The notes beneath the pieces were generated by a model. It was not told the DNA's origin. It was given only the letters and a program-made list of their open reading frames with translations, and did not search any database. Positions 1-64,000 of a stretch of 64,000 nucleotides of DNA are shown here, piece by piece (positions within the stretch are counted from its first letter, which is position 1; every line of letters begins with the position of its first letter). A program made the translations under genes and the position numbers. Source of the stretch: Actinotalea alkalitolerans (GTDB lineage: Bacteria; Actinomycetota; Actinomycetes; Actinomycetales; Cellulomonadaceae); NCBI RefSeq assembly GCF_023369855.1, contig NZ_JAMBPP010000012.1, positions 62,001 to 126,000 of the forward strand, written 5' to 3'.

Positions 1-2
1 GG

Positions 3-1250
3 GAGCCGGACGCGTCAGGACGGCGTCGACCCGTGCCGACCGGGCGCACCGAGAACGTGCCGGTCGATCTGGTGATCATGGCCCTGGGGAACACGACCAA
101 CCCGATCATCAAGGACTCCGAGCCGCGCCTGCACACCTCGCGTCACGGCACGATCGACCTCGACCACCGCGGCTCGCAGGAGACGACCCTGCCAGGGGTC
201 TTCACGGGTGGTGACGCCAGTCGCGGTGGGTCGACCGCGGTGCACGCCGCGGGTGACGGGCAGGCGGCGGCCCGGGAGATCATCGGGACCGTCGACCTCC
301 CGGCAGACGCCGTGCGAGCGCAGGTCGCCCGGGCCCGTGCGTACACCGACCTCGCGGCGACCGTGCCGGCGGTGGTTGCCTCGACCGACGTGAGCGAAGG
401 CATCGTCGAGCTCGTCGTCCGGGCCCCGCTGATCGCGCGCGCGGCACGGGCGGGGCAGTTCGTGCGTCTGCTGCCCCACCCCCGCAGCGAGCTCATCCCG
501 TTGACACTGGCCGACTGGGACGCTGACGAAGGGACGATCTGCCTGGTGGTCCAGGGGGTCGGCACGACCACCATCGGCCTGACCAGGACGGCCGTGGGGG
601 AGTCCTTCGCCGGGGTCGCGGGGCCTCTGGGACGTCCGAGCGAGGTCACCCGCGTGCCCGAGGGGTCGGCCGTGGTGCTGACCGCCGGGGGGTTGGGTCT
701 GCCACCGGTCTTCCCGATCCTTCGCGAGCACCTGCGGCTCGGCAACCACACGACCCTGATCGCAGGGTTCCGCAGCGCCGGGCTGATGTTCTGGACCGGG
801 CCGCAGGAGCGCATCGGGAGTCTCCAGCGGGAGTACGGCGAGCTGCTGGACGTGATCTGCACCACCGACGACGGCTCCTTCGGGGTCCCCGGGCTGGTGA
901 CGGGCCCGCTCGAGGAGATGCTCAGGGCGGGCGAGGACGGGTCGGGACGAAGGGTCGCGCAGGTCGTGACGATCGGGCCGCCCCCGATGATGCGCGCGGT
1001 CAGCGACCTGACCCGCCGTCACGGTGTGCCGTGCGTCGCGAGCCTGAACTCGATCATGGTCGACGCCACCGGGATGTGCGGGGCCTGCATGGTGCCCTGC
1101 GTGGTCGACGGGCGGCCGGTGCGTCGGCACGCGTGCCTGGACGGCCCCGAGCTCGACGCGCACAGCGTGGACTGGGACCGGTACCTCCCGCGCTTCGGTC
1201 AGTTCCGCGAGCAGGAGCTCAGCAGCCGTGTGCGGCACGGGCTGGCCTGA
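3..1250 (+). CDS. GltD-like / NfnA-like ferredoxin-NADP reductase fusion (5'-truncated)
   Basis: The reading frame is open to the window edge, so the start lies upstream. The first ~90 visible residues match the end of a glutamate-synthase small-subunit-like FAD/NAD domain (GVFTGGDASRGGSTAVHAAG, NAD/FAD-binding type). The rest is a ferredoxin-NADP reductase-like subunit of the SudB/NfnA family (sulfide or dihydroorotate dehydrogenase type), with a flavin/NAD core and a C-terminal [2Fe-2S] site of the form D-x3-M-C-G-A-C followed by HACLDGPELD. In NfnAB these two parts are separate subunits that bifurcate electrons between NAD(P)H and ferredoxin; here they are fused. Substrate cannot be assigned from sequence. 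A downstream gene on the other strand converges 15 bases away. Confidence 0.85.
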   Translation, partial: EPDASGRRRPVPTGRTENVPVDLVIMALGNTTNPIIKDSEPRLHTSRHGTIDLDHRGSQETTLPGVFTGGDASRGGSTAVHAAGDGQAAAREIIGTVDLPADAVRAQVARARAYTDLAATVPAVVASTDVSEGIVELVVRAPLIARAARAGQFVRLLPHPRSELIPLTLADWDADEGTICLVVQGVGTTTIGLTRTAVGESFAGVAGPLGRPSEVTRVPEGSAVVLTAGGLGLPPVFPILREHLRLGNHTTLIAGFRSAGLMFWTGPQERIGSLQREYGELLDVICTTDDGSFGVPGLVTGPLEEMLRAGEDGSGRRVAQVVTIGPPPMMRAVSDLTRRHGVPCVASLNSIMVDATGMCGACMVPCVVDGRPVRRHACLDGPELDAHSVDWDRYLPRFGQFREQELSSRVRHGLA

Positions 1251-1265
1251 GCGGGCGGCGCACGC

Positions 1266-2006
1266 TCAGAGCAGGCCGAAGGCGCGCATGACCCCGAGAC
1301 CACCCACGACCGTCAGCGCTCCCGACACGGCGTAGACGTGCACGACGCGCACCCGCGCGGCCCGTCGGATCAGCGCCAGGGCCCGGCGTGACGGCGGTGT
1401 GTGCCCCAGTGGACCGAGCTGGCGCAGCGCCGGGCCGATGGTCGCGTCGAAGAGCCGTTCGACGTGGGCCCCCACCGAACCGGCACGGGTGAGCAGGGAC
1501 CCGGTGGTCGAGCCGAGCTCGGCCACCAACGACCGGGAGACCTGGGCCCCACGCAGCAGCACCAGGGCGAGTGCGCAGCCACCCAGGGCGCCTAGTCCCA
1601 CCATGCGGTCTCCCCGCGCCTCGCCTGGCTCCTGCACCCACACGAGCACCGTGATCACCAGCCCGGTGAGCACACCGAGCCAGGCGGGGGCGATCCCACG
1701 GTCGACCACCCCGATCACGGCGCGGTGCGCCCGGCTCACGAGCGTGCTGCGGACCATCGCGAGGTCATCGGCAGGGGCGCCCTGCAGTGCGCCGACGACG
1801 CCGACGAGGGCGGTACGGGCCTCGGCGCCCGCTGGTCCCTGCCCCACCAGCCAGAGATCGAGATCCGCTGCTGACTCCGCCACCAGAGCGCGCAGCACGG
1901 CCCTCTCGGTCCCGGAGATGTCAGTGCGGACCTCTGCCTCCACCAGTGCGAACCGGTAGGAGTCGGCGAGCCGTCCCACGGTCTGGACCAGGTCGCTGGG
2001 CACCAC
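1266..2006 (-). CDS. Hypothetical membrane protein
   Basis: I do not recognise this protein. A 246-residue product is read from tandem GTG codons at 2006/2003; longer upstream reading is possible but would run antisense into the ferredoxin-like gene and has no start codon nearby. The N-terminal ~110 residues are soluble and helical. Three hydrophobic segments follow: WLGVLTGLVITVLVW, GALGGCALALVLL, and a C-terminal segment ending GGLGVMRAFGLL. The gene is convergent with the reductase gene and divergent from the [2Fe-2S] protein gene, so its promoter should lie in 2007-2091. Start choice is uncertain because no strong ribosome site is visible. Confidence 0.55.
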   Translation of the reverse strand: MVPSDLVQTVGRLADSYRFALVEAEVRTDISGTERAVLRALVAESAADLDLWLVGQGPAGAEARTALVGVVGALQGAPADDLAMVRSTLVSRAHRAVIGVVDRGIAPAWLGVLTGLVITVLVWVQEPGEARGDRMVGLGALGGCALALVLLRGAQVSRSLVAELGSTTGSLLTRAGSVGAHVERLFDATIGPALRQLGPLGHTPPSRRALALIRRAARVRVVHVYAVSGALTVVGGLGVMRAFGLL

Positions 2007-2091
2007 CTGAGCGTACGTCGGTGGCGTGAGGATCGTGACGACGCCGGCGAGGCGGACGGAGCGCCCGGCGGGGCGAGGTAGCGTCGAGGCC

Positions 2092-2526
2092 GTGGAGCAC
2101 CCCGGATCGGACGAGGCTGCCCGTCGGTCCCGTCCCGGGCTCACCGCATGCAGCCTGTGCAGCGGCGAGACGCTCGGGGACCGCGACCCGGCGGCAGGTG
2201 GACAGGCCGCCAGGCTGCGTCGGCTGCAGGCCGAGGGCCTGGCGAGGTTGACCTTCGTGGAGTGCCTGGACGAGTGCGAGCGCGGTGACGTCGTGGTGGC
2301 ACGCCCCAGCGCGAGCGCCCGCGCGTCGGGAGGCCCGGTGTGGTTCGAGCGGCTCGCGGGGGACGACCCGACAGGACACCTCGCGAGCTGGCTCGCCGAA
2401 GGCGGCCCAGGTGTGGCACCGGTGCCGGGGCCGCTCGCCGCGTACCGAATCGACAGAGACGGGCCACCGACGGGACGCGACGGCGGCGCCGAGGTCGGGT
2501 CCGCGGGTGTCGACCGCGCGGAGTGA
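2092..2526 (+). CDS. (2Fe-2S) ferredoxin domain, thioredoxin-like protein
   Basis: The 144-residue product resembles small actinobacterial thioredoxin-fold [2Fe-2S] proteins. Four cysteines are placed as expected: C-x2-C in TACSLCSGE near the N-terminus, and C-x3-C in VECLDECERGDVVV. It ends with the usual tryptophan/glycine-rich strand region (VWFER, LASWLAEGGPGVAP). GTG at 2092 is chosen because an in-frame upstream start at 2026 adds a low-complexity arginine-rich extension. The expected role is electron transfer or cofactor sensing, with no partner visible nearby. Its end is 55 bases before the copper operator. Confidence 0.65.
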   Translation: MEHPGSDEAARRSRPGLTACSLCSGETLGDRDPAAGGQAARLRRLQAEGLARLTFVECLDECERGDVVVARPSASARASGGPVWFERLAGDDPTGHLASWLAEGGPGVAPVPGPLAAYRIDRDGPPTGRDGGAEVGSAGVDRAE

Positions 2527-2581
2527 CGTCGACACCGACCCGCCTGGCAGGAATACGGCGTGGCCCCCCTCTGTTCAAGGC

Positions 2582-2598
2582 ATACCCCCCTGGGGTAT
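2582..2598 (+). promoter_or_regulatory. CsoR-type copper operator
   Basis: A perfect dyad, ATACCCC-CCT-GGGGTAT, matches the known actinobacterial CsoR operator pattern. It overlaps the sequence TATAAA at 2596-2601, a plausible -10 box, so bound repressor would block polymerase. It lies 40 bases before the copB start. No csoR gene is in the window, so the regulator must be encoded elsewhere. Confidence 0.85.
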
Positions 2599-2637
2599 AA
2601 AGGGATGACTCCCCACGACAGACCGAGGAGTGGACGG

Positions 2638-4782
2638 ATGAGCACGCGACAGCCCCAGCACACGACCCCGGACCACCACCGTGCCAACGCCCTGGACCAT
2701 CCAGATCACATGTCGCACGGTGACCTTCCAGCGCACACCGGCGCACCCGGCGAGGCAAGCCACGCGGGGCACCACGACCACGTCGCGGAGTTCCGCCGGC
2801 TGTTCTTGATCAGCCTCGTGCTGGCTGTCCCGACGGTCGTGCTGAGCCCCATGTTCGCCATGATCCTCGGGTACGACCTGCCCGACCTGCCCATGATCAA
2901 CGCTGTCCCACCCGTTCTGGGGAGCGTCATCTACCTGTGGGGTGGTCGGCCCTTCCTGGTGGGAGCCGCCAAGGAGATCGCAGCGCACCGCCCAGGGATG
3001 ATGCTGCTCGTCGGGATGGCGATCACCGTGGCGTTCGTGGCCTCCTGGGGTGCGAGCACCGGACTCCTCCCGCACGAGCTCGAGTTCTGGTGGGAGCTGT
3101 CCCTCCTGGTCGTGATCATGCTGCTCGGGCACTGGGTCGAGATGCGCTCGCTCGCGCAGACCTCGTCTGCGCTCGACTCCCTCGCAGCGCTCCTGCCCGA
3201 CACCGCCGAACGTGTCGAGGGCGACCAGGTCGTGCCCGTCGCCCCCGCCGACCTCCGGCTCGGTGACGTCGTCGTGGTGCGCCCCGGGGGTCGGGTGCCG
3301 GCGGACGGCGACGTGGTCAGCGGCACGGCCGACGTCGACGAGTCGATGATCACCGGAGAGTCGCGCCCGGTGCGGCGCACCGTGCACGACCGGGTGGTCG
3401 CCGGGACCGTGGCCACCGACTCCGCCCTGCGGGTGCGGGTGACCGCCATCGGGGACGACACCGCCCTGGCCGGGATCCAGCGGCTCGTCGTCGAGGCGCA
3501 GGCCTCGACGAGTCGCGCCCAGCGCCTGGCGGACCGCGCCGCCGGGTGGCTCTTCTGGTTCGCCCTGACCGCGGCCGTGGTCACGGTCGTCGTCTGGTCG
3601 GTGCTCGGCACCCCGGAGGCCGCACTGATCCGGGCGATCACCGTCCTGGTCATCGCCTGCCCGCACGCGCTCGGCCTCGCCATCCCGCTCGTCGTCTCGA
3701 TCGCGACCGAGCGCGCCGCCCGTGGCGGCGTGCTGATCAAGGACCGGATGGCCCTCGAGCGGATGCGGACCGTCGACACCGTGCTCTTCGACAAGACGGG
3801 CACCCTGACCCGGGGTGAGCCGGTGGTCCAGGAGTTCGTGGCGGCGAGCGGTCAGGACGAGGACGAGGTCCTGGCGCTGGCCGCAGCGGCGGAGTCCGAC
3901 AGCGAGCACCCGCTGGCCCGGGCGATCGTCACCGCGGCCACGTCCCGGGGCTTGCGACCGGTGCCGGCCAGCAGCTTCGAGGCCACGACAGCGGTCGGGG
4001 TCCGGGCTGAGGTCGCCGGCCGAGAGGTGGCCGTCGGCGGGCCGGGCATGCTCGCCCTGCACGACGTCCGTGCCCTGCCGCAGACCCTCCCGTGGGAGAG
4101 GCGCGGAGCGATCGTCCTGCACGTGCTCGTCGACGGTGTGGTGGTCGGCGCGTTCGGCCTGGCCGACGAGGTGCGCCGGGAGTCGCACGACGCGGTCCGA
4201 GCCCTGCACGACCTCGGGCTCCGTGTGGTGATGATCACCGGAGATGCCGAGGCGGTGGCGAGGTCGGTGGCCGACCAGCTGGGCGTGGACCAGGTCTTCG
4301 CCGGCGTGATGCCCGAGCACAAGAGCCAGAAGGTGCTCGAGCTCCAGCAGGGTGGCCGGACGGTCGCGATGGTGGGCGACGGCGTCAATGACGCACCCGC
4401 GCTCGCCCAGGCCGACGTCGGGATCGCGATCGGTGCGGGCACAGACGTGGCGATCGCGTCGGCAGGGGTGATCCTGGCGAGCGACGACCCGCGCTCCGTG
4501 CTGTCGGTCATCCGGCTGTCGCGGGCGAGCTACCGGACCATGGTCCAGAACCTGTGGTGGGCCGCGGGGTACAACCTGGTCGCCGTGCCGCTCGCCGCCG
4601 GGGTGCTGGCCCCGGTCGGTTTCGTGATGCCGATGGCCGTGGGGGCGCTGCTGATGTCGGTGTCGACCGTCGTGGTCGCGCTCAACGCCCAGCTGCTGCG
4701 TCGCCTCGACCTGAGCCCGCGGCTGGAGGGAGCAGCGACCCTCAGGGACGCCAGAGCACTGCGTGCGTCTCGTCAGACGTGA
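2638..4782 (+). CDS. copB: Heavy-metal P-type ATPase, CopB-like (P1B-3)
   Basis: This 714-residue pump exports copper across the plasma membrane using ATP. The N-terminus is histidine-rich with about a dozen His in residues 8-48, as in CopB, and has no CxxC metal domain. Visible landmarks are TGES at 239-242 (actuator), the membrane metal motif CPH at 341-343, the phosphorylated Asp385 in DKTGT, SEHPLA in the nucleotide domain, and GDGVNDAPAL. The CPH form marks the P1B-3 class, usually Cu(II)/Cu(I). ATG 2638 is preferred over ATG 2605 because GAGGAG sits 7 bases upstream. The upstream CsoR operator implies copper induction. The 3' end overlaps the convergent HAF gene by 41 bases. Confidence 0.93.
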   Translation: MSTRQPQHTTPDHHRANALDHPDHMSHGDLPAHTGAPGEASHAGHHDHVAEFRRLFLISLVLAVPTVVLSPMFAMILGYDLPDLPMINAVPPVLGSVIYLWGGRPFLVGAAKEIAAHRPGMMLLVGMAITVAFVASWGASTGLLPHELEFWWELSLLVVIMLLGHWVEMRSLAQTSSALDSLAALLPDTAERVEGDQVVPVAPADLRLGDVVVVRPGGRVPADGDVVSGTADVDESMITGESRPVRRTVHDRVVAGTVATDSALRVRVTAIGDDTALAGIQRLVVEAQASTSRAQRLADRAAGWLFWFALTAAVVTVVVWSVLGTPEAALIRAITVLVIACPHALGLAIPLVVSIATERAARGGVLIKDRMALERMRTVDTVLFDKTGTLTRGEPVVQEFVAASGQDEDEVLALAAAAESDSEHPLARAIVTAATSRGLRPVPASSFEATTAVGVRAEVAGREVAVGGPGMLALHDVRALPQTLPWERRGAIVLHVLVDGVVVGAFGLADEVRRESHDAVRALHDLGLRVVMITGDAEAVARSVADQLGVDQVFAGVMPEHKSQKVLELQQGGRTVAMVGDGVNDAPALAQADVGIAIGAGTDVAIASAGVILASDDPRSVLSVIRLSRASYRTMVQNLWWAAGYNLVAVPLAAGVLAPVGFVMPMAVGALLMSVSTVVVALNAQLLRRLDLSPRLEGAATLRDARALRASRQT

Positions 4783-5689
4783 ACTCGCAGCCCACCGCCC
4801 ACCCGCGGTCGTTGACGGCGTTGAGCACCCCCGCCGCGTCCGGGAGCAGCGCAGGGATGCCCTGCACCTGTCCCGGCCCTCGGGTCACGAAGCCCTGCTG
4901 CCCCCCGTCGGCCGGCGTGAGCCACCCCACCACCGCGCCGTCACGGTTGAGGTCGGTGGCGGTGCCCGAGGTCTCCCCGTCGGGGGTGAGGACCTCGATC
5001 TCACCGTCCTTCGACCAGCGCACGGCGACCATCTGGCCCGAGCCTGCCGCGGAGTAGGCGTATCCGACGGAGACACCACGGTCGTTGATCGCGGAGGCGA
5101 GGGCGTGGTCGCCGGCCCCGAGGGGTGCGAGCCGCGTCAGCGTCCCGTCGGCCTCCCACCGCACGGGTACCTGGACCCCGTTCTCGTAGGCGTAGCCCAC
5201 GGCCTGACCCGTGCGGTTGACGTCCAGTGCGCCGGCGTCCCCACCGAGGTCGGGCAGCACGGTCAGGGCGTTCGACTGCCACCGGAAGGCACGTGAGGGG
5301 CCGCCGTACTGCCCGGAGATCCCCACGACGACGCCCCGGTCGGAGAGCCCGGTCACCGAGGAGTACTGGTCCTGCGGGTCGGCCACACCGATGACTCGGG
5401 TGCGACGGCCGTCCCACACGGCGGCGACCCCGCCGGTGGTCCCTCCGATCTGGCCCGAGGCGTTGATCCGGGTGGCGGTGGAGAGCCCGTCCGGGAGGGA
5501 GGTGATCCGCCCGTGCCGGTACACGTGGGTGTCGGTTACGACGACGCCACGGTTGTTGATGTCGCGGGCGCACTCCTGGACGCCGATCAGCTCCAGTCCC
5601 CGGCTCACGGGACCGTGGGCGTGGGCCGGTGCTGCGTGGAGCCCCGCCAGCAGCACGCCGACGACGACGAGTGATCCCGCTCTCTTCAC
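4742..5689 (-). CDS. Secreted HAF-repeat protein
   Basis: The 315-residue product begins with a clear Sec signal peptide (VKRAGSLVVVGVLLAGLHAA, cleavage after AHA). The mature part has at least six HAF-type repeats of about 40 residues, each with a D/IN-x2-G-x2-VG core followed by an aromatic strand ending in RW or W: examples are LDVNRTGQAVGYAY, INDRGVSVGYAY and VNDRGWAVGCEF. Such repeats are predicted to form extracellular beta-structures, and their function is unknown. GTG 5689 is chosen for the signal peptide and the GGGGGAAGAA ribosome site. Two cysteines, one near each end, could close the repeat array. Confidence 0.8.
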   Translation of the reverse strand: MKRAGSLVVVGVLLAGLHAAPAHAHGPVSRGLELIGVQECARDINNRGVVVTDTHVYRHGRITSLPDGLSTATRINASGQIGGTTGGVAAVWDGRRTRVIGVADPQDQYSSVTGLSDRGVVVGISGQYGGPSRAFRWQSNALTVLPDLGGDAGALDVNRTGQAVGYAYENGVQVPVRWEADGTLTRLAPLGAGDHALASAINDRGVSVGYAYSAAGSGQMVAVRWSKDGEIEVLTPDGETSGTATDLNRDGAVVGWLTPADGGQQGFVTRGPGQVQGIPALLPDAAGVLNAVNDRGWAVGCEFTSDETHAVLWRP

Positions 5690-5708
5690 GTTCTTCCCCC
5701 TGATCACG

Positions 5709-5731
5709 GGTGCGGTTCGTCGAACCGCACC
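5709..5731. repeat. Perfect 23-bp inverted repeat (operator or terminator)
   Basis: Two 11-base arms, GGTGCGGTTCG and CGAACCGCACC, are separated by a single T. The dyad is 20 bases upstream of the HAF-repeat gene and about 100 bases beyond the end of the upstream kinase gene on the same strand. A one-base loop makes a hairpin with full pairing unlikely, so a protein-binding operator for the HAF gene seems more likely than a terminator; there is no T-run on either side. Confidence 0.5.
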
Positions 5732-5832
5732 TTCCCCCCGAACCGGCACATACCGGCCAGGGGAATGATCCGCCTGTCTCCGGTCTGGCGCAACGTCCGG
5801 ACCCATCTGTGACCATGCCGTGTCCTGGCGGG

Positions 5833-6270
5833 TCACGTCTCCTGGGAGCGGGGGAGCGGCGCGCAGTCGAGCTCCCACCAGACCACCTTGCCGCTCGGGG
5901 TGTCGTCGGCGCCCCAGCGCGAGGCGAGCCGATCGATCAGCAGGACACCGCGACCGTCCAGGTCCGTCGGGGTGGGGTCTCGGAGCACCGGGACGCTCGA
6001 GGTGCCGTCGAAGAGCTCGAGCCGAATCTGGGTGTCCCGGAGCAGGAGTCTCAGCTCGAGCGGGTTCGCGGCGTGCTCGATGCCGTTGGTGACGAGCTCG
6101 GAGGTGAGCAGGCGGACGGTGGCGGACTCGTGCTCGGACAGTCCTGCGGTCCCGAGCTGCTCGTCGACCCAGCTGCGGGTGGCTGCCGGCTCGCGCAGGT
6201 CAGGCATCACGGACCGACGGAGCGTGGGGGTGTCCCCACGGGCTCCACCGATCTCAGAGGTCTCGGCCAC
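5833..6270 (-). CDS. Anti-sigma regulatory factor-like ATP-binding protein
   Basis: The 145-residue protein is a stand-alone HATPase_c domain of the RsbW/SpoIIAB type. The N-box is seen as LLTSELVTNGIEHA and the G-box as LDGRGVLLIDRLASRWG. Family members bind ATP and act as serine kinases/anti-sigma factors, partnering STAS-domain antagonists. No sigma or STAS gene adjoins it; a STAS protein is encoded at 25281-25976. GTG 6270 has a purine-rich ribosome site (GGGGGAAGAGG). A later start at the internal ATG of VMPDLREP is possible. It is probably transcribed independently of the HAF gene, which lies 143 bases downstream. Confidence 0.85.
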   Translation of the reverse strand: MAETSEIGGARGDTPTLRRSVMPDLREPAATRSWVDEQLGTAGLSEHESATVRLLTSELVTNGIEHAANPLELRLLLRDTQIRLELFDGTSSVPVLRDPTPTDLDGRGVLLIDRLASRWGADDTPSGKVVWWELDCAPLPRSQET

Positions 6271-6445
6271 GGCGCCCCTCTTCCCCCGGCGGACTGTGCT
6301 GGGACGTCCGCATGACGGCCGTCCAGGCCCACACCCTAACCCGCCGCCCTCAGGAGCCGTCCGGCGACGTGACGACGCGCCCTAGGCTCGGGGCACGGGC
6401 GCGTTCGCGCGACCGATCGTCGGATCCAGCTGAGGAGCTCCAGCC

Positions 6446-7201
6446 GTGACGACCATCGACCTCAACTGTGACCTGGGGGAGTCCTTCGGGCCGTGGTCCA
6501 TGGGCGACGACGCAGCGATGCTTGCCCTGGTGAGCAGCGCCAACGTCGCCTGCGGCTTTCACGGGGGGGATCCCCTGGTGGCCCGCAGGACCTGCACGAC
6601 GGCCGCCCACGCGCAGGTGAGGGTGGGCGCCCACGTCGGCTACCGGGACCTGGGAGGCTTCGGCCGGCGCTTCGTCGACGTCGACCAGGAGGAGCTCACC
6701 GCGGAGGTCATCTACCAGATCGGCGCGCTGCAGGCCGTGGCACGCTCGGCGGGGACCGAGGTCAGCCATGTCAAGCCGCACGGCGCCCTGTACAACGCCA
6801 TCGTCCACCACCGCGAGCAGGCCCGCGCCGTCGTGGCGGGGATCCACGCGGTCGAGCCGGCGCTCCCCCTGCTGGTCCTGGCCGGCTCGGTGGTTCAGGA
6901 GGAGGCCCACGCCGTCGGGCTGCGAACCGTGACCGAGGCCTTCGCCGATCGTGCCTACCGACGGGACGGGACCCTGGTGCCGCGGGGTGTCGAGGGGGCC
7001 GTGCTGCACGACGCCGAGATGGTCGCGGACCGCGTGGTCCGGATGGTGGTCGAGGGAACGGTCGAGACCGTCGAGGGTGACGTGATCGAGATCGACGCCC
7101 AGAGCGTGTGCCTCCACGCCGACACCGCGGGTGCCGTCGCCCTGGCCACCGCCGTCCGCCGGGCCCTGCATGCGGCGGGCGTCCTGGTCGCGAGCTTCTG
7201 A
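6446..7201 (+). CDS. pxpA: 5-oxoprolinase subunit PxpA (LamB/YcsF family)
   Basis: The 251-residue protein has the family hallmark at the N-terminus, DLNCDLGESFGPW, followed by VSSANVACGFHGGDP and the internal VKPHGALYN. PxpA works with PxpB and PxpC to hydrolyse 5-oxoproline to glutamate at the cost of ATP, removing a damage product of glutamine. Length equals the usual ~250. GTG 6446 is preceded by GAGGAGC. The stop overlaps the start of the pxpBC fusion by one base (TGATG), so the two are translationally coupled. Confidence 0.94.
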   Translation: MTTIDLNCDLGESFGPWSMGDDAAMLALVSSANVACGFHGGDPLVARRTCTTAAHAQVRVGAHVGYRDLGGFGRRFVDVDQEELTAEVIYQIGALQAVARSAGTEVSHVKPHGALYNAIVHHREQARAVVAGIHAVEPALPLLVLAGSVVQEEAHAVGLRTVTEAFADRAYRRDGTLVPRGVEGAVLHDAEMVADRVVRMVVEGTVETVEGDVIEIDAQSVCLHADTAGAVALATAVRRALHAAGVLVASF

Positions 7202-8817
7202 TGACACCCGAGGTCCGGGTGCGCCCGATCCACGCGGTCGGAGACCACGCGATCATGGTCCAGTGCGAGGACCTCGAGGAGGTCCTGGCCCTGCACGGCG
7301 AGCTGAGGTCTCGTCCTCGTCCTGGTCAGGTGGACGTGGTGCCCGGCGCCTGCACCCTCATGGTGCGGACCGAGAGCCCCGCAGCGGCACTCGCCCTCGC
7401 GGCGGAGCTCGCGTCGCTCATGGTGCCCCCGGCGGGGACGGAGATCGGCAGGACGCTCACCCTGGACACGGTGTACGACGGCCCGGACCTGGAGACGGTG
7501 GCAGCCCGAACCGGCCTGAGCATCGAGGAGGTCGTGGCGAGGCACGCCGCTGGGACATGGGTAGCAGCCTTCGTCGGCTTCGCGCCGGGGTTTGCCTACC
7601 TGACCGCACCGGGTTCAGGTCTCCACGTGCCGCGGCACGACTCCCCGCGCGCGAGGGTCCCGGAGGGCTCGGTCGCCCTGGCGGGGTCCTTCTCGGCGGT
7701 CTACCCCCGAGACTCGCCGGGCGGATGGCAGCTGATCGGTCGGACCACCGCTCGGCTGTGGGACCTGGGTCGTGAACCCCCTGCACTCGTGCTGCCGGGA
7801 GACCGCGTCGTCTTCCGGGCAACCCGTGAGGTCGTGAGCGCTGCGCACCGCCCCCGACAGGCGCCGCCGGCACCGGTGAGGCCGCGCGCCACCCGGGATC
7901 TCCCGAGGCCGTCCGGGCTGATGGTGGTGAGCCCAGGACCGCAGAGCCTCGTCCAGGACCTCGGGCGCCCCGGCCAGGTCCACCTGGGTGTCGGCAGGTC
8001 CGGTGCCGCGGATCGCGGAGCCGCCATCAGGGCGAACCGGCTGGTGGGCAACGACCGTGGCGCGGCGGTGATCGAGACGGTGCTGGGGGGTCTCACCCTC
8101 CAGGCCCGGGGCCGCCAGGTGCTCGCAGTCACCGGACCGTCCTCACCCCTGACGACCCGTACCGCCCACGGCGCGGGCACGCCGCCCCCGGAGGTCGGCC
8201 GGCCCTTCGTGCTCGAGGACGGGTGCGTGCTCGAGGTCGGTGCCCCGGTGCAGGGTCTGCGCTCCTACGTCGCCGTGCGTGGAGGGCTGGACGTCGACCA
8301 GGTGCTGGGCAGCCGGTCCACCGACCTGCTGGCAGGGATCGGTCCGGACCCGTTGCGCCCGGGTACGTGGCTGGGCGTGCTTCCCGCCGGCGGCCGACCT
8401 GTCGCCGGCTGGCCAGACGCCGGTGTCCGGGAGGTCACCGGTCCGGTCCGGGTCCGCGTGGTCGCCGGGCCTCGCGACGACTGGTTCGGACCTGCGGGGC
8501 TCGCGTCCTTCCTCGACCAGGAGTGGACGGTGACCCCCGACGCCAACCGGATCGGGCTGCGTCTCGACGGCAGCCCGCTCGTCCGGACCCGGACCGAGGA
8601 GCTTCCGAGCGAGGGGACGGTGGAAGGGGCGGTGCAGGTCCCCGCCTCGGGGCGGCCGGTCGTCCTCCTCACCGACCACCCGGTGACCGGCGGCTACCCG
8701 GTGGTGGCCGTGGTGGTGCGTGCCGACCTCGACCTGCTCGGTCAGCTGCGCCCCGGAGCCCGGCTGCAGTTCGAGGCGGTCACGGGTCCGAGCCTCCCGC
8801 GACCGGTGATGCGGTGA
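7201..8817 (+). CDS. pxpBC: 5-oxoprolinase subunits B and C, fused
   Basis: One 538-residue chain carries both remaining 5-oxoprolinase subunits. Residues ~5-215 are PxpB (carboxyltransferase domain C/D; motif FVGFAPGFAYL, then PRDSPGGW). Residues ~238-535 are PxpC (domain A/B; VVSPGPQSLVQDLGRPG, then SYVAVRGGLDV and PVTGGYPVVAVV). A linker rich in Pro and Arg joins them. In most bacteria these are separate genes, also known as kipI and kipA. ATG 7201 overlaps the pxpA stop. No sugar or amino acid transporter of the NRAMP/DUF969 type accompanies the pair here. Confidence 0.93.
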   Translation: MTPEVRVRPIHAVGDHAIMVQCEDLEEVLALHGELRSRPRPGQVDVVPGACTLMVRTESPAAALALAAELASLMVPPAGTEIGRTLTLDTVYDGPDLETVAARTGLSIEEVVARHAAGTWVAAFVGFAPGFAYLTAPGSGLHVPRHDSPRARVPEGSVALAGSFSAVYPRDSPGGWQLIGRTTARLWDLGREPPALVLPGDRVVFRATREVVSAAHRPRQAPPAPVRPRATRDLPRPSGLMVVSPGPQSLVQDLGRPGQVHLGVGRSGAADRGAAIRANRLVGNDRGAAVIETVLGGLTLQARGRQVLAVTGPSSPLTTRTAHGAGTPPPEVGRPFVLEDGCVLEVGAPVQGLRSYVAVRGGLDVDQVLGSRSTDLLAGIGPDPLRPGTWLGVLPAGGRPVAGWPDAGVREVTGPVRVRVVAGPRDDWFGPAGLASFLDQEWTVTPDANRIGLRLDGSPLVRTRTEELPSEGTVEGAVQVPASGRPVVLLTDHPVTGGYPVVAVVVRADLDLLGQLRPGARLQFEAVTGPSLPRPVMR

Positions 8818-8864
8818 GACGCCGCCGCGACGCGCTGACCAGGACCCTGACGGCGAGTCGGCCC

Positions 8865-8885
8865 GCCGGCCGAGCTCCGGCCGGC
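8865..8885. terminator. Hairpin between convergent genes
   Basis: A perfect 7-bp GC stem, GCCGGCC / GGCCGGC, with a 7-base loop sits in the 75-base gap between the convergent pxpBC and carboxypeptidase genes. Position suggests a bidirectional terminator. There is no T-run, which is common for actinobacterial terminators. Confidence 0.5.
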
Positions 8886-8892
8886 ACGAGTC

Positions 8893-10356
8893 TCACTGTG
8901 CGTCGAACTCCCAGTGCCACGGCTCCTGCGGGCCGCCACCGCCGGGCTGCATGATCCGGGGGTGGTACCAGCCGAACCGCTCGGCGTTCGCCTTCATCCA
9001 CCGGTAGTTCGCGCTCCCGAACTGCCCGAGCCCACCGAACCCGCCGAAGTCCACGGCGAGTGCCAGACCGTGGTTGGAGGTCCCCGGGGTGGCCGCGAGC
9101 GAACCCCGGCTCCGCTTGACGGCGACCTGACGGTCGTAGCTGCGGTAAGAGCTGACGATGGTCAGGTCGGTCCCGAAGTCCGCCCGGTAGGCCGCGTTGA
9201 GCTCCTCGAGCGCCGCTGCGGCGTCGCACCGGATCAGCGCGTCGCGCGCGAAGGAGACTCCGCACAGAGCGTCGGTGGGGATCTGGCCGTTGGGGGCGTC
9301 GGATGCCACGGCGATCTTGCGCTCGATCTCAGCGGCTGCAGCCCGGGCCGCAGCCTCTGCGGCCTCTCGGGCGGCCTCGGCCTCGGCCGCTGACGCCTGC
9401 AGCTGGTCGGACAACGCGGCGACGTCCTGTGCGGCGGCAAGGATCTGCGCGCTGACGTCGAGGTCCAGTGCGTCGACGTCAGCGCTCTCCGGGAGCTCGG
9501 TCGGACCGTCCTGCGGCTCGAGCGACCCGTCGGGGGCAGCGGGATCCGGTGCGGTGACGTCCACGTCAGGCAGGTCGGTCGGCAGTGCGGGTGCTGCGGA
9601 ACGCGAGGCGGCCGAGGCCGACCGGTCGGCACCGGGCACGGGCGGAGACCGGAACGGGAGCGCGGACTCGCCGTCGGCGGTCTCCGGGGTCTCCTCGTCG
9701 AGCTCGGCGTCGGGGGGCTCCTCCTCGAGCGAGGCCGGGGCGACCGGGGAGGTCTCGATCAGCGAGGTCAGCTCGGCGACTGCGGCGTCGAGGGCGGCGA
9801 TGGTCTCGGGGGTCACCAGCTCCATCGCGTCGGCGCTCACGGCGCCCGCCGTGTCGACCGCGTCGCGAGCGACCACCAGGGCCTCCTCGCGCTTCGCGGC
9901 CGCGAAGCCGGCGGCCTCCCCGGTCAGGCGCGTGGTCGTGGCGCGGTCCACGCGCTCGGCGCGGAGCTGGTTCAGCGCAGCGGCGGTCGTGGCGTCGGCC
10001 TGCTGCTGGTTGCGTGAGCGGTGCTCGGCGTGCACCTGGGTCATGCCACCCAGGAGCAGTGCAGCGGCGAGCACCCCGACGGTCGCCGGCCGCGACATCG
10101 TGTGCTGACGGCTCAGAGCGGTGCGTGCGGCGGTGCGGTCGCGCCCGGCAGTGCGGCCCTGCCGTCGGACCGCAGGGGGGCTCAGGACGAGGGAGAACGG
10201 TGACCGGCACGCCTGGTCGGCCAGGCGCAGCTCACGTCGGGTGGTCGGGGCCCGTTCCGGCGTGACCTGTGGGGTCGCCGCCTGCGACGGACGGCGCGAC
10301 TGCTCCGCGGCTCGTCGCTCACGTCGGGTGACCGGCGTGGGGTCCTGCTCCGCCAT
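8893..10356 (-). CDS. D-alanyl-D-alanine carboxypeptidase, VanY/M15B family (copy 1)
   Basis: The 487-residue protein is a membrane-anchored cell-wall peptidase. An Arg-rich cytoplasmic tail containing two TRRE(L/R)R elements leads to one membrane segment near residue 90 (VGVLAAALLLGGM). A long Ala/Glu-rich helical stalk follows, with an acidic Pro-rich insert. The C-terminal ~140 residues hold the M15 zinc site: SNHGLALAVDFGG (S-x-H-x6-D) and EPWHWEF. It should trim D-Ala from peptidoglycan stems. A paralog with the same layout lies at 11947-13287, with an EAL-domain gene between. The 231 bases upstream (10357-10587) hold no gene and no strong motif. Confidence 0.88.
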   Translation of the reverse strand: MAEQDPTPVTRRERRAAEQSRRPSQAATPQVTPERAPTTRRELRLADQACRSPFSLVLSPPAVRRQGRTAGRDRTAARTALSRQHTMSRPATVGVLAAALLLGGMTQVHAEHRSRNQQQADATTAAALNQLRAERVDRATTTRLTGEAAGFAAAKREEALVVARDAVDTAGAVSADAMELVTPETIAALDAAVAELTSLIETSPVAPASLEEEPPDAELDEETPETADGESALPFRSPPVPGADRSASAASRSAAPALPTDLPDVDVTAPDPAAPDGSLEPQDGPTELPESADVDALDLDVSAQILAAAQDVAALSDQLQASAAEAEAAREAAEAAARAAAAEIERKIAVASDAPNGQIPTDALCGVSFARDALIRCDAAAALEELNAAYRADFGTDLTIVSSYRSYDRQVAVKRSRGSLAATPGTSNHGLALAVDFGGFGGLGQFGSANYRWMKANAERFGWYHPRIMQPGGGGPQEPWHWEFDAQ

Positions 10357-10587
10357 ACGTGGTGATCCTCGCTGTCGAGATGCCCGGTCCTGGTGACCGG
10401 GTCGATGAATCGTGCCTTGTGCCGCAACGTGGATTCGGCCGGATCCATCCCTCTCTGAAGGGTTCTTGCCAAGCCATCACCGGATCCACACATTCAGCCG
10501 GTCAGAGCCGTCACAAGACGATGGCGTTCGTTGCACGGACCGCTTCACCCAGGCCGCCCGGCATGCCAGCCCGTGCAGCACGCGGGA

Positions 10588-11892
10588 TCACCCCGCGGTG
10601 AGCCGTCCGACCAGTGACTGCGCGGCTGCCGTGACGAGCGCATGGTCGTGGGTCACGACGAAGTCGAACTCGCGGGCACGGTCATCGGCGGTCCCCAGAC
10701 CTGCCGGGGGACGACCAGGCCCTGCCTCCCGAGCGATCAGGGCGACGGACTCGTGGGCTCCCAGGACCACGACGGTCCACTCGCGTGCCAGGGGGTCGTC
10801 CGCGGCCAGGCTCGTCCCGTGCACGCCCACGACCGGGACCCGGGGCATGCCCACACCGAGCGCGCCGACGAACGGCAGCGACGCGGCCAGCGCCGAGTAC
10901 CGGCCGGCGGTGGCGCGGGTGAAGTACCGGGAGTCCTGGAAGCACGCGAGCAGCACCGGGGGAACTCGGGACTGCCGGGCGACGAGCTCGAGGCTGTGGG
11001 AGAGGGGAAGCAGCAGGTGCTTGGGTGCGCGGCGCAGGTCGGTGCGTCCCGCGACCAGCGTGGAGGGCTCGGTGCGGGATCCGCCCCTGACGGGGTGCGG
11101 CACGAAACGGGGACGGGCGTCGGCGGTCTGCGTGAACGCCCGGGCGGGACGTCCCCACAACCATCCCTGGCCCAGTGTCGCCCCGAGGACGAGCGCCCGG
11201 GTCAGGTCCTCAGGGGTCTCGATGCCCTCGGCGACGACCTCCGCACCGCTGGCCTCGGCGTAGGCACGGACGGCTCCTGCCACGGTCAGCGTGGCAGGAT
11301 CCTCGATGCTGCGCAGGAGCGCCAGGTCGAGCTTGACCACCTCAGGACGCAGCAGAGGGATGAAGGCAAGGGACTCAGGCTCGACCCCCACGTCGTCGAG
11401 TGCGATCGCGCAACCGGCCGCACGCAGCCGCTCGGCGCCCGCGAGCACCCCAGCCGGATCGGCGGCAAGGGCACGCTCGGTGATCTCGACCACCACCTGG
11501 GTGCTGTCGCGGCGGGACAGCGCCTCCACCACGACGTCCAGGTGGCCGGTGAGCGTCGAGGGCTCGATGTTGACGAAGAGGGTCCGGGACCCGCGCGGAG
11601 GCAGCCGAGTGGCGTCGTGCAGGGCCGCCTGGAGCGAGCACCGCTCGAGGTCGCTCAGCCGCCCGACCGCTCGGGCCGCGTCGAGCAGGACCAGCGGGGA
11701 CTCCCATGGACTGCCCGCGGGGCCGCGGAGAAGGGCCTCGTGCCCCACGGCGGCTCCGCTGTCCAGATCGATCAGCGGCTGGTAGACGCAGGAGAGCGCA
11801 CCGTCGTGCAGGAGGTCGTCGATCGGTACCAGGGGCGTACCTGCCAGGGCTCGCACGTGGTGCTCGGTTCTCACTGCTTCCTCATCGACCAC
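10588..11892 (-). CDS. EAL-domain c-di-GMP phosphodiesterase with DICT sensory domain
   Basis: Residues ~30-250 of this 434-residue protein are an EAL domain with catalytic signatures largely intact: E52-A-L-L-R56, FVNIEPSTL, VVEITERAL, ALDDVGVEP, VKLDLALL, VVAEGIETPEDL and GQGWLWGRPA. It should hydrolyse c-di-GMP to pGpG. The C-terminal ~170 residues match DICT, a sensory domain found with diguanylate cyclases (LSHSLELVARQ, SRYFTRATAGRY). No signal peptide or membrane span is seen, so it is cytoplasmic. A PilZ receptor gene at 35456 is the only other c-di-GMP gene in the window. GTG 11892 is used; GTG 11874 has a closer purine tract and could be the true start. Confidence 0.9.
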   Translation of the reverse strand: MVDEEAVRTEHHVRALAGTPLVPIDDLLHDGALSCVYQPLIDLDSGAAVGHEALLRGPAGSPWESPLVLLDAARAVGRLSDLERCSLQAALHDATRLPPRGSRTLFVNIEPSTLTGHLDVVVEALSRRDSTQVVVEITERALAADPAGVLAGAERLRAAGCAIALDDVGVEPESLAFIPLLRPEVVKLDLALLRSIEDPATLTVAGAVRAYAEASGAEVVAEGIETPEDLTRALVLGATLGQGWLWGRPARAFTQTADARPRFVPHPVRGGSRTEPSTLVAGRTDLRRAPKHLLLPLSHSLELVARQSRVPPVLLACFQDSRYFTRATAGRYSALAASLPFVGALGVGMPRVPVVGVHGTSLAADDPLAREWTVVVLGAHESVALIAREAGPGRPPAGLGTADDRAREFDFVVTHDHALVTAAAQSLVGRLTAG

Positions 11893-11946
11893 GATCCTGC
11901 GGTCGTGAGGCCTTCCGAGGACCGGTGCCGGCGGTGCCGGCGGGTC

Positions 11947-13287
11947 CTAGCGGCGTGTCGCGGTGCCGTACTCCCAGTGCCACGGCTCCGGCGGCCCGTT
12001 GCCGCCAGGCCCCAGGGCAGGGGGGTGGTTCCACCCGTGGTCAGGTCCGTGGACGACCATCCAGCGGTAGGTAGGACGGCTGAAGTCACCGAGGCCGCCG
12101 AACCCGGCGAGGTCCACCGCGAGCCCCCGCCCGTGGTTGGAGCTCCCCGGCACGGCCGCGAGCTCGGGCTTGGTCTGCCGGAGCAGGACCTGGGTCTCGT
12201 AGTCCCGGTAGGTGCTGACCAGCGTGAGGTCGGCGTCGAAACGCTCGCGGTAGGCCACGTTGAGCGTCTCGAGGGCAGCGGCAGCGTCGCAGCGCAGCAG
12301 GGCATCGGCGTCGAAGGAGACAGCGCACAGGGCCGAGGACGGGATCCTGCCGTTGGGTGACGCGTCGGCGGCGGCGACCTTGCGCGCCAGCGCGGCGGCG
12401 GCCTCTTCCTCGGCTGCTCGCTGGGCCTCGCGCTCCGCGGCCTGGGCCATGCTCGTCTCGACCGCCGCCGAGATCGTGGCGGTGATCGTCGCGACCTGCT
12501 CGGCCGTGGCGAGGATCTGCTCGCTCGCCTGCAGGTCGGGGGTCGATGTCGACGCGGGTTCGACCGTCGACGCGGGTTCCACCCGAGCAGCGTCCCCGCG
12601 AACCGTGACCATGCTGTCGGCGACCGCGGGCGAGGCGGCGGCAGGGGCGGCGCTCTCTTCGGCTGCCGGCCCGGCGGTGCGCTCTGCCGGCTCGGTCGGG
12701 AGGTCCGTTGCCGAGGGTGTCGCAGCGAGGGGTTCGACGACGTCCTGGATCATGGCGACGGGTGCGACCGGGTCCGGTCCGGCGGGGACGGCTCCGACGA
12801 GCGCTGCGAGGTCGGCGAGAGCAGCGTCCAGCGGCGCGAGGTCGTCGGGCGTGAGGTGCACCGCTGCGAGCTCTGCGACGCTGGTCGCGGTGTCGACGGC
12901 GTCCTGCGCGGCCGCCAGCGCACGAGCGTGGGTGTGGGTCGCGTGAGCGCCCGCCTGCCCGGTGAGTCGACTGATCGCTGCCGCCGTGGTGCGTCCCTGG
13001 TGGGCCTGCGCCAGCTCTGCCGCCAGGACGACGTCGGCCGCGGCGCGCTGCGCGGTGACGACGCGGTCGAGCTGTACCTGGGTCAGACCGCCGGCGAGGA
13101 GCGAGAGGCAGAGTGCGGTCGCAGCCGCCGCGTGGCCGAAGTGGGGGCCGGCCGGTCGCGCAGCGCTGTGCCGACCGGACGAGCGTCGACGGTCCGCACC
13201 CGGGGGGCCGGGCAGGCGACGTCGACCCGCCTCCTCGGCGAGCCTCAGCTCGCGCCGGGTCACCGGCGCGGGGATCGGTCTCGTCAT
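11947..13287 (-). CDS. D-alanyl-D-alanine carboxypeptidase, VanY/M15B family (copy 2)
   Basis: This 446-residue protein has the same architecture as the copy at 8893-10356. It opens with PVTRRELRLAEEA, has one membrane segment (AAATALCLSLLAGGLTQV), then a long helical Ala-rich stalk with Thr/Ser/Pro stretches. The C-terminal M15 domain has SSNHGRGLAVDLAGFGG and EPWHWEYG, which supply the zinc ligands and catalytic residues. Shared TQVxxxx and LCxVSF elements show the two genes arose by duplication. It ends 54 bases before the EAL gene on the same strand, so the two may be co-transcribed. A 131-base gap separates its start from the CobW gene end. Confidence 0.88.
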   Translation of the reverse strand: MTRPIPAPVTRRELRLAEEAGRRRLPGPPGADRRRSSGRHSAARPAGPHFGHAAAATALCLSLLAGGLTQVQLDRVVTAQRAAADVVLAAELAQAHQGRTTAAAISRLTGQAGAHATHTHARALAAAQDAVDTATSVAELAAVHLTPDDLAPLDAALADLAALVGAVPAGPDPVAPVAMIQDVVEPLAATPSATDLPTEPAERTAGPAAEESAAPAAASPAVADSMVTVRGDAARVEPASTVEPASTSTPDLQASEQILATAEQVATITATISAAVETSMAQAAEREAQRAAEEEAAAALARKVAAADASPNGRIPSSALCAVSFDADALLRCDAAAALETLNVAYRERFDADLTLVSTYRDYETQVLLRQTKPELAAVPGSSNHGRGLAVDLAGFGGLGDFSRPTYRWMVVHGPDHGWNHPPALGPGGNGPPEPWHWEYGTATRR

Positions 13288-13418
13288 GGGTGCGGTGTCC
13301 TCAGCAGGGTCGGATCCGGGGGAGCACGGTCGCAGCTCCTGGCCCCTGTCTCGACGCTGCCCGCACGCCCCTCAAGGGCAGGAGCGGGTGATTCCGCGCG
13401 ATGTCACCCGTTTGCGCG

Positions 13419-14528
13419 TCAGCAGGCCTCCGACTGCTCGCCGAGCCATGGCGACAGCACGTCCTCGCGTCCGAGCCACCGCACCAGGCCCTCGGTCATC
13501 TCGGCCTCGCTCACCAGGATGTCCTCGAAGGCCTGCCGCAGGCGCACGATCTCTGCACCACCGCCGGTTCCCGTGTAGACGAGCCGGGTGAAGGGCTCGC
13601 ACCCGGCCCAGCTGTCTGCCTGACCGACGGCCAGCTGCCCTCCGGCGCCGTCCCAGATGCACGCCGAGTGCGGCCGTGTCGGCACCCAGAAGACTCCTCG
13701 GCTGCGCAGCCGCCCGCTGCCGAGCCGTTCGACCTGGTCGACGAGGCGCTCGGGGTGCAGCGGGCGGCTCGAGCGCAGCTCGATGCTCCAGACGCCGTTG
13801 TCCGTGGGACCGTGCGCGGCACGGGCGCGCAGCGGGTCCAGGCGCTGCTCTCCGGCGGCGCTGTCGTGCCGGCCCTGGACCAGGCGGGACAGGTCCAGGA
13901 GGTGGGTTCCCTCGACGCGGACGCCGTCAGGGGCCCGCAGGTGGTCGACCAGGTCCGAGTCGATCGGGTGGTCGGTGGCCTCTCCGGACACCACGACGAC
14001 GTCGGCGTGCCCGAGCTGCGCCACCAGCGCCTCGCCGACCGACCGCCGGTCGTCGGCCGTCAGCGCCAGGCCCCGTTCGGCGAGCAGGTCGTCACCCAGG
14101 ATGTCGTGCTCGACTGCCCCCAGGTCGAGCGCGTTCACGATGCTCGCCACACGCAGTGCGCTGAGCTCCCCACCACGCCGCATCATGCTGCCGAGCTGGC
14201 GGGTCACCGGAAGCGACTCGGCCGAGACGGGGAGCGTCAGCACCACCACGCCCCAGCGTCCGTCGTCGGCGAGCCGGCGCAGTGCGGGCACAGCGTCCTC
14301 CCGCACCGCGCAGCTCAGGCAGGCGTGCTCGAGGGGGAGGTGCTGGTCCTCGACGACCCCGTGCGCGTCGAGCACGAGTCGTCGCAGACCCCCGCCCCCG
14401 GGTCCGTCGGTGATGTCGTGCCGCAGCACGACCACTCCGGGCGCGTCGGTGAGCATTCCTGCGACCGCGGTGTCGCGCAGCACGGGGTCGATGGTCGTCA
14501 GCACGACCAGGGGCAGCGGGGCGGTCAT
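13419..14528 (-). CDS. CobW-like metal-homeostasis protein, Zur-regulated
   Basis: The 369-residue product aligns with actinobacterial CobW/COG0523 proteins: a Cys motif HACLSCAVREDAVPALRRL (usual form GCLCC), STAGE-like central strands, and a CobW C-terminal domain (RPLHPERLVDQVERLGSGRL to VRLRQAFEDILVSEAEM). The normal Walker A loop GxxGxGKT is absent; the same place reads LTTIDPVLRDTAVAGML, so GTP binding is doubtful. ATG 14528 follows TTGAGGAGCACC, a good ribosome site. Two Zur boxes just upstream imply expression under zinc starvation, where such proteins are thought to supply zinc to client enzymes. Confidence 0.85.
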   Translation of the reverse strand: MTAPLPLVVLTTIDPVLRDTAVAGMLTDAPGVVVLRHDITDGPGGGGLRRLVLDAHGVVEDQHLPLEHACLSCAVREDAVPALRRLADDGRWGVVVLTLPVSAESLPVTRQLGSMMRRGGELSALRVASIVNALDLGAVEHDILGDDLLAERGLALTADDRRSVGEALVAQLGHADVVVVSGEATDHPIDSDLVDHLRAPDGVRVEGTHLLDLSRLVQGRHDSAAGEQRLDPLRARAAHGPTDNGVWSIELRSSRPLHPERLVDQVERLGSGRLRSRGVFWVPTRPHSACIWDGAGGQLAVGQADSWAGCEPFTRLVYTGTGGGAEIVRLRQAFEDILVSEAEMTEGLVRWLGREDVLSPWLGEQSEAC

Positions 14529-14543
14529 GGTGCTCCTCAAGTC

Positions 14544-14588
14544 GAGAACGGTTCTCAGTCAGCCTAACGCAACATGAGAACGGTTCTC
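14544..14588 (-). promoter_or_regulatory. Tandem Zur boxes
   Basis: Two identical 13-base dyads, GAGAACGGTTCTC, lie at 14544-14556 and 14576-14588 with centres 32 bases apart, about three helical turns. The sequence matches the actinobacterial Zur pattern TGA-x-AA-x3-TT-x-TCA. They end 16 bases from the ATG of the CobW-like gene, so Zur bound to zinc would repress it. The K+ channel gene ends at 14619 and is upstream on the same strand. Confidence 0.88.
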
Positions 14589-14618
14589 GCCAAGGGGGTC
14601 TCGGCGTGCCAGTGCCAG

Positions 14619-15491
14619 CTACCCCCAGCCGTGATCGGCCCGGAAGGCCGATGCCACCTCGTCGACCCCCGGTGCGTCGCCCATGTCGAGGAAGCCGACG
14701 GCCAGAACGCACGCCAGCTCCTCGATGCCTGATCGCAGCACAGCCCCAGCAAACCGGACCCCAGGCCGCTCGTCCGTCGAGGCGACGTCGGCGAGCGCCC
14801 ACAGCGACCCGAAGGTCTCGGCGAGGGCCTGCCGGGGATCCGTCTCGCGGAAGTAGTAGCTCTCCGGCAGCTGGCCAAGGTCGACCCGGATCACGGCGAC
14901 GTGCTCCGCGAGACCGTGCACCAGCGCGGCCGCGGAGGGCGCGTCGATCAGCCGCAGCTCCTCCCGCACATCGGCTGCCTCCAGGGTTCGCATGCGTTCG
15001 GCGAGCGTGCGGCGCCGGGTGAGCGCCGGGTAGATCTGGAGGATCCAGGTGACCGCGGCCGAGAGCAGCGCGAAGCCGGTCAGCGCCTGCCCGGGGACGA
15101 CGAGCCGCACCCAGGGCTCGACCGGGACGACGTCACCCAGGCCGAGTGTCGCGAGCGAGACCATCGAGACGTAGAGGGCGTCCAGGAGGTCGCCGTCGCG
15201 CGCGTCCACCTGGCTCGAGTAGGCGAACCGGTCGATCCGTGGCCAGTAGATCAGGGCCCAGCCGACGATCGCACCGGTGAACCATATGAGCACCACCGCG
15301 ACCATCCCGGCGGGTCCGGTGACCCGGCTCGGGGCGTCGTCGCGCGCGACCCGTCGCGAGAGCCTCCAGCCGGTCCGGAGCACCACGGAGGCAACCGACC
15401 CCCGGCCCGCCGGATGCCACAGGGTGGCGAAGACATCCCGCAGGACGACGACGATCACGACGCTCCCCAGCAGAGCCCATATCCAGTGCAT
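14619..15491 (-). CDS. Two-TM potassium channel family protein
   Basis: The 290-residue protein starts with a membrane helix (MHWIWALLGSVVIVVVL), followed by two core helices flanking a pore loop. The selectivity filter is TLGLGD at 115-120 in place of the common TVGYGD. A ~130-residue cytoplasmic helical tail follows, without a recognisable RCK/TrkA-N domain. It most likely conducts K+ or a related cation. It stands alone, with its promoter in the 259-base gap shared with the divergent manganese catalase gene; that gap shows nothing else I can identify. Confidence 0.82.
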   Translation of the reverse strand: MHWIWALLGSVVIVVVLRDVFATLWHPAGRGSVASVVLRTGWRLSRRVARDDAPSRVTGPAGMVAVVLIWFTGAIVGWALIYWPRIDRFAYSSQVDARDGDLLDALYVSMVSLATLGLGDVVPVEPWVRLVVPGQALTGFALLSAAVTWILQIYPALTRRRTLAERMRTLEAADVREELRLIDAPSAAALVHGLAEHVAVIRVDLGQLPESYYFRETDPRQALAETFGSLWALADVASTDERPGVRFAGAVLRSGIEELACVLAVGFLDMGDAPGVDEVASAFRADHGWG

Positions 15492-15750
15492 GGCAACACG
15501 CTAGGGGTGCGCGAAGCCTCCCGCGTCGTCGACCTCGTGCTCTCCGGTGGCGGCCCGGCCAGACCCTGCTTAGCGTCGGTGTGCCGCCTGGTCGTTCGGG
15601 CGGTCAGCAAGCACCGGCGCAGGAAGACCGTCGGCGCCACCTCGCAGGTCGAGGGTGGTCAGCCGCGCCCGAGCGCCCCCACCCCCGTCGGCGAGCACCA
15701 GTCCGTCGACCCCGGCGCCCGCCGGAGTCGTTGACACCCGGGGGACACCG

Positions 15751-16632
15751 ATGTTCTTCCACAGGCAAGAGCTCCAGCACAGGGCAAGTCCTGACCGCCC
15801 AGACGCCGTCTACGCCCGCAAGCTCCAAGAGGTGCTCGGCGGCCAGTACGGCGAGATCACCGTCGCGATGCAGTACGGGTTCCAGTCCTGGAACGCCCAC
15901 CTTCCCGGCAAGTACCGGGACCTGCTCTACGGGATCGGCGCCGAGGAGATGGGTCACGTGGAGATGCTCGCCACGATGATCGCCCAGCTCCTGGAGAAGG
16001 CACCGCTCGGCGTGACCGAGGACGCGGTGCAGTCTGACCCCACGGTCGCCGCGGTGGTGGGGGGTACCGACCTGCAGCACGCGATCCTGGCCGGGGCCGG
16101 CGCCCGACCCGTCGACAGCATGGGCAACCCGTGGTCGGCGGCCTACATCACGGCCAGCGGCAACCTCCTGGCCGACTTCACCGCCAACGCCAACGCCGAG
16201 ATGCAGGGTCGGCGGGCCGTCGCGCGGCTCTACCACATGACCGATGACGCAGGTGTCCGGGACCTTCTCTCGTTCCTGCTCGCGCGGGACACGATGCACC
16301 AGAACCAGTGGATCGCGGCAGCTCGCGAGCTGCAGGAGGAGGGCCTCGAGGGCTTGCCGGTCCCGAGCAGCTTCCCGCTGGGCAAGGAGGAGCGATCGGT
16401 GTCCTACGAGTACATCAACTTCTCCGACGGCGCCCACGCGGGTGAGGGCAGCTGGGCCAGCGGCCCCGCTCCTGACGGCAACGGAGAGTTCAGCTACCGG
16501 GCCGAACCCGAACCGGGGGTGCCCATGCCGCCCCCGACGCGGCCCGACGGCAGGTTCTACGGCACGACCGACCTCCCGAACGTCGTGGAGAGGGTCGCCG
16601 GGGCCGTCCAGGACAAGCTCACCAAGGAATGA
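15751..16632 (+). CDS. Manganese catalase
   Basis: The 293-residue ferritin-like protein has all five dinuclear manganese ligands at family-typical positions: Glu35, Glu66, His69, Glu150 and His183 (GGQYGEITVAM, EEMGHVEML, NANAEMQGRR, ARDTMHQNQW). It disproportionates hydrogen peroxide without heme. ATG 15751 gives the canonical MFFHRQELQ start; upstream in-frame extension lacks homology. A membrane-associated stress operon begins 20 bases after its stop, which suggests joint expression under oxidative or envelope stress. Confidence 0.93.
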   Translation: MFFHRQELQHRASPDRPDAVYARKLQEVLGGQYGEITVAMQYGFQSWNAHLPGKYRDLLYGIGAEEMGHVEMLATMIAQLLEKAPLGVTEDAVQSDPTVAAVVGGTDLQHAILAGAGARPVDSMGNPWSAAYITASGNLLADFTANANAEMQGRRAVARLYHMTDDAGVRDLLSFLLARDTMHQNQWIAAARELQEEGLEGLPVPSSFPLGKEERSVSYEYINFSDGAHAGEGSWASGPAPDGNGEFSYRAEPEPGVPMPPPTRPDGRFYGTTDLPNVVERVAGAVQDKLTKE

Positions 16633-16652
16633 CGACAGAAGGAGGTACGACC

Positions 16653-17375
16653 ATGACGTACGACACCGGGACGGCTCAGCCGTCCGACGACGACCAGCGG
16701 TCGACAGCACAGGCAGCCCGGGACGAGACCGCCGACGTCGCCCGCGGTGCCGTCGACGGCGGCCAGCACCTCGCGAGCGAGGCCAAGGCACAGGCCAAGG
16801 ACGTCGCCCGTGAGGCGCGGGGCCAGGCCAACGACGTGCTCGCGCAAGGTCGGGCGCAGCTCGTGGAGCAGGCGGACCAGCAGCAGAAGCGCGTCGCGTC
16901 AGGGCTGCACGGGTTCAGCGCCGAGCTGGGGGCGATGGCCGAGGGCTCGCAGGAGGGCGGTGTCGCCACCGACCTCACCCGGCAGCTCGCCGATCGCACC
17001 GACGCCGTCGCGTCGTGGCTCGAGGAGCGGGAGCCCGGAGCGCTGCTCGAGGAGGTCACCTCCTTCGCCCGGCGGCGACCCGGCACGTTCCTGGCGATCG
17101 CTGCGGGGGCCGGGCTGCTCGCGGGTCGGCTGACCCGCGGGGTCAAGGACGCGTCGGGCTCCGGTGCGCAGCCGTCGGTCGACGAGTCCCGGGTCACCGC
17201 GGCCCATCGTGCTCCGGGAGCGCCGTCGACCCCCGTGACGACGTCCACCGCGGGCGGACCGGCACCGGTTACCCGCACCCCGGTGCTCCCCAGCAGCCAG
17301 GCCTCCGGTGGGCAGGGCGCCGGGACCAGTGCCGGTGACCCGATGGCCGGTGTCGAGGTGGGTGAGCGACGATGA
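16653..17375 (+). CDS. Amphipathic helical stress protein, hypothetical
   Basis: The 240-residue product starts at ATG 16653 behind a strong GAAGGAGG site. The first ~100 residues are Ala/Glu/Lys/Gln-rich and LEA-like (AKAQAKDVAREARGQANDV). A short hydrophobic segment near 150 (FLAIAAGAGLLAGRL) resembles the membrane-associating end of ElaB/YqjD-type proteins. The last ~80 residues are Ser/Thr/Pro-rich and disordered. It heads a three-gene set with ATGA overlaps (this gene, holin-family, DUF3618) that recurs in actinobacteria. Its function is unknown; envelope or ribosome tethering under stress is a guess. Confidence 0.7.
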   Translation: MTYDTGTAQPSDDDQRSTAQAARDETADVARGAVDGGQHLASEAKAQAKDVAREARGQANDVLAQGRAQLVEQADQQQKRVASGLHGFSAELGAMAEGSQEGGVATDLTRQLADRTDAVASWLEEREPGALLEEVTSFARRRPGTFLAIAAGAGLLAGRLTRGVKDASGSGAQPSVDESRVTAAHRAPGAPSTPVTTSTAGGPAPVTRTPVLPSSQASGGQGAGTSAGDPMAGVEVGERR

Positions 17376-17863
17376 CGAGCAGCACGGACCCGTCGGTCGC
17401 CGCGGCGGCACCACGAGGCGATGCCGCCGCACCGCACCCGACCCACGCGCCACCCGCTGGGACCGGGACGAGCACCGGTCACGAGGCGTCGCTGGGCGAT
17501 CTCCTGAGCGAGATCACCCAGGACGTCTCGACCCTGATGCGCCAGGAGGTGGCCCTCGCCAAGGCCGAGGTCGCGCAGTCGGCCAAGGAGGCCGGGAGAG
17601 GCGCCGGGATGTTCGCAGCGGCCGGGGTCGCCGGGCACCTGGTCCTGGTGTTCCTCTCGGTCGCGCTGTGGGCGGGGCTGGGGAACCTCGTCGGGCACGG
17701 GTGGTCCGGTCTGGTCGTCGCAGGCCTGTGGGCGATCGTGGCCGCCGTGCTCGCCCTACGCGGGCGGGCCGAGATGCGCAAGGTGCAGGGTGCCCCGCGG
17801 ACCGCGGAGACCACGAAGAAGATCCCGAACGCGCTCAAAGGACATGAGGAGAGGAACACATGA
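17372..17863 (+). CDS. Phage-holin-family (superfamily III) membrane protein
   Basis: The 163-residue protein has an amphipathic helix (SLGDLLSEITQDVSTLMRQE, then VALAKAEV) leading to two membrane spans (MFAAAGVAGHLVLVFLSVAL and LVVAGLWAIVAAVLAL). This matches the actinobacterial PF07332 family called putative holin, a name from distant similarity; there is no phage context here. The start overlaps the previous stop, and its stop overlaps the next start, both as ATGA. A role as a membrane structural protein with the DUF3618 partner is inferred from context. Confidence 0.82.
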   Translation: MTSSTDPSVAAAAPRGDAAAPHPTHAPPAGTGTSTGHEASLGDLLSEITQDVSTLMRQEVALAKAEVAQSAKEAGRGAGMFAAAGVAGHLVLVFLSVALWAGLGNLVGHGWSGLVVAGLWAIVAAVLALRGRAEMRKVQGAPRTAETTKKIPNALKGHEERNT

Positions 17864-18450
17864 GCACCAACGACCCGGACCAGATCCGCGCCGACATCGC
17901 CAGGACCCGCGCCGAGCTGAGCGCTGACGTCGATGCGCTGGGCGACAAGGTCAGCCCAGGGCAGATCGCCCAACGGCAGAAGGACCGCGTGCGGTCGACC
18001 GCGACAGCGGTCAAGGAGCGAGTGATGGGGACCGCGCACGGCGCGGGCGACTCGGTCTCCTCCCGCGCATCGAGCGCCGGCGAGGCCGTGGGGGACATCC
18101 CCGGCACATTGCGCCGGCAGGCCGAGGGGAACCCGCTGGCCGCGGGCCTGATCGCCTTCGGCGTCGGCTGGCTCGCGTCCAGCCTGATCCCGTCGAGCCA
18201 GAAGGAGCAGGAGGCGTCAGTTCACCTCAGGGAGAAGGCCTCCGGTCTGGCCGACGAGGTGAAGCAGGTCGCCTCGGACGTCGCCCAGGACCTCCAGGAA
18301 CCCCTGCAGGGCGCGGCGCACGCTGTGCAGGAGCGCGCGCAGACCGCTGCGGCCGAGCTGAAGGAAGAGGGCGCAGCGACGGCCCACGGCGTCCAGCACG
18401 ACGCTCAGGCGGCCACGGAGAACATCCAGGGGTCCCGCGCCGGGTCGTGA
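17860..18450 (+). CDS. DUF3618 domain protein
   Basis: The 196-residue product opens with the DUF3618 signature DPDQIRADIARTRAELSADV followed by VDALGDKVSPGQIA. A short hydrophobic segment sits near 95-110 (PLAAGLIAFGVGWLASSLI). The C-terminal half is a repetitive amphipathic helix of Ala, Glu and Gln (VQERAQTAAAELKEEGAATA). DUF3618 proteins usually follow a holin-family gene, as here. Function is unknown. Terminates at a strong hairpin shared with the convergent GAF-ANTAR gene. Confidence 0.85.
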   Translation: MSTNDPDQIRADIARTRAELSADVDALGDKVSPGQIAQRQKDRVRSTATAVKERVMGTAHGAGDSVSSRASSAGEAVGDIPGTLRRQAEGNPLAAGLIAFGVGWLASSLIPSSQKEQEASVHLREKASGLADEVKQVASDVAQDLQEPLQGAAHAVQERAQTAAAELKEEGAATAHGVQHDAQAATENIQGSRAGS

Positions 18451-18468
18451 CACGGCCCGGCGAGGCGC

Positions 18469-18504
18469 GATGGTCGGGCGGCCGTCCGAGGTCGCCCGAC
18501 CATC
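18469..18504. terminator. Bidirectional hairpin terminator
   Basis: A perfect 12-bp stem, GATGGTCGGGCG / CGCCCGACCATC, with a 12-base loop fills the 75-base gap between the convergent DUF3618 and GAF-ANTAR genes. Position and strength support termination from both sides although no T-run is present. Confidence 0.7.
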
Positions 18505-18525
18505 TGCGTCCGCCCGACTGCCGGC

Positions 18526-19269
18526 TCAGTCCCCCGTGGTTCGCTCGCGGAAGGCTGGTGCGGGCCGGGCGGGGCTCCCCGAGACTGCCTCGACCACCGC
18601 CGAGGCGACGTGGCGCAGCTTGACGCTGCGTCGTCGCGACGTCTCCCGCAGCATCGAGAAGGCGGCATCTGCCGAGCAGCAGTGGCGAGCCATGATGACG
18701 CCGATCGCCTGGTCGATCGTGGTGCGTGAGTCCAGGGCTGAACGGAGGTCGGCGTTGAGCGTCTCGGTCTCGACGGTGCGCATGAGAAACCCCCAGGACC
18801 TGGCCACCTCGATCGCGAGCTGCTCGGACCGGTGCGCAGAGGCCGTGTCCGGGACGCACGGCCGGTCGACGTAGACGGTGAGCACGAGGTCGGTGCTCGC
18901 GTCCACGACGGACGGCACGATCACCGCGCCCGCGAAGCCCTCGAGCCCTATGGTCCGGAGCCAACCCGGCCATCGCCCAGGAGGGCGTGTGTCGCGCACG
19001 ATCCGTGGGTTGCCGTCCGCGAGACAGTCCGACGCAGGGCCTACGCCTTGGTCCAGCTCGACGGCCAGGCACCGGACGGCACGCTCGTCGGTGGCGGCGA
19101 CGACGTGCCTCGAGCGATGCCGGGCGACCAGACTCACCGCACCGCGCGTACCGACCCGGCGCAGCGTGCACCGCGCGGCACGGTCGACGAAGTCCTGCGG
19201 GTCCTGCGCCTGGAGCAGCACGGACTGCATCGCTGTGATGGTCCCGGCACGCCAGGTGGGGTCGCTCAT
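18526..19269 (-). CDS. GAF-ANTAR regulator 1
   Basis: The 247-residue protein has an N-terminal GAF-like sensor region (~15-160) and a C-terminal ANTAR domain (~175-235: LRSALDSRTTIDQAIGVIMARH, then ADAAFSMLRETSRRRSVKL). ANTAR domains bind paired RNA hairpins to prevent transcription termination. ATG 19269 follows AAGGAGCACGGGCC. It is divergent from three tandem GAF-ANTAR genes, sharing the 182-base region 19270-19451. Cysteines in the ANTAR (RHCCSAD) are unusual and could be redox-sensitive, but this is speculation. Confidence 0.82.
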   Translation of the reverse strand: MSDPTWRAGTITAMQSVLLQAQDPQDFVDRAARCTLRRVGTRGAVSLVARHRSRHVVAATDERAVRCLAVELDQGVGPASDCLADGNPRIVRDTRPPGRWPGWLRTIGLEGFAGAVIVPSVVDASTDLVLTVYVDRPCVPDTASAHRSEQLAIEVARSWGFLMRTVETETLNADLRSALDSRTTIDQAIGVIMARHCCSADAAFSMLRETSRRRSVKLRHVASAVVEAVSGSPARPAPAFRERTTGD

Positions 19270-19451
19270 GGCCCGTGCTCCTTGGGCTTCGCGCCGAGGT
19301 CCTCGGCGGCATCCGTCGTGCTCTACCAAGAACTGTGCGACTGGTTGTTCGATGTCGCCACACAGGAGCGGCCCCTGGGTGGCCCTCGCGGGGGCCGGCC
19401 GGCCGTTGTAGGTTCGAAAGAAGACCACGGGCGCGAAGGAGGGCCGGTGCG

Positions 19452-20168
19452 ATGGGCGAGGGACCGACCGAGGACGAGCTCGCACAGGTGCTGGATCGCG
19501 GCAGCGGTGCCCTGCCCTCCGACGGGACGGTGGAGGCGGCCCTGCACCTGGTGACCACGGTCGCCGAGCACACCATCGAGGGTGCAGACGGCGTCAGCAT
19601 CACCGCACGTGGACCGGACCACCGTCTCGTGACGATCGACGCTTCCGACGCGTCCGCCGTTCGGGCCGACGACCTCCAGCACCGGATGGGCGAAGGCCCG
19701 TGCCTCGCTGCGTCGACCGACCGTGCGCTGGTCCGCTCGGACGACCTGCTCCACGAGTCTCGGTGGCCCCGCTGGGCCCGGGCCGTCCAGGGGATCGGGT
19801 GCAGGTCCTGCCTGTGCGCACCGCTGGTCGCCGGGGACCGCTGCGTCGGTGCTCTCACGGTCTACTCCCGGCGGGCAGCGGCCCTGACTGAGCGGGACGA
19901 GCAGATGATGGGCATCTTCGCCGCGCAGGCGGCGTTCCTGGTGAGCAACCTCGACGCGCACCGCCGATCCGGCCGGCTCGGTGACGAGCTGCGCACGGCG
20001 CTGCACCGGCGTGACGTCGTCAACCAGGCAAAGGGTTTCGTGATGGGACGTGACGGCACGACCGAGAGCGCAGCGCTCGCCCACCTGGTCGGTCTTGCCC
20101 GCAGCGAGCACCGGACCGTCATCGAGGTCGCCTCTTGCCTCGTCGGGTCGGCAGCCCGGCCCCGGTGA
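19452..20168 (+). CDS. GAF-ANTAR regulator 2
   Basis: The 238-residue protein contains a GAF domain at ~25-165 (DDLQHRMGEGPCLAA, a hallmark of this subgroup; CAPLVAGDRCVGALTVYS) and a C-terminal ANTAR domain (LRTALHRRDVVNQAKGFVMGRDG). The ANTAR should bind RNA antitermination hairpins in response to a small-molecule or stress signal sensed by GAF. ATG 19452 is behind GAAGGAGGG. It is the first of three same-strand paralogs separated by 82 and 46 bases, so co-transcription is likely. Confidence 0.85.
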   Translation: MGEGPTEDELAQVLDRGSGALPSDGTVEAALHLVTTVAEHTIEGADGVSITARGPDHRLVTIDASDASAVRADDLQHRMGEGPCLAASTDRALVRSDDLLHESRWPRWARAVQGIGCRSCLCAPLVAGDRCVGALTVYSRRAAALTERDEQMMGIFAAQAAFLVSNLDAHRRSGRLGDELRTALHRRDVVNQAKGFVMGRDGTTESAALAHLVGLARSEHRTVIEVASCLVGSAARPR

Positions 20169-20250
20169 TCGGCGGGGACTCCCCGCCGTCACCGATCGAG
20201 GATGGGACACTTGGGCAAGAACCGCCCCGGCGCGCTCTGGAGGGAGAGGA

Positions 20251-20943
20251 ATGGCAGACCGCGCGGAGCTGCTGGCCCGGCTCGCGAGCGCCGTTGCCGA
20301 GGCTCCTGAGTCGCAGAGCCTGACATGGCGCCTGTGCGACGCCACGCGCCGCCTGCTCGGTGCTGACGGAGCGTCCATCTCGCTCGACTCGCAGTCCTCG
20401 CGGCCGATGACGGTGTGCGCGACCGACGAGGTCGCCACGGTGCTCGAAGAGCTCCACGAGGTGCTCGGAGAGGGGCCCGCGACCGTGGCCTACACGACCC
20501 GTGAGCCGGTGGTCGCCGAGCTACGGGCGCCGGCACCGGCGTGGTCGGTCTTCGCCGAGGCCGCGACCCGGCAGACGCCTGCCGCCGTGCTGATCGCCTT
20601 GCCGATGCTCTCGGGTGACGTCGTCCTCGGGGTCCTCTCGCTCTACCGTGCGAGTCCTGGACCGCTCTCGGAACCTCTCGACAACGCCGGCTTCCTCGCC
20701 GGCGCCGTGGGCGCGGCACTGCTCTACGACTCGAGCCCGCCGGCTCCGGGCGACGGCACCGGCTGGTCCGACCAGGCCGAGGTCCACCAGGCCACGGGCA
20801 TGGTCGTGGCACAGCTGGGGATCGCCGTCCCGGACGCACTGGCCATCCTGCGGGCGCACGCCTTCGCCCTGGACGTCACGCTCTCGCAGGTGGCACGCGC
20901 CGTGGTGGCACGTGATCTGGACTTCACCGAACCCCCACCATGA
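20251..20943 (+). CDS. GAF-ANTAR regulator 3
   Basis: The 230-residue protein has a GAF domain at ~10-160 (HEVLGEGPATVAYTT; IALPMLSGDVVLGVLSLYR) and a shorter ANTAR-like C-terminus (EVHQATGMVVAQLGIAVPDAL). The ANTAR keeps the Q-A-x-G-x-V core but the first helix is short, so RNA binding is less certain than in its neighbours. ATG 20251 follows GGAGGGAGAGGA. Middle gene of the tandem three. Confidence 0.82.
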   Translation: MADRAELLARLASAVAEAPESQSLTWRLCDATRRLLGADGASISLDSQSSRPMTVCATDEVATVLEELHEVLGEGPATVAYTTREPVVAELRAPAPAWSVFAEAATRQTPAAVLIALPMLSGDVVLGVLSLYRASPGPLSEPLDNAGFLAGAVGAALLYDSSPPAPGDGTGWSDQAEVHQATGMVVAQLGIAVPDALAILRAHAFALDVTLSQVARAVVARDLDFTEPPP

Positions 20944-20989
20944 CCGTCCACCCGTGCCCACTCTCGACCCCGCCCGGCAGGAGGTACCC

Positions 20990-21733
20990 ATGAAGACCCC
21001 GAAGACTGCTGTCGCCGCACTGGCGGACGTCACCGCGGCCATCGTCGACGAGTACGACGTGGTGAGCTGCCTGACCCGGCTGGTGACCTCGTGCGGTGAG
21101 GTGCTCGGCGCCAGCGCCACCGGGATCCTTGTCCTGGCCGACGCCTCCACCCAGGCCGGTGGTGGTGGGCGGCTCGAGCTCCTCGCCGCGTCCTCGCACG
21201 CGGCGAGCGAGCTCGAGCTCTACCAGGAGCAGGTGGGAGAGGGACCGTGCGTGGACGTGATCTCCATCGGTGCGGCCCTCGGCGTCGCCGGGGAGCAGCC
21301 GCTGCGCGAGCGGTGGCCGGTCCTCGGTGAGGTCTTCGTCACGAAGGGACTGCTCGGCGTGCACGCCGAGCCGTTGCGCTGGCACGGGTCGACCTTCGGC
21401 GGCCTGAACCTCTTCTTCGGCTCGTCAGCTGCGCTCTCCGCGGAGGAGCAGGTCGTGGCCAGAGCGTTCGCCGATGTGGCGAGCCTGACGATCATGCACG
21501 CGGGTGTGCTCAGCGCGACGGCCATCACGCGTGAGGTGCAGGAGGCGCTCAACGGGCGCATCGTCATCGAGCAGGCGAAGGGGGTGCTCGCCGTCCAGGA
21601 GTCCGTGGAGCCGGGACGGGCCTTCGACCTCCTGGTGACCCGTTCCGCGTCCACAGGCATCTCGTTGGCCGGGCTCGCCGAGCGGGTGCTCGCCAACGCG
21701 CAACGCGGTGCGCACTGGACGACGCACCGCTGA
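20990..21733 (+). CDS. GAF-ANTAR regulator 4
   Basis: The 247-residue protein has a GAF domain at ~10-170 (YQEQVGEGPCVDVISIG, then WHGSTFGGLNLFF) and a full ANTAR domain at ~185-240 (LNGRIVIEQAKGVLAVQ, AFDLLVTRSASTGISLAGLA). ATG 20990 follows a GGAGGTACCC site. It is the last of the tandem three. The sigma factor gene begins 115 bases later; nothing is recognisable in that gap. Confidence 0.85.
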   Translation: MKTPKTAVAALADVTAAIVDEYDVVSCLTRLVTSCGEVLGASATGILVLADASTQAGGGGRLELLAASSHAASELELYQEQVGEGPCVDVISIGAALGVAGEQPLRERWPVLGEVFVTKGLLGVHAEPLRWHGSTFGGLNLFFGSSAALSAEEQVVARAFADVASLTIMHAGVLSATAITREVQEALNGRIVIEQAKGVLAVQESVEPGRAFDLLVTRSASTGISLAGLAERVLANAQRGAHWTTHR

Positions 21734-21848
21734 CAGGTCGGCACCAGCGGCGAGATCACCGCGCGCGGCGGCCCGGGCGACGAGCTTCCTGGGCACGCGC
21801 AGACCGGTGCGGTGCGGTCCCCGGCCGTCGATACGGCATCCTGGCTCG

Positions 21849-22397
21849 GTGGGCGACGACTTCGAGGGGGTGCTCGAACGGGCTCGCGCGGGCTCGCCCG
21901 AGGCCTTCACCGTCCTCTACACCGAGCTCTCGCGGCCCGTGACGGCCTTCCTCCGGTCGCGGGGCGTCCGGGAGGTCGACGACGTCGCGAGCGAGGTCTT
22001 CCTCGCTGTCTTCACCGGGATCGGCCGGTTCGTGGGCGATGAGGCGCAGTTCCGGGCGTGGGTCTTCACCATCGCGCACCGACGGGTGGTCGACGGATGG
22101 CGCAGGGGCGCACGCAGCCCCGCGACGCAGCCCTTCGAGCCCGCAGCCGACCCCCGCACCGCCCCGAGCGCCGAGTCGCAGGCGTTGGACCTCCTGGGTG
22201 GCCGTGACGCCGTCGCACTGCTGGACCGGCTGACCGACGACCAGCGGGAGGTGCTCCTGCTGAGGATCATCGGCGACCTCACCGTCGACCAGGTCAGCGA
22301 GGTGCTCGGCAAGCGGCCGGGTGCGGTCAAGGCGGCTCAGCGGCGAGGTCTGGCCACCCTGCGACGCCTCGTCGTCTCCGAGGGAGTACCCCTGTGA
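21849..22397 (+). CDS. ECF-type RNA polymerase sigma factor
   Basis: The 182-residue protein has sigma region 2 (GSPEAFTVLYTELSRPVTAF, EVDDVASEVFLAVFTG, FRAWVFTIAHRRVVDGWRR) and region 4 (LDRLTDDQREVLLLRIIGDL, VDQVSEVLGKRPGAVKAAQ). It directs polymerase to a small stress regulon. GTG 21849 begins at VGDDFEGVLERA; no strong ribosome site is visible. The stop overlaps the GTG of the next gene (GTGA), indicating coupling with its membrane partner, the likely anti-sigma factor. Confidence 0.9.
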   Translation: MGDDFEGVLERARAGSPEAFTVLYTELSRPVTAFLRSRGVREVDDVASEVFLAVFTGIGRFVGDEAQFRAWVFTIAHRRVVDGWRRGARSPATQPFEPAADPRTAPSAESQALDLLGGRDAVALLDRLTDDQREVLLLRIIGDLTVDQVSEVLGKRPGAVKAAQRRGLATLRRLVVSEGVPL

Positions 22398-23470
22398 GGC
22401 GCCGCGACGATGACCACTCTGTGAGGGTGACGGTGGACGAGCGCGTGCTGCAGGGTGAGGACGTGCCCGGTGAGGCTGACCTCGTGCATGTCGTGACCGC
22501 GGTCCGGCGGATGGTCCAGGCGACCGAGCCGAGGCCCCACGAGGCGCTGAGCGCGGTCCTGCGTGAGGGCCTGCCTGGTGCACACCTCCCGACAGGACTC
22601 GGCGCGTCGGACGGCGGACGGTCTGCGGCTCCGCTGCACCGGCGGGTCGCGGGCTACATCGCCGGCGTGGGTGTGGCCACCAAGCTTGCCCTGGGCGCGG
22701 GGGTCGCGGTCGCATCGGTCGCAGGAGCAGCGACGGTCGACGCCGTGCCCGACGTGATCCAGCGGCCCGCGGCTGCCGTCGTCTCGGCCGTGGGCGACCT
22801 GGTCAGGACGGTGTCGAGCGGTCCGGTACCGGGCTCGCTGGTGCCGGACCGGTCCGACGACCCCGTACCCGGCACGGGCTCGGCGCCGTACCCGACCACG
22901 CCCGGGCTCGCACCCCGGTCTGAGGCCGTTTCGGGAGGAGGAGTCGACCCGTCGGGGGCCGCGCGGAAGACCGACGCCGGCGCCCTCGACCGTCGAGCAC
23001 CGGGGTCTGGCGAGCCGGCACCCGAGCGTGTGCACCAGGGGCCTGAGGACCAGCTCGGCGGCGGGCTCCTCGACCCCGTGGATCAGGCGCGGCGCGCCTC
23101 CGCGCCCGGACAGCAGGCCGTCGAGCCGCGGGCCGGTGCTGCGCAGGCGGGAACGGACGCGCCTGGAGAGCTCAGCACGTCTCGAGCCCCGAGCACGACG
23201 AGGACCCCCTCCGCACCTCCCGTGCCGCCGACACGACCGACGGAGGAACGCCACAGCGTCCCGGCCCCGGTCCCAGACCTCCCCGAGCAGGCCCGATCCA
23301 CAGGACCGGTTGTCCCCAGGTCCTCCGCGTCGGGTCGGGACGACCGTGCCGACCCGACGCCGGGCCCGTCAGCACCGTTCGCTGCGCCGGCCGTGCCCAC
23401 AGGGGAGCGGCCTCGATCGACGCCTGGCGCTCGCGTGGACCCCGAGGACACCAGGCATCCCAAGGGGTGA
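22394..23470 (+). CDS. Proline-rich membrane protein, putative anti-sigma factor
   Basis: The 358-residue product is translationally coupled to the ECF sigma gene. Residues 1-85 are cytoplasmic and could hold a sigma-binding region, but I see no ZAS zinc motif (H-x3-C-x2-C). One membrane segment follows at ~90-115 (AGYIAGVGVATKLALGAGVA). The remaining ~240 residues are disordered and rich in Pro, Ala, Arg and Ser, predicted outside the cell. Anti-sigma function rests on gene order only. Alternative: a surface protein controlled by the sigma factor. Confidence 0.65.
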   Translation: MRRRDDDHSVRVTVDERVLQGEDVPGEADLVHVVTAVRRMVQATEPRPHEALSAVLREGLPGAHLPTGLGASDGGRSAAPLHRRVAGYIAGVGVATKLALGAGVAVASVAGAATVDAVPDVIQRPAAAVVSAVGDLVRTVSSGPVPGSLVPDRSDDPVPGTGSAPYPTTPGLAPRSEAVSGGGVDPSGAARKTDAGALDRRAPGSGEPAPERVHQGPEDQLGGGLLDPVDQARRASAPGQQAVEPRAGAAQAGTDAPGELSTSRAPSTTRTPSAPPVPPTRPTEERHSVPAPVPDLPEQARSTGPVVPRSSASGRDDRADPTPGPSAPFAAPAVPTGERPRSTPGARVDPEDTRHPKG

Positions 23471-23574
23471 GACGATCCCGCGAACCCGTATCCCCGCGGG
23501 ACGTGGTCACGATTGCGCTCCTGAGACGGCCGCTCGGGTCCCCCCACCCGGATGAGCGGCGGTCCGTGCGGACC

Positions 23575-23615
23575 GACGCCGCCCCGGAGGACCCCCCCTC
23601 CACCGGGGCGGCGTC
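23575..23615. terminator. GC-rich hairpin, probable terminator
   Basis: A perfect 13-bp stem, GACGCCGCCCCGG / CCGGGGCGGCGTC, encloses a 15-base C-rich loop. It lies 105 bases after the sigma/anti-sigma operon and 70 bases before thrE. It is a strong candidate terminator for the sigma operon, without a T-run. Nothing else is recognised in the 214-base gap. Confidence 0.55.
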
Positions 23616-23684
23616 GCCCGTCCGCTCCCTCGCGCAGGGCGGCACCGTGCAGGCTCGTCCCGCGGGCACGACTACGCTCGCACC

Positions 23685-25217
23685 ATGCGAGGCTCCCGGG
23701 GTGTGCGTCGCCTCGCGCAACAGGTGCTCGGGGGTGCGCCGCGCGTGCACGTCGGGATGCGTGCCACCGATGCCGGCCTGGACGAGTCCGTGGTCCGGGG
23801 AGCCATCGAGCTCGCCCTGCGCATCGGTGAGGCCATGCTCTCGCTGGGGGCACCCGCCGCCGACGTGACCGGTGCCATCAACCGGGTCATCCGCGCCTTC
23901 GGACTCCCGCGCTGCCAGGTCGAGGTCAACTTCACCACGATCACCCTGTCCTACGACCGGGGTGGTGCTGCCTATCCGATAACCCTGATGCGCATCGCAC
24001 CGAGCCGGATCGCCGACTACGGCCGCCTGGGGAGCGTGATGGAGCTCGCCCAGGAGATCGGCGAGCAGCGCACCTCGCTCGACGAGGCCCCCGCACGGCT
24101 CGAACGGGATCACGGGCGGCTCGACGAGATCGTGCAGGCGCCGCACTCCTACCGCCGCTGGGTCGTGACCCTCGTGCTCTCTGTGCTGGCGGGCGCCGTC
24201 GCCGTCCTGCTCGGTGGGGGGGCGGGCGTCGCGCTGGTGGCAGGGGCGACGACCGCGGTGATCGACCGGGTCGTCTTGGCGCTCGAACGATGGGGCCTTC
24301 CTGCCTTCTTCCTGCAGATGGTCGGCGCCGGGATCGCCAGCTCGGTGGCCGTCGGGCTGCACCTGGTCATCCCGGTCCTCCCGGTCGAGCTCGAGGCACT
24401 CCCGCCCTCGCTCGTGGTCGCCTCGGGGATCGTCGTGCTGCTCGCGGGTCTCTCCCTGGTGGGTTCGGCCGAGGACGCGATCAGCGGCTTCCCCCAGACG
24501 GCTGGTGCCAGGGCGTTCGAGGTGGTGGTCCTGACCCTCGGGATCGTGGTCGGCATCGGTGCGGTGCTCGACATCGCCCGACGCGCGGGCGTGGACCTCC
24601 CGGTGATCAACGTCGAGGGGAGGTCCGTTCCCGTCGTCGTGGTGGTGACCGCAGGTGCGGTGATCGCGGGTGCGTGGGCGGTCGCCTCCTACGCGCGTCC
24701 GAGGGCGGCAGCCGCCGCGGCAGTGGCCGGAGCGGTCGCCTCGATCGTCTTCAGCGTCGCCCGCGACCTGGGCGCGGGACCGGCGGTGGCGAGCGCGGCC
24801 GCAGCGCTGCTCATCGGCTTCCTGGCGGAGTACGCCGGTCCACGACTGCGGGTGCCGCCACTGGTCATCTCGGTGTGCGGCATCGTGCCCCTGCTGCCCG
24901 GGCTGGCGATCTACCGCGGTCTGTACGACCTCGTGAACGAGCCGACAGGAGGGCTCGGTCCCGGTGCAGCCGGCCTCCTGGGCGCGGCCATGGTGGGTCT
25001 GGGTCTGGCCGGGGGAGTCACCCTGGGTGAGTACCTCGCTGCGCCTCTGCGCCGACGACACCATCGGCAACGCTCGCTCAAGGCGCTGCGACGGCGTTCC
25101 CCGTGGGTGCCCCGACCTCGAGGTCAACGCCTGCAGGACGAGGTGCGCGGGCAGGGAGGGCAGGCCACCAGCCGTGCTGGCGGGCACCAGACCGACCCCG
25201 AGCCACCTGGCGGCTGA
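23685..25217 (+). CDS. Threonine/serine exporter family protein (ThrE)
   Basis: The 510-residue protein has the ThrE layout: an N-terminal soluble domain (~25-155, with AMLSLGAPAADVTGAINRV and FTTITLSY), then about ten membrane spans in two groups, DUF1212-like (VVTLVLSVLAGAVAVLLGGG onward) and DUF3815-like (PPLVISVCGIVPLLPG, AIYRGLYDLV). In Corynebacterium ThrE exports threonine and serine using the proton gradient. A basic, disordered ~60-residue tail follows the last span. ATG 23685. It is convergent with the STAS gene. Confidence 0.9.
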   Translation: MRGSRGVRRLAQQVLGGAPRVHVGMRATDAGLDESVVRGAIELALRIGEAMLSLGAPAADVTGAINRVIRAFGLPRCQVEVNFTTITLSYDRGGAAYPITLMRIAPSRIADYGRLGSVMELAQEIGEQRTSLDEAPARLERDHGRLDEIVQAPHSYRRWVVTLVLSVLAGAVAVLLGGGAGVALVAGATTAVIDRVVLALERWGLPAFFLQMVGAGIASSVAVGLHLVIPVLPVELEALPPSLVVASGIVVLLAGLSLVGSAEDAISGFPQTAGARAFEVVVLTLGIVVGIGAVLDIARRAGVDLPVINVEGRSVPVVVVVTAGAVIAGAWAVASYARPRAAAAAAVAGAVASIVFSVARDLGAGPAVASAAAALLIGFLAEYAGPRLRVPPLVISVCGIVPLLPGLAIYRGLYDLVNEPTGGLGPGAAGLLGAAMVGLGLAGGVTLGEYLAAPLRRRHHRQRSLKALRRRSPWVPRPRGQRLQDEVRGQGGQATSRAGGHQTDPEPPGG

Positions 25218-25280
25218 CGACGCCGGGTACGGCCGGTGCCGACACACCTCCTCGCGAACACCACGGCGGGACCTGGTCAG

Positions 25281-25976
25281 TCAGCGGTCGAGCAGCGTCG
25301 CCGTGACGATCACGCTCGAACCGGCGCGACGAAGGTCCAGGGCGTCGAGGTCCGTGCCGATCCGGCCGCGAAGGCCAGCGAGCACGTGCACGGACAGGGG
25401 CTGCGCCAGCTCGAGGGTGAGGGAGACCTCGGTGATGCCATGGGACCGGGCCTGTGACATCGCCTCGCACACCAGCCACGACGCCGTGGTGGCGACCCCT
25501 CCGACAGGTGGCGGGCCCAGACGGAGCACCGCGTGCGTGCGGTCGAGGTACCTGACCGAGACGGTCATTCCACGGGCCCTCACCAGGGTGCAGGTCGCCC
25601 TCACACCAGCCTCGGGGGTGATCCTGCTGGGCCTTCCGGAGGTCGTCAGCGAGTCCGTCAGCCCGAGCTCGAGGAGGAGGTCGCGGATCGGCCCGTGCTG
25701 GGTGGCGAGGGTGACGTCCAGGCCCTGGTCCCGCCCGTTCTTGGCGCACTGGATGACGAACGCGAGGCCGGCCGAGTCGATGGACGTCGTGCCCGACAGG
25801 TCCAGCACCATCGGCAGGTCCCGTTGCAGCATCTGTGACATCGCCGAACTCGCCTCGGCACGAAGCGCCGTCCCGATCTCCCCGCACAGGTGGGTGATGG
25901 TTGCGGCGTTCGTCTGGGTGACCGTGATCGTCCCGAGGTCGTCAGGGCGCTCCATCACAGAACGGGAAGCATTCAT
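25281..25976 (-). CDS. STAS-domain protein, anti-anti-sigma-like
   Basis: The 231-residue protein has a STAS domain at ~10-110. The site of regulatory phosphorylation in such proteins is kept: VLDLSGTTSIDSAGLAFVI, with Asp-Ser-Ala. The remaining ~115 residues form a second domain with HATPase/STAS-like strands that I cannot name (VSVRYLDRTHAVLRLG, EAMSQARSHGITEVSLTL). It could antagonise the RsbW-like kinase encoded at 5833-6270. ATG 25976 is chosen over upstream in-frame codons because it follows AAGGGG. Confidence 0.75.
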   Translation of the reverse strand: MNASRSVMERPDDLGTITVTQTNAATITHLCGEIGTALRAEASSAMSQMLQRDLPMVLDLSGTTSIDSAGLAFVIQCAKNGRDQGLDVTLATQHGPIRDLLLELGLTDSLTTSGRPSRITPEAGVRATCTLVRARGMTVSVRYLDRTHAVLRLGPPPVGGVATTASWLVCEAMSQARSHGITEVSLTLELAQPLSVHVLAGLRGRIGTDLDALDLRRAGSSVIVTATLLDR

Positions 25977-26066
25977 TCGGGGGACCCCTTGGCACAGTGC
26001 ACCGCTCGCGGGCGGAGTCCTCACCCTGCTCCGCACCCTACACGCTCGGCCGTGACGCCCGACCGC

Positions 26067-26810
26067 TCACTGGTCCCCAGGAAGGAGACGGGTCTGCACG
26101 ATCTGCCGTGCCAGATCGTGCAGCTTGATGTTCCGATGCTGGCTGAGGCGGGCCAGCACCGCGAAGGACCGCTTCGGGGTCAGCCCGTAGCGCTCCATCA
26201 CGATGCCCATCGCCTGGCCGATGGTGTCCCGGCGCACCAGCGCGTCACGGAGCTGCTCCTCCTTCGCGGCGCCGACGATCGCCACGGCAGCATGGGTGGC
26301 GAAGAGCAGCGCGACGTCCTCGGAGTCCTGGGAGAAGGCATGCGGGGACTCGCTGAGCAGGTTGAGTGCGCCGAGGTCGTCACCGTTGACGAACAGTCGC
26401 ACGCACAGCATGCTTCCCGCGCCCAGACGGCTGGCCGTGGCGCTGAAACGAGGCCACCGCTGCTCCGTCGCCATCTGGGGAACCTGCACGGTTCGCCGGT
26501 GGTAGAGCACGTCCAGGCAGGGCCCCTCCCCGGCGTCGTACTGGGCGTTGTCGGTCCGGCGGGGGAGCTCGCTGGTCGATGCCCTCGTGATCACCTCTCG
26601 GCGGTCCTTGACCATCGAGATGCTGGCGTGCTGCGCGCCGGGCACAGTGCCGATCGCCGCGCCCACGATCGCGTCGAGGGTGCCCTGGAGGTCCTCCTCC
26701 TGCTCAAGGCTCAGCGCGACCCGGCTCAGCTCAGCCGCGAGGTCGCCGGGTGTGAGGACCGTACCCGCGTCCCGGCTCGATGCGAGGTGGTTCCGCTCGT
26801 CGTCCGCCAT
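26067..26810 (-). CDS. GAF-ANTAR regulator 5
   Basis: The 247-residue protein has a GAF domain at ~25-175 (AQYDAGEGPCLDVLYHRR, CVRLFVNGDDLGALNLLSE) and a well-kept ANTAR domain (LRDALVRRDTIGQAMGIVMERY, KRSFAVLARLSQHRNIKLHDL). It is the fifth protein of this type in the window and the only one not in the 18.5-21.7 kb cluster. ATG 26810. A GC hairpin-like stretch around 26833-26856 lies just upstream and could be an nrdJ terminator. Confidence 0.87.
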   Translation of the reverse strand: MADDERNHLASSRDAGTVLTPGDLAAELSRVALSLEQEEDLQGTLDAIVGAAIGTVPGAQHASISMVKDRREVITRASTSELPRRTDNAQYDAGEGPCLDVLYHRRTVQVPQMATEQRWPRFSATASRLGAGSMLCVRLFVNGDDLGALNLLSESPHAFSQDSEDVALLFATHAAVAIVGAAKEEQLRDALVRRDTIGQAMGIVMERYGLTPKRSFAVLARLSQHRNIKLHDLARQIVQTRLLPGDQ

Positions 26811-26988
26811 GCTGCCGACCTATCCGCTGCGCCTCGGCCCCCGGGGGCTGAGGGCTCGGACGGCGCCCTTCCATGATGCCTCACCGGGGGCCCAGGCGGC
26901 ACCCGCGCACGCCCTCGGTGACCTCGAGCACACCGCTGGCCCGTGCCCTCGTGCGGAGGGACCGGGCCAGCGGCGTCGTCGGTCGTGG

Positions 26989-29892
26989 TCAGCTGCAGCC
27001 GCTGGTGCTGCCGCATCCCTCGCAGACGTAGCACGAGCCAGCGGGGCGCATCTTGATCCCGCACGACATGCAGAGCGGGGCGTCAGCGGTCCTGCCCTGC
27101 TTGAGCTCCATGAGCTCGGCCGAGGAGTGGACCGAGGCGGGCACGACCGCCACGGCTACCGCTTCGGTGCTCGTGGTTGCCGAGGTCTCGGCGGCGCCGT
27201 GCCCGGGGCTCTCGGCAGCGGACTGGTTCAGCGAGTCGAGGTCCTGGCTCTCGTTGGACTCGTAGGAGCCCGTCTCGAGCTGCCGTGTCCGCTCCTGGGT
27301 CGTGTAGATGCCGAGCGAGGCCCGGGTCTCGAAGGGCAGGTAGTCCAGCGCGAGCCGCCGGAAGATGTAGTCCATGATCGACTGGGCCATCCGGATGTCC
27401 GGGTCGTCAGTCATACCGGCCGGCTCGAACCGCAGGTTGGTGAACTTCTCCACGTAGGTGGACAACGGCACCCCGTACTGCAGACCGATCGAGACAGCGA
27501 TGGAGAAGGCGTCCATGACCCCGGCGAGGGTCGAACCCTGCTTGCCGAGCCGCAGGAAGACCTCGCCGAGACCGTCGTCGGGGTAGGAGCCCGCCGTGAG
27601 GTAGCCGTTGGCACCGGCCACGGTGAACGAGGTGGTCACCGACGGTCGCTGCTTGGGCAGTCGCTTGCGGACCGGACCGGCCACCACGGGTGCCGTCTCG
27701 ACGTGGACGGGCGCGGCGGGCGCCGCGGGGGTGGCCGACAGCGCCGGCACGGCCGAGTCCGCCCCGGCAGCCTTCCCGTCGGAGAGCGGCTGGCCCACCT
27801 TGCAGTTGTCGCGGTAGATGGCCAATGCCTTGATGCCCATCTTCCAGGACTCGAAGTAGATCTCCTCGATCTCCTCGATGGTCGCCGACTGGGGCATGTT
27901 GACCGTCTTGGAGATCGCACCCGAGATGAAGGGCTGCACGGCTGCCATCATCCGGACGTGACCCATCGGGGAGATGGCGCGCTCGCCCATCGCGCAGTCG
28001 AAGACCTCGTAGTGGATCGGCTGCAGCCCGGGTGCGTCGACGACGTGACCGTGCTCCGCGATGTACTCGACGATGGCCTCGATCGTCTCGACCGCGTAGC
28101 CCATGCGACGCAGCGCGCGGGGAATGGTCTGGTTGACGATCTGCATCGACCCGCCGCCGACAAGCTTCTTGAACTTGACCAGCGAGAAGTCCGGCTCGAC
28201 CCCGGTGGTGTCGCAGTCCATCATGAACCCGATGGTTCCGGTGGGCGCCAGCACCGAGGCCTGGGCGTTGCGCCACCCGTTGACCTCGCCGGTGCGGTTG
28301 CCGTCGGCCCAGACCCGTGTCGCCGCCGCGTGGATCTCGGCGTCCATCTCGTGCAGGGTGCGGATCTCGTCGTTGGCCGCGGCGTGCTTGTGCATGACCC
28401 GCTGGTGACCGGCCTCGTTGCGCGCGTAGCCGTCGTAGGGGCCCACGACCCCGGCGAGCTCGGCGGAGCGCTTGTAGGCGGTGCCGGTCATCAACGAGGT
28501 GATCGAGGCGGCCAGCGCGCGGCCACCCTCGGAGTCGTACCCGTGGCCCGTGGCCATGAGCAGGGCGCCGAGGTTGGCGTAGCCGATGCCGAGCTGGCGG
28601 AAGGTCCGGGTGGTCTCACCGATCGCCTCGGTGGGGAAGTCCGCGAAGCAGATCGAGATGTCCATCGCGGTGATGACGAGCTCGACGGCCTTCTCGAACA
28701 GCTCGACGTCGAACGTGTCGTCCTCGCGCAGGAACTTCAGGAGGTTGAGCGAGGCCAGGTTGCACGAGGAGTTGTCCAGGTGCATGTACTCGCTGCACGG
28801 GTTCGACGCGGTGATGCGACCGCTCTCCGGGCTGGTGTGCCAGTCGTTGATCGTCGAGTCGTACTGCAGGCCGGGGTCGGCGCACTCCCAGGCGGCGGTG
28901 GCGATCTTGCGGAACAGGCTCGGGGCGTCGACCGTGTCGATCACCCGACCGTCTGCACGGGCCCGCAGGCCGAACGAGGTCTTGTCCTGCACCGCCTGCA
29001 TGAACTCGTCGCTCACGCGCACCGAGTTGTTGGCGTTCTGGTACTGGACCGAGACGATGTCGCGGCCGCCCAGGTCCATGTCGAACCCTGCGTCGCGCAG
29101 CGCGCGGATCTTGTCCTCCTCGCGCGCCTTGGTCTCGACGAACTCCTCGATGTCCGGGTGGTCCACGTCCAGCACGACCATCTTGGCCGCGCGCCGGGTG
29201 GCGCCGCCGGACTTGATGGTGCCCGCGCTGGCGTCCGCGCCACGCATGAAGGAGATCGGGCCGCTCGCCGTCCCACCCGAGGAGAGCAGCTCCTTGGAGG
29301 ACCGGATGCGCGAGAGGTTCAGCCCAGCACCCGAGCCCCCCTTGAAGATCATCCCTTCCTCGCGGTACCAGTTCAGGATCGAGTCCATCGTGTCGTCGAC
29401 CGCGAGGATGAAGCACGCGCTGACCTGCTGGGGCGACGGCGTGCCCACGTTGAACCAGACCGGGGAGTTGAAGGAGAACACCTGGTGCAGCAGCATCCAG
29501 GTGAGCTCGTGCTCGAAGATCGTCGCGTCCTCCGCACCCGCGAAGTAGCCGTGCTCGCGGCCGGCCTTGGTGTAGGTCAGCACGACGCGGTCGATGAGCT
29601 GCTTGAGGCTCCACTCGCGGACCGGTGTGCCGACAGCCCCGCGGAAGTACTTGGTGGTGACGATCGTGGCGGCGTTGAGCGACCACGTGGAGGGGAACTC
29701 GACACCCTTCTGCTCGAAGATCGTCTCGCCGGACTTCCAGTTGGTCTGGACGACGTCGCGTCGCTCCCACGTCACCTGGTCGTACGGGTGCACGCCCGGT
29801 GTGGTGAACACGCGCTCGATCGTCAGGCCGCGCTTGCGCCCCTTGGGACTGCGCGCTCCCGACCGTGCCGGGGACTGCGACGTCTCTGTCAT
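26989..29892 (-). CDS. nrdJ: Adenosylcobalamin-dependent class II ribonucleotide reductase
   Basis: The 967-residue enzyme makes deoxyribonucleotides using a 5'-deoxyadenosyl radical from coenzyme B12, with or without oxygen. The active-site loop is N364-P-C366-S-E368, matching the N-x-C-x-E radical site; the redox pair is Cys160 (QVSACFI) and Cys377 (DNSSCNLASL). FNSPVWFNVG and GGSGAGLNLSRIRSSKE are further family motifs. The C-terminal tail carries the zinc-ribbon cysteines (MSCGIKM, CYVCEGCG) that re-reduce the active site. ATG 29892 follows GAAGGAG. Tandem NrdR boxes lie ~200 bases upstream, and B12 uptake genes are next door. Confidence 0.96.
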   Translation of the reverse strand: MTETSQSPARSGARSPKGRKRGLTIERVFTTPGVHPYDQVTWERRDVVQTNWKSGETIFEQKGVEFPSTWSLNAATIVTTKYFRGAVGTPVREWSLKQLIDRVVLTYTKAGREHGYFAGAEDATIFEHELTWMLLHQVFSFNSPVWFNVGTPSPQQVSACFILAVDDTMDSILNWYREEGMIFKGGSGAGLNLSRIRSSKELLSSGGTASGPISFMRGADASAGTIKSGGATRRAAKMVVLDVDHPDIEEFVETKAREEDKIRALRDAGFDMDLGGRDIVSVQYQNANNSVRVSDEFMQAVQDKTSFGLRARADGRVIDTVDAPSLFRKIATAAWECADPGLQYDSTINDWHTSPESGRITASNPCSEYMHLDNSSCNLASLNLLKFLREDDTFDVELFEKAVELVITAMDISICFADFPTEAIGETTRTFRQLGIGYANLGALLMATGHGYDSEGGRALAASITSLMTGTAYKRSAELAGVVGPYDGYARNEAGHQRVMHKHAAANDEIRTLHEMDAEIHAAATRVWADGNRTGEVNGWRNAQASVLAPTGTIGFMMDCDTTGVEPDFSLVKFKKLVGGGSMQIVNQTIPRALRRMGYAVETIEAIVEYIAEHGHVVDAPGLQPIHYEVFDCAMGERAISPMGHVRMMAAVQPFISGAISKTVNMPQSATIEEIEEIYFESWKMGIKALAIYRDNCKVGQPLSDGKAAGADSAVPALSATPAAPAAPVHVETAPVVAGPVRKRLPKQRPSVTTSFTVAGANGYLTAGSYPDDGLGEVFLRLGKQGSTLAGVMDAFSIAVSIGLQYGVPLSTYVEKFTNLRFEPAGMTDDPDIRMAQSIMDYIFRRLALDYLPFETRASLGIYTTQERTRQLETGSYESNESQDLDSLNQSAAESPGHGAAETSATTSTEAVAVAVVPASVHSSAELMELKQGRTADAPLCMSCGIKMRPAGSCYVCEGCGSTSGCS

Positions 29893-30086
29893 GACTACTC
29901 CTTCGCGCCGTGCTCACCACCGTCGAGGTGGTGCTGAGGTGCTGTGCTGGTGGGGTGCGGATGTGCGTGCGGGAACGGTGCCTCGGGGACCAGCGGCTGC
30001 TCCCAGGAGGAGCCTACGGACACCCACTGACACACCCGCGCGACCATTCGAGCGAAGGTGCCGGTGGAAGGGTGGCGTGCTGCTGA

Positions 30087-30130
30087 CCACTAGCAGTAGC
30101 CATCCTACAAGGCCGAACCACTAGATGTAG
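30087..30130 (-). promoter_or_regulatory. Tandem NrdR boxes upstream of nrdJ
   Basis: Read on the minus strand, the boxes are CTACATCTAGTGG (30118-30130) and CTACTGCTAGTGG (30087-30099). Their centres are exactly 31 bases apart, the three-turn spacing known for paired NrdR sites. NrdR is the ATP/dATP-sensing repressor of ribonucleotide reductase genes. The nrdR gene itself is not in the window. The leader from here to the nrdJ ATG is about 190 bases and holds no gene. Confidence 0.8.
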
Positions 30131-30152
30131 TAGCCGGCGGCGCAGGTGCAGG

Positions 30153-31013
30153 TCACGCCGGAGAAGTCGGTGCGTGCACTCGGCGTGTCGCGTCAGATCC
30201 GTCCGGATCGTCCGGTTCACGTGAGGGGGGGAGGGGGCCGAAGGAGGCCCGTGCAGCCGTCCGCCGCAACGCCGCGAGCAGTGGCCGACCGAGCACCGCC
30301 AGGCCCAGGCACGTGGTCACCGCACGCCCGAGGTCCCATCCCAGCGAGGTGGCGGCGCTGTACAGGACGAACCTGCGCAGGTTGTCCACCACCGGGTCGC
30401 CGGCCACGAAGGACAGGCTCGTGCCGCTGCCGATCTGGAACGGCCAGAAGGACAGGTTCATCGACCAGCCGAAGGCGAAGGCGCCCACGGCACCGTAGGC
30501 GGCGAGCAGCAGGATCTCGCGACGGCCACGGACCCGACGGGGCAGCAGGCCCGCACCGAGCCCCAGCCAGGAGGCGGCGAGCATCTGGAACGGCATCCAC
30601 GGCCCGACCCCGCCGGTGATCAGTGCCGAGGCGAAGATCGTCGTCGAGCCCAGGGCGAAGCCGAACCCCGGCCCGAAGACGCGACCACCGAGGATGATCA
30701 CGACGAAGACCGTCTCAATCCCCGCGGTGCCTGCCGACAGCGGGCGGAGCACGGCTCCGACCGCCGAGAGCAGGCCGAGCACCGCGATCGCCTTGACGTC
30801 GATCCCACCGTCCCCCAGCGCGACCATGACCACGGCGATCACCGCGACGAGGACGGCCGCCAGGACGAGCGGGGCGTCCGTCCCGTGCTCGAGACCGCTG
30901 CCTGGGCTGAGCACGAGCGGCCATCCGAACGCCAGCAGCCCGGCGAGGCTGGCCAGCACGAGCGCCAGCACGGTCCGTCGACCCAACGGCAGCGCTCCGT
31001 GCTGCCGCCTCAT
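30153..31013 (-). CDS. ECF transporter S component, predicted cobalamin-specific
   Basis: The 286-residue membrane protein is the substrate-binding subunit of an energy-coupling-factor transporter. About seven spans are visible (LALVLASLAGLLAFGWPLVL, VLAAVLVAVIAVVMVALG, TVFVVIILGGRVFGPGFGFALG and others), with a Gly-rich loop (ITGGVGPWMPFQMLAASWLG). The start overlaps the ATPase stop (ATGA). Cobalamin specificity is inferred from the riboswitch at the head of the operon and from neighbouring nrdJ and PduO genes. The C-terminal ~45 residues are a basic and acidic disordered tail. Confidence 0.87.
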   Translation of the reverse strand: MRRQHGALPLGRRTVLALVLASLAGLLAFGWPLVLSPGSGLEHGTDAPLVLAAVLVAVIAVVMVALGDGGIDVKAIAVLGLLSAVGAVLRPLSAGTAGIETVFVVIILGGRVFGPGFGFALGSTTIFASALITGGVGPWMPFQMLAASWLGLGAGLLPRRVRGRREILLLAAYGAVGAFAFGWSMNLSFWPFQIGSGTSLSFVAGDPVVDNLRRFVLYSAATSLGWDLGRAVTTCLGLAVLGRPLLAALRRTAARASFGPLPPSREPDDPDGSDATRRVHAPTSPA

Positions 31014-32659
31014 GCCGGGGCCCCGAGGGTGTGTCGCACCTCGGTGAGGGTGAGCAGACCGAGCGGGTGCAGGATCTTGGCCACCTGCGGTGCGAAGGTC
31101 GGCGAGGCCACCAGGATCTCGCGGGCGGCGCCGTCAGCCACCACCTCACCGTCCGCGAGCACCACGACGCGGTCCGCGCACTCGGCGACGAACTCCACGT
31201 CATGGCTCGAGAGCAGAGTGGCACCGCCCGCCCCGGCGTGCTCGGCGAGCGCGGCAGCAAGTCGCTGCTTGGTCGCGTAGTCGAGACCGCGGGTCGGCTC
31301 GTCGAGCAGCAGCACGCGCGGGTCCGCCGACAGCTGGATGGCCAGGACCAGTGCCAGCCGCTGGCCCTCGGACAGGTCACGCGGGTGGGCGTCGGGAGTG
31401 ATCCCCGGGGCCAGGTGCGTCAGCAGGTCCGCCGTGGTGCCGGTCCGCGCACCCGACTGCCGGTCGGAGGCCTCGAGCTCGTGAGCCACGGTGTCCAGGT
31501 ACAGCAGGTCGGTCGGGTTCTGCGGTACGAGGGCGATCAGGCGACGGGTGTTCGCGGGGCTCAGCTGCGCAGGTTCCTGGCCACGGGCTGTCGGTCGCGC
31601 CCCAGGGGCGTGCACGAGCACCGATCCACGACTCCGCGGTCCCGCACCCTGCAGCGCCCACAGGAGCGATGACTTGCCCGCGCCGTTGCGTCCCATGACG
31701 GCCGTGACCTCACCGGCCCGCAGTCTCAGGTCGACCCCCCGCACGGCGTGGACCTGCCCGTGGCGGACGTGGACATCCCGGGCGACGAGCACCGGCGCGC
31801 CCGCCTCACGGGCGCTCACCGAGCCCGTGAGCCCTCCCCGTGGGCCGGGCTGGAGGAGCGCCCGCAGCGGTGCGGCCTGCCGACGCGCGTCGCGCACGGA
31901 CAACGGCAGGGGCTCCCACCCTGCGAGCCGACCGAGCTCGACGATCGGCGGGGCGACCACCGATGCCCGCAGCACGCTCTCGGGGGCTCCCTGGGTCGCC
32001 GTGCCGCCAGGGCTGAGGCTGATGATCCTGTCGGTGTACTGCACGACCCGCTCGAGGCGGTGCTCGGAGAGCAGCACCGTCATGCCGAGGTCGTGCACGA
32101 GTCGGGTCAGCGCCGCCAGGACGTCCTCGGCCGCGGCCGGGTCGAGCGCCGAGGTGGGCTCGTCGAGCACCAGCACCCGGGGGTGACTGGTCATGACCGC
32201 GCCGATCGCCACGCGTTGCTGCTCGCCGCCGGAGAGGTCGGCCAGCGGTCGACCCCGCAGCGACGCCAGGCGCAGCAGGTCCATGACCTCCTCGACGCGT
32301 TTGCGCATCACCGCGGGGGGCAGGCCGAGCTGTTCCATGCCGTAGGCGAGCTCTTCCTCGACCGTGTCGGTCACGAAGCCCGAGGAAGGGTCCTGCGCGA
32401 CGACGCCCACGACGTCGGCCAGGTCACGGGGCTGGTGCGTGCGCGTGTCACGCCCGTCGACCAGGACCCGTCCCTCGAGGTGACCTCCGGTGAAGTGCGG
32501 CACGAGCCCGCACGAGGCACGCAGCAGGGTGGACTTGCCGGCACCGGTCGGCCCCACGACCAGGCACATCTCACCCTCTGGCACCACGACCGAGACGTCC
32601 CGCAGGGTCGGGTCGATCGCACCGGGGTAGGTCACGCTGACGTGCTCGAACCGGATCAC
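31010..32659 (-). CDS. ECF transporter ATPase, two ABC domains fused
   Basis: The 549-residue protein contains both ATP-hydrolysing domains in one chain. Domain 1 has Walker A GPTGAGKST, signature LSGGEQQRVAIG and Walker B VLVLDEPTSALD. Domain 2 has Walker A GRNGAGKSS, a divergent signature LSEGQRLALVLA and Walker B VLLLDEPTRGLD. In other ECF systems these are separate EcfA and EcfA' subunits. GTG 32659 follows AAGGAGCCCACG and overlaps the T-component stop (GTGA). It powers uptake by the T and S membrane subunits. Confidence 0.93.
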   Translation of the reverse strand: MIRFEHVSVTYPGAIDPTLRDVSVVVPEGEMCLVVGPTGAGKSTLLRASCGLVPHFTGGHLEGRVLVDGRDTRTHQPRDLADVVGVVAQDPSSGFVTDTVEEELAYGMEQLGLPPAVMRKRVEEVMDLLRLASLRGRPLADLSGGEQQRVAIGAVMTSHPRVLVLDEPTSALDPAAAEDVLAALTRLVHDLGMTVLLSEHRLERVVQYTDRIISLSPGGTATQGAPESVLRASVVAPPIVELGRLAGWEPLPLSVRDARRQAAPLRALLQPGPRGGLTGSVSAREAGAPVLVARDVHVRHGQVHAVRGVDLRLRAGEVTAVMGRNGAGKSSLLWALQGAGPRSRGSVLVHAPGARPTARGQEPAQLSPANTRRLIALVPQNPTDLLYLDTVAHELEASDRQSGARTGTTADLLTHLAPGITPDAHPRDLSEGQRLALVLAIQLSADPRVLLLDEPTRGLDYATKQRLAAALAEHAGAGGATLLSSHDVEFVAECADRVVVLADGEVVADGAAREILVASPTFAPQVAKILHPLGLLTLTEVRHTLGAPA

Positions 32660-33702
32660 CGTGGGCTCCTTCGCAGGCCGATCACGGCGGGCGCCGCCGC
32701 GAGCAGGACGCTGACCAGGGCGACCGGCGGGAGCGAGGGCCAGGACAGAGGGCTCAGCGACGGGTCGAGGGCTGCGGGGTCGGTCGCGGTCGCCACCACC
32801 AGCAGCAGCGCCGCGCTCACCCCGCAGGCCGCGACGAGGTTCTCGGGGCCTCCCCACGGGTCGGGCCGGTAGCGCGTCCGGGTGACCTGCCGCCCGGCGA
32901 GCACCGAGCCGAGCACGGCAGCGACCCCGCCGACGAGCAGGACGGGCACACCCATCCAGGGTGGCGACGTCCCGTCCAGGAGTCCGTAGGTGCCCAGCGC
33001 CGCCGCGAGCAGGGCAAGCAGCAGCAGGCCGCCGACCTGACGTCCCGAGCTCCCGGGGACGGCGCGCGCGTAGCCGCGCGAGTCCATCGACGCCGCGAGG
33101 TCGAGCGAACGGTCCAAGGCGTCCTGCAGCACCGGTACGGCGCAGGCGACGAGGGCCCCCACCCCCCGAGCGTCCTGCCCACGCAGCCTCTGGGCGCGTC
33201 GGACGTCCGCCACCGAGGACACGAGCTGGGGGGTCACGCTCACGGCGATCACGACGGCGGTACCGATCTGGTGCAGCGAGGCGGGCAGCGAGCGCAGCGC
33301 CCGTCGGGGATTGGCCAGGGCGTTGGCGGCCCCGAAGCAGATGACGAGCGCGGCCAGGCGCAGGCCGCCGTACACCGCGACGAGAAGACCCGTCAGGGTG
33401 ACCGGTCCGAGCAGCTCGACACCGACCGCCCAGCCGGGCAGGGCGACCCGCGGCAGGTCGATCAGGACGGTGCCCGGGGTCTTGATCCCGACCACGACGT
33501 AGAAGACCACCCGGACCACGACGATGCACGCCCCGAGCACCAGGTAGGCGGGGAACGCCCGAGCCCATGGCGTGTCGGCCCGGCGAGCCATCACCACCAG
33601 GACCACGGACGCCACGAGCAGACCCAGCACCGCGGGGTTCGTCGTGCGGGTCGCGGCCACGCCAAGTCCCAGGGCCCAGACCCACCACGCCAGGGGGTGC
33701 AC
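32656..33702 (-). CDS. ECF transporter T component (EcfT/CbiQ family)
   Basis: The 348-residue membrane protein couples the ATPases to the S subunit. Eight or so spans are visible. The coupling-helix signature is present twice in modified form: ALDRSLDLAASMDSRGYAR carries the classic x-R-G motif, and VADVRRAQRLRGQDARG carries the other. The C-terminal half adds extra spans beyond a standard ~260-residue EcfT. GTG 33702 starts 20 bases after the DUF4430 stop; no good ribosome site is seen, so coupling to the upstream gene is likely. Confidence 0.88.
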   Translation of the reverse strand: MHPLAWWVWALGLGVAATRTTNPAVLGLLVASVVLVVMARRADTPWARAFPAYLVLGACIVVVRVVFYVVVGIKTPGTVLIDLPRVALPGWAVGVELLGPVTLTGLLVAVYGGLRLAALVICFGAANALANPRRALRSLPASLHQIGTAVVIAVSVTPQLVSSVADVRRAQRLRGQDARGVGALVACAVPVLQDALDRSLDLAASMDSRGYARAVPGSSGRQVGGLLLLALLAAALGTYGLLDGTSPPWMGVPVLLVGGVAAVLGSVLAGRQVTRTRYRPDPWGGPENLVAACGVSAALLLVVATATDPAALDPSLSPLSWPSLPPVALVSVLLAAAPAVIGLRRSPR

Positions 33703-33721
33703 CGTCGTCGGCCGGTTCGGC

Positions 33722-34495
33722 TCAGCGCCCGGCAGGTGGCAGCTCGGACCCGTCGGTGGCGGGGTCTGCCTGCGTGCCTCGTCGACGCGCCACCCAGGCA
33801 CCGGCGGCCACGAGCACGAGGAGCAGCGCCCCACCAGCCACCAGCAGCCCCGAGGGTCCACTGCCCTCCTCCGCAGAAGCGGGAGCGGCGTCGTCCTGCG
33901 GCATCTCGTCCTGTGCGTCGGTGCCCTCACCGGCAGCCTCGCCGTCGCCCGGCTCGGGCTCCGAGGTGGTCTCCGTCCCAGGGGTCGCCTCCGCCTCGGG
34001 AGCCCCGCCCTCGAGGGCGGACGCGGGGGTGGTCGTGGGGCCCTGCGAACCGTCGTGGTAGCGCCACCCCTCGACCTCGCCGGCAGCCGGGGTGCTCGTG
34101 TCGGACCCGACCTCGTAGGACTCCCACTCACCGTCAGGCGTCGCGTGCCAGTAGGACCAGTACGAGCCCTCCCAGGTCGTCGGGCAGGGGTCCGGGCTCG
34201 AGTCGATCGCACAGATCATCCCCGCAGCGTCCCGGGTGTCGAGGAACCCCGCGGCGAGGAGCGCCTCGGTCCCGGTGGCTGCGTCGGGGGCGCAGCCGAT
34301 CTCGACCTCACCGTCCAGGTCGGTGAAGTCCACGACGACGGTCACCCCGGCGCCGTCGGGGCAGGGCCCGGAGTCGGAGGTCGCGGCGGTCGGGCTCGCT
34401 GCGGCCGAAGCGGCCGTGGGGAGGGCCAGCAGCGTGCCCATGGCGAGCAGCACGGCTCGTCCCGGACGGCGGGCACGGGTGGTGAGGAAGGACAT
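33722..34495 (-). CDS. DUF4430 (transcobalamin-like) surface protein
   Basis: The 257-residue protein has a signal peptide (VLLAMGTLLALPTAASAAA), then a ~110-residue domain with strands and the aromatic cluster TWEGSYWSYWHATPDGEWES and YEVGSD typical of DUF4430, the fold shared with the C-terminal domain of transcobalamin and intrinsic factor. A Glu/Thr/Pro-rich stalk and a C-terminal membrane anchor (GLLVAGGALLLVLVAAGAWV, then RRRG) follow. Three to four cysteines may form disulfides. It probably captures cobalamin outside the membrane for the ECF transporter encoded just downstream. ATG 34495 follows AGAGAGG. Its leader holds the riboswitch. Confidence 0.85.
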   Translation of the reverse strand: MSFLTTRARRPGRAVLLAMGTLLALPTAASAAASPTAATSDSGPCPDGAGVTVVVDFTDLDGEVEIGCAPDAATGTEALLAAGFLDTRDAAGMICAIDSSPDPCPTTWEGSYWSYWHATPDGEWESYEVGSDTSTPAAGEVEGWRYHDGSQGPTTTPASALEGGAPEAEATPGTETTSEPEPGDGEAAGEGTDAQDEMPQDDAAPASAEEGSGPSGLLVAGGALLLVLVAAGAWVARRRGTQADPATDGSELPPAGR

Positions 34496-34599
34496 CAGGT
34501 ACCTCTCTGAGCGGTCCGCGACGGACCCCCGGTAGGGCCGGCGTCCCCGCCGGTGGGCGGAGGACGGCTCGTGCACGAACCGGGGCTCCGTCCCGTAGG

Positions 34600-34755
34600 C
34601 CTCGACGGAAGGAGCCTCTCGACCCGTAGCAGGCGTTCCGGCTCGTCGGGCTTTCGCCCGACCTACGGTTGCGGGTCAGCGCCGGACTTCGACCGGCTTC
34701 CCCTGGCTGCAGGACGTGGAAGAGGTGAGCCCGGTGACCGGGCCTCACGCTCACG
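34600..34755 (-). promoter_or_regulatory. Cobalamin riboswitch
   Basis: Read on the minus strand, the conserved aptamer elements occur in order. GGGGAAGCCGGTCGAAGTCC is followed by GGCGCTGACCCGCAACCGT, a short stem-loop GTCGGGC-GAAA-GCCCGAC, and the B12 box AGCCGGAACGCCTGCTAC (34626-34643). A hairpin at 34725-34748 precedes the core. The expression platform is in 34496-34599, where GGTCCG / CGGACC (34513-34527) lies close to the ribosome site of the DUF4430 gene and could hide it when B12 binds. It controls the DUF4430-ECF operon. The 313-base gap to the adenosyltransferase gene is otherwise empty. Confidence 0.93.
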
Positions 34756-34808
34756 GTAGCGCGTGACCTAGGGTTCCTGCGGAACCCCCGACCACGAGGA
34801 GCGAACAG

Positions 34809-35360
34809 GTGAGCAGGATCTACACGAAGGCCGGGGACGACGGCAGCACCGGCCTCTTCCTGGGTGGCCGGGTCTCCAAGGCGGACGTGCTGGTCGACGC
34901 CTGCGGCGACATCGACGAGGCGGTGGCCCAGCTGGGCGTCGCACGTGCGGGCTGCCCCGACCCGCGGCTCGCCTCGATCATCTTCGCCCTGCAGCGTGAG
35001 CTCTTCGTGGCAGCGGCAGACCTCGCGACCAACCCGGAGCACCGCGGTCGGCTGACTCCTGGTGTGTCCTTGGTCACCTCGGAGATGGTGGACGCGCTCG
35101 AAGGTCTGATCGACGACCTGGTCACCGAACGGCCGCTGCGCCCGGTCTTCATCGTCCCGGGGGCGACGCCGACCTCGGCCGCCATCGACCACGCACGCAC
35201 GGTCGTACGGCGCGCCGAGCGTCACGTGGTGCGGGCGTTGGGTGAGGGGCACACGGTGAGCCCTGTGGTTCTCGCCTACCTGAACCGGCTGTCGGACCTC
35301 GCCTTCGTCCTGGCCCGCCACGCAGCCGGCGACCAGGAGGAGGAGCCGAGCCACGACTGA
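34809..35360 (+). CDS. Cob(I)alamin adenosyltransferase, PduO type
   Basis: The 183-residue protein converts cob(I)alamin and ATP to adenosylcobalamin. The ATP-binding N-terminus is intact (SRIYTKAGDDGSTGLFLGGR), as are VDACGDIDEAVAQLG and the C-terminal VRRAERHVVRAL and YLNRLSDLAFVLAR. It forms a trimer in known relatives. GTG 34809 is behind GAGGAGCGAACAG. It is divergent from the riboswitch-controlled uptake operon and would provide the coenzyme needed by NrdJ. Confidence 0.94.
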   Translation: MSRIYTKAGDDGSTGLFLGGRVSKADVLVDACGDIDEAVAQLGVARAGCPDPRLASIIFALQRELFVAAADLATNPEHRGRLTPGVSLVTSEMVDALEGLIDDLVTERPLRPVFIVPGATPTSAAIDHARTVVRRAERHVVRALGEGHTVSPVVLAYLNRLSDLAFVLARHAAGDQEEEPSHD

Positions 35361-35455
35361 AGTCCGGGCCGTCCGCGCCGATATAGTCACCGGACGAACG
35401 GACGGTGTCGTCCGGGTCGCGACGACGGCTTGGTGTGCCGGTGGGGAGCAGGGCT

Positions 35456-36079
35456 GTGGCGTTCGAGCTCGACCCGTGCCGGGTGTACGCCGGATCCGGC
35501 GAGCTCCTGGCGGAGGGCTTCGTCCGGGAGCACGACGGTGACTCCCTCGTCGTCGAGGCCGACGGGTTCACCGGGGTCTGGCTCGACGAGGGCGACGCCG
35601 CGGTCGTGCAGGTGATGAGCGCGGTCAAGGGGGAGTGCACCTACGACGCGTCCGTGCGGTTCAGCGCGGCCCGTCGGATCGGGCTGGCGGGTCTGCGACT
35701 TCGCGAGGCCGTGCAGAAGCGCGCAGCCGTACGGGTCCCGACGGCGCTGCCCCACCGGGTCACGCACCGCGTCGAGGGCCGCGAGAGGATCGAGCTCGAC
35801 GAGCCGCTCGAGGTGCTCGTCCTGGACGTCAGCGCGCACGGCATGCGGCTCGGCTGTGCGCACGAGATCGACGCGGGCACCAGGCTCGCCCTGGAGTTCA
35901 CGGCGGCGCGGCGACCGCTGGACCTCACGGTGACGGTGCTGCGCAGCGTCCCCATCCGGTCGGGCTTCGCCCACGGCTGCCGGCTCGAAGGGATCGACGA
36001 GCGCGAGATGGACGAGCTCTTCACCTTCGTGCTCAACGAGCAGCGACGGCAGAGGGCGCTGCGGATGGACGTGGTCTGA
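35456..36079 (+). CDS. PilZ-domain c-di-GMP receptor
   Basis: The ~207-residue protein has an N-terminal YcgR-like strand-rich region and a PilZ domain with both binding motifs: RxxxR in QKRAAVRVP and (D/N)xSxxG in VLDVSAHGMRLG. It should bind c-di-GMP and change activity of an unknown partner. Start choice is uncertain: GTG 35456 has GGGGAGCAGG just upstream, while GTG 35405 would add 17 residues. It lies alone between the PduO and DUF3105 genes. Confidence 0.82.
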   Translation: MAFELDPCRVYAGSGELLAEGFVREHDGDSLVVEADGFTGVWLDEGDAAVVQVMSAVKGECTYDASVRFSAARRIGLAGLRLREAVQKRAAVRVPTALPHRVTHRVEGRERIELDEPLEVLVLDVSAHGMRLGCAHEIDAGTRLALEFTAARRPLDLTVTVLRSVPIRSGFAHGCRLEGIDEREMDELFTFVLNEQRRQRALRMDVV

Positions 36080-36179
36080 CCGGTCCGCCCGGTTGTCGCG
36101 GACGCCTCGGGAGAGTGGTTGATCTCTCACGTATCCTGGCGTGAACCGTCGATCGCACCACAGCACCCCGAGGAGTCCG

Positions 36180-36827
36180 GTGACCAGCCAGACCAGACGA
36201 CCGAACCCCAAGGACGAGCGACGCGAGAAGGTCGCGCAGCTCAAGGCCGAGCAGCAACGGGCCGAGAAGCGCCGCAACCGGATCGTCATCGGCGTCGCAG
36301 CACTGGTGGGCCTTGCCCTGGTGGTTCCTGCCGCGTTCATCATCGTGGGTGAGCAGCGACGGCAGAGCGAGATCGCTGCGGCGGCGTCCGAGCCGATCGA
36401 CGGCGTGCAGCTGTTCGACGACCTGGGCGCGAACCACGTCACCACGCCGGTCGACTACCAGCCGACGCCACCCGTCGGCGGTGACCACCACCCGACCTGG
36501 CAGAACTGCGGCTTCTACACCGAGCCCGTGGTGGACGAGCACGCCGTCCACTCGCTCGAGCACGGTGCCGTGTGGCTGACCTATGCACCCGACCTCCCCG
36601 AGGCCGACGTCGCGACGCTCCGGGCGCTCACCCAGCGGCACCCCTACCTGCTCGTCAGCCCCTACGACGGCGTGACCGGCCCGCTCGTGGCCAGCGCCTG
36701 GGGGGTCCAGCTCGAGCTCGACGGTGTCGACGACGAACGGCTCGAGCCGTTCCTGCGGGCGTACCTGCAGGGGCCCCAGACCCCTGAGCCGGGCGCTGCC
36801 TGCACCGGCGGTGTCGGCGGGGCCTGA
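36180..36827 (+). CDS. DUF3105 membrane-anchored protein
   Basis: The 215-residue protein has a basic coiled N-terminus (KDERREKVAQLKAEQQRAEK), one membrane span (IVIGVAALVGLALVVPAAFII) and an external DUF3105 domain with the conserved histidines GGDHHPTWQNCGFY and HAVHSLEHGAVWLTY. The His/Cys pattern suggests metal binding; function is unknown. GTG 36180 follows CGAGGAGTCC. DUF3105 genes are commonly followed by DUF305, as here, two bases on. Confidence 0.87.
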   Translation: MTSQTRRPNPKDERREKVAQLKAEQQRAEKRRNRIVIGVAALVGLALVVPAAFIIVGEQRRQSEIAAAASEPIDGVQLFDDLGANHVTTPVDYQPTPPVGGDHHPTWQNCGFYTEPVVDEHAVHSLEHGAVWLTYAPDLPEADVATLRALTQRHPYLLVSPYDGVTGPLVASAWGVQLELDGVDDERLEPFLRAYLQGPQTPEPGAACTGGVGGA

Positions 36828-36829
36828 CC

Positions 36830-37543
36830 GTGCAGCACGAGCTCCCGCTCACCCCACGCGAGACGGCCAGAGCTGACCAGGACGGCGCCCCGAGCAGCTC
36901 CGCGGACCGGGCTCGCTCGACGGTGGTGACGGCGGTGGTCGCGGTCGTCGCGCTCGCCGCGGGTCTCGCTCTCGGTCTGCTGGGCGCGGGCGCACTCCTG
37001 CGAGCCCCCGTCCCGGGTGACAGCTCGGTCGACGCCGGGTTCGCGCGCGACATGCAGGCGCACCACGCCCAGGCCGTGGAGATGTCGGTGCTCGTGCGTG
37101 ACCGGACCGACGACGAGGAGGTCCGCGTCCTGGCGCTGGACATCCTGCTGACCCAGCAGCAGCAGCAGGGGCAGATGTTCGGCTGGCTCGCCACCTGGGG
37201 ACTGCCGCAGGCCTCGACCGATCCGGTGATGGCGTGGATGGCCGACCATCACGACGGACCGCTGGACGAGGGCCTGGGGCTGGCGGCGATGCCGGGGTAC
37301 GCGAGTGCCGAGCAGCTCGAACGGCTCACCTCCGCGCAGGGGCAGGAGGCGGAGCGCCTGTACCTCGCCTTGATGATCCCGCACCACCAGGGCGGCGTCG
37401 ACATGGCCGACGTCGCGGCCGAGCAGGCCGAGCAACCGGCGGTGCGCGCGCTCGCCGCTGCGATGGTCGCGGCTCAGCGGTCCGAGATCGCCGTGCTCCG
37501 CCAGATGCTCGACGAGCGGGGCGGGGCCCCCGACGACCTGTGA
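36830..37543 (+). CDS. DUF305 membrane-anchored His-rich protein
   Basis: The 237-residue protein has an N-terminal membrane anchor (VVTAVVAVVALAAGLALGLL) and an external ferritin-like four-helix DUF305 domain. Both signature motifs are present: FARDMQAHHAQAVEMS and ALMIPHHQGGVDMA. The Met/His-rich helices are thought to bind copper or other metals. It is coupled to the DUF3105 gene (stop and start two bases apart), so both likely act in the same envelope metal process. Confidence 0.9.
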   Translation: MQHELPLTPRETARADQDGAPSSSADRARSTVVTAVVAVVALAAGLALGLLGAGALLRAPVPGDSSVDAGFARDMQAHHAQAVEMSVLVRDRTDDEEVRVLALDILLTQQQQQGQMFGWLATWGLPQASTDPVMAWMADHHDGPLDEGLGLAAMPGYASAEQLERLTSAQGQEAERLYLALMIPHHQGGVDMADVAAEQAEQPAVRALAAAMVAAQRSEIAVLRQMLDERGGAPDDL

Positions 37544-37558
37544 CGGCGACCCTGCCCG

Positions 37559-37588
37559 CGCGGGGGCCCCGATCCCGGGTCCCCCGCG
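37559..37588. terminator. Bidirectional hairpin between convergent genes
   Basis: Twelve-base arms CGCGGGGGCCCC and GGGTCCCCCGCG pair with one mismatch around a 6-base loop. The hairpin fills the 49-base gap between the DUF305 gene and the convergent helicase gene, consistent with termination in both directions. Confidence 0.65.
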
Positions 37589-37592
37589 GGGG

Positions 37593-39446
37593 TCAGACGG
37601 TGTGGCGCGGTGCCCGGCGGGGTGCCGTGTGGCGGTTCGCCTCGGGGCGCTTGCTCTCGGGCCGACCACCGTCGTGCGAGCGGTGCGCGCCGGAGTGCAC
37701 CGTGCTGCGCGTCGTCGTGCGCCCGCCGCGAGGACCGTCGTCGAGGCGGATGCGCAAGGGCTGACCGGCCACACGGGCCGCGCCGATCCGGCTGAAGGCC
37801 TCGGGGCTCATCTCGGCCGAGATGTCCACCAGGCTGAAGTTCGCGAAGATGTCGATCTTCCCGAGGTCCTTGCCGGTCAGACCACCCTCACCGGTGATCG
37901 CCCCCACGATCGCCTCGGGTCGTGCGCCGTGGGTGTGGCCCACGGCCAACCGGTAGCGGGTGCCGGTCGTCGGGCGGCGGGTGGTGCTGCGGGCGCGGTC
38001 CTCGCTGGTGAAGGAGACCCGACCCTCGTCGCTGCGCGCAGACCCCCGGGCGGCCTGGCTCGGTGCGGACTCGATCTCGTCGACCTGGGAGGCAGGCCCG
38101 AGGTCGCCGACCGAGAGTGCGGCCAGGACGGCGGCGAGATCGATCGGGTCCATCCCGGTCTGCTCGAGGTGGGCCACGATCGCCTCGCGGTACATCGAGA
38201 GGCGACCGGCCTCGAGCCTCTCTCCGGCGCGTCCGAGCAGCCCGGTGACCTTGTGCGCGGAGACCGCGGCGGGGGAGGGGACGCTGATCTCCTCGATCTT
38301 CTGTCGGATGGTGCGCTCGATCGCCCGGAGCCGACCCTGCTCGTTGGGAGTGACGAACGTCATCGCCACCCCGGTGCGCCCTGCACGGCCGGTGCGTCCG
38401 ATGCGGTGCACGTAGCCCTCGGGCTCGGTGGGCACGTCGTAGTTCACGACCAGGCCGACCCGCTCGACGTCGAGCCCGCGGGCCGCGACGTCGGTCGCGA
38501 CGAGCACGTCGAGGGCACCGCCACGCAGACGCTCGACGATCTTCTCGCGGTCCTTCTGGGCCACGTCACCCGAGATGGTCGCAGCGGACACGCCGCGCTC
38601 GACGAGGGCGAGCCCGACCTCCTCCGCGGCACCACGGGTGCGGCAGAACACGATCGCAGCCTCGGCGTCGGAGGTCGCCAGCACGCGGGTGAGGGCACCG
38701 ATCTTGTGGCGGAAGGGCACGACCGCGTAGGTCTGGCGGACGTTCGTCACGGTCGACGACTGGCGCGAGACCGCGATCTGCACCGGGTTGTTGAGGTGCT
38801 GCTGGGCGACCCGGACGATGGGTGCCGGCATGGTCGCCGAGAAGAGCGCGACCTGTCGCTTCGTCGGTGCCATCGAGAAGACCTTGTCGACGTCCTCGGC
38901 GAAGCCCATCCGCAGCATCTCGTCGGCCTCGTCCAGGACCAGGAACCGCACCGCGTCGAGCCGCATGGTGCGGCGGTCGAGGTGGTCGATCACTCGGCCG
39001 GGGGTGCCCACGACGATCTGGGCACCCCTGGCGAGCGCCCGCTGCTGCGGGAGGAACGGCGAACCTCCGTACACCGCGACGATGCCCAGCCCGGGGACGT
39101 GCTTGGCGAAGGTCTCGAGCGCCTCGGCGACCTGCATCGCGAGCTCACGGGTCGGGGTGAGGACGAGTGCCTGCACGTGACCCTGGGTCGGGTCGACAGC
39201 GGCGAGCAACGGCAGGCCGAAGGCGGCGGTCTTGCCGGTGCCGGTCTGCGCGACACCCGTGATGTCGCGTCCGGCGAGCAGGGCGGGGATGGCCTCGGAC
39301 TGGATCGGCGTGGGCCGGGTGAAGCCCAGGTCGAGCACGGCGCGCAGGATCGGCTCGGGCAGGCCGAGGTCGACCAGGTCGAGCTCGGGGGCGGTCACGG
39401 CACCGGAGGAGGGCATGGTCGAGCGGGCAGAGTCGTCAGCAGGCAT
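37593..39446 (-). CDS. DEAD-box RNA helicase, CsdA/DeaD-like
   Basis: The 617-residue protein has the full helicase set: Q-motif region (GFTRPTPIQSEAIP), AQTGTGKT, PTRELAMQV, GTPGRVID, DEADEML, SATMP, and HRIGRTGRAGRTG. A DbpA-type RNA-binding domain lies at ~480-565 (YRLAVGHTHGARPEAIVGAI, then GKIDIFANFSLVDIS), followed by a basic disordered tail. It unwinds structured RNA in ribosome assembly or cold adaptation. ATG 39446. The 234-base upstream region has no gene; a long 5' leader would fit a cold-shock helicase but no motif proves it. Confidence 0.93.
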   Translation of the reverse strand: MPADDSARSTMPSSGAVTAPELDLVDLGLPEPILRAVLDLGFTRPTPIQSEAIPALLAGRDITGVAQTGTGKTAAFGLPLLAAVDPTQGHVQALVLTPTRELAMQVAEALETFAKHVPGLGIVAVYGGSPFLPQQRALARGAQIVVGTPGRVIDHLDRRTMRLDAVRFLVLDEADEMLRMGFAEDVDKVFSMAPTKRQVALFSATMPAPIVRVAQQHLNNPVQIAVSRQSSTVTNVRQTYAVVPFRHKIGALTRVLATSDAEAAIVFCRTRGAAEEVGLALVERGVSAATISGDVAQKDREKIVERLRGGALDVLVATDVAARGLDVERVGLVVNYDVPTEPEGYVHRIGRTGRAGRTGVAMTFVTPNEQGRLRAIERTIRQKIEEISVPSPAAVSAHKVTGLLGRAGERLEAGRLSMYREAIVAHLEQTGMDPIDLAAVLAALSVGDLGPASQVDEIESAPSQAARGSARSDEGRVSFTSEDRARSTTRRPTTGTRYRLAVGHTHGARPEAIVGAITGEGGLTGKDLGKIDIFANFSLVDISAEMSPEAFSRIGAARVAGQPLRIRLDDGPRGGRTTTRSTVHSGAHRSHDGGRPESKRPEANRHTAPRRAPRHTV

Positions 39447-39680
39447 GAGTGTGTCCAGTTCGATCGTCGGAGCGGGAGCGTGGGAGGCGCACCGGGTGGT
39501 GGCCTGTCAGTCGCAGTCCCGAACATCGAGATCGGCCGGTGCATGGCACCGGCTGGCACAAGGCAGCAAGGGGGAGGCGCGACGTACTCCAGAGTCGAGT
39601 GAGAGCCTAGCGCCTCGCGACGCCGGCGGCCAGGACCGGACCCGTGAGCCCAGTCACAGCAGCACGCCGACCAGCCGCGG

Positions 39681-41252
39681 TCACCACGCCGCGGGGGAGT
39701 AGTCCTTGAGGAAGACCCCGTAGAGATCCTCGCCGCTCTCTCCACGCACGATCGGGTCGTAGACCCGCGCCGCCCCGTCGACCAGGTCCAGCGGCGCGTG
39801 GAAGCCCTCCTCGGCGAGCCGGACCTTGGTGGGGTGGGGTCGCTCGTCGGTGATCCACCCGGTGTCGACACTGGTCATCAGGATGCCGTCGTCGAAGAGC
39901 TCGGTGGCACTGGTCCGGGTGAGCATGTTGACCGCGGCCTTGGCCATGTTGGTGTGCGGGTGCCCGGGCCCCTTGTAGCCCCGCGAGAACACGCCCTCCA
40001 TCGCCGAGACGTTCACCACGTAGGTGCGTCGCGCGGACGAGGCGGCAAGCGCTGGCCGCAGGCGGCTGACCAGGATGAACGGTGCGGTCATGTTGCACAG
40101 CTGGACCTCGAGCATCTCGAGGGCGTCGACCTGGTCCACGGTGGCCACCCAGCTGTTCGACGCGTGCAGGTCGGGGAGCAGCCCTCCGGCGTCGATAGCG
40201 TCGCCCCGTGCCAGCCGTGCGAGGGAGGAGGAGCCTGCCCGCAGCGCTTCGCCGGTGAGATGGTCCGCGTGGGCCACGGCCAGTGCTCGTGCGGTGCCCG
40301 GAGCGGCGTCGTCGTCGTGATGACGGGGGGCGTCGGTGCCCACGGCGCTGACCAGGGCCGCCGGGTGCGCGTCGCTCGCGTGCTCGAAGGTGATGAGGTG
40401 GGGGAGCGGACCGTGGGGAAGCGGTGCCTGCTCGGCCTCGACCAGCGGGGCGTACGACCCGGTCGAGCGACGAACCGTCTGCGCGGCGTTGTTGATCAGG
40501 ATGTCGAGCGGTCCGGCGGCGGCGACCTCGTCGGCGAGGGCGACCACCTGGGCGGGGTCCCGCAGGTCCAGCCCCACCACGGTCAGCCGGTGCAGCCAGT
40601 CGGCGGAGTCCTCCATCGCGGTGAACCTGCGCACCGCGTCGCGGGGGAAGCGGGTCGTGATGGTCGTGTGCGCGCCGTCACGCAGCAGGCGCAGCGCGAT
40701 GTACATCCCGATCTTGGCGCGGCCGCCGGTCAGCAGGGCGCGCCGCCCGGTGAGGTCGGTGCGCGCCGCCCGACGGTCATGGTTCAGGCTCGCGCAGGCG
40801 GGGCAGAGCTGGTGGTAGAAGGCATCGACCTGGGTGTAGAGCTCCTTGCACACGTAGCAGGCGCGCGCCCGCTGGAGGCTTCCCGCACTGGCTCCCCGAG
40901 CGTTGGACACCAGCGGCAGCCCGGCTGTCTCGTCGTCGATCCGCCGCGGTGAGCCGGTGGCCGTCGCCGCGACCACGGCGGCGTCGGCCGCGCTGATCGC
41001 GGCACGGCGGTCGAGCCGTCGCTGCTTCTTGACCGCCTTGAACAGCCGGCCGGTCGCACGCCGCAGCGCCAGTGCGTCCGGGTGGTCGGGGTCGAGCTGC
41101 TCGGCCCCTCGCAGCACCGCCAGACAGCGGGCGAGCTCCTCGGGGTCGATGCGCTCTGCGGCGGTCGTCTCGTCGGTCCCGTCCGGGGACGCCGGGCCGG
41201 CCACAGGGCTCGGGGCGTGGAGCGGGTTCGGGTCGTCGTGGTCTGCGTCCAT
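39681..41252 (-). CDS. SDR-family oxidoreductase with N-terminal zinc ribbon
   Basis: The 523-residue protein has an unusual layout. Residues 1-125 are helical and charged. A zinc ribbon follows (Cys132-x2-Cys135-x14-Cys150-x2-Cys153). The Rossmann domain has TGGRAKIG at 175-182 and NNAAQ at 254-258. A ~100-residue insert (270-370) precedes the catalytic part with Ser416 (NVSAMEG). The usual Tyr of YxxxK is Thr434 in TNMAK438, so classic reduction chemistry may be lost or altered. It is divergent from the DUF6421 gene across 148 bases, and the two may act together. The substrate is unknown. Confidence 0.8.
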   Translation of the reverse strand: MDADHDDPNPLHAPSPVAGPASPDGTDETTAAERIDPEELARCLAVLRGAEQLDPDHPDALALRRATGRLFKAVKKQRRLDRRAAISAADAAVVAATATGSPRRIDDETAGLPLVSNARGASAGSLQRARACYVCKELYTQVDAFYHQLCPACASLNHDRRAARTDLTGRRALLTGGRAKIGMYIALRLLRDGAHTTITTRFPRDAVRRFTAMEDSADWLHRLTVVGLDLRDPAQVVALADEVAAAGPLDILINNAAQTVRRSTGSYAPLVEAEQAPLPHGPLPHLITFEHASDAHPAALVSAVGTDAPRHHDDDAAPGTARALAVAHADHLTGEALRAGSSSLARLARGDAIDAGGLLPDLHASNSWVATVDQVDALEMLEVQLCNMTAPFILVSRLRPALAASSARRTYVVNVSAMEGVFSRGYKGPGHPHTNMAKAAVNMLTRTSATELFDDGILMTSVDTGWITDERPHPTKVRLAEEGFHAPLDLVDGAARVYDPIVRGESGEDLYGVFLKDYSPAAW

Positions 41253-41400
41253 GTCCTCTTCGTCTCAGCAACTGCTCGACGGGGTTCCGGCCCCACGAGC
41301 GCCGCGAGAACTGTACGCACACGGGTCGTTGACCCGTGCAGAGCGCCGACCGTACCGTGCAGTAGCTCACAGGTCCTCGAGACGGAAGTTGGTGGCAGGG

Positions 41401-43290
41401 ATGGCACGGTTCCCGCTGGTTCGCTGGGCCGGAGCGGTGTCACCCGCGGTCGAACGACCCGACGTCGTGGTGGTGCGATCGACCGACGTCCTGGACGAGG
41501 CCGACCGCGCAGACCTCCTGTCCGGGGCGGGGCTCGTGGTGTGCGGGGGTGAGCGGTGGGACCTGTCGGTCCGCGACCTGCTCGCGACCCTGGGCGTCCT
41601 GGTGGACGTCCGTCAGGCCGAGCGCGCGGTGGTCCGGGCCGACACCGCGGGCATGGCGGTCGCGACCGGGCAGGACGTGCTGTCCCGCGTGACCGACTCC
41701 ACGGTCACCGAGCTCGAGGGGACCGTTCACGCCCACCTGACGCTCGAGGCACCGGCCGGGGCCCTGCTGCGCACCGGTGCGGGGTCGGTGGTGGCGGCCG
41801 CGGTGGACCGCGACGGCCGTCGCGCCGTGGTGATCGCTGTCGACCTGGACGAGGCGCGGGCCGCCCACCTGGTCCGCAACGCCGCGACCTGGGCAGCCGG
41901 GCCGGCCACAGGGGACCTCTCGTCCGTCCCACCGGCCGACGGGCAGGAGCCTGCCGAGCACCTGACCCTGTCGACCGCCTGGCTCGAGCTCAAGGCCTGC
42001 GTGGAGGAGCTGCAGCCCCTGCAGGCCAAGGACGGATCCGTCCCGGACCCGGCCGACCACGAGCACGCTCGAGGGTTGGTGACCAGGGTGGTCGCAGCGG
42101 TCGAGCAGCTCGCGCCGGCCTTCCCGCACGACGCCGCGTACCTCGCGGCCCTGGGAGAGGACCTGCGCCGCTGGAGCGTCGAGCTCGGGGTGCCGGACTT
42201 CCTGGACTCCCTGGTCGCCTTCCAGCCTCAGGCGCAGCGCGTCGACGGTCGTCGGCACCTGGTGCTCTTCCCGATGTACACCCAGAACGGCAGCCCGGAC
42301 CGACACCTCGAGGCGGTGCTGATCGAGGTCATCTGGCCGGACTTCGTCGCCGCGCTCGAGGCGGGGGACTACTCGAACAAGCTCTTCGTCCCCATCCGGT
42401 TCCTCGACTTCACCTCTGGCTACGACACCAACTCGGCAGTGCTCTTCCCCGAGACGGTCGCGATGCGTGAGATCCCCACGTTCACCTGGGGAGCGATCTT
42501 CGCCGACCGCGAGGCCGCCCGGTTCCGCGCGGTGGTGCGGGCCGCCGCGGCCACCACGGGGCTGGCGCTGCCACCCGACGCCGCACGCCTCCTCGACGAC
42601 CAGCAGCTCGCCGAGGAGACCTTCGTCATGTGGGACCTCATCCACGACCGCACCCACATGCGCGGGGACCTGCCGTTCGACCCGTTCATGATCAAGCAAC
42701 GGATGCCGTACTTCCTGTACGCCCTCGAGGAGCTCCGCTGCGACCTGACGGCGTTCCGCGAGGCCGTCGCCCTCGAGGAGAGCGTCCCGCACGCCCGACT
42801 CGTGCAGTACGCCGTGATCTTCGACCGCATCTTCCGGTTCGCGATCACGGGGTCCCGGGTCCGCAACTACGACGGCCTGGGCGGGCAGCTCCTGTTCGCC
42901 TGGCTCCACCAGCACGGGGTGCTGCACTGGACCGACAGCCGACTGAGCATCGACTGGGCAGGCGTGCCCGAGGTCGTGCTGGCCCTGGGGCGCGAGATCG
43001 AGGACCTGTACTGGCGCTCGATCGACCGACCCAAGATCGCGCACTGGCTCGCCGCCTACCGTCTGGTCAGTGCGACGGTCACCCCGCACCCGGCCTCGGT
43101 GTGGGCCAAGGGGCCCGACGCGCTCCCGCTCGAGGGTCCGCTCAAGGGGCTCACCGACGCCGTGATGCCCGACGAGTTCCCGTTGTCGATGTTCTACGAG
43201 GCGCTCAGCCGTCGCATCGGCGAGGTCGTCACGTCCACCGCCGGGATCACCGGGACCTCGCCGCTGGCCTCTGCACCCGTCGGCGGGTGA
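41401..43290 (+). CDS. DUF6421 family protein
   Basis: The 629-residue protein begins MARFPLVRWAGAV and matches a conserved actinobacterial family of unknown function. The N-terminal 200 residues are strand-rich. The central and C-terminal parts hold conserved polar motifs, including HLVLFPMYTQNGSPDR, FVMWDLIHDRTHMRGDLPFDPFM and YALEELRCDLTAF. The H-D-R-T-H-M-R-G followed by E-E-L-R-C-D could be a metal site, but no enzyme class is established. No signal peptide. ATG 41401 sits behind GGCAGGG. Confidence 0.78.
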   Translation: MARFPLVRWAGAVSPAVERPDVVVVRSTDVLDEADRADLLSGAGLVVCGGERWDLSVRDLLATLGVLVDVRQAERAVVRADTAGMAVATGQDVLSRVTDSTVTELEGTVHAHLTLEAPAGALLRTGAGSVVAAAVDRDGRRAVVIAVDLDEARAAHLVRNAATWAAGPATGDLSSVPPADGQEPAEHLTLSTAWLELKACVEELQPLQAKDGSVPDPADHEHARGLVTRVVAAVEQLAPAFPHDAAYLAALGEDLRRWSVELGVPDFLDSLVAFQPQAQRVDGRRHLVLFPMYTQNGSPDRHLEAVLIEVIWPDFVAALEAGDYSNKLFVPIRFLDFTSGYDTNSAVLFPETVAMREIPTFTWGAIFADREAARFRAVVRAAAATTGLALPPDAARLLDDQQLAEETFVMWDLIHDRTHMRGDLPFDPFMIKQRMPYFLYALEELRCDLTAFREAVALEESVPHARLVQYAVIFDRIFRFAITGSRVRNYDGLGGQLLFAWLHQHGVLHWTDSRLSIDWAGVPEVVLALGREIEDLYWRSIDRPKIAHWLAAYRLVSATVTPHPASVWAKGPDALPLEGPLKGLTDAVMPDEFPLSMFYEALSRRIGEVVTSTAGITGTSPLASAPVGG

Positions 43291-43304
43291 GAGGATCGGT
43301 CCTC

Positions 43305-44357
43305 GTGACCAGACTCCACGACGTGACGGTCCGCGGGTTCGCCTCGGACAACTACGCCGGTGTCCATCCCGCGGTGATCGCGGCGATCAGCGACGCCAAC
43401 GACGGCCACCAGGTGGCCTACGGCGAGGACGTGTACACCGCGCGCCTGCACGAGGTGATGGCCGGGCACTTCGGCCGCGAGGTCGAGGTCTTCCCCGTCT
43501 TCAACGGCACCGGTGCGAACGTCCTCTCGCTGCAGTCGATGCTTCCCCGCTGGGGTGCGGTGATCTGCACCGAGACCGCCCACGTCCACACCGACGAGAA
43601 CGCCGCGCCCGAGCGGGTCGCCGGCATCAAGCTCCTCACGGTCCCGACCCCCGACGGCAAGCTCACCCCCGAGCTGGTCGACCGGCAGGCCTGGGGCTGG
43701 GGTGACGAGCACCGTGCCCAGCCGGCGGTCGTCACGATCACCCAGAGCACCGAGCTCGGCACCTGCTACACCCCCGCGGAGATCGCGGCGTTGTGCGAGC
43801 ACGCCCACGGCCACGGCATGACGGTGCACCTCGACGGGGCGCGGATCGCCAACGCCGCAGCGTCGCTCGGCGTGCCGCTCCGGGCCTTCACCACCGATGC
43901 CGGGGTGGACGTCGTCAGCTTCGGCGGGACCAAGAACGGCTTGCTCGGGGCCGAGGCCGTGGTGGTCCTGGACCCTTCGGCGTCGACCGGCCTGACCTAC
44001 CTGCGCAAGATGAACATGCAGCTGGCCTCGAAGATGAGGTTCATCTCCGCGCAGCTCGTCGCCCTGCTCGAGGGTGACCTGTGGTTGCGCTCGGCGCAGC
44101 ACGCGAACGCGATGGCCGGCAGGCTGCGCGACGGTGTCCAGGACCTGCCCGGGGTCCGGATCGTGCGTCCCGTCCAGGCGAACGCGGTCTTCGCGGTCCT
44201 GCCCGACGGTGTCGCCGACCGCCTGCGCACCCGGTTCCGGTTCTACGACTGGGACGCGGCGACGGGCGAGGTGCGGTGGATGTGCGCCTTCGACACCACC
44301 GAGCAGGACGTGGACCGCTTCGTGGACGCGCTCCGCGCGGAGCTCGCGCTGGTCTGA
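43305..44357 (+). CDS. Threonine aldolase family protein (PLP)
   Basis: The ~350-residue fold-type I PLP enzyme cleaves L-threonine or related beta-hydroxy amino acids to glycine and an aldehyde. Landmarks are FASDNYAGVHPAV, AYGEDVYTARL, FNGTGANVLSLQ, TVHLDGARIANAA (PLP-stacking and Asp) and the Schiff-base Lys in SFGGTKNGLLGAE. GTG 43305 is used; GTG 43287 would overlap the DUF6421 stop as GTGA and add six residues. It is likely co-transcribed with DUF6421. Confidence 0.92.
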   Translation: MTRLHDVTVRGFASDNYAGVHPAVIAAISDANDGHQVAYGEDVYTARLHEVMAGHFGREVEVFPVFNGTGANVLSLQSMLPRWGAVICTETAHVHTDENAAPERVAGIKLLTVPTPDGKLTPELVDRQAWGWGDEHRAQPAVVTITQSTELGTCYTPAEIAALCEHAHGHGMTVHLDGARIANAAASLGVPLRAFTTDAGVDVVSFGGTKNGLLGAEAVVVLDPSASTGLTYLRKMNMQLASKMRFISAQLVALLEGDLWLRSAQHANAMAGRLRDGVQDLPGVRIVRPVQANAVFAVLPDGVADRLRTRFRFYDWDAATGEVRWMCAFDTTEQDVDRFVDALRAELALV

Positions 44358-44395
44358 CCGATCGGGTCCGGGGCTGAGCCACCGGGCCGCAGGCC

Positions 44396-45460
44396 TCAGA
44401 GCAGGCCGCGGACCTCCATCGCGCGGGCCAGGCCCACGCCGTCGGGTGCGCCGACCTGGACCGGTGATCCCGTGGACGTCTCGGTGTCACGGGACGGGGT
44501 GGTCGTCCCGTGCGCGAGCACCTGCTCGGCGGGCGACAGCTCGCGCAGGGCGATCACCCGCACCCGCCCCGGGTGCCTGCGGGCGACCTCGGCGTAGATC
44601 TCGGGGTCGTGCTGCCCGTCGTCGCCGACGAGCACCCAGGTCAGCTGGGGAAGCTCACGCATGAGCCTGTCGAGCTGCTCGTGCTTGTGCTCCTGCCCGC
44701 TGCGGAACCACCCGGTGTTGGTGGGGCCCCAGTCGGTGAGCAGCAGCGGGCCTGCGGGGAAGCCGTGGCTGGTCAGGAACCGGCGCAGCGCAGGGGCGAC
44801 GTTCCAGGCCCCGGTCGAGAGGTAGAGGACGGGCGCGCCGGGGTGCGCCGCGTGCCACCTGCGGTACAGGTCCGACATGCCCGGCACGACGCGGCGTGCG
44901 CTCTCGTGCAGCACGAGCGCGTTCCACGCCGCGATGAGCGGGCGGGGCAGCGCGGTCACCATGACGGTGTCGTCGATGTCGCTCACCAGTGCCACGTCGG
45001 GCTCCTCGCCGATCACCAGCACGTCCGCCGGGACGGGTCGGTCACCGACCTGCAGCGTCACGGTGTGCCAGCCCGGTGGGAGGTCCGACTCGACCACGGC
45101 GTCGACGTAGCCACCACGGTCGGCCAGGAGCACGTGCGTCCGGTCGCCGACCTGGACCTCGACCCTCGCCCGCGGGATCTGTGCGGTGAAGAAGCTCCGC
45201 CAGCCCCGGACGGCCCGCTGCTGCGAGGCACGATCCTGCTCGGCCGCCTCCGAGGCGCGGGTGCCGGGGGCGGCCAGCAGGGCGCGACCCATGACCCGGA
45301 CCCAGCCGGTGCTGCCGTAGCCGGTGTAGGTCACCACGCGAGGGACCCAGCCACGGCGGCGCAGCCAGCGTGCCACCAGGACGTAGGCGCGATCCTCGAG
45401 GCGGGCTGCCCGGTGCGGTCTGCTGCTCGACGTGCCGGAACGGGCGGGGTGGCTGTGCAC
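44396..45460 (-). CDS. App1-family phosphatase (DUF2183)
   Basis: The 354-residue protein resembles phosphatidate phosphatase APP1 C-terminal domains. The HAD-type site D-x-D-x-T is visible as VSDIDDTVMVTALPRP, with YLSTGAWNV and LLLTDWGPTN, then KHEQLDRLM and VLVGDDGQHDPEIY. An N-terminal strand-rich region (~85-160) precedes it. In yeast APP1 dephosphorylates phosphatidic acid; bacterial substrates are unproven. The GTG start at 45460 lacks a clear ribosome site. Confidence 0.87.
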   Translation of the reverse strand: MHSHPARSGTSSSRPHRAARLEDRAYVLVARWLRRRGWVPRVVTYTGYGSTGWVRVMGRALLAAPGTRASEAAEQDRASQQRAVRGWRSFFTAQIPRARVEVQVGDRTHVLLADRGGYVDAVVESDLPPGWHTVTLQVGDRPVPADVLVIGEEPDVALVSDIDDTVMVTALPRPLIAAWNALVLHESARRVVPGMSDLYRRWHAAHPGAPVLYLSTGAWNVAPALRRFLTSHGFPAGPLLLTDWGPTNTGWFRSGQEHKHEQLDRLMRELPQLTWVLVGDDGQHDPEIYAEVARRHPGRVRVIALRELSPAEQVLAHGTTTPSRDTETSTGSPVQVGAPDGVGLARAMEVRGLL

Positions 45461-45522
45461 GCCGGTCAGTCTCGCACCGCGGCGGCGGGTGCGCGCCCTG
45501 GTGAGCGGCCGACCCGCCCTGC

Positions 45523-45864
45523 TCAGTCGGGCCGGGAGGTCTTCGCGACGGTCAGCAGGATGACCGAGTCCTCGACGGCGTGCAGGGCGTGCGGCGTCTG
45601 CGGGGCGATGAGCAGGTCGCCGGGTGAGCCGTCCCAGGTGGTCGGACCACAGGTCAGACGGACCCGACCGGTCAGGACGTGCACCGTCGCCTCACCGGGG
45701 TTGTTGAACTCGTCGGTGCTGCGGCCGGCACACATGGCGATCACGGTCTGCCGCAGCACCTTCTCGTGACCCCCGTGCACCGTCTTGGCGCTCCGCCCGC
45801 TGGTGGCGCGCCGGGCCGCCTCGAGCTGCTGACGTGCTTGCGCGATCAAGGACGACTTCTCCAT
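45523..45864 (-). CDS. Small cupin-domain protein
   Basis: The 113-residue protein has a short helix and a single cupin barrel (MCAGRSTDEFNNPGEATVHVLTGRVRL, GDLLIAPQTPHALHAVEDS). The usual first-motif histidines are reduced; H in PQTPHALHA and E in NNPGEA remain. No enzyme role can be given. ATG 45864 follows AAGGAGCCCACGCC. It is divergent from the flavin oxidoreductase gene across 109 bases. Confidence 0.85.
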   Translation of the reverse strand: MEKSSLIAQARQQLEAARRATSGRSAKTVHGGHEKVLRQTVIAMCAGRSTDEFNNPGEATVHVLTGRVRLTCGPTTWDGSPGDLLIAPQTPHALHAVEDSVILLTVAKTSRPD

Positions 45865-45973
45865 GGCGTGGGCTCCTTCGCTCGTGCCTGGCGGACCGCG
45901 ACCTGGCCAGCATAGGAGGTGCCGAGGAACGCCCCGGCGGGCGGGCTCGCGCCGACGGCGGTAGACAAGGTCG

Positions 45974-46957
45974 GTGACCATCATCGGATTCCATGCCTCC
46001 CACGAGCAGATCGATCCCGGCACCCTGCTGCGTGACGTCCAGCACGCCGAGCAGGCAGGCTTCGGGGCGGCGATGTGCTCCGACCACCTCGCGCCCTGGA
46101 GCCACGAGCAGGGGGAGTCGGGGTTCGCCTGGTCGTGGCTCGGTGCGGCGCTGGCCACGACCGGGTTGCGGTTCGGCGTCGTGAACGCCCCGGGCCAGCG
46201 CTACCACCCGGTGATCGTGGCCCAGGCGGTGGCCACCCTGGGCTCGATGTTCCCCGGTCGCTTCTGGGCCGCCCTGGGCTCGGGCGAGAACATGAACGAG
46301 CACGTGACCGGCGACCAGTGGCCCCGCAAGGAGACGCGTGACGCGCGGCTCGAGGAGTGCGTGGACGTCATCCGTCGGCTCCTCGCGGGCCAGGAGGTCA
46401 CCCATGACGGACTGGTGACGGTGGACCGTGCACGGCTGTGGACGTTGCCCGCGACGGCGCCCGCCCTGGTGGCGCCGGCGGTGACCGTCGCCACGGCCCG
46501 TCGGATGGCGTCCTGGTCGGACGGTCTGATCACGATCAACCAGCCGCACGACGTGCTTCGCGAGATGCTGGACGCCTACGCCGAGGTCGGCGGGCGCGGG
46601 CCTCGGTGCCTGCAGGTCCACGTCTCCTGGGCCCCTGACGAGGCCGAGGCCGAGCGTCTGGCCCATGAGCAGTGGCGGACCAACGGGCTGCAGCCCCCGC
46701 TGTGCTGGGACCTGACCGGCCCCGGCGACTACGAGCAGGCGAGCGTGCACGTCCGTCCGTCCGACGTCCGCGAGTTCGTGCTCGTCTCGAGCGACCTCGG
46801 CAGGCTCACCGCGTGGATCGCCGACCTCGTCGCCCTCGGCTTCGACGAGGTCTACCTCCACCACGTCGGCAAGGAGCAGAGCCGGTTCATCGACACCTTC
46901 GGCGAGCACGTCCTTCCCGAGCTCGCAGGAGCGGAGGAGCGGACCCGCTCGGCGTGA
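45974..46957 (+). CDS. TIGR03885-type flavin oxidoreductase (luciferase-like)
   Basis: The 327-residue TIM-barrel protein is of the bacterial luciferase-like monooxygenase superfamily and matches the non-F420 subgroup called TIGR03885. It begins TIIGFHASHEQIDPGTLL and includes CSDHLAPWSHEQGESGFAWS, FPGRFWAALGSGENMNEHV and GDQWPRKETRDARL. The gene is usually next to a trehalose synthase-like GH13 gene, as here, 55 bases on; the reason is unknown. GTG 45974. Confidence 0.9.
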   Translation: MTIIGFHASHEQIDPGTLLRDVQHAEQAGFGAAMCSDHLAPWSHEQGESGFAWSWLGAALATTGLRFGVVNAPGQRYHPVIVAQAVATLGSMFPGRFWAALGSGENMNEHVTGDQWPRKETRDARLEECVDVIRRLLAGQEVTHDGLVTVDRARLWTLPATAPALVAPAVTVATARRMASWSDGLITINQPHDVLREMLDAYAEVGGRGPRCLQVHVSWAPDEAEAERLAHEQWRTNGLQPPLCWDLTGPGDYEQASVHVRPSDVREFVLVSSDLGRLTAWIADLVALGFDEVYLHHVGKEQSRFIDTFGEHVLPELAGAEERTRSA

Positions 46958-47012
46958 GCACACCCGAGCCCGCAGCCCGACACGCGCACGACCCCCGACG
47001 AGAGGCAACCCG

Positions 47013-48734
47013 GTGAGGATCACGGACACCAGCGACCTGTGGTGGAAGAACGCCGTCTACTACTGCCTGGACGTGGAGACGTTCATGGACTGGGACGGTG
47101 ACGGCACGGGGGACTTCCAGGGTCTCGCCCAGCGCATCGACTACCTGGCCGAGCTCGGCGTCACCTGCCTGTGGCTGATGCCGTTCTACCCGACCGCAGA
47201 CCGGGACGACGGCTACGACATCACCGACATGTACGGGGTCGACGAGCGGCTCGGCACCCACGGGGACGTGGTCGAGCTGATCCGCACGGCCAGGGACCGG
47301 GGCATGCGGGTGATCGCGGACCTCGTCGTCAACCACACCTCGGACCGCCACCCGTGGTTCCGCTCGGCGCGGTCCAGCAAGGACTCCCCGCACCGTGACT
47401 ACTACGTCTGGCGTTCCGACCCGCCGCCGGACACCTCGGACGAGGTCGTCTTCCCCGACCAGGAGGACGGCATCTGGGAGCTGGACGAGAAGACCGGCGA
47501 GTACTACCTCCACCGCTTCTACAAGCACCAGCCCGACCTGAACATCACCAACCCGGTGGTGCGGGACGAGATCGCCAAGGCGATCGGCTTCTGGCTCGAG
47601 CTGGGGCTCTCGGGGTTCCGGGTCGACGCGGTCCCGTACTTCCTCGAGGTGCGCGACGCCACGCAGGAGAGCACCGAGGACCTGGGCGACCCGCACGACT
47701 ACCTCCGGTCGCTGCGCACCGTCCTGGGCCGCCGGGTCGGGGACGCGATGCTGCTCGGCGAGGTGAACCTGCCCTACCAGGAGCAGGTGCGCTACTTCGG
47801 GTCGGGCCACGGGGACGAGCTCTCGATGATGTTCGACTTCGTGGGCATGCAGAACATGTACCTGTCGCTGGCCCGCGCCGACGCCGGCCCCCTGACGCAG
47901 GCGCTGCAGTCGCGTCCACCCATCCCGGCCGACTGCCAGTGGGCGACCTTCGTGCGCAACCACGACGAGCTGACGCTGGACAAGCTGAGCGAGGAGGAGA
48001 GGCAGGAGGTGTTCGCGGCCTTCGGACCGCAGGAGGAGATGCAGCTGTTCGGTCGCGGTCTGCGCCGCCGGCTCCCGCCGATGCTCGACGGCGACCCCCG
48101 CCGGATCCGCCTGGTGTACTCCCTGCTCTTCGCCCTGCCCGGCACACCGGTGCTGTTCTACGGCGAGGAGATCGGGATGGGCGAGAACCTCGACGCCCCG
48201 GGACGGCTCGCGGTCCGTACGCCCATGCAGTGGACCAGCGGTCCGAACGGCGGCTTCTCGACCGCGAGGGCCTCGCGCCTGCCCGGTCCTGTGGTCGAGG
48301 GAGGCTTCGGACCCGAGCACGTCAACGTGGCCGACCAGCTCCACGACCCCGACTCGCTGCTCAACTTCGTCTCCCACCTCTCGCGCCGCTACCGCGAGTG
48401 CCCCGAGCTGGGATGGAGCGGGGTCGAGGTCCTCGAGCAGCCGCACACGAGCGTCCTCGCGCTCTGCAGCTCGGTGCCGTCCACGGGACCGCGAGGATCG
48501 AGCAGCTCGGGGGAGGACGGCATCATCATCACGGTGCACAACCTGTCCCCGGAGCCGGTCGTCGTCCCGTTGACGCTGTCGATGGTGGCGGACCCGGCCG
48601 GACGCCGCCTGACGGACCTCCTGGGTGCCGGGTACCTCGACGTCGACGACCGTGCCCGCGTGGAGGTGCCGCTCGAGGGCTACGGCTACCGTTGGCTCCG
48701 TCTCGTCGGGCCGGGAACCCGCCGACTGGTGTAG
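47013..48734 (+). CDS. GH13 alpha-amylase family, trehalose synthase-like
   Basis: The 573-residue protein is a glycoside hydrolase family 13 enzyme. Catalytic residues are in place: Asp205 (GFRVDAVPYF), Glu250 (LLGEVNLPYQ) and Asp318 (FVRNHDELTL). It opens with WWKNAVYYCLDVETFMDWDG, as in TreS-like enzymes that interconvert maltose and trehalose, but lacks features that distinguish TreS from alpha-glucosidase beyond doubt. The pairing with a TIGR03885 gene is typical for this subgroup. The last 90 residues form a beta-domain. GTG 47013. Ends five bases before a convergent gene. Confidence 0.9.
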   Translation: MRITDTSDLWWKNAVYYCLDVETFMDWDGDGTGDFQGLAQRIDYLAELGVTCLWLMPFYPTADRDDGYDITDMYGVDERLGTHGDVVELIRTARDRGMRVIADLVVNHTSDRHPWFRSARSSKDSPHRDYYVWRSDPPPDTSDEVVFPDQEDGIWELDEKTGEYYLHRFYKHQPDLNITNPVVRDEIAKAIGFWLELGLSGFRVDAVPYFLEVRDATQESTEDLGDPHDYLRSLRTVLGRRVGDAMLLGEVNLPYQEQVRYFGSGHGDELSMMFDFVGMQNMYLSLARADAGPLTQALQSRPPIPADCQWATFVRNHDELTLDKLSEEERQEVFAAFGPQEEMQLFGRGLRRRLPPMLDGDPRRIRLVYSLLFALPGTPVLFYGEEIGMGENLDAPGRLAVRTPMQWTSGPNGGFSTARASRLPGPVVEGGFGPEHVNVADQLHDPDSLLNFVSHLSRRYRECPELGWSGVEVLEQPHTSVLALCSSVPSTGPRGSSSSGEDGIIITVHNLSPEPVVVPLTLSMVADPAGRRLTDLLGAGYLDVDDRARVEVPLEGYGYRWLRLVGPGTRRLV

Positions 48735-48739
48735 GCCGC

Positions 48740-49768
48740 TCAGCCGAGAAGATCGGCCACGGCACGGAGCGTGCTCAGGTCGCCCTGGACGAGGATCGAG
48801 GTGACGACGGTCTCCTCCCACTCGGCCAGGCGGTCGCGCACGGCGCCCGGGCTGCCGATCAGGGCGATGTCCTGGACCAGTGCGGTCGGCACGGCGGCCG
48901 TCGCCTCGGCACGACGGCCTTCGCCGAACAGCCGGGCGACCTCCTCGCACTCGCGGGTGTACCCGAGCCGCTCGATCATGTCGCGGTGGAAGTTGGCGGT
49001 CTGGGCGCCCATCCCTCCGACGTACAGGGCGATGAAGGGCCGGACGACGTCCGCCGCGCGCTCCACGTCCTCGTCGATCACGACCGGCACCGTCGTGCTG
49101 ACCTCGAAGTGATCGGGGGCAGGCAGGTCGGGCGACCGGCGGGCGAACCCCTCGGCCAGTGCGGCACGGTAGGTCTCGTCGAGCGCCGGGGAGAAGAAGA
49201 GCGGCAGCCATCCGTCGGCGATCTCGGCCGAGAGCGCGACGTTCTTGGGGCCCTCCGCCGCGAGGTGGACGGGCAGGTGCGGTCGGAGCGGGTGGACGGT
49301 CGGGCGCAACGGCCGTCCCAGCCCGGTGCCGCCGGGGTACGGGAGCTGGTAGAACTCGCCGTCGTGGGCCACGGGGGACTGCCTGCGCAGCACCTGGCGG
49401 ACGATGTCGACGTACTCCCGGGTGCGGGCCAGCGGGCGGGGGTAGGGGTAGCCGTACCAGCCCTCGACGACCTGCGGGCCCGAGGCACCCAGGCCCAGGA
49501 CGAAGCGCCCACCGCTCAGGTGGTCCATGGTCAGTGCAGCCATCGCCGTGGCGGTGGGTGCGCGGGCGGACATCTGGGCGATCGCCGTGCCGAGGCGGAC
49601 GTTCCTGGTCCGGCTTCCCCACCAGGCGAGCGGGGTCAGGGCGTCCGACCCGTAGGCCTCGGCGGTCCACACCGAGTCGAGCCCGAGCTCGTCGGCAAGC
49701 AGCACCGCCTTCTGCGCGTCGGGTGGTGGACCGGCCGACCAGTAGCCGAGGTGGTAGCCGAAGCGCAT
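48740..49768 (-). CDS. LLM-class F420-dependent oxidoreductase
   Basis: The 342-residue luciferase-like protein begins MRFGYHLGYWSAG and has LADELGLDSVWTAEAYGSDA, MSARAPTATAMAALTMDHLS, GGRFVLGLGASGPQVVEGWYG and AAEGPKNVALSAEIADGWLP, the pattern of F420-dependent members in actinobacteria. It moves hydride between F420H2 and an unknown substrate. ATG 49768 sits behind GAAGGAGATGAG. It may share a transcript with the DUF4126 gene 38 bases upstream. Confidence 0.9.
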   Translation of the reverse strand: MRFGYHLGYWSAGPPPDAQKAVLLADELGLDSVWTAEAYGSDALTPLAWWGSRTRNVRLGTAIAQMSARAPTATAMAALTMDHLSGGRFVLGLGASGPQVVEGWYGYPYPRPLARTREYVDIVRQVLRRQSPVAHDGEFYQLPYPGGTGLGRPLRPTVHPLRPHLPVHLAAEGPKNVALSAEIADGWLPLFFSPALDETYRAALAEGFARRSPDLPAPDHFEVSTTVPVVIDEDVERAADVVRPFIALYVGGMGAQTANFHRDMIERLGYTRECEEVARLFGEGRRAEATAAVPTALVQDIALIGSPGAVRDRLAEWEETVVTSILVQGDLSTLRAVADLLG

Positions 49769-49806
49769 CTCATCTCCTTCGACGGCGCGGTGGTGAGGGG
49801 ACGCTA

Positions 49807-50409
49807 TCAAGCCGGACGCGGTGGGGCAGGCACCCGCCGTCGAGCTCGTCGTCTGAGCGTCCGCACCGCGAGCCAGCCGAGCACGAACAACCCGACCAGC
49901 ACGAGAGCCGGGACGAGGACGGCTGCCAGCGAGAGCAGGACGCTCAGGATGTCCTCGATCCCGCTCACCACGGGGCCACCCAGGCCACCGGTGCTGGTGT
50001 TGACCCCCACCCTGAGCAGGGCCTTGGCGACGTGGACCGTCAGGGACAGCACGACCCCGGCCAGGACCGCGAGCCACTGACCCGTGGTCGTCCCCTCGAC
50101 CGTCGCAGGGACCGCCATGGTCTGCGCCCCGACCCCCGCGCTGAAGGCCACGCCTCCCGCAGCAGGTCGCAGCACGCTCTGGAGTACGTCGTTGAGGTGG
50201 TCGACCCCGGGGATCTTGTCGGCGACGACCTCGACCAGCAGCAGGACGACGAGCACCGCGATGGCCCAGCCGTCGGTCAACCAGGTCCACCCCTCGGAGA
50301 GCTCGACCAGTGGGGTCCAACGCGCAAGAACGCTCAGCACGAGGAGCGGGAGCGCGGCGTTGAGTCCCGCCGCGGTGGCGAGCCCGGTCGCGGTGAGGAG
50401 CTCGAGCAT
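49807..50409 (-). CDS. DUF4126 membrane protein
   Basis: The 200-residue protein has about five membrane spans, beginning MLELLTATGLATAAGLNAAL and including AIAVLVVLLLVEVVADKIPG, VDHLNDVLQSVLRPAAGGVAFSAG by family pattern, GQWLAVLAGVVLSLTVHVAK and a final span before an Arg/Pro tail. DUF4126 has no known function. Lies between the F420 oxidoreductase gene and a strong hairpin. Confidence 0.87.
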   Translation of the reverse strand: MLELLTATGLATAAGLNAALPLLVLSVLARWTPLVELSEGWTWLTDGWAIAVLVVLLLVEVVADKIPGVDHLNDVLQSVLRPAAGGVAFSAGVGAQTMAVPATVEGTTTGQWLAVLAGVVLSLTVHVAKALLRVGVNTSTGGLGGPVVSGIEDILSVLLSLAAVLVPALVLVGLFVLGWLAVRTLRRRARRRVPAPPRPA

Positions 50410-50454
50410 GGTCCCAGCATCGCACCTGGTGCGTTCGCGCCGGATGTCCTGTCA

Positions 50455-50484
50455 CCCGGACCTGGACCCGGACCCGGACCCGGA
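50455..50484. repeat. Hexanucleotide tandem repeat
   Basis: Five copies of CCCGGA stand in a row, the second varying as CCTGGA. The run lies in the gap between the csbD-like and DUF4126 genes, next to a hairpin. It is short enough to be slippage-generated spacer. Confidence 0.8.
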
Positions 50485-50490
50485 CAGCAC

Positions 50491-50538
50491 ACCACCCGCC
50501 CAGCGGTGATCGGGGATCACCTGCACCGGGCGGGTGGT
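50491..50538. terminator. Nested hairpin terminator after csbD-like gene
   Basis: Outer 11-base arms ACCACCCGCCC / GGGCGGGTGGT (50491-50501 and 50528-50538) enclose an inner stem GGTGATC / GATCACC (50505-50511 and 50515-50521). It lies just past the end of the csbD-like gene on the minus strand and is a good terminator candidate. Confidence 0.72.
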
Positions 50539-50572
50539 GGTGGAGTCACGGCGCAGCGACGCCGGGTACGAC

Positions 50573-50743
50573 CTACTTGAAGGCGTCCTTGACCTTCTCG
50601 CCGGCCTGCTTGAGGTCGGCCTTGGCCTGGTCGCCCTTGCCCTCGGCCTCGAGCTGCTCGTCACCGGTCGCGGCGCCGGTGGCTTCCTTGATCTTGCCGC
50701 CACCCTTCTCGCCGGTGTTCTTGGCCTTGTCGTCGAACCCCAT
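50573..50743 (-). CDS. CsbD-family small stress protein
   Basis: A 56-residue protein read from ATG 50743: it starts MGFDDKAKNTGEKGGGKIKE, continues ATGAATGDEQLEAEGKGDQ and ends GEKVKDAFK. This is the compact Lys/Glu/Gly/Ala CsbD pattern; in Bacillus the family is under general-stress sigma control. The gene was identified from codon reading on the minus strand and has GGAAGGGG before the start. It is followed by a strong hairpin. The 178-base gap upstream to the phosphatidyltransferase holds no motif I recognise. Confidence 0.9.
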   Translation of the reverse strand: MGFDDKAKNTGEKGGGKIKEATGAATGDEQLEAEGKGDQAKADLKQAGEKVKDAFK

Positions 50744-50921
50744 GGTGGACCCCTTCCGTCGTATGTGGTCGTTGCCCCTCGACGCTACGTCGCGCCAGGT
50801 GCCTGCGCGCGGCGAAGGGCCCGCTCCCCGGGCACAGGGCCGTAGGATCGACGGAAGAACCCCGCCACGGAGCCCAGCCGCAGCGGGGTGTCAGGGGTAC
50901 CCGGGCCCCAGCGGCCCAGAC

Positions 50922-51548
50922 ATGAGGAGTGCGGTGGCGCAGGCACGGGACGAGGTCGGTGCCGACCGCTCACGTCCCGACGGTCCTTCGCGCGTCCTGA
51001 CGATCCCCAACGCCATCAGCGCTCTGCGCCTCCTGCTCGTGCCGGTCTTCACGGGGCTGCTGCTGGCTGGTGAGGACCTCTGGGGACTGGTCGTGCTGGC
51101 CGTGTCCGGGGCGAGCGACTGGCTCGACGGGGTGCTGGCACGCCGCCTGGGGCAGCAGTCGCGGCTCGGGGAGCTCCTGGACCCGGCAGCCGACCGGCTC
51201 TTCATCGTCGTGACGCTCATCGTGCTGGCACTGCGCGACGTCATCCCGGTGTGGCTGGTGGTCGTGATCATCCTGCGGGACGTCCTGCTGGCTCTGGTCC
51301 TGGCCCTGCTCTTCCTCGCGCGGGTCGGTCCGCTCCCTGTGCACTTCGCCGGCAAGGCGGGGACCTTCGCGCTCCTGTACGCCTTCCCGCTGCTCCTGCT
51401 CGGCCAGTGGCAGGGGGTGGTGCCGACAGCAGCAGGGATCATCGGGTGGGCGTTCGCCTGGTGGGGGATCGGGCTCTACTGGTTGGCCGCAGGCATCTAC
51501 ATCCGCCAGGCAGCAGGCGAGCTGCGTCGGCGGTCGGTGTCCGCGTGA
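50922..51548 (+). CDS. CDP-alcohol phosphatidyltransferase family protein
   Basis: The 208-residue membrane enzyme has the complete family motif, D-x2-D-G-x2-A-R-x8-G-x3-D-x3-D, seen as SDWLDGVLARRLG and RLGELLDPAADR. It transfers a phospho-alcohol onto CDP-diacylglycerol; a PgsA-like or cardiolipin-type role cannot be separated by sequence alone. Six spans are visible. The start at ATG 50922 could instead be GTG 50934. Its stop overlaps the DUF881 start as GTGA. It heads a DUF881-sbp-DUF881 operon. Confidence 0.88.
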   Translation: MRSAVAQARDEVGADRSRPDGPSRVLTIPNAISALRLLLVPVFTGLLLAGEDLWGLVVLAVSGASDWLDGVLARRLGQQSRLGELLDPAADRLFIVVTLIVLALRDVIPVWLVVVIILRDVLLALVLALLFLARVGPLPVHFAGKAGTFALLYAFPLLLLGQWQGVVPTAAGIIGWAFAWWGIGLYWLAAGIYIRQAAGELRRRSVSA

Positions 51549-52462
51549 CGTCGGACGACACGCCCAGGAGCGAGGTGGGGCCGGCGACCCCGCGCCACGC
51601 GGCCCGTCCCGTCGACGCGTCGATGAGCCTGCTCAACGAGGTCATGTACCGCCCCCTCGACCCGGAGTACGCCGAGGCGGCCCGTTCCCCCGCGCCCCCA
51701 GCGACGGGCGCCCGTCGCGCCGCCCAGGTGGTGCTGACCCTCGCGCTCGCCACCGTGCTGGGGCTCGTGACGGTGAGCGCCGTGAGCTCGTTACGCACAC
51801 CACAGCCCTCGGCCGTCCAGGCCAGGGCGCTGCTCGAGAAGGAGATCGACGAGCGTTCCTCGGCGGCCGACCGGCTCCAGGCCGACATCCAGGGGATGAG
51901 CGAGGAGATTGCCCAGCTCCAGACGTCGGCGCTGGCCGAGGAGGACCCCGGCCTGTTCCTGCTGCTCCAGCAGGCTGAGCTGCACTCGGGTGCGGTGAGC
52001 GTCGCAGGTCCCGGGCTCGTGATCGAGCTCGACGACGGCGAGGAGGACGAGGACGACCCGCGCGGGTCGCTCGACCACCAGGTCCAGGACGTCGACCTGC
52101 AGATCGTGACCAACGGGCTGTGGGCCGCCGGCGCCGAGGCCATCGCCGTCAACGGCAGACGACTGACCGCGCTGAGCGCCATCCGCAGCGCCGGCCAGGC
52201 GATCCTGGTGGGTCCCTCACCACTCATCGCCCCCTACCGGATCGAGGCGATCGGGGAGGTCCGCACGATGCAGACCTCGTTCGCGCGTTCCTCCGCCGCC
52301 GCCCACCTCGGCTTCATCTCCGGTACCTACGGGATCGAGACCTCGATCACCGCGACGACCTCGCTCGAGCTCTCGGGGGCCGGGAGCACGACCTTGCGCC
52401 ACGCCCGCGCCCTGCCCGATGTGGCATCGTCTGACGCACCTGACAAGGAAGGCTCTTCATGA
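51545..52462 (+). CDS. DUF881 membrane protein (copy 1)
   Basis: The 305-residue protein has a disordered N-terminus, one membrane span (VVLTLALATVLGLVTVSAV), a coiled coil (RALLEKEIDERSSAADRLQ) and an external DUF881 domain (GPGLVIELDDGEEDEDDP, DLQIVTNGLWAAGAEAIAVN, GFISGTYGIETSI). DUF881 genes cluster with division and envelope genes in actinobacteria; function unknown. Coupled to both neighbours by GTGA/ATGA overlaps. Confidence 0.87.
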   Translation: MTSDDTPRSEVGPATPRHAARPVDASMSLLNEVMYRPLDPEYAEAARSPAPPATGARRAAQVVLTLALATVLGLVTVSAVSSLRTPQPSAVQARALLEKEIDERSSAADRLQADIQGMSEEIAQLQTSALAEEDPGLFLLLQQAELHSGAVSVAGPGLVIELDDGEEDEDDPRGSLDHQVQDVDLQIVTNGLWAAGAEAIAVNGRRLTALSAIRSAGQAILVGPSPLIAPYRIEAIGEVRTMQTSFARSSAAAHLGFISGTYGIETSITATTSLELSGAGSTTLRHARALPDVASSDAPDKEGSS

Positions 52463-52791
52463 TCGCCGTGCTGGGACTCATCATCGGGGCCCTCGTGGGT
52501 CTGGCCCTGGAGCCCACCGTGCCGGTAGCCCTCCAGCCGTACCTGCCGATCGCGGTCGTGGCCGCGCTGGACGCCCTTTTCGGCGGGCTCCGCGCACTGC
52601 TCGACGGGACCTTCGACGACCGGGTGTTCCTCGTCTCGTTCCTGTCCAACGTCGTGGTCGCGGCGCTCATCGTCTTCCTGGGTGATCAGCTCGGCGTCGG
52701 GACCCAGCTCTCGACCGGCGTCGTGGTCGTCCTGGGCATCCGGATCTTCTCCAACGCCGCAGCCATCCGTCGACACCTCTTCCGGGCCTGA
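52459..52791 (+). CDS. sbp: Small basic protein family (DUF1290)
   Basis: The 110-residue protein has three membrane spans starting MIAVLGLIIGALVGLAL and contains PYLPIAVVAALDALFGGLRA, the family signature, then DRVFLVSFLSNVVVAALIVF. Sits between two DUF881 genes, the standard arrangement. It overlaps the preceding stop as ATGA. Confidence 0.92.
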   Translation: MIAVLGLIIGALVGLALEPTVPVALQPYLPIAVVAALDALFGGLRALLDGTFDDRVFLVSFLSNVVVAALIVFLGDQLGVGTQLSTGVVVVLGIRIFSNAAAIRRHLFRA

Positions 52792-52793
52792 GC

Positions 52794-53597
52794 ATGTCGC
52801 CCGACCATCGCGCCGACCCGGGCCAGGACCCGGACGAGCAGTCGCCCACCCCCACCCGGCCACCGCTCTCGGCCTCGTGGCGGACCGTCCGGCGCGCGCT
52901 CGCACCCCGCGCGACCCGTGCCCAGGGCATGGCCGGTCTGCTGTGCGCGCTGCTGGGCTTCGCTCTGGTCGTCCAGGTGCAGCAGACCCGCACGGACGGG
53001 CTCACGAACCTGCGTCAGGACGAGCTGGTCCGGATCCTTGACGACGTGACGCAGCGCTCGGAGGAGCTCACCGCGCAGGCGAACGCCCTGCGGTCGGAGC
53101 GCAACGAGCTGGTCAGCGGTTCCGACACGCAGCGCACCGCCCGTGAGGCGGCGGCGCAACGAGCCGAGGTCCAGGGCATCCTCGCCGGGAGGCTGCCCGC
53201 CCAGGGACCGGGCATCGAGCTCGTCATCGTCGAGCGCGAGGGCAGCATCCCCGCACTGACCATGCACAACGTGCTCGAGGAGCTCCGCAACGCAGGAGCG
53301 GAGGCCGTGCAGCTCAACGACCTCCGGCTCACCGCCCAGAGCTACTTCGTCGACGTCCCTGATGGTCTGGTCGTCGACGGGACGCTGCTGTCCCCCCCGT
53401 ACCGGTGGCTCGCGATCGGTGACCCGGCAACACTCTCGGGTGCGCTGGGCATCCGTGGAGGTGCCCTGGCGACGGTTCGCAACGCGGGTGGGGCGACCAA
53501 CCTCGACTCCCGCGACCTGGTCGAGGTCGCGGCGACCAAGGCCATCAGTGCACCCCGGTTCGCCACGCCGGTCCCGGTCGCGGAGACGGACGAGTGA
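52794..53597 (+). CDS. DUF881 membrane protein (copy 2)
   Basis: The 267-residue protein has one span near residue 45 (GMAGLLCALLGFALVVQVQQ), a coiled coil (QRSEELTAQANALRSERNEL) and a DUF881 domain (GPGIELVIVEREGSIPAL, VLEELRNAGAEAVQLNDLRL). It is a paralog of copy 1 and ends the operon. The gap to the FHA gene is 112 bases. Confidence 0.88.
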   Translation: MSPDHRADPGQDPDEQSPTPTRPPLSASWRTVRRALAPRATRAQGMAGLLCALLGFALVVQVQQTRTDGLTNLRQDELVRILDDVTQRSEELTAQANALRSERNELVSGSDTQRTAREAAAQRAEVQGILAGRLPAQGPGIELVIVEREGSIPALTMHNVLEELRNAGAEAVQLNDLRLTAQSYFVDVPDGLVVDGTLLSPPYRWLAIGDPATLSGALGIRGGALATVRNAGGATNLDSRDLVEVAATKAISAPRFATPVPVAETDE

Positions 53598-53709
53598 GCC
53601 ACCCCGGGTGGCCGCAGGAGTCCCAGGGCTCCCGGGACCGGGATCGGCCGCATAGGCTGTACCAGCAGCACACCCGAGCCAGCACATCCGGCGCCGCCGA
53701 GGAGGAATC

Positions 53710-54201
53710 ATGACCGAGCGCGATGCGTCAGACCAGCGATGGGCAGCGGCCGACACGACGATCAGCCTCGGCGAGGGGTTGATCGGCTCGGTCGAGCACG
53801 AGATCCCCGCAGCCGTGGGACTGACGCCCGAGGAGAATGCGGCCGTCGCGGCACTTCCCCGGACCTCGGCGCTGCTGATCATGCAGCGCGGACCGAGCTC
53901 GGGCGCACGCTTCCTCCTGGACGCCGACCGGACCGTGGCCGGTCGGAGCCCCGATGCCGACATCTTCCTGGACGACGTCACGGTCTCGCGCAAGCATGTC
54001 GAGTTCGTGCGGGAGCTCGACGACTTCGTGGTCCGCGACATCGGGTCGTTGAACGGCACCTACGTCAACCGCTCTCGTATCGAGCAGGCGGTGCTCAGGA
54101 CGGGTGACGAGGTCCAGATCGGCAAGTTCCGGATGACCTTCCACCCCAGCCCGGCGCGCTCCGCCGCCGGACGTCCGCAGCCCACGGACGAGAACGCGTG
54201 A
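53710..54201 (+). CDS. garA: FHA-domain regulator, GarA/OdhI-like
   Basis: The 163-residue protein pairs a Thr-Thr motif at 16-17 (ADTTISLGEG) with an FHA domain at ~55-145: G-R at 78-79, S93-R-K-H96, and N115-G-T in GSLNGTYVN. In mycobacteria and corynebacteria the homolog is phosphorylated by PknB/PknG on the Thr motif, which then binds its own FHA domain; the free form inhibits 2-oxoglutarate dehydrogenase and related enzymes. The motif here is a variant of the usual ETTS. ATG 53710. Stop overlaps the FtsR GTG. Confidence 0.87.
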   Translation: MTERDASDQRWAAADTTISLGEGLIGSVEHEIPAAVGLTPEENAAVAALPRTSALLIMQRGPSSGARFLLDADRTVAGRSPDADIFLDDVTVSRKHVEFVRELDDFVVRDIGSLNGTYVNRSRIEQAVLRTGDEVQIGKFRMTFHPSPARSAAGRPQPTDENA

Positions 54202-55001
54202 CCACGGCCGGCCGTTCCGCGCCGGCGCAGGTCCCGGATCGCACGGCCTCGACCGCTGAGCCTCCCGACGGGGCTTCGCGCCCTCGCCTGGTCGAGCCGT
54301 GGCCGCACGGGGTGTCGCGGGAGCCGACGATGCGGATCTCGGACGTGCTCGGCGACCTCGGGGCCGACTTCCCGGCGGTGACTCCTTCCAAGCTCCGGTT
54401 CCTGGAGGATCAAGGTCTGGTCGAGCCACGTCGCACAGCGGGTGGCTACCGGCAGTACAGCCCGGCCGACGTCGAGCGGCTCCGGTACGTGCTGCGCCAG
54501 CAGCGGGACCGGTACCTGCCGTTGCGGGTGATCGGCGAGCAGCTGGCCGCGCTCGATGCGGGTGAGCTGACCGAGCCGCTCACGCCGGCGCGGTTGGCCA
54601 CGCAGGACGGTGAGCGGACGGCCCCGACGATCGCCGGGCGCTACACGGCCGCCTCGCTCGCGCGCGAGGCCGGCGCGACCGTCGAGCTGGTCGAGCAGCT
54701 GGTCGAGGCGGGTGTGCTGCGACCGGGCCCGACGGGCCATCTGGACGAGTGGGCACGTGAGGTGGTGGTCGTCGCTGCCGCACTGGCCGAGCACGGGGTC
54801 GAACCACGCCATCTGAAGTCGTTCCGCTCGGCGGCGGACCGGCAGGTCTCGGTGGTCGACCAGATCGTCGCCCCGTTGCGCGGGCAGCGCGCTCCCGGTG
54901 CGCAGGAGCGCGCCGGTGCGGTGGCCGCGGAGCTGGGTGAGCTGTGCGGCCGGCTGCACACCACGCTGGTGCGTGGAGGGTTGTCGAACCTCACACCGTG
55001 A
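54198..55001 (+). CDS. ftsR: MerR-family regulator FtsR
   Basis: The 267-residue protein has a MerR winged HTH at ~45-110 (MRISDVLGDLGADFPAVTPS, KLRFLEDQGLVEPRRTAGGY, RQYSPADVERLRYVLRQQ) and a second HTH-like domain at ~150-200 (YTAASLAREAGATVELVEQL). In Corynebacterium FtsR activates ftsZ. The GTG 54198 start gives a ~43-residue disordered extension; a shorter start near GVSREPTMRISD is possible. Gene order FHA-FtsR-nuclease-MerR is conserved in actinobacteria. Confidence 0.9.
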   Translation: MTTAGRSAPAQVPDRTASTAEPPDGASRPRLVEPWPHGVSREPTMRISDVLGDLGADFPAVTPSKLRFLEDQGLVEPRRTAGGYRQYSPADVERLRYVLRQQRDRYLPLRVIGEQLAALDAGELTEPLTPARLATQDGERTAPTIAGRYTAASLAREAGATVELVEQLVEAGVLRPGPTGHLDEWAREVVVVAAALAEHGVEPRHLKSFRSAADRQVSVVDQIVAPLRGQRAPGAQERAGAVAAELGELCGRLHTTLVRGGLSNLTP

Positions 55002-55047
55002 GCAGGGTGGTGTGCCGCTGGGGGTCAGGCGTCGTAGCGTGGTTCCC

Positions 55048-55590
55048 ATGGCATCCGACGACCTGATCGAGCTCGAGGTGCTGGGTGTGCGGCGGCAGTC
55101 GCCACCGGACCAGGTGGTGGTGCTGCTGCTCGACCTCGCGGGACGGCGGCTGCTGCCGATCGTCGTCGGGGTGCCCGAGGGTTCGTCGATCGCGTCCGCG
55201 CAGGCCGGGATCCGACCACCCCGACCGATGACGCACGACCTGCTGGTCGAGGTCATCGACGCCGCAGACCTGGTGCTGGTGCACACCGAGATCGTCGCGC
55301 TGATCGACGGCGTCTTCCATGCCGCGCTGGTCCTGGACAACGGGCAACGTCTCGATGCACGGGCCTCGGACGCGATCGCCGTGGCGGTGCGCACGGGCAG
55401 CCCGGTGCTCTGCGCCCCGGCGGTCCTGGACGCCTCGGCGATCGCAGTCGAGGAGTCGACCCAGGTCCCTGCCGAGGAGGCCGAGCTCGAGCAGTTCCGC
55501 GAGTTCCTCGACACCGTGACCCCCGAGGACTTCCTCGGGGGGGAGGAAGGTGGCGACCCGGGTGGCGGGCCAGCGCCCCGCCGTTCTTGA
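55048..55590 (+). CDS. Bifunctional nuclease family protein (DUF151)
   Basis: The 180-residue protein has the DUF151 core: LEVLGVRRQSPPDQVVVLLL, LLPIVVGVPEGSSIASAQAG, RPMTHDLLVEVIDAADLVLV and ARASDAIAVAVRTGSPV. Plant relatives have DNase/RNase activity; the bacterial function is uncertain. ATG 55048. A Gly/Pro-rich tail ends the protein. Part of the conserved FHA-FtsR-nuclease-MerR run. Confidence 0.9.
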   Translation: MASDDLIELEVLGVRRQSPPDQVVVLLLDLAGRRLLPIVVGVPEGSSIASAQAGIRPPRPMTHDLLVEVIDAADLVLVHTEIVALIDGVFHAALVLDNGQRLDARASDAIAVAVRTGSPVLCAPAVLDASAIAVEESTQVPAEEAELEQFREFLDTVTPEDFLGGEEGGDPGGGPAPRRS

Positions 55591-55608
55591 CGTTCAGGTG
55601 GAGGTTGA

Positions 55609-55640
55609 GACACGCCGTGGCGACACGCCGTGGCGTGTCG
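55609..55640. promoter_or_regulatory. Direct and inverted repeat upstream of MerR gene
   Basis: A 13-base unit GACACGCCGTGGC occurs twice in tandem (55609-55621, 55622-55634). The second copy is half of a perfect dyad with 9-base arms CGACACGCC / GGCGTGTCG (55621-55640). About 140 bases before the MerR gene; could be its operator or a terminator for the nuclease gene. Just upstream, GTTCAGGTGGAGGTTGAG (55592-55609) resembles MerR-family sites. Confidence 0.5.
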
Positions 55641-55777
55641 CACCTGGCATCGTTGACGGTGCCCCCCCACGGGCCTAGCGTGAACGACGAACATCCTGCG
55701 AGCCCCGGTTGGCCGGCTGTCGACAGCACGGATGGCACGGTGGACGGTAGGCAGTGATGGATCCGAGGGGAGTGCCC

Positions 55778-56362
55778 GTGAGCGGTACCGGCGAGACGGT
55801 CGAAGAGTCGGTCGGTGTCCCGCAGCGAGCCCAGGGGCTGCTGTTCGGCGACGAGCTCCCCGACCTCGACACCACCACGGGCTATCGAGGTCCGACCGCG
55901 TGCCGAGCAGCGGGCATCACCTACCGGCAGCTGGACTACTGGGCACGGACCGGTCTGGTCGAGCCGACGATCCGACCGGCGACCGGCTCCGGGACGCAAC
56001 GGCTGTACAGCTTCCGGGACATCCTCGTGCTCAAGGTCGTCAAACGACTGCTGGACACCGGCGTATCGCTCCAGCAGATCCGCACCGCCGTCAGCCACCT
56101 GCGCGAGCGGGGGGTTGACGACCTCGCCCAGATCACGCTGATGAGCGACGGCGCGAGCGTCTACGAGTGCACCTCGGCCGACGAGGTCATCGACCTCGTG
56201 CAGGGTGGGCAGGGAGTCTTCGGCATCGCTGTCGGCCGCGTCTGGCGCGAGGTCGAGGGGACCCTGGCATCGCTGCCCACCGAGCGCGCCGAGGCCGAGG
56301 GGGTCTCGCAGGCCAGCGATGACGAGCTGGCGCGACGACGCAAGGCACGCACGGCCGGCTGA
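55778..56362 (+). CDS. MerR-family transcriptional regulator
   Basis: The ~194-residue protein has a MerR HTH at ~40-110 (GYRGPTACRAAGITYRQLDY, WARTGLVEPTIRPATGSGTQ, RLYSFRDILVLKVVKRLLDT) and an effector-like tail (QITLMSDGASVYECTSADE). It resembles mycobacterial Rv1828, which binds its own promoter. GTG 55778 is behind GAGGGGAG; GTG 55754 or ATG 55757 would add eight residues. The 122 bases after it hold no gene. Confidence 0.9.
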   Translation: MSGTGETVEESVGVPQRAQGLLFGDELPDLDTTTGYRGPTACRAAGITYRQLDYWARTGLVEPTIRPATGSGTQRLYSFRDILVLKVVKRLLDTGVSLQQIRTAVSHLRERGVDDLAQITLMSDGASVYECTSADEVIDLVQGGQGVFGIAVGRVWREVEGTLASLPTERAEAEGVSQASDDELARRRKARTAG

Positions 56363-56484
56363 ACTGGCCGACCGCCTCGCCTCACGTCCGCCCTGCGACC
56401 ACCGTCCGTCTCGCGGGACGGACACTGCCAGGACCCGTAGCACCAGGTACCGTGCTGCTGCCCCCGCTAGTGATGAGGTGAGTC

Positions 56485-59400
56485 GTGTTCTCGAAGGTGC
56501 TCGTCGCCAACCGTGCTGAGATCGCCGTGCGGGGGTTCCGCGCTGCGTACGAGCTCGGCGCCCGGACCGTCGCGGTCTTCCCGCACGAGGACCGTAACTC
56601 CGAGCATCGCCTCAAGGCCGACGAGGCCTACCTGATCGGCGACCACGGGCACCCGGTGCGCGCCTACCTCGACATCGAGGAGATGCTGCGCGTGGCCACC
56701 GAGTCGGGGGCAGACGCCATCTACCCGGGGTACGGGTTCCTCTCGGAGAACCCCGACCTGGCGCGAGCGTGCGCAGCCGCAGGGATCGCGTTCGTGGGAC
56801 CGCCCGCGGACGTGCTCGAGCTGGCGGGGAACAAGATCCTCGCCCTGCGGGCCGCCAAGCAGGCCGGCATCCCGGTGCTGGACTCCTCCGAGCCGTCCTC
56901 GGACGTCGACGAGCTCGTCGCGGCCGCCGAGGTGATCGGCTTCCCGCTCTTCGTCAAGGCAGTCGCCGGTGGTGGTGGCCGCGGCATGCGTCGGGTCGAC
57001 ACCCGTTCTGACCTCGCGGAGGCCCTCTCCGCAGCGATGCGCGAGGCAGAGGGCGCCTTCGGCGACGCCACCGTGTTCCTCGAGCAGGCCGTGCTCCGAC
57101 CGCGCCACATCGAGGTGCAGATCCTCGCGGACGGCGCGGGCAACGTGGTGCACCTGTTCGAGCGTGACTGCTCGCTCCAGCGCCGGCACCAGAAGGTCAT
57201 CGAGATCGCCCCGGCCCCCAACCTCGACCCCGAGATCAGGGACGCGCTGTGCCGTGACGCGGTCGCCTTCGCCCGGAGCATCGGCTACGTCAACGCCGGA
57301 ACGGTCGAGTTCCTCGTCGACACGGTGGGGGAGCGGGCCGGTCAGCACGTCTTCATCGAGATGAACCCGCGCATCCAGGTCGAGCACACCGTGACCGAGG
57401 AGGTGACGGACATCGACCTCGTGTCGTCCCAGCTGCGGATCGCCGCGGGGGAGACCCTGGGCGATCTGGGCATCGACCAGTCGACCATCCGCGTCAACGG
57501 GTTCGCGATCCAGTCACGCATCACCACCGAGGACCCGGCCAACGGGTTCCGGCCGGACACCGGCCGCATCGTGGCCTACCGGTCGCCCGGTGGCGCGGGC
57601 GTACGGCTGGACGGAGCGACGGCGACCGCGGGCGCCGACGTGTCGGGGCACTTCGACTCGATGCTGGTCAAGCTCACCTGCCGCGGGCGAGACTTCCCCA
57701 CGGCGGTGCGGCGTGCCCGTCGAGCGCTGGCCGAGTTCCGCATCAGAGGCATCCGGACCAACATCCCCTTCCTGCAGGCCGTCCTCGCCGATCCCGAGTT
57801 CGTCGCCGGTCAGATCGCCACGTCCTTCATCGACGAGCGCCCCGAGCTCCTCGCGGCCCGTGAGAGCGCTGACCGCGGGACCAAGCTGCTCCACTACCTG
57901 GCGGACGTCACCGTGAACCGGCCCTACGGTGCGCCGGGGGACGTGCTCGAGCCGCGGCTCAAGCTGCCCACGGTCGACCTGAGCGCCGCAGCACCGGCCG
58001 GGAGCCGTCAGCGTCTGCTCGAGCTGGGTCCGCAGGGCTTCGCCCGAGCGCTGCGCGAGCAGACCGCCGTGGCTGTGACCGACACCACCTTCCGCGACGC
58101 CCACCAGTCCCTGCTGGCCACCCGGGTCCGTACCCATGACCTGGTGACCGTCGCCCCGTACGTCGCACGGTCGACCAGCGGTCTCCTGAGCGTCGAGGCG
58201 TGGGGCGGCGCGACCTACGACGTCGCGCTCCGCTTCCTCGGTGAGGACCCGTGGGACCGGTTGGCGGCGATGCGTGAGGCACTGCCGAACGTGGCCCTGC
58301 AGATGCTCCTGCGTGGACGCAACACCGTGGGCTACACGCCGTACCCGACCGAGGTCACGCAGGCCTTCGTCCGGGAGGCGACCGCGACGGGGATTGACAT
58401 CTTCCGCATCTTCGACGCCCTCAACGACGTCGAGCAGATGCGGCCGGCGATCGAGGCCGTCCGTGAGGTCGGCACCTCCGTGGCCGAGGTCGCGCTGTGC
58501 TACACGGGGAACCTCGCCGACCCGGCCGAGACCCTGTACACGCTGGACTACTACCTGCGCCTGGCCGACCGGATCGTCGAGGCAGGGGCGCACGTCCTGG
58601 CGATCAAGGACATGGCCGGCCTGCTGCGGCCCTCGGCGGCACGGACGCTGGTCTCGGCCCTGCGCGAGAGGTTCGACCTGCCCGTCCACCTGCACACCCA
58701 CGACACCGCGGGTGGGCAGCTCGCCACCCTGATGGCCGCGGTCGACGCCGGGGTCGACGCCGTGGACACCGCGAGCGCGGCGATGGCCGGCACGACGAGC
58801 CAGCCCTCGATGTCCGCCCTCGTGGCTGCCCTCGAGCACACAGAGCGTGACACCGGGCTCAGCCTGCGCGCGGTCTGCGACCTCGAGCCGTACTGGGAGG
58901 CCGTCCGGAGGATCTACCGGCCCTTCGAGTCCGGGCTGCCCGGCCCCACCGGCCGTGTGTACGACCACGAGATCCCCGGCGGTCAGCTCTCCAACCTCCG
59001 CCAGCAGGCGATCGCGCTCGGTCTGGGCAACCGGTTCGAGCAGATCGAGTCGATGTACGCCGCGGCCGACCGCATGCTCGGTCGTCTGGTCAAGGTGACA
59101 CCGTCGAGCAAGGTGGTGGGCGACCTTGCGCTGCACCTGGTGGCCCGGGGGGCTGATCCCGTGCACTTCGCCGAGAACCCCCAGGAGTTCGACATCCCGG
59201 AGTCGGTCATCGGCTTCCTCTCAGGCGAGCTCGGTGACCCGCCCGGCGGGTGGCCCGAGCCGTTCCGGAGCCGCGCCCTGGAAGGACGCTCACCGCGTCG
59301 ACCCGTCGTCGCTCTGACCGACGAGGACCGTGCGGACCTCGACGGGGACTCGGCGACCCGCCGCGACCGGCTCAACCATCTGCTGTTCGCCGGCCCCACC

Positions 59401-59883
59401 AAGGAGTTCAAGCACACCCGGGCCACCTTCGGCGACGTCTCGGTGCTCGACACGACCCGCTACCTGTACGGGATGAAGCCCGCGACCGAGGTCGAGGTCA
59501 GCCTCGGCAAGGGTGTGCGGCTGCTGGTCGGGCTGGAGGCCGTCGGCGAGCCCGACGAGCGCGGGATGCGGACCGTGATGTTCACGCTCAACGGTGCGAT
59601 CCGCCCGCTCCAGGTACGCGACCGTACCGTCGAGGTCGACGCTGCCACGGTCGAGAAGGCCGATCCCGGAACCCCCGGGCAGATCGCCGCGCCGTTCGCC
59701 GGAGCCGTCACCCCTGCGGTCCAGGAGGGGCAGCGGGTCGAGGCGGGTCAGACGGTCGCCACGATCGAGGCGATGAAGATGGAGGCGGCGATCACCACGC
59801 CTGTCGGCGGGACGGTGCAGCGGCTGGCGATCGGAGCGGTGCAGCAGCTCGAGGGTGGCGACCTGGTCCTGGTCATCTCCTGA
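56485..59883 (+). CDS. pyc: Pyruvate carboxylase
   Basis: The 1132-residue enzyme carboxylates pyruvate to oxaloacetate with biotin and ATP. Domains in order: biotin carboxylase (~1-450; VLVANRAEIAVRGFRAAYE, KAVAGGGGRGMR, HIEVQILAD, FIEMNPRIQVEHTVTE), carboxyltransferase (~525-800; VTDTTFRDAHQSLLATRVRT, HLHTHDTAGGQ), the PYC central/allosteric domain, and biotinyl domain with EAMKMEA (Lys is biotinylated). Length is standard. GTG 56485. It stands alone after the MerR gene and feeds the TCA cycle. Confidence 0.96.
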   Translation: MFSKVLVANRAEIAVRGFRAAYELGARTVAVFPHEDRNSEHRLKADEAYLIGDHGHPVRAYLDIEEMLRVATESGADAIYPGYGFLSENPDLARACAAAGIAFVGPPADVLELAGNKILALRAAKQAGIPVLDSSEPSSDVDELVAAAEVIGFPLFVKAVAGGGGRGMRRVDTRSDLAEALSAAMREAEGAFGDATVFLEQAVLRPRHIEVQILADGAGNVVHLFERDCSLQRRHQKVIEIAPAPNLDPEIRDALCRDAVAFARSIGYVNAGTVEFLVDTVGERAGQHVFIEMNPRIQVEHTVTEEVTDIDLVSSQLRIAAGETLGDLGIDQSTIRVNGFAIQSRITTEDPANGFRPDTGRIVAYRSPGGAGVRLDGATATAGADVSGHFDSMLVKLTCRGRDFPTAVRRARRALAEFRIRGIRTNIPFLQAVLADPEFVAGQIATSFIDERPELLAARESADRGTKLLHYLADVTVNRPYGAPGDVLEPRLKLPTVDLSAAAPAGSRQRLLELGPQGFARALREQTAVAVTDTTFRDAHQSLLATRVRTHDLVTVAPYVARSTSGLLSVEAWGGATYDVALRFLGEDPWDRLAAMREALPNVALQMLLRGRNTVGYTPYPTEVTQAFVREATATGIDIFRIFDALNDVEQMRPAIEAVREVGTSVAEVALCYTGNLADPAETLYTLDYYLRLADRIVEAGAHVLAIKDMAGLLRPSAARTLVSALRERFDLPVHLHTHDTAGGQLATLMAAVDAGVDAVDTASAAMAGTTSQPSMSALVAALEHTERDTGLSLRAVCDLEPYWEAVRRIYRPFESGLPGPTGRVYDHEIPGGQLSNLRQQAIALGLGNRFEQIESMYAAADRMLGRLVKVTPSSKVVGDLALHLVARGADPVHFAENPQEFDIPESVIGFLSGELGDPPGGWPEPFRSRALEGRSPRRPVVALTDEDRADLDGDSATRRDRLNHLLFAGPTKEFKHTRATFGDVSVLDTTRYLYGMKPATEVEVSLGKGVRLLVGLEAVGEPDERGMRTVMFTLNGAIRPLQVRDRTVEVDAATVEKADPGTPGQIAAPFAGAVTPAVQEGQRVEAGQTVATIEAMKMEAAITTPVGGTVQRLAIGAVQQLEGGDLVLVIS

Positions 59884-59938
59884 GCCTGCCTGGGGGCGGG
59901 GGAGCGTAGCGTTGTCCCCACCCACTCAGGAGGTTGCC

Positions 59939-60067
59939 ATGTCGCTCAGCCCCGAGCACGAGATCCCGCACCTGGAGTTCGACGAGTCGGTACCTCCACG
60001 CCCCGAGGAGGAGGTCGCTGACGCCACCCGCCGCCCCGATCCCGGCGGTCCGGAGGACGACGGCTAG
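59939..60067 (+). CDS. Small acidic protein, hypothetical
   Basis: A 42-residue ORF, starting MSLSPEHEIPHLEFDESVPP, has an ideal Shine-Dalgarno (CAGGAGGTTGCC) before ATG 59939. It is acidic, Pro-rich and disordered. Its TAG overlaps the TAG of the convergent membrane-protein gene, within the palindrome CTAG. The strong ribosome site and the 55-base spacing from pyc support expression. Function unknown. Confidence 0.6.
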   Translation: MSLSPEHEIPHLEFDESVPPRPEEEVADATRRPDPGGPEDDG

Positions 60068-60435
60068 GCGGAGCGGTCGCGAGAGGTCGCGTAGTCCTTC
60101 TTGAGCAGGAAGCCGCCGCGCACCACGAGCAGCGCGCCCACCGCGATCATGACCCAGTTGAGCCACACGCCGCCGTCGACGACCGCGCCGTACTGGAAGC
60201 CGATGATCGCGGCACCGGCGACCGCGGACACCGCGGCGGACCACCACCAGCGCTTGTGCAGCGCAGGCATGCCTGTCCACGTCACGTCGTCGTCTGCGGG
60301 CTGCTGCTTCTTCACCGGGCCGCTCGAGGACTTCTTCACCGGGCCGCTCGAGGACGCCCGGGCGGGACGGGCCCGTGGTGCGGCGCCGTCGTCCTCGGGC
60401 AGGGGAGCGGGGGAGTCGTCACGTCGGGCTGCCAT
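60064..60435 (-). CDS. Two-TM hypothetical protein with tandem peptide repeat
   Basis: The 123-residue protein has a charged disordered N-terminus, a tandem SSSGPVKK-SSSGPVKK repeat at ~29-44, and two membrane spans (WWSAAVSAVAGAAIIGFQYG and WLNWVMIAVGALLVVRGGFLL). The repeat comes from an exact 24-base duplication. Function unknown. ATG 60435. Convergent with the small acidic ORF. Confidence 0.8.
   Translation of the reverse strand: MAARRDDSPAPLPEDDGAAPRARPARASSSGPVKKSSSGPVKKQQPADDDVTWTGMPALHKRWWWSAAVSAVAGAAIIGFQYGAVVDGGVWLNWVMIAVGALLVVRGGFLLKKDYATSRDRSA
60307..60354. repeat. Perfect 24-bp tandem duplication
   Basis: Two exact 24-base units (60307-60330, 60331-60354) begin CTTCTTCACCGGGCCG. 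The duplication is in frame in the minus-strand membrane protein and gives two SSGPVKKS octapeptides. Exact identity implies a recent slippage event. Confidence 0.95.
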
Positions 60436-60574
60436 GGCACCAGCCTCCCACGCCCCGTGGGGCGAGGGCGTCGCACCGTCCCGGGCTCCCGCGGGCACCG
60501 TACGCGCGAGAGCACGGCGGGTCGTACAGGTGTTCGATCGGGGCGGCGGCGCAGACCGAGGGAGGACGGAGGGC

Positions 60575-61105
60575 ATGATGGACGCCGTGACGGTGACGCA
60601 GCTGGGCGAGGTCGAGTGGTCGGTGCTGCGGGAGATCCGGCTGGAGGCGCTCGACGACGCGCCGGCGGGGCTGGTGTCGCCCCGCGAGCGGGAACGTGGG
60701 TTCCGTGAGATCCACTGGCGCATGCGGCTGCGTTCCGGGACGTGGTTCGTCGCCTCGGCGGACGGAGCTCCCTGCGGCCTGATCTCCGTGCTCGCCGAAC
60801 CGGGCGGGGCGCCCGACGACCGACACCTCATCGGGCTGTGGGTCCGTCCCACGAGCCGTCGCCAGGGCCTCGGGCGACAGCTCGTGTCGGCGGCTGAGAG
60901 CTGGGCCCGTGGCGAGGGTGCGCGAACGGTGTCGGCCTGGCTGGACCAGGACGACGCAGCCGGATCCGGGCTGCTCCAGGACCTCGGGTACGCACCGACG
61001 GGTGTGACGATGGCCATGCCGCGCGACCCGCACCGGACCGAGGCGCGCTGGGAACGGTTGCTGGACGTCGGTGACGAGGGAGGACCGGGGGACGTGAGGT
61101 CCTGA
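60575..61105 (+). CDS. GNAT-family N-acetyltransferase
   Basis: The 176-residue protein has a GNAT fold: ALDDAPAGLVSPRERERGFR at the N-terminus, then LIGLWVRPTSRRQGLGRQLV with the acetyl-CoA motif R-R-Q-G-L-G. Acetylates an unknown substrate. ATG 60575 or 60578; ribosome site GGAGGACGGAGGG. It is the last intact core-like gene before the 656-base disturbed region. Confidence 0.88.
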   Translation: MMDAVTVTQLGEVEWSVLREIRLEALDDAPAGLVSPRERERGFREIHWRMRLRSGTWFVASADGAPCGLISVLAEPGGAPDDRHLIGLWVRPTSRRQGLGRQLVSAAESWARGEGARTVSAWLDQDDAAGSGLLQDLGYAPTGVTMAMPRDPHRTEARWERLLDVGDEGGPGDVRS

Positions 61106-61135
61106 CCGGCACGGGCCGACGCCTGCCAGAATGAC

Positions 61136-61149
61136 ATAATGTATATTAT
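61136..61149. promoter_or_regulatory. AT-rich inverted repeat
   Basis: ATAAT-GTAT-ATTAT forms a 14-base dyad inside a ~20-base AT-rich patch, in sharp contrast to the GC-rich surroundings. It resembles operators of small GntR, MarR or PadR regulators, but no such gene lies near. It sits between the acetyltransferase gene and the peptidase E remnant. Confidence 0.5.
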
Positions 61150-61185
61150 CGGCGATTCGCGACCACGGCAGCAGCGTCGCCATAG

Positions 61186-61391
61186 TCACCGGGACGCCTC
61201 AAGCGGGCGAGGCATCCTGCGGACGGGAACCTCGACCTCGACCGGCTGGTTCGAGCCGTCACGCTCGACGCGGACGACCGACCGGCGCTGATGCCGGCGA
61301 GGATCACACCCTGCGCCGCCGCCTCGGCGAGGATCTCGGGCAGGCCGTGCAGGCGCCGGACAGCGAGGAGGTTCGCCGTCGAGCCCCCACC
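61186..61391 (-). pseudogene. Peptidase E (S51 dipeptidase) remnant
   Basis: On the minus strand, 61391-61281 encodes GGGSTANLLAVRRLHG, then LPEILAEAAAQGVILAGISAG, the nucleophile-serine region of peptidase E. The next base block, 61278-61186, continues in another frame with VVRVERDGSNQPVEV and PVRRMPRPLEASR before a stop, which resembles the C-terminal strand of the same family. About 100 residues between the two and everything before GGGSTAN are missing. The gene is therefore deleted at two places and frameshifted. Confidence 0.75.
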
Positions 61392-61761
61392 GGCGCATCG
61401 GCGGGCCCCGCCGAGATGCCCGGTACTCCCCCGGCATACTGTGCGTCGCGCGCTCGTCGGCACCGAGCGCTCGTGGGCTCGCGCTCACGTCCGAGACGCA
61501 GTCACGACCCCGGTCACAGAGGTCGTTGCGACCACGACCGCATCGGGATCATGATGGGTGCGTTGAGCGTGCGAGGGAACCGCCGACGACGACGTCCCGG
61601 TCCCCTCGTCCCGACGCCGGCCGGGTCCTCCTGACGGGCGCCACCGTGGGCACTGCCGCCCGCCGTACCGCACCTTTCCGCGCACTGACCGGACGCCCCA
61701 GGCCCGAGGTACGCACCCGGGCCTCGGTCGACGGCGTGCCCCCGCACCGAAGGATGCCGCC
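61392..61761. other. Intergenic region without recognisable gene
   Basis: These 370 bases hold only short overlapping frames in both directions, none with family similarity. They separate the peptidase E remnant from the protease-precursor gene and probably contain the promoter for it. No repeat, transposase fragment or tRNA is seen. Confidence 0.6.
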
Positions 61762-63213
61762 ATGGCAACCAAGCAGCGCAAGAACACCGACGAGTCGTCG
61801 TCGCGGAGCACCAAGGACGTCTCCGGCGTCCAGGGGTTCGACCGCGCCGATGCTCTGTACCCACCGCACACCGACCTCTTCACGTTCACCGCCAAGGTGA
61901 TGGAAGGGCCCGGGCCCGAGTACGCCATGATCCTCGAGAGCATCTGCGGTGTCGCCGATGACTCCCAGCCCGTCGAGCAGTACGACGGCACGCTCGGCGT
62001 CACGGTCGCGTTCGTGGCCGCGCACCAGCGCCAGGCCGCGCAGGTCCAGTGGAACGCCGGACTGGGTGCCACCTACACCAACCCGGGCAACGTCAGCGGT
62101 GTCCGGTGGGGCAGCGGCACGATGATCAGCCGCGACCTGTTCCTCACCTGCGGCCACCTGTTCGACCAGAACCCGAACGGCTGGACGGTCCCCCGGCAGA
62201 ACGGCACTGCCACCGCGATCAGCCCGGCGGAGATCGCGACGAACATGCGGGTGAACTTCCTGTACCAGGTGGACCCCTCGGGCACGCTGCGGGCAGAGGA
62301 GAGCTACCCGATCACCCAGCTCGTGGAGTACCGGCTCGGGGGCCTCGACATGGCCATCTGCCGGCTGGGGGGCAACCCGGGCGACGTCCACGGCTGGACC
62401 GAGGTCTCGGCCGCCAACGCCGCCGTCGGGGACATGATCTGCATCATCGGGCACCCGGCCGGCATGCCCAAGCGCCTCGAGGCCGGGCCCGCGACGACCG
62501 TCACGACGAACCGGATCACGTACGACGACATCGACACCCTGGGCGGCAACTCCGGCTCCGGGATCCTGCAGGCCTCCACGGGGCGCATCGTCGGCGTCCA
62601 CACGAACGGCGGGTGCACCAGCACCGGCGGTGCCAACTCGGGTGTGGCGATCGCGGGCATCCTCGCGGTGTCCCCGACGCTCCAGGCCCTCCCGGCAGGG
62701 TCGAGCACGGGTCGTGCTGCGGACGGCATCACCACCCGGTTCGCCGACGACCTCCGTGCCACCATCCGCGCGGCCGACACCATCTCCCTGCGCGACCGCA
62801 TCGGCACCCCGCTGGCTGCGGACATCGGCACGATCCACGCCGCGGACACCGCGCGGGTCCTCGACCGGCCCGGGACGCCGCTGGGCGCCGACACCCATCA
62901 CGTCCTCGACAACCTCGGGACGTCGATCGCCGGCGACATCGGCACGTTCGGCGTCGGTGACGATCCCGACCTCACACGCGTCGAGACGGCGTTCGACCCC
63001 GGCTCGTTCGTGGACCCGCGGGTGTTCCCGCAGGGTGGGCGGCCCTTCGTCCAGGCCGGTCCGTCTCAGGTCGTCGCGCGCGAGGAGGTCGGCGCCGAGG
63101 GCTCGGACGTGCTCGCGGGTCTCGAGCACGCGATCCTGGCCCAGCGCGCCGCGTTGGAAGCTCTCGAGGCGACGTACGAGTCGCTCGCGGCGCAGCTGGA
63201 GGGCGGGTGGTGA
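61762..63213 (+). CDS. Trypsin-like serine protease with Thr/Asp-repeat tail, putative graspetide precursor
   Basis: The 483-residue protein has no signal peptide or membrane segment; it opens MATKQRKNTDESSSRSTKD. Residues ~75-305 are a trypsin-like protease with triad His132 (LTCGHLFD), Asp196 (GGLDMAICRL) and Ser264 (GGNSGSGIL). Residues 338-392 hold three 17-residue repeats: ADTISLRDRIGTPLAAD, ADTARVLDRPGTPLGAD and ADTHHVLDNLGTSIAGD. Each has T-x4-D-x3-T-x4-D. A helical tail follows (LAGLEHAILAQRAALEALEA). The next gene, 39 bases on, is an ATP-grasp peptide ligase. I infer that Thr and Asp side chains of the repeats are cross-linked by that enzyme. ATG 61762; ribosome site weak (GAAGGATGCCGCC). 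Confidence 0.75.
   Translation: MATKQRKNTDESSSRSTKDVSGVQGFDRADALYPPHTDLFTFTAKVMEGPGPEYAMILESICGVADDSQPVEQYDGTLGVTVAFVAAHQRQAAQVQWNAGLGATYTNPGNVSGVRWGSGTMISRDLFLTCGHLFDQNPNGWTVPRQNGTATAISPAEIATNMRVNFLYQVDPSGTLRAEESYPITQLVEYRLGGLDMAICRLGGNPGDVHGWTEVSAANAAVGDMICIIGHPAGMPKRLEAGPATTVTTNRITYDDIDTLGGNSGSGILQASTGRIVGVHTNGGCTSTGGANSGVAIAGILAVSPTLQALPAGSSTGRAADGITTRFADDLRATIRAADTISLRDRIGTPLAADIGTIHAADTARVLDRPGTPLGADTHHVLDNLGTSIAGDIGTFGVGDDPDLTRVETAFDPGSFVDPRVFPQGGRPFVQAGPSQVVAREEVGAEGSDVLAGLEHAILAQRAALEALEATYESLAAQLEGGW
62773..62937 (+). repeat. Three-unit Thr/Asp peptide repeat (putative core)
   Basis: Encodes residues 338-354, 361-377 and 376-392 of the protease. Thr sits at 340, 363, 378 and 349, 372, 387; Asp at 345, 368, 383 and 354, 377, 392. 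Spacing is identical in all units, and units 2 and 3 share residues Ala376-Asp377. A degenerate unit may precede at 320-339. DNA identity between units is modest, so selection on residue pattern rather than recent duplication explains it. Confidence 0.85.
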
Positions 63214-63252
63214 CCGGCGTCGTGGTGTCGTGCCGTCCGGGGCGGTGAACCG

Positions 63253-64000
63253 GTGATCGGCATCGTGTCCCACGTCGAGGACCTTCACACCCAGCAGGTC
63301 ACCCGGCACCTCGACGCCGCCGGCTCGCCCTGGGCCATGGTCGACACCTCGCGCTTCCCCACGGCTGTGAGCCTGACGACCGTGCAGGGCGCCGACGGGT
63401 GGCGCGGGGTGTGGGCGGACGGCGGCGTGGCCTGGGACGCGGCGGACGTGCACGCCATGTGGTGGCGCCGTCCGCAGCCCTTCCAGCTCCACGCGGACCT
63501 GCGGACCGGCGACGACCGGCTGTTCGCGCACGGGGAGTGCGCCGCGGCCGTCGCCGGCCTGTGGGCGTGCATGGGAGCGACGTGGGTCAACGACCCCGAC
63601 CGGGACGAGGCCGCGTCACGGAAGATGTGGCAGCTGCAGGTCGCCACCCGGGTCGGCCTGCGCGTCCCGAGGACGTGCATGACCAACGACCCGGAGCGAG
63701 CACGGGCCTTCGTGGCGGCGGAGCGGTCCGGCGCCGTCTACAAGTCCTTCAGCGCGACGCCGAGCACGTGGCGCGAGACGCGGCCGGTAGGGGCAGCGGA
63801 CCTCGAGCTCATCGACGCCGTCCGGTACGCCCCCGTCATCTTCCAGGAGCTCGTGCCCGGTGGCATGGACCTGCGCGTGACGATCGTCGGGGAGGAGGTC
63901 TTCGCGGCCGAGATCCGCAGCGGTGAGTCGGCCTACCCCTACGACTTCCGCGTGGACACCGCCCACGCACCGACCTCGGTGTACGAGCTCCCGGACGCCG
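63253..64000 (+). CDS. MvdD-like ATP-grasp peptide ligase (3'-truncated)
   Basis: The frame from GTG 63253 stays open to the window end, giving 249 residues of a protein normally ~320 long. The N-terminal domain ends with VHAMWWRRPQPF (70-77), the W-x-R-R-P motif of graspetide maturases. ATP-grasp elements follow: NDPDRDEAASRKMWQLQVA, VYKSFSATPSTWRETRPV and VIFQELVPGGMDLRVTIVGE. Such enzymes activate Asp/Glu side chains with ATP and join them to Thr/Ser (esters) or Lys (amides) of a precursor peptide. The protease gene ends 39 bases upstream. GGGGCGG precedes the start. Confidence 0.87.
   Translation, partial: MIGIVSHVEDLHTQQVTRHLDAAGSPWAMVDTSRFPTAVSLTTVQGADGWRGVWADGGVAWDAADVHAMWWRRPQPFQLHADLRTGDDRLFAHGECAAAVAGLWACMGATWVNDPDRDEAASRKMWQLQVATRVGLRVPRTCMTNDPERARAFVAAERSGAVYKSFSATPSTWRETRPVGAADLELIDAVRYAPVIFQELVPGGMDLRVTIVGEEVFAAEIRSGESAYPYDFRVDTAHAPTSVYELPDA

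Follow-up and report, generated by a model that had tools for sequence, protein, structure and literature searches.

Two divergently transcribed genes, one for an SDR of unusual build and the other for a DUF6421 protein, lie side by side in a 64,000-nucleotide stretch of the Actinotalea alkalitolerans genome (the window), and the locus raises the question of whether the two products act in one pathway, and in which. The sequence-only reading of the window, which had proposed a common pathway, was mostly right in what it observed: the coordinates and divergent orientation of both genes agree with the positions of the open reading frames, and the assignment to two families is supported by matches to PF00106 for the SDR and to PF19985 for its neighbour (5.6e-236 over residues 192-619). 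It was mistaken about the catalytic Ser of the SDR, followed an outdated view of DUF6421 as a family of unknown role, and missed the adjoining aldolase gene. The locus is laid out as follows:

39681..41252, minus strand: zinc-ribbon SDR-family protein, 523 aa (PF00106, 9.6e-17; PF13561, 5e-12)
41253..41400, no strand: intergenic region from which the SDR and DUF6421 genes diverge, assuming the DUF6421 ATG at 41401
41401..43290, plus strand: DUF6421 protein, 629 aa, predicted PolE-like Fe/pterin amino-acid oxygenase (PF19985, 783.7 bits against a cut-off of 25)
43305..44357, plus strand: PLP-dependent L-threonine-aldolase-type enzyme (PF01212, 4.1e-53)

Given a DUF6421 start at 41401, the start-to-start gap between the divergent genes is 148 bp, and the aldolase-type gene begins 14 bp 3′ of the DUF6421 gene. 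We interpret the locus as one version of an actinobacterial amino-acid-oxidising cluster, in which the DUF6421 protein would perform the oxidation and the aldolase the cleavage while the zinc-ribbon SDR takes part facultatively, and assign this interpretation a probability of roughly 0.5.

The first element of the answer is the DUF6421 protein itself. PMC12614342 describes PolE, a member of this family from polyoxin biosynthesis, as an Fe/pterin-dependent L-Ile desaturase with the metal motif HE/DXXHX(21-23)E and an activity that rises 2-3 fold with QDPR; it estimates about 10,000 PolE homologues and proposes amino-acid pathways not yet known around them. DUF6421 is named in a single open-licence PMC paper, and the open-licence PMC literature yielded nothing relevant, beyond PMC12614342, on SnPolE or on a threonine aldolase paired with a pterin-dependent enzyme. 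Two regions of the window protein are informative in this comparison:

41401..41970, plus strand: N-terminal extension of about 190 aa, missing from shorter homologues, without a Pfam match and of low pLDDT
42643..42729, plus strand: metal motif H415-D-R-T-H419-x23-E443, which fits the published motif

The pattern HD..H-x23-E is present in all 75 DUF6421 proteins examined. The window protein matches SnPolE (phmmer, 2e-12) and also the SmPolE chain, and its model (pLDDT 62.5) aligns to SmPolE and SnPolE with Z 21.8-22.3 and rmsd 5.0-5.2 over 347-354 aligned positions, against Z 15 or lower for DPP III; in the fold comparisons of both the SDR and the DUF6421 models, a family missing from the results is not thereby excluded. 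With motif and fold both kept, the window protein is predicted, from its sequence, its model and the analogy with PolE, to be a PolE-like Fe/pterin amino-acid oxygenase.

The downstream gene supplies the second element. Its product carries PF01212 and matches solved L-threonine aldolases over nearly the full length (5vye, 2e-82; 1v72, 2e-75), and it scores 94.9 bits against an NCBIfam cut-off of 230 for GntG and 36 against 312 for the low-specificity L-TA model. Among 75 DUF6421 loci, an aldolase gene is found at 51 and missing at 24, some of the latter cut by contig ends, while a second SDR, with YxxxK, is found at 45 and sits between DUF6421 and the aldolase in other families. Eight of the 75 (L193, L195, L202, L205 and L251-L254) had been selected for a nearby zinc-ribbon SDR, and the rest were hand-picked, mostly one per genus, and so are no random draw; without the eight, the aldolase occurs at 48/67 loci, the YxxxK SDR at 38/67 and the zinc-ribbon SDR at 9/67. 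Omitted from this gene-order table are L269 and L270, stretches in which no DUF6421 ORF was called, and L108, a short divergent DUF6421 match. The L-threonine-aldolase-type gene is therefore a steadier partner of DUF6421 than the zinc-ribbon SDR. In the window's own family (f1), the YxxxK SDR is present at none of 19 DUF6421 loci, and the window genome holds no clear homologue of it (best match 34.8 bits).

These partners outline a putative pathway. By analogy with its characterised relative, the DUF6421 protein would bind Fe(II) through His415, His419 and Glu443 and, with O2 and a tetrahydropterin, may oxidise a free amino acid at an unactivated C-H of its side chain, most likely on C-beta or close by. 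The threonine-aldolase-type PLP enzyme would then cleave, or in reverse build, a beta-hydroxy amino acid. In a third step, the weakest of the three, NAD(P)H-dependent SDRs might serve the same chemistry: the classical YxxxK SDR encoded between DUF6421 and the aldolase would take this part in most families, and in the window's family, which lacks it at every locus seen, the candidate would be the zinc-ribbon SDR, often found beside the cluster. Gene order thus names concrete partners for a PolE homologue, namely one or two SDRs together with a threonine aldolase, and with them a specific reaction in which C-beta would be oxidised and the product then split by retro-aldol cleavage. Judged from how the genes lie in relatives, soil bacteria may have an amino-acid pathway that has not been described. 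A broader claim is speculative and, in our estimate, unlikely: that DUF6421, threonine aldolases and the two kinds of SDR constitute an undescribed, widespread actinobacterial route by which non-standard amino acids are broken down or made through Fe/pterin C-H oxidation and aldol chemistry, and that the zinc-ribbon SDR is a new subfamily able to pass on hydride with neither Ser nor Tyr in place, pterin recycling being one example of its use.

What the zinc-ribbon SDR could contribute depends on its unusual active site, whose features are listed here:

39939..39962, minus strand: HPHTNMAK, residues 431-438, with Thr434 at the catalytic Tyr position and Lys438 retained (alignment of 129 relatives)
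40002..40004, minus strand: Ala417 at the catalytic Ser position of classical SDRs (HMM alignments to solved SDRs; Ala in 129/129)
40137..40469, minus strand: insert of about 110 residues (about 262-372), following the NNAA strand and preceding helix 377-403 (DSSP of the model)
40707..40730, minus strand: TGGRAKIG nucleotide-binding motif, residues 175-182 (T175, G176, G177 and G182 invariant, 129/129)
40794..40859, minus strand: CxxC-x14-CxxC zinc-ribbon pattern, C132, C135, C150 and C153 (invariant in 129/129 relatives)

The nucleotide-binding motif, the T-N-M-A-K segment in place of YxxxK, the zinc ribbon and the long insert had all been recognised from the sequence, and all four hold up. 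T434, K438, H431, N387 and the four ribbon Cys are invariant in the 129 aligned relatives, H433 is kept in 125/129, and Y426 (127/129) and K427 (129/129) lie just N-terminal of the TxxxK segment; Thr434, present in every aligned relative, is a family signature, which rules out a sequencing error or a mutation of this one protein. The catalytic Ser that had also been reported is not there, since NVSAMEG pairs in HMM alignments with N-I-S-S-x-x-G of solved SDRs, so that Ser416 corresponds to the first Ser and the invariant Ala417 to the catalytic one. As aligned, then, the zinc-ribbon SDR has both catalytic residues replaced, Ser by Ala and Tyr by Thr, on a Rossmann core of the classical type (TGGRAKIG and NNAA). 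Zinc binding is predicted from the four invariant Cys of the two CxxC knuckles, and a Pfam Spt4 zinc finger match reaches 19.3 bits, under the cut-off of 25. The AlphaFold model (mean pLDDT 78.5) resembles classical SDRs with Z about 21-23 over residues 165-517 (VIA-align); the insert is poorly conserved among relatives and partly of low pLDDT, and loop 420-433 falls below 50. With Ala and Thr for Ser and Tyr, the protein is expected to handle ordinary ketone/alcohol chemistry badly, yet hydride transfer could still be within its reach where the substrate is already electrophilic, for instance a quinonoid dihydropterin or an imine. An active site fully conserved without the catalytic Ser and Tyr bears on SDR chemistry without a proton relay, a subject on which the open-licence PMC literature offered nothing relevant, whether for a zinc-ribbon SDR or for an SDR with an atypical catalytic centre.

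An independent distribution of the two families would have spoken against their pairing, and this was not what was found: the SDR is enriched in genomes with DUF6421 in all five samples, in raw counts uncorrected for phylogeny, which confounds them, genome size or MAG quality. Genomes with and without DUF6421 carry the SDR in 11/15 vs 15/281 cases across the phylum, 75/92 vs 65/304 in the order, 16/18 vs 64/132 in f1, 65/103 vs 12/47 in family f5 and 10/10 vs 3/7 in the window's own genus. The association is loose in both directions, as 38 of the 103 DUF6421 genomes of f5 lack the SDR and 64 of the 80 SDR-bearing genomes of f1 lack DUF6421, and we read the SDR as a facultative, not an obligate, partner of DUF6421.

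Gene positions tell a similarly mixed story. Half of the f1 genomes with DUF6421 (9 of 18) have the two genes close together, where simple arithmetic for random placement in the 16 genomes with both predicts about 0.1. Curtobacterium pusillum has a same-strand run of DUF6421, YxxxK SDR, aldolase and zinc-ribbon SDR with gaps of 26, 4 and 17 bp, and in genus g343 the order is zinc-ribbon SDR, DUF6421, YxxxK SDR, aldolase. The SDR tree implies at least seven changes of the state 'near DUF6421', a state that L151 receives solely because in its draft genome the two genes each lie at a contig end, on separate contigs, and that in the Agrococcus rows means about 6-11 kb, near but not adjacent. Most genomes carrying both genes have them far apart; in f5, only 4 of 65 place them within 12 kb (read by eye), and of the 10 DUF6421 genomes in the window's genus, 5 have the SDR away from DUF6421. 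A fixed divergent pair as a general rule is rejected, the layout being found among the loci fetched in 5 genomes, all of the window's genus. The proposal of a single pathway is accordingly upheld in part, by enrichment and by proximity in several arrangements, and weakened by this narrow layout, the usual distance and the frequency of the SDR alone.

The same counts bear on the best-surviving alternative, that the SDR is a stand-alone actinobacterial metabolic enzyme placed near DUF6421 by chance, because the two are regulated together or because the site favours insertion. It is common in genomes without DUF6421, usually single copy, and has unrelated neighbours in other lineages, most often a gene read as glgC (17/128 loci, within four genes), and a DeaD-type helicase adjoins it in the window's genus and one Demequina record. 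Its proximity to DUF6421 in several arrangements in two families, and a co-occurrence that stays positive through all five samples, including one drawn from a single genus, are harder to fit, and we hold this alternative tentatively, as a possibility well short of even odds.

It is unlikely, though worth weighing, that the SDR acts on the carbon skeleton, reducing either the aldehyde that the aldolase sets free or an imine/keto intermediate of the amino-acid product, with Tyr426, His431 or Lys427 in place of the classical Tyr. The near-complete conservation of these residues just before TxxxK and the SDR gene directly 3′ of the aldolase gene in Curtobacterium would suit such a role, but the low confidence of loop 420-433 leaves its geometry unreadable from the model.

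More doubtful still is the idea that the SDR recycles the pterin, as a dihydropteridine-reductase analogue replacing the missing YxxxK SDR in f1. The absence of that SDR from f1 loci and the zinc-ribbon SDR in 16/18 DUF6421 genomes there are consistent with it, loss of Ser and Tyr may fit a substrate needing no strong proton relay, and the stimulation of PolE by QDPR described in PMC12614342 suggests that a pterin reductase is useful to the family. Against it, Curtobacterium and g343 have both SDRs in the cluster, which are thus not simple substitutes there, most SDR-bearing f1 genomes lack DUF6421, and the matches listed link the zinc-ribbon SDR to no known pteridine reductase. Dihydropteridine reductase (QDPR/DHPR) is not among the best 60 of the 328 and 142 PDB matches of the two SDRs. 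The YxxxK SDR (c5) has an LVGGWRG motif that we take to be reminiscent of QDPR; it was rejected as an obvious dihydropteridine reductase, as PDB searches rank generic SDRs first, and its matches as listed give pterin recycling no direct support. A link to pterin-4a-carbinolamine dehydratase was also rejected (5/7 genomes with DUF6421, 7/7 without).

Least probable is a role without catalysis, as an NAD(P)-binding scaffold or regulator, which the two replaced residues, zinc ribbon and long insert might suggest, but the very strong conservation from VNVSA to HPHTNM and KAA is more typical of an enzyme.

The window DUF6421 protein shares with PolE the Pfam family, the HD/ExxH-x(21-23)-E motif and the fold (Z ~22), but at about 20% identity, with 629 aa including the N-terminal extension against 373-391 aa for the solved SnPolE and SmPolE chains, and beside an aldolase gene instead of PolF. 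The downstream protein is similar to L-threonine aldolases over nearly its whole length, and differs in adjoining DUF6421 and in scoring under both matching NCBIfam aldolase models. Classical SDRs (tropinone reductase, norcraugsodine reductase and FabG) share with the zinc-ribbon SDR the Rossmann core, the TGG motif, NNA and the active-site Asn and Lys, but lack its Thr for Tyr, Ala for Ser, N-terminal zinc ribbon and helix, and ~110-residue insert. QDPR offers the likeness of an SDR serving a pterin-dependent oxygenase, and there too Ala replaces the catalytic Ser, but QDPR keeps YxxxK, unlike the zinc-ribbon SDR of the window.

The zinc-ribbon SDR and the DUF6421 protein lie beside a third gene, of the L-threonine-aldolase type, which starts 14 bp past the end of DUF6421 and whose best solved relatives are L-threonine aldolases (5vye, 2e-82). 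In this actinobacterial genome of 4.37 Mb (G000), the locus comprises:

39681-41252, minus strand: zinc-ribbon SDR, 523 aa (Pfam adh_short, 9.6e-17)
41401 (ATG)-43290, plus strand: DUF6421 protein, 629 aa (Pfam DUF6421, 5.6e-236 over residues 192-619)
43305-44357, plus strand, as DUF6421: L-threonine-aldolase-type gene (Pfam Beta_elim_lyase)
Flanks: a DEAD-box helicase gene and an APP1-type phosphatase gene (Pfam)

Elsewhere in the window (36180-37543), a DUF305 gene comes immediately after a DUF3105 gene.

DUF6421, given as of unknown role in the sequence-only reading, is an orphan no more: one open-licence PMC paper, PMC12614342, names the family, and there the characterized member PolE is described as acting at the C3-C4 bond of Ile. 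The window protein carries the motif H415-D-R-T-H419, followed after 23 residues by E443, and this HD..H-x23-E pattern is present in 75/75 DUF6421-family proteins compared. A phmmer search with the protein retrieved the SnPolE and SmPolE chains, and structure prediction, which that reading had proposed, gave a modest model (pLDDT 62.5) whose fold fits both at Z ~22. On the strength of motif, phmmer match and fold match, the protein is treated as a predicted PolE-kind member. DUF6421 proteins occur in a short form (~440-490 aa) and a long one (~600-780 aa); the N-terminal extension of the window protein (41401-41970) has no Pfam match, and three genomes (G008, G608 and G824) each hold two full-length copies. 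At another locus (L108:6-18404 in G171, genus g8), a short, divergent PolE-like DUF6421 protein (373 aa, 50.8 bits) is encoded with a PKS, a gene of the tryptophan-halogenase type and an NRPS on its flanks, a candidate natural-product cluster that would include an Fe/pterin-type oxidase of amino acids.

Across 75 DUF6421 loci, the usual order is DUF6421, a separate YxxxK SDR and the aldolase gene, all three co-oriented; in Streptomyces-like loci (genus name inferred), their ends touch or overlap. The aldolase gene is present at 51 loci and the YxxxK SDR at 45, the latter at none of the 19 loci of the window's family (f1); searching the window genome with it returned weak generic SDR matches alone (best 34.8 bits). 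The zinc-ribbon SDR is found at 17/75 loci, eight of them picked for having it, and near DUF6421 in 9/18 genomes of the f1 set, which was taken whole. Its placement varies:

Placement of the zinc-ribbon SDR gene
Divergent from DUF6421: five genomes, window's genus
Facing the aldolase end: two in g204
Convergent with DUF6421: g211
Facing, two genes between: g218
Facing, three genes between: Cellulomonas sp. Leaf395
Directly upstream, same strand: g343, two genomes
Last of a four-gene run: Curtobacterium pusillum CP018783.1 (gaps 26, 4 and 17 bp)
About 6-11 kb from DUF6421: Agrococcus, g293

On the SDR tree, these arrangements form seven separate groups with at least seven state changes, implying either repeated origin or an old link lost many times. 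In G345 and G420 of the window's genus (loci L146 and L147), the zinc-ribbon SDR is divergent from the aldolase gene and no DUF6421 match was found anywhere in the genome; the oxygenase was apparently lost and both partners kept.

The sequence-only reading had suggested that the SDR and DUF6421 may share one pathway and proposed a co-occurrence analysis. The SDR proved commoner in genomes with DUF6421 in all five comparisons, which overlap, treat related genomes as independent and are distorted by reduced genomes and low-quality MAGs: 11/15 with versus 15/281 without in the phylum sample (Fisher p 3e-10), 75/92 versus 65/304 in the order sample (p 1e-25), 16/18 versus 64/132 in f1 (p 0.002), 65/103 versus 12/47 in another family, f5 (p 2e-5), and 10/10 versus 3/7 in the window's genus (p 0.015). 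The direction is likely real, and the p-values are given no weight. In f5, the genes lie within 12 kb in 4/65 genomes with both (coordinates read by eye), the chance expectation being ~0.5 genomes (24 kb in ~3.4 Mb each). The pathway idea is partly supported, by co-occurrence and close arrangements, and is bettered once the aldolase is included.

The SDR itself has a broad spread in actinobacteria (26/296 genomes of the phylum sample, 140/396 of the order sample, 80/150 of f1 and 77/150 of f5), and the 80 loci kept from a named-genome scan are actinobacterial nearly throughout. One record, from Sporosarcina beigongshangi (L237), has an SDR and neighbours resembling Arthrobacter-type loci, by contamination or recent transfer. 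Away from DUF6421, the commonest neighbour is a putative glgC, so read from its sequence, lying within four genes at 17/128 SDR loci (L115, L120-L124, L203 and L219 among them). Two CxxC knuckles, TGGRAKIG, NNAA, Asn387, Lys438 and Thr434 in place of the expected Tyr, together with Ser416, Ala417 and His431, are identical in 129/129 aligned relatives; in a 15-row alignment, two relatives at 40 and 37% identity still carry T434, K438, S416, A417 and the four Cys. The Thr substitution, Lys438 and the zinc ribbon stand as first described, but Ser416 had been misassigned as the catalytic Ser: VNVSAMEG pairs with INISSVSG and similar stretches in solved SDRs, so that this position is Ala417. The SDR's predicted structure (built on a 60-sequence alignment; mean pLDDT 78.5) has the fold of classical SDRs (Z 20.7-22.7 over ~215-245 residues, among the matches listed); the stretch next to the active site, residues 420-433, falls below pLDDT 50.

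Threonine aldolases work on beta-hydroxy amino acids. The data themselves establish family membership, motifs, folds, gene order and co-occurrence; beyond these, we infer a route in which the DUF6421 protein would oxidize an amino acid by Fe/pterin chemistry; since PolE acts at C3-C4 of Ile and threonine aldolases use such substrates, the product would be a beta-hydroxy amino acid, which the aldolase may cleave into glycine and an aldehyde, or form in reverse, while the SDRs would perform reducing steps. In the zinc-ribbon SDR, the acid pair that carbonyl chemistry calls for is missing, and its simplest activity would be on a substrate that is already electrophilic (quinonoid pterin or imine), though Tyr426, Lys427 and His431 could supply an alternative acid. 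That it recycles the pterin is attractive given the missing YxxxK SDR at f1 loci, but unlikely, as Curtobacterium and g343 each have the two SDRs and DUF6421 is missing from many genomes that encode the zinc-ribbon SDR.

Within the searches made of open-licence PMC papers, three things appear to be new: the DUF6421-YxxxK SDR-aldolase operon, its facultative zinc-ribbon SDR extension and, in the zinc-ribbon SDRs, an active site with Ala and Thr; the main text of PMC12614342 does not contain the word 'aldolase'. DPP III matches the window DUF6421 model at Z 15 and lower, below the PolE chains.

Follow-up and report, generated by a model that had tools for sequence, protein, structure and literature searches.

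A protease gene followed by a graspetide-type ligase

What does a graspetide ligase act on when the gene directly in front of it encodes a protease? Canonical graspetide precursors are small peptides with N-terminal leaders. At the end of a 64,000-nucleotide stretch of Actinotalea alkalitolerans DNA (the window), a preliminary description had pointed to a possible graspetide precursor of a different kind, fused to a protease. Our analysis leads us to consider it highly probable that the two genes form a graspetide-type system whose precursor is itself an enzyme, with a core array, a follower and a ring-closing ligase, ring formation itself being inferred. The relevant features are as follows.

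61762..63213, + strand: putative protease-fused graspetide precursor, 483 aa (V8-like S1 protease, T/D array, RPF follower and C-terminal helix)
62110..62598, + strand: trypsin-like peptidase domain, residues 117–279 (PF13365, E 9.2e-14; Foldseek V8/Esp match)
62155..62157, + strand: catalytic His132, invariant in the protease alignment
62347..62349, + strand: catalytic Asp196, invariant in the protease alignment
62551..62553, + strand: catalytic Ser264 (GGNSGSG), invariant in the protease alignment
62683..63039, + strand: presumed multi-core region with 12 T-x4-D motifs, residues 308–426, predicted to be disordered before modification
63040..63048, + strand: RPF(V) motif, residues 427–429, leader-like but C-terminal to the cores
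63097..63201, + strand: C-terminal helix, residues 446–480 (AlphaFold2; blocks within it at pLDDT about 70–87)
63253..64000, + strand: MvdC/MvdD-type ATP-grasp ligase (graspetide synthetase), running 299 nt past the window end

The protease was assigned a chymotrypsin-like double barrel with a His–Asp–Ser triad by Pfam (Trypsin_2), alignment, profile search and Foldseek alike. The triad, which the preliminary description had read as intact in a trypsin-like protease, is indeed complete and is invariant across 17 homologs. Foldseek grouped it with the V8/Esp glutamyl endopeptidases (E 1e-9 to 3e-10); the profile search agreed with a V8-type fold (1p3c), and AlphaFold2 predicted the protease domain as folded. 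The window protease shares fold and triad with the V8-type glutamyl endopeptidases (S1 fold) at about 20% identity over the fold but, unlike them, it has a long array tail and no obvious signal peptide. Its Thr259 and His280 are invariant in the family and match the V8 Glu-pocket residues T164 and H184. On this basis alone, the protease might cleave after Glu or Asp.

The ligase ORF starts with GTG 39 nt after the protease, so the earlier claim of an MvdD-like ATP-grasp gene directly behind it stands. Extension of the sequence beyond position 64000, which had been proposed as a check, completes the ligase on the contig at 348 aa; the ORFs further downstream look like housekeeping genes (named by eye). 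The ligase contains an MvdD pre-ATP-grasp domain (PF21068, E 7.5e-11) and matches the TIGR04187, MvdD and MvdC families (TIGR04187/04184/04185; E 3e-50 to 6e-33), and K124, K164, D269, E282 and N284 are among the ATP-grasp residues invariant in its alignment. Its profile matched those of the solved MdnB, MdnC, CdnC and PsnB at 1e-61 to 1e-35 and that of RimK only at about 1e-9. Of the features by which we recognized a graspetide locus, the MvdC/MvdD-type ATP-grasp ligase is clearly present.

The tail of the protease is a regular array

The preliminary description had taken residues 310–483 as the presumed core region, a range that does take in the array, the RPF motif and the C-terminal helix. 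The 119 residues between the protease domain and RPFV contain 14 Thr and 16 Asp, which form 12 T-x4-D motifs. In 2000 shuffles of the tail, the mean was 1.8 and the maximum 6, bearing out the reported repeats of conserved Thr and Asp. No other Thr–Asp spacing occurs more than three times. Counted per protein, this dominant spacing amounts to 8–19 copies, as opposed to 1.2–3.6 in shuffles. Placing a Thr/Asp core in the C-terminal region of the protease is supported, but the strict i to i+5 rule had gone unnoticed, and so had the leader-like RPF follower behind the array. The same i to i+5 span, from Thr to the acid, is found in the inner ring of plesiocin, within its TTxxxxEE motif.

Across 14 ortholog pairs, the motif Thr is identical in 149/159 cases (94%) and the motif Asp in 158/162 (98%), whereas the four residues between them are identical in only 337/613 (55%). 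This contrast is somewhat inflated, as T and D themselves help to place the alignment. In Gram-negative and archaeal arrays, either Lys or Thr occupies the nucleophile position (KLKFRDD, KIKAFDD, TLKFRDD, TLPFRD), and i to i+5 remains the top or joint-top offset. For K-type arrays the connectivity is uncertain, because the i+4, i+5 and i+6 offsets are close. Graspetide linkages join Thr, Ser or Lys to Asp or Glu (PMC8939145, PMC12291112), and the protease has what is expected of a precursor in this respect: it is ligase-adjacent and carries conserved Thr/Ser/Lys and Asp/Glu in a variable core.

The usual graspetide precursor is recognized through a leader at its N-terminus that bears the motif Phhx(1,2)h (PMC8939145). 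A motif of this kind, similar to PFFARFL, is provided by RPF(V/A/I) in all ligase-linked S1 homologs. In every fusion, however, it is C-terminal to the array, and the canonical order of leader and core is not observed. AlphaFold2 predicted the array to be disordered, with residues 319–448 below pLDDT 50.

Could the repeats be structural or ion-binding, with the ATP-grasp enzyme doing some other job such as RimK-like amino acid addition? They are regular, the tail is acidic, and RimK-type ATP-grasp ligases do add Glu residues. Nevertheless, the ligase is far nearer to MdnB, MdnC and PsnB than to RimK by profile and has the MvdD pre-ATP-grasp domain; the K and D/E arrays of relatives preserve the spacing without preserving any ion-binding or solenoid pattern, and AlphaFold2 shows no fold in the array. 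We therefore give this explanation hardly any weight. As a separate candidate, Ca-binding or RTX-like repeats were rejected because the relatives' K and D/E arrays keep the same spacing.

Between array and RPF, most actinobacterial members have a conserved [T/S]xxE (TRVE in the window, 62974–62985). It might form an additional cross-link or, if the protease is specific for Glu, be the place where it cuts itself. We do not claim self-cleavage at this position, since the Glu is missing from one Cellulomonas group and from the Gram-negatives.

The gene pair is conserved across distant genomes

According to the preliminary description, an ATP-grasp gene unlinked to the protease in relatives would have refuted the proposal. 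The outcome was the opposite. Homologs of the protease were found in 21 of 222 genomes of the same family; the ligase is directly downstream in 20/20 complete loci, at a spacing of -4 to +126 nt, and one MAG copy is frameshifted. Nine further loci with an adjacent ligase are spread over Bacteroidota, Alpha- and Gammaproteobacteria, Halorubrum and additional actinobacteria; when the species genome collection was scanned, loci turned up in a Cytophagales MAG, Caulobacter hibisci, a Chromatiales MAG, Halorubrum and other actinobacteria. All 29 ligase-linked S1 homologs have both RPF and tail arrays of T/K and D. In complete S1 members, the core is the tail of a protease of 461–584 aa, so that a small stand-alone precursor, another usual feature of graspetide loci, is absent. 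Distances between proteases and between ligases are correlated (Mantel r 0.72, 0/5000 permutations).

Clustering of the neighborhoods revealed nothing conserved except the two genes. In particular, it yielded no conserved small ORF near the loci, nor did it point to a conserved partner such as a dedicated exporter or a methyltransferase. A sample of the proteobacterial phylum (349 genomes) added no fusion to the one from Caulobacter and yielded merely relatives of the canonical graspetide ligases, and the phage collection had only distant ligases (about 30–34% identity). A defense system was also considered, but PADLOC matched RT-protease models only weakly, by way of the trypsin fold, and no assignment was made. 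In one actinomycete MAG (loci L049/L073), the protease frame enters the ligase frame without a stop, probably owing to an assembly frameshift.

Homologs without a ligase lack both array and RPF

A natural control is offered by seven protease homologs without an adjacent ligase, which come from Phycisphaerae, Neolewinella, Sorangium, other Bacteroidota and, in two cases, the phylum sample. None has an array; they end instead in ricin-type repeats, in DUF346 repeats or in unrelated sequence. RPF is present in 29/29 ligase-linked and 0/7 ligase-less homologs, although these counts are not phylogenetically independent. In six of the seven genomes, no matching ligase was found anywhere; Sorangium has only a distant tandem ligase pair elsewhere. 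Taken together, the counts and the genome-wide absence of the ligase indicate that array, RPF and ligase come and go together. The idea of a protease-fused graspetide precursor is supported by this contrast, since ligase-linked relatives have array and RPF and ligase-less ones lack both.

DUF346-like or ricin-type lectin tails (L079, L080, L082, L053 and L054) mark this as a protease family with exchangeable C-terminal modules. On a plasmid of Sinorhizobium americanum CCGM7 (L090:1591-7983), two S8 subtilisin-family peptidases flank a homologous trypsin-like protease, an arrangement that is possibly a protease cluster of its own.

The same module is found on unrelated metalloproteases

Related ligases also adjoin proteases of other folds. 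In Burkholderia stagnalis, the ligase (52% identical to that of the Chromatiales MAG) lies behind an M43 metalloprotease of the pappalysin type; along its tail run TLASTD, TIPTVD, TIATAD, TIAWTD, TLATAD, TLSTLD and TLKFID, followed by APFVLSTPHHS. In six actinobacterial genomes, a related ligase lies behind an astacin-type M12A protease, identified by Pfam in two cases and by the HEIGHxxGxxHE motif in the others. The tails of these astacin fusions carry K-to-E/D or K-to-D arrays; in one of them (L105), the i+5 offset is not special. A PF(V/A/L) motif is present in the tails of the M43 fusion and of five of the six M12A fusions, and L118 shows TFV where the others have PF. The tree included five of these ligases, one from the M43 and four from M12A fusions, and unites them with those of the trypsin-like fusions in one clade with support of 100/99. 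The clade also takes in two long-branch rhizobial sequences, and its internal order is poorly resolved. The preliminary description, though supported as to a protease-fused precursor, had missed the fusion of the module to unrelated metalloproteases. The occurrence of this module on three kinds of protease that are unrelated to one another points to the protease itself as the substrate of cross-linking.

Small YscW-like proteins (PF09619) are encoded directly after two astacin-fusion ligases (L117:1139-1477, E 4.6e-5, above the cut-off; L108:2487-2825, E 0.0013, below the Pfam cut-off); they are not conserved in the trypsin-like loci. A more distant ligase (L100) has a stand-alone graspetide-type precursor beside it (L100:1043-1498), in which the same type of motif, RRQPFVLKS, is N-terminal (RRQPFVLKSRKP) and which has four similar repeats, SDWGETxxTxTSEGxDQSE. 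Beside further ATP-grasp genes on Sinorhizobium and Croceicoccus plasmids, small repeat proteins annotated as hypothetical (L114:2776-2985, TKTKVEQESDD-like; L113:2460-2984, TKVRQESADDD-like) are likely multi-core graspetide precursors.

It remains to be asked whether protease and graspetide pathway are mere neighbors, the peptidase maturing a separate small precursor encoded elsewhere and its tail being an ordinary linker or repeat domain. Peptidases do neighbor graspetide ligases and have been surveyed as maturation or resistance proteins (PMC8939145, PMC13097080). Against this, neither a small ORF nor any third gene is conserved in the loci, the presence of array and RPF coincides exactly with that of the ligase, and unrelated proteases with the same kind of tail adjoin the same ligase clade. 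Moreover, a linker would not keep T and D at 94–98% while the residues between them drift to 55%. We consider mere proximity very improbable.

Proposed mechanism

The pairing of the genes, the statistics of the array, its conservation, the exchange between T and K, the swapping of tails and the recurrence on three protease folds are all observed, and from them the peptidase appears to be a graspetide precursor in which a C-terminal follower replaces the N-terminal leader. RPFV and the helix would then form the docking element for the dedicated ligase, a natural follower behind a disordered array. Such a follower is plausible because the fuscimiditide ligase ThfB works with its leader moved to the C-terminus by engineering (PMC13003496); there are no binding data. 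The ligase would phosphorylate each Asp, and the Thr five residues upstream would attack, so that the tail could come to carry as many as 12 ester rings of six residues each, strung like beads. Without mass or structural data, the closing of rings, their connectivity, the docking of the follower and any effect on the protease are inferred only. This lack weakens the proposal, as does the fact that canonical precursors are small and have N-terminal leaders.

The cross-linked protease could be the end product, its disordered acidic tail having become ring-studded and less charged. Alternatively, the protease could trim itself, losing the follower and/or releasing ringed peptides; in the absence of a dedicated exporter or partner gene, any peptide that is set free and exported would have to rely on housekeeping routes. 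The lectin-type repeats that relatives have in this position make a binding or targeting tail attractive. Self-trimming or peptide release is equally attractive because every fused partner found is an endopeptidase, and we do not choose between the two.

Another role for the cross-linked array would be to act on the very protease that carries it, as a built-in inhibitor or as a pro-domain. The known activity of graspetides is protease inhibition, the characterized ones being inhibitors of serine proteases (PMC8939145), and in the window the array is tethered to just such an enzyme. However, the same kind of array is present on astacin and M43 metalloproteases, and because unrelated proteases carry it, the array is unlikely to serve in general as an inhibitor fitted to a single active site. 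The fast drift of the ring residues also fits a specific active-site inhibitor poorly, and the replacement of the array by ricin-type or DUF346 repeats in homologs points to binding or targeting. We regard the inhibitor explanation as unlikely.

A more far-reaching version of the enzyme-as-precursor proposal holds that the ring-bearing protease is the final product, and that graspetide ligation, beyond its use in making small peptides, serves here to modify protein domains: a dedicated ATP-grasp clade would mature whole proteases of at least three unrelated folds by turning the disordered tail into a string of macrocycles, guided by a natural C-terminal follower. We put this forward tentatively, as the evidence falls slightly short of favoring it.

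Relation to known systems

Ligase and chemistry are of a known kind. Plesiocin-type multi-core graspetides (PsnA2/PsnB) resemble the window system in having tandem cores and one ATP-grasp ligase, but their precursor is small and stand-alone with an N-terminal leader, and they have Glu acceptors and double-ring hairpins instead of single T-x4-D beads on a protease. Corallotide likewise has a large precursor (about 22 kDa) with five repeated cross-linked KxxxD motifs; it differs in its i to i+4 lactams, its oxygenase modification and the lack of any reported enzyme domain, whereas the window family has T/K-x4-D on a protease (PMC13097080). Fuscimiditide (ThfA/ThfB) shares Thr–Asp esters, inferred in the window system, and tolerance of a C-terminal leader, which was engineered there (PMC13003496) and appears natural here.

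A similar gene organization is known from two branches of the ATP-grasp tree, 7 and 8, described by Makarova et al. 2022: they are linked to peptidases of several unrelated families, a precursor has not been identified, and in branch 7 a YscW homolog is frequently encoded at the locus (PMC8939145). The window system and its relatives share the peptidase link and the lack of a stand-alone precursor, with a YscW-like gene in two astacin loci. For those branches, the proposal was that the peptidases provide peptides from other proteins (PMC8939145), whereas in the present case candidate core and recognition motif are both part of the peptidase; branch placement is untested. The newest survey of graspetide ligases still lists proteases as neighbors (PMC13097080). 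In the literature searched, we found no enzyme acting as a graspetide precursor, no natural C-terminal follower in this class, no core array shared by three protease folds and no paper joining graspetide and astacin, although earlier descriptions of the first three cannot be fully excluded.

A peptidase that is itself the precursor would answer the puzzle of peptidase-linked ATP-grasp branches without a precursor (PMC8939145). If true, it would extend RiPP chemistry to large enzymes and provide a natural example of a C-terminal leader, an arrangement known until now just from engineered fuscimiditide (PMC13003496). The ligases, acting on the tails of proteins by a simple X-x4-D rule, would also be of use for introducing rings into proteins. 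As to what the array tail does for the protease family, its exchange for lectin-type tails in relatives is a first hint of function.

Follow-up and report, generated by a model that had tools for sequence, protein, structure and literature searches.

Graspetides are known as small secreted peptides which are cut from short precursors. Plesiocin is made from a small precursor of this kind, in which each hairpin unit, of the form TTxxxxEE, holds two nested rings between Thr and Glu. The core motif of the chryseoviridins, TxxxxDxxxTxKxPSDxD[DE], contains the spacing T-x4-D-x3-T (Makarova et al., 2022), and the rings of corallotide are KxxxD isopeptides (PMC13097080). The fuscimiditide synthetase ThfB cyclises whole proteins (PMC12291112), and the fuscimiditide leader, of which RPFG is the key tetrapeptide, still functions when it is moved C-terminal to the core (PMC13003496). 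Two ATP-grasp branches, numbered 7 and 8, were found beside peptidases of several unrelated families, with a YscW homologue in branch 7 and a truncated partner ATP-grasp in branch 8, and precursors were not found for them (Makarova et al., 2022).

In this work we analyzed a stretch of 64,000 nucleotides from Actinotalea alkalitolerans (the window; contig NZ_JAMBPP010000012.1, positions 62,001 to 126,000 of the forward strand), at the end of which a trypsin-type protease gene is followed by an ATP-grasp gene. The pair appears to work like a graspetide system.

Results

A trypsin-type protease with a C-terminal T-x4-D tail

The forward-strand ORF at 61762-63213 encodes a putative precursor of 483 aa composed of a trypsin-fold serine protease, a tail of T-x4-D repeats, an RPFV motif, and a C-terminal helix. 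Residues 117-279 match Pfam PF13365 (Trypsin_2; E=9e-14), and the catalytic motifs lie between 62146 and 62562, with the His in TCGHLF (62146-62163), the Asp in GLDMAI (62341-62358), and the Ser in GNSGSG (62545-62562), all three residues being invariant among nine aligned relatives. Pfam, the alignment, AlphaFold2, and Foldseek agree on an S1 fold with a His-Asp-Ser triad, and the protease is apparently active in the system. The best Foldseek matches are the glutamyl endopeptidases Esp and B. intermedius GEP, phmmer likewise ranks glutamyl endopeptidases first, and His280, in the segment GVHTNG (62593-62610; invariant in relatives), aligns with the VGVH segment of glutamyl endopeptidase 1p3c; for these reasons cleavage after acidic residues is plausible. 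No obvious signal peptide was seen by eye at the start of the ORF. Among the PADLOC defence models the protease domain gave only a weak match to RT-Protease_XI (E=6e-5) and the ATP-grasp gave none, so that the pair does not qualify as a known anti-phage defence system, and no viral relatives were found.

In the AlphaFold2 model, which was built on a shallow alignment of nine sequences, the trypsin-type domain has block pLDDT values of mostly 60-89 and residues 301-440 are unstructured, with block values of 23-30. A helix is predicted at residues 447-481 (63100-63204; block pLDDT about 50-72), and the C-terminal regions of the relatives are alike. C-terminal to the core lies RPFVQAGP (63040-63063), an instance of a conserved P-F-[VIA] motif which is also found in the S1, M12A, and M43 precursors described below and which is a putative synthetase recognition site. 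It resembles both the RPFG tetrapeptide of fuscimiditide and the leader motif Phhx(1,2)h; motifs of this type were found as RPFV, PFVMATPHH, and PFVLSTPHH, but C-terminal to the core.

The putative core (62707-62961) is predicted to be unstructured and contains 12 T-x4-D matches, corresponding to 11 non-overlapping hexads (TGRAAD, TTRFAD/TRFADD, TIRAAD, TISLRD, TPLAAD, TIHAAD, TARVLD, TPLGAD, THHVLD, TSIAGD, and TFGVGD). A sequence-only reading of this DNA had described three T-x4-D-x3-T-x4-D blocks, and these are indeed present, all in frame in the ORF at 61762-63213: TISLRD RIG TPLAAD (62779-62823), TARVLD RPG TPLGAD (62848-62892), and THHVLD NLG TSIAGD (62893-62937). The Ala-Asp that it reported as common to units 2 and 3 is likewise seen in the translation. 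As a description of the repeat, however, three 14-residue units proved too narrow and had to be abandoned, since hexads also occur outside that pattern, some of them beyond the coordinates first given (62773-62937) and one, TIHAAD, between units 1 and 2. Composition-preserving shuffles of the tail gave a mean of 1.4 T-x4-D matches and none of 2000 reached 12; when spacings from k=0 to k=11 were scanned only k=4 stood out (12 observed, 2.0 expected, z=8.0), and the gap between hexads varied, being 0, 2, 3 or more residues. Taken together, the whole-tail scan, the shuffles, and the k=4 result show that the tail repeats a single T-x4-D hexad, with loose gaps between the copies. The ceiling of six esters, two per unit, proposed earlier accordingly rises to about eleven putative esters. 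The comparison with plesiocin made in the same reading holds in so far as a Thr/Asp core of graspetide type lies next to a graspetide synthetase, but its two-ring hairpin unit does not: TTxxxxEE two-ring repeats were not found, the spacing gives no support to plesiocin-type units, and since the unit is a single T-x4-D with Asp a chain of one-ring units fits better.

Conservation and co-occurrence among trypsin-type relatives

Trypsin-type relatives with an adjoining ATP-grasp come from the genus and family of the window genome, from Marivita and other alphaproteobacteria, and from one Cytophagales genome (locus L004). The tail was present in 18 of 18 (with Lys for Thr in one), with 8 to 15 [T/K]-x4-[D/E] pairs each and 5 in L004, and k=4 was the best spacing in 17 of these 18 tails. 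Homologous proteases without a neighbouring ATP-grasp carried no tail (0 of about 25, z at most 2.0); this set comprised Paenibacillus, Agarilytica, Geminocystis, Sinorhizobium, and some twenty Rhodobacteraceae copies, and no related ATP-grasp was found in the Paenibacillus genome.

Two expectations had been attached to the repeat, namely that Thr and Asp would be the most conserved columns and that repeat number would vary between species. The first was borne out in the Marivita set, where 25/26 Thr/Asp positions are invariant as against 45/84 other core positions (permutation 0/5000), and in the set from a genus of the same family (20/20 against 51/72; permutation 9/5000), and the second by the pair counts given above. 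In the Marivita tails the gap is mostly 3, giving a period of mostly nine (T-x4-D-x3). Substitution of the Thr or Asp beside a retained ATP-grasp was also looked for and was seen for one of the two residues, in L004, where Thr is replaced by Lys with the same spacing (KLKFRD, KIKAFD, KFKAFD) while the Asp and the ATP-grasp are kept. As Lys is the other standard graspetide donor, giving an amide, this exchange supports graspetide chemistry.

The conservation pattern also bears on whether the tail is just an ordinary structural or linker repeat, a low-complexity expansion or a solenoid unconnected with the ATP-grasp. Short repeats do expand readily, the composition of the tail is biased, and the C-terminus of some relatives bears a different module, e.g., FG-GAP repeats. 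We nevertheless regard this explanation as very improbable, as Thr and Asp are kept while their neighbours vary, the tail is found only with the ATP-grasp, the spacing recurs on unrelated proteases and with Lys in place of Thr, and AlphaFold2 predicts no fold. A solenoid or other folded repeat was set aside on the tail pLDDT of 23-30, a weak argument given the alignment of only nine sequences.

The genes flanking the protease/ATP-grasp pair differ among the S1 loci inspected. Beyond the window end (L003:4294-6899) there are an HbpS-like haem-degrading protein and an ABC transporter; neither was seen at any other S1 locus inspected. In Marivita (L005:331-4845 and L009:253-4761) the pair comes after a haem-peroxidase-like gene and a gene for an 850-aa lipase-like protein with, by eye, a trypsin-like domain of its own. 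The same trypsin domain, with a conserved DGTLGV segment, is present in plasmids or genomes without the ATP-grasp (L088, L089, L091, and L015), where it is joined to FG-GAP repeats, to a murein endopeptidase or to propeller-like repeats, or lies beside S8 peptidases. A single 698-aa ORF composed of protease, T-x4-D tail, RPFV, and ATP-grasp was seen in L013/L070/L139:4761-6854. It may be a fusion, a pseudogene, or an assembly artefact, and it was not counted as evidence of a natural fusion because the genome is a draft and the N-terminus of the protease and the first strand of the ATP-grasp are missing.

The adjoining ATP-grasp gene

The ATP-grasp gene begins 39 nt 3' of the protease ORF and is cut by the end of the window (63253-63999, forward strand); the full gene (348 aa) lies at L003:3254-4300, on the same contig. 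The truncated protein matches TIGR04187 (ATP-grasp ribosomal peptide maturase) with E=3e-50, below the curated cut-off of 350 bits, and contains the MvdD pre-ATP-grasp domain PF21068 above cut-off. It has the MvdC/MvdD-type domain with an intact E-x-N site in the motif FLEVNPAG. Solved synthetases are matched throughout, i.e., MdnC (5ig9, E=1e-43), CdnC (7mgv, E=2e-29), and PsnB (7drm, E=3e-25), as well as MdnB and AMdnB; homology is thus to the macrocyclases, the match to RimK being far weaker. By domain content and homology the downstream ATP-grasp is a graspetide-type synthetase of the MvdC/MvdD type.

It is conceivable that such an enzyme performs another chemistry on the tail, for example by appending amino acids to acidic side chains in the manner of RimK or by forming intermolecular cross-links. 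RimK has a related fold, and the graspetide synthetase ThfB can link two chains (PMC12291112). We consider this improbable, since the enzyme is much nearer to the macrocyclases (E=1e-43 to MdnC) than to RimK and the fixed spacing of donor and acceptor suits intramolecular rings.

The same tail on astacin, M43, and M6 proteases

ATP-grasps 41-50% identical to that of the window directly follow proteases unrelated to it. At eight loci the carrier is an astacin (M12A; PF01400, E=2e-48 for L075), and on a replicon of Burkholderia stagnalis it is a pappalysin-like protease of family M43 (PF05572, E=8e-16). The M43 tail contains the hexads TLASTD, TIPTVD, TIATAD, TIAWTD, TLATAD, TLSTLD, and TLKFID (k=4, z=7.0). 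Lys predominates in the astacin tails, paired with Asp or Glu. Their spacing is less regular: k=4 scores highest in four of the eight tails and is raised in the other four (z 1.8 to 4.2), where the best-scoring spacings are k=2, 3, 10, and 0 (L072, L077, L074, and L107, respectively). The astacin tails are rich in Lys and Glu and might be charged helices. An M6 peptidase (PF05547, E=8e-25), whose tail is of the Lys/acid type, precedes more distant ATP-grasps, and a second ATP-grasp-like gene is present there. Judged by these matches the tail module is carried by at least three unrelated protease families (S1, M12A, and M43), and probably also by M6. The P-F-[VIA] motif follows the tail in all S1 carriers, in seven of the eight M12A carriers (in the astacin L107 it is weak or missing), and in the M43 carrier, and is itself followed by a C-terminal region of about 50-85 residues. 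Protease and ATP-grasp lie on the same strand with a gap of -4 to 126 nt (26 loci).

Some further genes were seen at these loci. In L075, 3' of the ATP-grasp at about 2400-2800, there is a YscW-like protein of 112 aa (PF09619, E=0.004, below the Pfam cut-off) and then a membrane-protein gene, the like of which is also present in L074, L076, and L077. In the genus of the window genome (L148:4884-6356) two ATP-grasp-like genes are immediately followed by one for a 491-aa protein which has a long KEKEKE/KEDKED tail and may be a further carrier of the hydrolase type with a Lys/acid tail.

The main rival to our explanation concerns the acidic residues. If the GluC-like protease cut at Glu flanking a nearly Glu-free core it would free a multi-ring peptide, and the system would be a self-processing graspetide. 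The closest solved relatives are glutamyl endopeptidases, as described above, and the S1-type tails have 12-23 Asp (10 in L004) and only 1-2 Glu, the single Glu of the window tail standing just after the core. Against this, the astacin, M43, and M6 carriers, which have no Glu specificity, bear similar tails, the astacin tails are mostly Glu-rich, and there is neither a dedicated exporter nor a conserved third gene beside the S1 systems; on balance self-processing is unlikely, though less so than the other alternatives considered here. By count the S1 and M43 tails contain 1-2 Glu and most astacin tails 7-19. The low Glu content of the former may reflect an avoidance of self-cleavage by a Glu-specific protease.

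ATP-grasp phylogeny and the search for a separate precursor

A tree of 69 ATP-grasps placed the neighbours of tail-bearing S1, M12A, and M43 proteases in one group of 24 rows (support 90/77, which is moderate; the fork is drawn open), with small-precursor systems outside it. The sole exception within the group, L129 (L146:5379-6866), is an orphan ATP-grasp which is nested in the clade of the astacin tails, has no adjoining protease, and has a degenerate metal-binding motif (DLDPSG). On the evidence of this tree the tail module travels with its own synthetase clade.

A conserved small precursor ORF was not found across eight loci, the only seven matches being between two genomes of one genus, and the idea of a separate small precursor gene was rejected on this basis. 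Conserved Thr/Ser/Lys donors and Asp/Glu acceptors are present in the core as in graspetides, but the core is part of a 483-aa protease and the motif is 3' of the core. Owing to this lack of a short dedicated precursor with an N-terminal leader the system is not filed as an ordinary graspetide.

These observations bear also on the idea that the protease is a maturation enzyme for a precursor encoded elsewhere, with the tail merely docking the protease to the ATP-grasp. A similar proposal, that the peptidases of branches 7 and 8 supply peptides cut from other proteins, has been made (Makarova et al., 2022), and C39 peptidases have such a role in other graspetide systems. Given that the donor-acceptor pattern and the leader-like motif sit on the tail itself, that no conserved small ORF is nearby, and that invariant Thr/Asp pairs in many copies are unnecessary for docking, we hold it to be decidedly improbable.

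Discussion

We favor, and think probable, a graspetide-type system of two genes: the protease itself would act as precursor, its tail would be ring-linked by a synthetase recruited through RPFV, and the modification would serve in control or protection of the protease. The RPFV motif after the tail would recruit the ATP-grasp synthetase, which would activate the Asp side chain of each hexad; this would then be joined to the Thr hydroxyl five residues upstream in an omega-ester, or in an omega-amide where Lys replaces Thr, and the unstructured tail would be turned into small rings in series, up to about 11 of them. By analogy with graspetides we infer that the ATP-grasp cross-links the tail, and the fixed spacing argues for pairing of i with i+5, non-adjacent, cross-repeat pairings being possible. 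The position of RPFV, its conservation across protease families, and the published work on fuscimiditide point to this motif as the site of synthetase recognition. The likeliest role would be to control or protect the attached protease, e.g., as a built-in inhibitor or as a tail resistant to self-digestion. This function is the weakest step of the explanation, and we favor it because what the carriers share is that they are proteases and because every graspetide characterised by 2022 was a protease inhibitor (PMC8939145). It is quite possible, if a little less than probable, that the principle is wider, i.e., that whole active proteases of at least three unrelated families are naturally stapled at their tails by a dedicated synthetase clade using a guide motif after the core, with the tail retained as a covalent regulator or protector in a modification of enzymes rather than a secreted small-molecule pathway, and that they are the missing substrates of the protease-associated branches. 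The tail module and its synthetase could serve as a natural tool to staple the end of a chosen protein.

Graspetide cores on proteases were not described in the literature searched; an earlier mention in Ramesh 2021, Iyer 2009, or Lee 2020 is possible. With the microviridins and chryseoviridins (MdnB, MdnC, and CdnC; MvdC/MvdD family) the system shares the closest solved synthetases, but theirs are small precursors with an N-terminal PFFARFL leader, whereas here a protease bears the core at its end, with the motif C-terminal to it, and a TxKxPSDxD cage is absent. Plesiocin (group 2; PsnB, 7drm) is similar in having repeated units of Thr and acid and a homologous synthetase, and differs from the single T-x4-D hexads with Asp of the window system. 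Corallotide (group 15; CorA/CorB) is the nearest in ring logic: its precursor is unusually large and repeats a single donor-acceptor pair, with one ring per repeat (PMC13097080), but its spacing is K-x3-D, its partners are a 2OG oxygenase and a beta-lactamase, and no protease domain has been reported, in contrast to the T-x4-D or K-x4-D found here on proteases. Fuscimiditide (ThfA/ThfB) is alike in the key recognition tetrapeptide RPFG. Its native leader is N-terminal and the C-terminal one was engineered, whereas the order of core then motif in the window system appears natural, and a PIMT gene was not seen beside the pair. Elsewhere in the literature searched this order was met only in an engineered form. 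In the window system a whole protease appears to be the precursor, with a C-terminal core and the recognition motif after it.

Group 9 of Carter et al., in which over half of the clusters have a serine proteinase, is unlikely to be the same system because its cores belong to a cluster of small precursors that have a leader in common (Makarova et al., 2022). The presence of a YscW-like gene at astacin loci (PF09619, E=0.004) and of two ATP-grasp-like genes at the M6 locus, which match the neighbour genes of branches 7 and 8, suggests that the tail-protease loci are these two branches of Makarova et al. (2022). The difference is that the peptidases of the latter were proposed to cut peptides from other proteins, while here the peptidases carry the putative cores. 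The published survey left both protease-associated branches without precursors and the tails offer a concrete candidate, being probably the missing precursors of these two branches flanked by unrelated peptidases.
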